NCBI GenBank assembly: GCA_003193925.1
Contig: PSPG01000021.1
Coordinates: 1-7,403, forward strand
Source: Candidatus Thalassarchaeum betae
GTDB taxonomy: Archaea; Thermoplasmatota; Poseidoniia; Poseidoniales; Thalassarchaeaceae
DNA length: 7,403 nt
Direction: 5' to 3'
Position numbers and translations under genes: made by a program. Each line of letters starts with the position of its first letter. Position 1 is the first letter of the stretch. Under the pieces are notes generated by a model. That model was given only the letters and a program-made list of their open reading frames with translations, did not search any database and was not told the DNA's origin. Positions 1 through 7,403 of this stretch are shown in pieces.

Positions 1-1
1 T

Positions 2-271
2 GTAGAGAATCATCCCGATGCTGATACGTTGTATGTAGTTCAGATAGAAGACGGTCCGAATTCTAAAAGAACAGTGTGCGCGGGATTAAAGAAATTCTAT
101 AATATTGAGGAACTGATTGGGATGTCAATCATCTTTGTAGCGAATCTCAAACCTAGGAAACTACGAGGCGTTGTATCAGAAGGGATGATGTTGGCAGCTG
201 AGGACTCGGAAGGAAATGTCAGATTATTGACACCTGACGGCGATCTAGCACCGGGGTCAATCGTTCGGTGA
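2..271 (+). CDS. metG: Methionyl-tRNA synthetase-type C-terminal tRNA-binding domain (3' end of gene, partial)
   Basis: The reading frame is open from the left edge (codons begin at base 2) to a TGA at 269-271, so the 5' part of the gene lies outside the window. The 89 visible codons carry the hallmarks of the EMAP-II/Trbp111-like OB fold: a HPDADTLYVVQIEDG segment at the start, an AGLKKFY segment, NLKPRKLRGVVSEGM in the middle and LLTPDGDLAPGSIV at the end. This fold is found at the C-terminus of MetRS, or as a stand-alone MetRS beta subunit, where it binds the outer corner of tRNA. The visible end matches the usual C-terminal boundary of the domain. I cannot tell whether the catalytic MetRS domain is fused upstream; a stand-alone CsaA/Trbp-like protein is the main alternative. 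A TTG at 29 could be called as a start but would cut the conserved HPDAD motif. The last 15 bases overlap the 3' end of the convergent tsr3 gene. Confidence 0.85.
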   Translation, partial: VENHPDADTLYVVQIEDGPNSKRTVCAGLKKFYNIEELIGMSIIFVANLKPRKLRGVVSEGMMLAAEDSEGNVRLLTPDGDLAPGSIVR

Positions 272-805
272 GTCCTCTGGCTTGTCGAAGAATTCCCATT
301 GTAAATCAGCAAGTTGCTGGTTGGTTTCTGCACCAGAATATGCTTCCAGAGGCTCCTTGTTCAATGTGAAGAATTGTTCACCAAATTTGAATGGGCGTAG
401 TACTTGTCGGGCTTGCTTGAAATGGCCTAGGACGAATAATGAGGTGGCGAAAGCCTCAACATTTGATAATCTCCCGGGTTTTCCCCAAGATACCGGATTA
501 GCGGCGAGAACAATCGGTAGTGTTCTCCCTTTCAATCTTGTTTTGTTATTAAGAAATTTGACCGAATCCTCCAACTGTTTCCATGAACAATCGAGACCTA
601 CCAAACATCCACCCCTTGAGAATTCACCAGCATCATCAGGACCTAGAATTCGACCACTGAGTGGATTCAGCAGAATACCCCTCCTGGGCGTATGACGAAT
701 ATCGTGATGTAGTTCAGTCAAACCATGCCGTGCCATTTTTCTGGAGGTACACTTCTGTGGATCATCCTGACTGAGGTGAATTACGTGAAGAGGAATGTCT
801 TCCAA
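257..805 (-). CDS. tsr3: Tsr3, 16S rRNA aminocarboxypropyltransferase
   Basis: The 182-residue product matches the archaeal/eukaryotic Tsr3 family (RLI-like N-terminal domain plus DUF367). This enzyme moves the 3-amino-3-carboxypropyl group of S-adenosylmethionine onto a modified uridine in helix 31 of small-subunit rRNA. Visible family motifs are DDPQKCTSRKMARHGL (residues 14-29), LDCSW (71-75), LPIVLAANPV followed by SWGKPGRLSNVEAFA (96-120) and FKFGEQFFTLN (139-149). The length is normal for an archaeal Tsr3. The start is a TTG at 803-805: the first internal ATG (residue 24) lies inside the conserved motif, and a strong GGAGGG sits six bases upstream of the TTG. The gene begins one base after the stop of the upstream mbf1-like gene, so the two are very probably one transcript with coupled translation. 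Its 3' end overlaps the convergent MetRS-domain gene by 15 bases. The family call is secure; the exact modified nucleotide is inferred from the family. Confidence 0.93.
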   Translation of the reverse strand: MEDIPLHVIHLSQDDPQKCTSRKMARHGLTELHHDIRHTPRRGILLNPLSGRILGPDDAGEFSRGGCLVGLDCSWKQLEDSVKFLNNKTRLKGRTLPIVLAANPVSWGKPGRLSNVEAFATSLFVLGHFKQARQVLRPFKFGEQFFTLNKEPLEAYSGAETNQQLADLQWEFFDKPEDSPND

Positions 806-806
806 C

Positions 807-1307
807 TCAGTCCCTCCGAGACAACAGATCGTCGTAAAGATCGCCTATTGTCATGGATCTGAATCCAGTGCCAGTCACTTGACGTGTTTCATTGACCTGT
901 ACATCGATGAATAATTCGATGCTCAAAACCTTCTCGATTTTTTTGATTAAGGCGTCCGATGGACGATTGCCATTCTCAACACGTTGCACGCTATTCAGTC
1001 GTTCATTCATTCTACGAGCAAATTCACGTTGGTCCCAGTCACGTTTCTCGCGAGCTGAACGGATTCTCTGACCGAAATCAAGAGCGAGCTCCTTCTCATT
1101 CTTAGCCATGATATCGCGACCCGGACGATTCGGTTTAGGATTGTTTGAAGTAAAAATTTGTCTTGAATCGGTGGATTTGATCGGAGTCAGGGTTGTCAAT
1201 CCTAACCGATCTATACATCTCCTGCAAACGTCAACAACTGCACCTGATGCTTTAGCACGATTCACAACTACTTTGTCGGTGCCACACAACTCACAAGTGC
1301 CCATCAT
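807..1307 (-). CDS. mbf1: Archaeal MBF1-like zinc-ribbon / Cro-C1 HTH protein
   Basis: With the start used here the product is 166 residues. The N-terminus holds a zinc ribbon with two CxxC pairs (C5/C8 in CELCG and C28/C31 in CRRC). A basic linker follows, then a Cro/C1-type helix-turn-helix at about residues 79-133 (core REFARRMNERLNSVQRVENG), and a short tail of about 30 residues. This is the architecture of archaeal multiprotein bridging factor 1, a conserved helix-turn-helix protein related to eukaryotic MBF1; archaeal members have been linked to the small ribosomal subunit as well as to transcription. The start is uncertain. I chose the ATG-ATG pair at 1302-1307 because archaeal MBF1 proteins begin just before the first CxxC. 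The frame also stays open to ATGs at 1329-1334 and a TTG at 1359-1361, which would add 9-18 non-conserved residues; none has a convincing SD. The gene precedes tsr3 by one base and is divergent from pan. Confidence 0.85.
   Translation of the reverse strand: MMGTCELCGTDKVVVNRAKASGAVVDVCRRCIDRLGLTTLTPIKSTDSRQIFTSNNPKPNRPGRDIMAKNEKELALDFGQRIRSAREKRDWDQREFARRMNERLNSVQRVENGNRPSDALIKKIEKVLSIELFIDVQVNETRQVTGTGFRSMTIGDLYDDLLSRRD
812..817 (-). promoter_or_regulatory. Shine-Dalgarno sequence for tsr3
   Basis: On the minus strand the bases read GGAGGG, a near-perfect match to the 16S anti-SD, with six bases between it and the TTG start of tsr3. It lies inside the last codons of the upstream mbf1-like gene. 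This decides the unusual TTG start. Confidence 0.8.
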
Positions 1308-1382
1308 ATCACCGAACACATCCCTTGCCATCATGTCTTCGGGCCACAAGTGTGAAATCAATCGGAGTTATGGCGAATCTGT

Positions 1383-2615
1383 ATGAGTGATTCACAAGCC
1401 GAAGGCCCAGCCGACCAAGGTAGGGTAGGGAAAAAGTCGACGACATTGGTTTCATTGGACTCTTTACAACGACAATTTAACGAATTGAATAATACGGCTC
1501 AACAGATGCTGACTGAAAAACTGTTTCTGGAGAACGAATGCAATCAATTGAAGAAGAAAGCAAATCGTCTAGATGAAGAAATTCGCAATTTGAAAACACC
1601 ACCGTTGGTTGTAGGCAATATTCAGGATGTATCTGGAGATGATGTCATAGTACGGAGTTCGAATGGTACAGTATTCTTGGTTTCAGTCAACAAGAGGATA
1701 GATCCAGAGCTCCTCGTAGCCGGTGCCCGAGTCTCATTGAACCAAGACACCTTATCAATCATCGATGTTCTTGTTGATTCTTGGGATCCACTTGTTGTTG
1801 CATCAGAAGTAATCGAAAAACCCATTGTGACTTACGCCGACATCGGAGGGGTTGATCAGCAGATCAAGGATTTGATACAATCTGTCGAACTACCACTTCT
1901 AAATCCCGAGGCTTTCAAGAAAATGGGTATTGAACCCCCTAAAGGAGTTCTTCTGACTGGCCCGCCAGGTACTGGAAAAACCATGTTGGCGAAAGCCGTC
2001 GCCAACTCTACATCAGCCACATTTCTTGGAATGGTAGGGTCAGAATTAGCACAGAAATACATTGGAGAAGGCGGTCGATTGGTAAGGGAATTGTTCGATC
2101 TCGCCCGTCAGAGGGCGCCTGCAATAATTTTCATCGATGAAATAGATGCCATCGGATCCAAGCGACTTGACTCCTCGACATCAGGTGATAGAGAGGTTCA
2201 ACGCACTCTGATGCAATTGCTGGCCGAAATGGATGGCTTCAATTCTTTAGAGAATGTCAAAATCATAGCGGCGACAAATCGGCCGGAACTGCTCGATAGA
2301 GCTCTACTGAGGCCAGGAAGATTCGATCGTGTCATCGACGTGGGTCTACCTGATTTAGCCGGACGCACCCACATTTTGGCTATTTTGACTAAAGATGTAC
2401 CACTTGATTCGAAAATTGATTTAGCAGGTTTCGCTCGGAAGACTGAAGGGTTCACTGGCGCCGAATTGAAGGCTCTAATTATAGAATCAGGGATGGCGGC
2501 CATTGAAGCCGGAGCCAACAAAGTAGAATTGAAACATCTCAGTGCTGGCCATTCCAGAATAGTCAAGAATAGGAAAGATCCACTCTATGGTGTCCCCGAA
2601 GCACTGTATGGATGA
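1383..2615 (+). CDS. pan: Proteasome-activating nucleotidase (PAN), AAA+ ATPase
   Basis: PAN is the archaeal homologue of the 26S proteasome Rpt subunits: a hexameric ATPase that unfolds proteins and threads them into the 20S core. The 410-residue product shows the full layout. An N-terminal coiled coil spans about residues 25-71, followed by a PPLVVG turn and an OB domain (about 73-132). The AAA+ module has Walker A GPPGTGKT (193-200), pore loop YIG (226-228), Walker B IIFIDEID (248-255), sensor-1 N299 and arginine fingers in LLRPGRFDR (R310, R313). The C-terminal helical lid ends in Leu-Tyr-Gly, the HbYX motif that docks into 20S alpha-ring pockets. All key residues are present, so the protein should be active. 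The ATG at 1383 gives a normal N-terminus; no good SD precedes it (GGAG at 1364-1367 is 15 bases away). It is divergent from mbf1 and is followed after about 40 bases by the histidine-degradation genes. Confidence 0.96.
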   Translation: MSDSQAEGPADQGRVGKKSTTLVSLDSLQRQFNELNNTAQQMLTEKLFLENECNQLKKKANRLDEEIRNLKTPPLVVGNIQDVSGDDVIVRSSNGTVFLVSVNKRIDPELLVAGARVSLNQDTLSIIDVLVDSWDPLVVASEVIEKPIVTYADIGGVDQQIKDLIQSVELPLLNPEAFKKMGIEPPKGVLLTGPPGTGKTMLAKAVANSTSATFLGMVGSELAQKYIGEGGRLVRELFDLARQRAPAIIFIDEIDAIGSKRLDSSTSGDREVQRTLMQLLAEMDGFNSLENVKIIAATNRPELLDRALLRPGRFDRVIDVGLPDLAGRTHILAILTKDVPLDSKIDLAGFARKTEGFTGAELKALIIESGMAAIEAGANKVELKHLSAGHSRIVKNRKDPLYGVPEALYG

Positions 2616-2617
2616 AC

Positions 2618-2622
2618 ATAAT
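2618..2622 (+). promoter_or_regulatory. Possible TATA-like box upstream of the formimidoyltransferase gene
   Basis: An ATAAT pentamer lies just after the pan stop codon and 32 bases before the ATG at 2655, which has no Shine-Dalgarno. The position would suit an archaeal TATA box driving a leaderless or short-leader transcript. The match is short and A+T-rich pentamers are common, so this is only a candidate. Confidence 0.25.
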
Positions 2623-2654
2623 GCTCATCAGCAACCCGATTGTGGCAAACGCTG

Positions 2655-3692
2655 ATGGCTCCGCGCTGGATTGAATGTGTTCCCAATATAAGTGAGGGTC
2701 AGGATCTATCCATCGTCGATACCATAGTATCCTCGATTTCCGAACTAGAAGGCGTTGCAGTTCTTGGCGCAGAACCTGATCCTGACTACAATCGGACGGT
2801 CATCACAATCGCCGGCGAATACCTAGCTGTGGCAAAAGCAGCTATCATATTGATTGAATCCACGGCGCTGAATATCGATATGCGCCAACATACAGGTAAT
2901 CACCCACGAATGGGCGCAGTAGACGTTTGCCCCTTCGTGCCTATCAGTTCGGGAACCGAAGCAGATTGTATCCTGGCTTCAAACATCGTCTCTGACCATT
3001 TCAAAGGCTCTATTACAATCTACAAATATGGTTTGATTGCCAGTAACCAAGATCGAGCATCTCTTGCTAATCTCCGTAAAGGACAGTATGAGGGACTGAA
3101 ATCAAGATTGACAGGGGGCGAATGGACTGATGAATCCACGAGAATGCCCGATTCGTGGTCTGGGGTCTGGGGAGAATCCGAAGAACGGTTCGGGGCTTTA
3201 TCTATTGGCGTTCGGCCAGTCTTGATTGCTTACAATGTCAATGTGGATGAACCTGTACCGGTTGCATCCAAAGCCGCAGGATCGATAATACGAACCAGTG
3301 GACGAGTAATAACGAATTCAAGAGGGGAGAAACTGCGATTCAATGGTATGTTATCCTCAGTACAAGGAATGGCAGTTCCATTACCTAATCATGGAATATG
3401 TCAGGTATCGATGAATCTACAGGATTACCGTATGACGCCGATGCATCACGCGTTCGAGTTGATAGAGTCAATCTGTGGTGATCATGGGGTATCTGTGAAA
3501 GGAAGTGAATTAGTCGGCTTGGTACCTCTTCAGGCGATTCTAGATTCAGGGGCTTGGTACACGGACGATGAAGACGCTGACGACGACGACCTGGTTCAGG
3601 CCGCTATTATGGGTCTTGGTCTGGATACCTTGGATGAATTCAACCCAGAGGGTCGTATAATCGAATGGGCTATTGAGCGGAAACTTGGGTGA
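2655..3692 (+). CDS. ftcD: Glutamate formimidoyltransferase (FTCD N-terminal-type)
   Basis: This enzyme moves the formimino group of N-formimino-L-glutamate, the end product of the urocanate branch of histidine breakdown, to tetrahydrofolate and releases glutamate. The 345-residue product matches the formiminotransferase half of animal FTCD from end to end. It has the N-terminal WIECVPNISEG, PDPDYNRTVITIAG, the signature HTGNHPRMGAVDVCPFVP with the probable catalytic His83 (equivalent to pig FTCD His82), and near the C-terminus ELVGLVPLQAILD and the closing LGLDTLDEFNPEGRIIEW. An acidic run (DDEDADDDD, residues 304-312) sits where the family has a variable loop. The ATG at 2655 was chosen because family members start a few residues before ECVPN. 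An in-frame TTG at 2640 would add five residues and has no SD. Its TGA is separated by four bases from the cyclodeaminase start, so the two activities are separate but adjacent genes. It may also be cotranscribed with pan upstream. Confidence 0.94.
   Translation: MAPRWIECVPNISEGQDLSIVDTIVSSISELEGVAVLGAEPDPDYNRTVITIAGEYLAVAKAAIILIESTALNIDMRQHTGNHPRMGAVDVCPFVPISSGTEADCILASNIVSDHFKGSITIYKYGLIASNQDRASLANLRKGQYEGLKSRLTGGEWTDESTRMPDSWSGVWGESEERFGALSIGVRPVLIAYNVNVDEPVPVASKAAGSIIRTSGRVITNSRGEKLRFNGMLSSVQGMAVPLPNHGICQVSMNLQDYRMTPMHHAFELIESICGDHGVSVKGSELVGLVPLQAILDSGAWYTDDEDADDDDLVQAAIMGLGLDTLDEFNPEGRIIEWAIERKLG
3688..3692 (+). promoter_or_regulatory. Shine-Dalgarno-like GGTGA before the cyclodeaminase start
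   Basis: GGTGA overlaps the stop codon of the formimidoyltransferase gene and lies four bases before the ATG at 3697. It supports that start over an in-frame TTG at 3673 and suggests translational coupling. Confidence 0.5.
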
Positions 3693-3696
3693 ACAC

Positions 3697-4282
3697 ATGA
3701 ATGATGGGTATCTGAAGATATTGCAGTCAATATCATCGTCTACTCCTACTCCTGGTGGAGGAGCAGTCGCTGCATTATCATTAGCTCATGCTATCTCTCT
3801 GGCCCGAATGGTTGCACGGTTGACAGAAGGGAAGGAGAAATGGCTTACGGGCCACCAAGCAGCTAATACCTTACTCGAGAAGACCGACGGCCAACTCGAA
3901 TTAACGTTGGAATTAGCAAGGTTGGATTGTGAAGCATTTCACAGAGTAATGGAATCTTACCGATTACCGAAGAGCACATCATCTGAGATTGAATTTAGAA
4001 GACAATCCATTCATCAAGCTAATTTAGGAGCTACTGAATCACCGTTACATGCGTCTATTACCTCTTCTTGCAGATACTTGTAACTCGAATGCAATCACCG
4101 ACCTCGGGGCAGCCTCCATCATGGCTCATTCAGCTATCAGAATCGGAGCATTGAACGTACAAATCAACCTAGGGAGCATAGGGAATCGAGCTACTGAATT
4201 CCAGATTAACACACAGAACATGTGTGCAGAGGCTGACGGACTTGCAGACCGACTCGCGAGTGTAGTTTCCAATAGGATGTGA
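3697..4282 (+). pseudogene. fchA: Formimidoyltetrahydrofolate cyclodeaminase, frameshifted
   Basis: The family converts 5-formimino-THF to 5,10-methenyl-THF and ammonia, completing transfer of the histidine C1 unit. The first frame (from the ATG at 3697) gives the N-terminal helical part with the signature TPTPGGGAVAALSLAHAISL, MVARLTEGK, then LDCEAFHRVMESYRLP and IHQANLGATESPL. After about base 4047 homology leaves this frame, which runs into a TAA at 4081-4083 after a non-conserved tail. The match resumes in the next frame from about 4049 with MRLLPLLADTCNSNAITD, LGAASIMAHSAI and ALNVQINLGSI, ending at TGA 4280-4282. The joined protein would be about 194 residues against a usual 200-210. 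The junction is some 8-9 residues short, consistent with a deletion of 3n+2 bases (about 20-26). As written, no full-length enzyme is made unless a +1 shift occurs. Assembly error, a true inactivating deletion, or (less likely) programmed frameshifting could explain it. The family assignment of both halves is firm; the functional status is not. Confidence 0.85.
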
Positions 4283-4283
4283 T

Positions 4284-4288
4284 ATAAT
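4284..4288 (+). promoter_or_regulatory. Possible TATA-like box upstream of hutU
   Basis: The sequence GATATAATC overlaps the end of the cyclodeaminase gene; its ATAAT core ends 28 bases before the hutU ATG at 4317. hutU has no Shine-Dalgarno, so an internal promoter giving a leaderless or short-leader mRNA is plausible. The evidence is one A+T-rich motif at a suitable distance. Confidence 0.35.
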
Positions 4289-4316
4289 CGACAACTCAAC
4301 TTTCTCAGAACAGATT

Positions 4317-6317
4317 ATGATGGGCATTCCTTCTGAATTACCAACTCTGAGTCACAAGGACCCTAACGTCGATCACGCTCCTAAACGTCCGCATGTTCTG
4401 AATACCCAGGAAGAAACACTAGCGGTAGAGAACGCTCTCAGATATTTCAAATCTGAATGGCACCCTATTCTAGGTCCGGAATTCATGGAAGAATTACGCT
4501 CTGAGGGTCATATCACAATGCGTCGTTTTCGTCCAGAATATGCGATGTATGCCAGGCCGATTGAAGCATACCCTGCACAATCTCTGCAGGCTGCGGGAAT
4601 CATGTTGATGATTCAAAATAATCTTGATCCGGACATCGCCCAATTCCCGCATGAACTGATCACATATGGCGGGAATGGATCAGTCTTCCAGAATTGGGCT
4701 CAATACCTATTGACCATGTCCTACCTTTCTCAAATGAATGACCAACAGACACTTGTCTTGTATTCTGGCCATCCTCTGGGTCTGTTTCCTTCGAATTCTC
4801 AATCTCCGAGGGTCGTAATCACCAATGGTATTGTCATTCCAAACCACTCATCGCAAGAGGATTATGAGAAATTCAATGCTCTAGGCGTGTCTCAGTATGG
4901 CCAGATGACGGCTGGGTCTTTCATGTACATCGGACCCCAGGGTATCGTCCACGGTACCACCATTACATTGTTGAATGCAGCAAGAAAGTATCTCTCTTTA
5001 TCTAACGAAGATAACTTGTCAGGTATCCTCTATGTGACTTCAGGATTAGGAGGTATGTCCGGTGCGCAAGCCAAGGCTGCTGTCATCACCGGAGCAGTTG
5101 CAGTCATTGCTGAAACCAACCCTCTAGCAGCACACAAACGATACGAACAGGGCTGGTTGTCAGAATTGTATCAAGACCTCGATGAAGTCATCAACCGCGT
5201 TGAATCTGCGGTAACAAAGGAAGAAGCGGTTTCTATAGGATATATCGGAAACATCGTTGATTTGTTGGTAGCTTTGGACGAATCAGATGTCATTCCCGAT
5301 TTAGGTAGTGATCAGACAAGTCTCCATAATCCGTTGTTAGGTGGTTACATTCCCGTGGGTTATACGCATTCACAAGCTTTGCATCTGCTCCAGTCTGACC
5401 CAAAAAGATTCAAGAGTGAAGTTCAGAGTTCTCTCAGAAAACACGTCAAAGCAGTGAATAATCTTGTCAAGAAAGGTATGAATTTCTGGGATTACGGCAA
5501 TGCATTCCTCCTTGAGTCTAGTAAAGCTGGAGCGGAAATCATGGATCCCGAAAACACCGGTCGTTTCCGTTACCCTTCATATGTTGAGGACATAATGGGG
5601 CCAATATGTTTCGATCATGGATTTGGGCCATTCAGGTGGGTATGTTCTTCGGGTTCTCACAAGGACCTAGTCCTGAGCGATGCAATCGCTGCATCAGTTC
5701 TTCGTGAACAATTACACAATGCTGAACCCGACATTCAAGGACAGATTCTCGATAACATCCAATGGATCGAAGAGGCAGAACGACACGATCTCGTGGTTGG
5801 TAGTCAGGCTAGAATTCTCTATGCTGATGCAATTGGTAGACAAAGTATCGCTGAAGGTTTCAACGAAGCAATAGCCAGCGGTAAGATCACCGCGCCTATC
5901 ATTCTTGGTCGAGACCACCACGATGTCTCCGGAACCGACAGTCCCTATCGAGAAACTGCCGACATTCGAGATGGTTCGATGTACACTGCAGATATGGCGG
6001 TGCAAAATTTTGTTGGTGACGCTTTTCGAGGAGCAACTTGGGTAAGTCTTCACAACGGGGGCGGTGTCGGTTGGGGTGAAGTGATGAATGGGGGTTTCGG
6101 TATGGTCATAGATGGTTCAGAATCTTCATTGGACAGAATTCGTTCAATGCTCAGTTGGGATGTCAACAACGGCATTGCCAGACGATCATGGGGGCGAAAT
6201 ATAGGGGCGATTAAGTCAATTAAACGTAGTATGGAAATTGACTCCGATCTAATCGTTACGATACCACACCTCGTCGATTCTAACTTGTTATCGTCATTGA
6301 ATTCGGAATCATCATGA
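4317..6317 (+). CDS. hutU: Urocanate hydratase, long (about 670-residue) form
   Basis: HutU (urocanase) hydrates urocanate to 4-imidazolone-5-propanoate using tightly bound NAD+ as an electrophile. The 666-residue product contains the family landmarks: ITYGGNGSVFQNWAQY (about 115-130), YSGHPLGLFP (149-158), GIVHGTTITLLNAARKY (209-225), the NAD-site loop TSGLGGMSGAQAKAA (241-255), WDYGNAF (391-397), and PICFDHGFGPFRWV (429-442). Cys431 in the last motif corresponds to the conserved active-site cysteine (Cys410 in Pseudomonas). GRDHHDVSG (531-539) and LHNGGGVGWGEVMNGG (578-593) close the enzyme. Typical bacterial HutU is about 555 residues. This length, and MSGAQAKAA in place of the bacterial MGGAQPLA, match the longer type known from animals and some bacteria. 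Two ATGs in tandem (4317, 4320) can start it; neither has an SD. It follows the cyclodeaminase stop by 34 bases and precedes hutH by 30. Confidence 0.96.
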   Translation: MMGIPSELPTLSHKDPNVDHAPKRPHVLNTQEETLAVENALRYFKSEWHPILGPEFMEELRSEGHITMRRFRPEYAMYARPIEAYPAQSLQAAGIMLMIQNNLDPDIAQFPHELITYGGNGSVFQNWAQYLLTMSYLSQMNDQQTLVLYSGHPLGLFPSNSQSPRVVITNGIVIPNHSSQEDYEKFNALGVSQYGQMTAGSFMYIGPQGIVHGTTITLLNAARKYLSLSNEDNLSGILYVTSGLGGMSGAQAKAAVITGAVAVIAETNPLAAHKRYEQGWLSELYQDLDEVINRVESAVTKEEAVSIGYIGNIVDLLVALDESDVIPDLGSDQTSLHNPLLGGYIPVGYTHSQALHLLQSDPKRFKSEVQSSLRKHVKAVNNLVKKGMNFWDYGNAFLLESSKAGAEIMDPENTGRFRYPSYVEDIMGPICFDHGFGPFRWVCSSGSHKDLVLSDAIAASVLREQLHNAEPDIQGQILDNIQWIEEAERHDLVVGSQARILYADAIGRQSIAEGFNEAIASGKITAPIILGRDHHDVSGTDSPYRETADIRDGSMYTADMAVQNFVGDAFRGATWVSLHNGGGVGWGEVMNGGFGMVIDGSESSLDRIRSMLSWDVNNGIARRSWGRNIGAIKSIKRSMEIDSDLIVTIPHLVDSNLLSSLNSESS

Positions 6318-6332
6318 TTGAAAGGGTTTGGG

Positions 6333-6340
6333 GGAGTGGG
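6333..6340 (+). promoter_or_regulatory. Candidate ribosome binding site for hutH
   Basis: A G-rich stretch in the 30-base hutU-hutH gap contains GGAG followed by TGGG. The GGAG ends 11 bases before the hutH ATG, slightly far for an ideal SD but usable. It supports the 6348 start and coupled expression with hutU. Confidence 0.4.
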
Positions 6341-6347
6341 ATGAATC

Positions 6348-7403
6348 ATGTCTGATGTGTCTGTTCTTCTGGATGGAGCAACCCTGACCACAGAACAACT
6401 CATCGCTATCAGAAATGGCGTGGCAAGTGTTTCGATTTCTGATGCAGCGTCTGAAAGAGTTCGCAGGTCCCGAAACGCGGTTGAATCAATCCTTTCATCT
6501 GGTGATGTGGTATATGGAATCAATACTGGTTTCGGTGCACTTTCGACTATTACGATCGACGAGTCGAAATTAGCGAAATTACAAACAAATCTGATTAGAA
6601 GTCATGCATGTGGAGTAGGGGAAAACATGGCTTCGGAAGATGTCTTGATGATGATGACCATCAGAGCGAATAGCCTTGCAGTAGGACATTCAGGTATTCG
6701 CCTTTCAGTGATACAAACAATTGTTGATTTGGTTAATTCCAGATGCGCACCGGTAGTACCTCGAATCGGCTCTTTGGGTGCCTCTGGCGATTTAGCTCCC
6801 CTTTCACATCTGACTCTGGGTTTGATGGGGGAAAATCAATTCTTCATCGAAATTGATGGAATCTGGGAGCTTAAGGATGCCGACTATGTCTTTGAATTGA
6901 TTGAATCTGATCCAGTCGAACTACAAGCCAAAGAGGGACTTTCTCTAATCAATGGGACCAGTCAGATGTGTGCTTACATGGTTGGTGTTCTCCATACCTT
7001 GAGCCATTTAATTGTGGCAGCGGATTCGGCCTTGAGTTGCTCTCTGGAGGCGATCAAGGGTTCACATCGTGCATTCGATGTCAGAATTCATCGTGCTAGA
7101 CCGCATTCCGGGCAACAGATTTCAGCTGCAAGAGTTCGCTCTTTGGTGAACGACTCTCAAATCAATGCCTCACATGAGGACTGTGACAGAGTTCAGGATT
7201 CTTACTCTTTCAGATGTGGACCTCAAGTTCATGGCCCCGTAATCGAATTGATTTTGAATACAAAGAAAATGATAGAAATAGAAATTAATTCCGCCACTGA
7301 TAATCCGTTGATTTTCGTGGCAGATGATGGAGAATTCGAAGTCATCAGTGGAGGTAACTTTCATGGCCAGATCATTGCACTGGCCGCAGATTCTCTTGCC
7401 GTG
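6348..7403 (+). CDS. hutH: Histidine ammonia-lyase (5' part, open at right edge)
   Basis: HutH removes ammonia from L-histidine to give urocanate, the first step of the pathway whose later enzymes are encoded just upstream. The frame runs without a stop from the ATG at 6348 to the window edge, giving 352 residues of an expected total near 500. The ATG is well fixed, because an in-frame TGA lies at 6342-6344. Residues seen: the active-site tyrosine in VVYGINTGFGAL (Tyr56), SHACG (His86), the MIO-forming triad Ala145-Ser146-Gly147 in GSLGASGDLAPLSHL, LINGT (Asn202), and RVQDSYSFRCGPQVHG (281-296), which carries substrate-site Tyr and Arg. ATDNPL and GGNFHG follow near the edge. The ASG triad and LINGT fit the HAL/PAL superfamily; His86 in SHACG favours histidine over aromatic ammonia-lyase specificity, as does the operon. 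The missing C-terminal part includes the catalytic glutamate, so integrity of the whole enzyme cannot be judged here. Confidence 0.95.
   Translation, partial: MSDVSVLLDGATLTTEQLIAIRNGVASVSISDAASERVRRSRNAVESILSSGDVVYGINTGFGALSTITIDESKLAKLQTNLIRSHACGVGENMASEDVLMMMTIRANSLAVGHSGIRLSVIQTIVDLVNSRCAPVVPRIGSLGASGDLAPLSHLTLGLMGENQFFIEIDGIWELKDADYVFELIESDPVELQAKEGLSLINGTSQMCAYMVGVLHTLSHLIVAADSALSCSLEAIKGSHRAFDVRIHRARPHSGQQISAARVRSLVNDSQINASHEDCDRVQDSYSFRCGPQVHGPVIELILNTKKMIEIEINSATDNPLIFVADDGEFEVISGGNFHGQIIALAADSLAV

Follow-up and report, generated by a model that had tools for sequence, protein, structure and literature searches.

Gene content and the interrupted cyclodeaminase

The DNA analyzed here, called the window below, is the whole of G000:C22, a short contig of 7403 bp assigned to genome G000. 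From left to right it carries the end of a methionyl-tRNA synthetase (MetRS) gene, genes for a Tsr3-like protein, an MBF1-like HTH protein, a proteasome-activating ATPase and formiminotransferase, a split cyclodeaminase gene, and genes for urocanase and histidine ammonia-lyase. The individual features, with domain assignments from Pfam where the family is named, are as follows.

2..271, + strand: methionyl-tRNA synthetase, C-terminal end, truncated where the contig begins; shares 67% identity with the end of a MetRS-like ORF in L037 (G000:C19)
257..805, - strand: ribosome biogenesis protein, Tsr3-like (RLI-type Fer4 and Ribo_biogen_C; Pfam), intact
807..1361, - strand: HTH protein, MBF1-like (Pfam), intact
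1383..2615, + strand: proteasome-activating AAA ATPase (Pfam), intact
2655..3692, + strand: glutamate formiminotransferase (FTCD_N and FTCD; Pfam), intact
3697..4047, + strand: 5' part of the cyclodeaminase (FTCD_C, fchA-like), frame 1; FTCD_C profile positions 5-115, E=1.3e-27; 97% amino acid identity to G064
3940..4047, + strand: second-haplotype patch, holding 9 of the 11 mismatches to G064
4047..4048, + strand: joint at which 26 bases present in G064 (AGAATCATATCAGAGGCATTGGATTT) are missing; all bases to the right are identical to G064
4048..4083, + strand: frame 1 continuing out of frame to its TAA stop (ORF reading)
4049..4282, + strand: 3' part of the cyclodeaminase, in a shifted frame; FTCD_C profile positions 125-178, E=2.2e-9; identical to G064
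4317..6317, + strand: urocanase HutU (Pfam), intact
6348..7403, + strand: histidine ammonia-lyase HutH (Pfam), cut by the contig end

Frame 1 of the cyclodeaminase starts at 3697 and encodes FTCD_C sequence through the residues E-S-P-L (4036-4047), after which it continues as the non-family stretch HASITSSCRYL until it meets the TAA at 4081-4083. Family sequence is picked up again in another frame, which runs from ATG 4049 (MRLLPLLADTCNSNA...) to TGA 4280-4282. A preliminary description of this DNA had placed the frame split after ESPL and the return of family sequence at 4049, and the ORFs and the order of the two Pfam profile matches confirm this. It had also pointed out, correctly, that TAA ends frame 1 only, TGA being the stop codon of every other gene whose end lies in the window. 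Both pieces score above the curated cutoff of FTCD_C (PF04961; 24.5 bits), with 97.2 bits and 37.7 bits, respectively, and the domain, split at 4047/4048, has no single open frame across it in the window. Intact FTCD_C sequences score 150 bits (G064) and 159 bits (G000:C19).

In the window, the Pro codon at 4042 and the first Asn codon at 4082 are 40 bases apart. Among 31 intact family members, 30 have 66 bases here (22 codons) and the remaining one has 69 (23 codons), so that none of these aligned relatives has a shortened interval. The earlier estimate, 40 bases against about 66 in the family, was thus exact, and the near-identical G064 has 26 extra bases here. As had been proposed, the shortfall is out of frame, and it takes out about nine residues that every intact aligned relative has. 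A search of 40 genomes for other split FTCD_C sequences found none; one short match (G023) sits at a contig start.

An FTCD_C match is absent from 9 of the 40 relatives (G002, G004-G007, G009, G010, G014, and G020), 7 of which belong to genus g1, the genus to which G000 is assigned. G005, one of the nine, is 97% complete. The hut cluster could have been truly lost in part of genus g1.

Origin of the contig

A DNA search against 148 genomes of the family gave a single near-identical match, G064 (MAG UBA58, marine group II archaea), which is placed in another genus of the same family as G000; the next best match was 69% identical. When window bases 2-7403 are aligned to G064:C18 (99% identical), 11 bases differ and there is a single gap, of 26 bases. 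Of the window proteins, complete or partial, seven show 100% identity to their G064 counterparts, and only the 5' FTCD_C piece differs (97%). The FTCD_C gene of G064 is one open frame of 203 amino acids.

The preliminary description had advised looking for a second fchA copy elsewhere in the genome, and an intact one exists. Contig G000:C19 (174,862 bp) carries the same eight genes as the window in the same order, encoding proteins 48-68% identical to those of the window, with the intact cyclodeaminase at 62803-63309. The G+C content is 0.459 in the window, 0.466 in G064, and 0.519 in the C19 region of G000. As a contig of G000, C22 is therefore neither a unique locus nor typical in composition: it has a syntenic copy on C19, its G+C content is unlike that of the C19 region, and it matches another genus over its full length. 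With all eight genes present on C19 in matching order, C22 would duplicate an ancestral locus. A second paralogous cluster in G000 was considered and ruled out by the synteny, which includes the housekeeping neighbors, and by the end-to-end match to G064. Because of the full-length near-identity to G064 and the second complete syntenic cluster in G000, C22 is almost surely a contig of the UBA58 (G064) species that was misbinned into G000.

Two further observations concern the regions downstream of the clusters. In L037 (G000:C19), ORFs at 12285-13649 and 10991-11722 were seen by eye to resemble imidazolonepropionase (HutI, - strand) and an AlaX-like alanyl-tRNA editing protein, respectively, and a Kae1-like protein, also recognized by eye, comes after them. 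The HutI-like ORF, if this visual assignment is right, would complete the histidine pathway on G000:C19. In G064, about 80 bases (L069:4100-4185) match several places in G000 at 80-96% and are a tRNA-gene-like candidate.

A patch of mismatches beside the gap

The mismatches between the window and G064 are not spread evenly. Nine of the 11 (3940, 3996, 4008, 4011, 4016, 4020, 4026, 4035, and 4047) are packed into 108 bases directly left of the gap, and the only ones outside this patch, at 10 and 88, both lie less than 90 bases from the contig start. On the right of the gap the two sequences agree at all 3,356 bases. When 11 changes were placed at random 200,000 times, no group of nine spanned fewer than 853 bases, and a span of 108 was never reached. 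Concentration at the joint of mismatches to a near-identical assembly, here 9 of 11 within 108 bases, is the pattern expected of an assembly-made chimeric joint. At the patch's right end the codon ending at 4047 is TTA in the window and TTC in G064; we counted this mismatch with the left side, which places the missing AGAATCATATCAGAGGCATTGGATTT between 4047 and 4048. The haplotype switch and the deletion coincide within about three bases. The two sides of the gap in G064, as read by eye at the joint, have only a few bases in common.

Seven of the nine patch mismatches fall on third codon positions (binomial P of 0.008). With this bias, the patch looks like a real second haplotype and not like read errors, and sequencing error is an unlikely source of the mismatches. 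The pattern suggests that the patch is the functional allele of a second strain under coding constraint. No sister-species donor of the patch was found among the loci compared other than G064, which match it only in short stretches, up to about 82%. A contig scan for a second carrier of the gap allele returned the UBA58 record and two distant relatives, none of them a carrier.

How the joint may have arisen

The preliminary description had left it open whether the deletion was real, in a decaying gene, or a fault of assembly or consensus. The evidence favors the fault, and the decaying gene finds no support, the gene of the source species being intact in G064. Judging from the sequence comparisons, we consider it probable that the 26 bases were lost during assembly or consensus building at a strain-switch joint in a misbinned contig of the UBA58 species. 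The contig consensus would run in the main haplotype and enter that of the second strain at 3940-4047, and on returning to the main strain at 4047/4048 it would have lost the 26 bases through assembly, scaffold closing, or contig merging. That the switch and the deletion fall at one point is what would be left if two contig ends had been wrongly joined or a scaffold gap badly closed. With so few bases shared at the joint, simple k-mer collapse does not account for it, and scaffold closing or contig merging must be supposed. Our inference is that software, and not an event in a cell, created the joint. Since the cyclodeaminase of the source species is intact, the frame break is no sign of a dead gene, and the broken cyclodeaminase is most likely not a real feature.

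The strongest competing explanation, to which we give a clearly smaller chance, is that a sub-strain of the G064 species really lost the 26 bases, the contig being misbinned in this case too. A short stretch of another strain's DNA would have recombined there through homology at one end and an illegitimate joint at the other, deleting the 26 bases and inactivating the cyclodeaminase of that sub-strain. The few shared bases are what an illegitimate joint would have, which counts somewhat for such an event, or at least against k-mer collapse, and the real-looking coding variation reaches right up to the joint. However, two unusual events would be required at one place in a contig that is otherwise nearly identical to G064, the rest of the contig's gene set shows no difference from G064 and no further sign of decay, and neither the 31 aligned relatives nor the 40 searched genomes offer a second shortened or split gene. 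It is therefore unlikely, on balance, that a UBA58 sub-strain lost its cyclodeaminase by one-sided illegitimate recombination with sister-strain DNA while the rest of its histidine pathway stayed intact.

It is very improbable that C22 is a genuine G000 contig, carrying a second hut cluster that was transferred from the G064 species and is now decaying. Binning did place it in G000, for which the estimated contamination is only 0.81%, but its housekeeping neighbors (MetRS and the proteasomal ATPase) are ordered as on C19, its G+C content is that of G064, and it matches G064 from end to end with no junction to G000 sequence. Programmed frameshifting, or re-initiation at the ATG that begins the second frame, can practically be dismissed as a means of expressing the split gene: G064 reads through the site in one open frame with no frameshift required, ATG 4049 simply encodes one of the Met residues of the intact protein, and bases have been lost and not merely shifted, so that a protein made by frameshifting would still lack about nine residues.

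Implications and comparison with known systems

The faulty joint that we favor bears on how the pathway is read. It had been suggested that, if the deletion were real, 5-formimino-THF would need another route; this falls away with the intact cyclodeaminase in the complete cluster on G000:C19 and with that of the source species, G064. No alternative route is called for when the assigned genome and the source species both have the enzyme in a representative assembly. A pathway gap deduced from C22 would be wrong, as G000 has an intact copy elsewhere. The case is also a caution that a seemingly dead gene in an environmental assembly may lie on a misbinned contig and be broken at a strain-switch joint.

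Compared with the stand-alone FTCD_C protein (PF04961, fchA-like) of marine group II hut clusters, the two window pieces match the same profile in order, but the window copy is 26 bases short inside the gene and has no single frame; the intact allele of G064 is an ordinary FTCD_C member (150 bits). The window resembles the strain-switch (chimeric) joints of metagenome contigs in two respects: a short patch of second-strain mismatches ends exactly at an indel, and the rest of the contig is nearly identical to another assembly.
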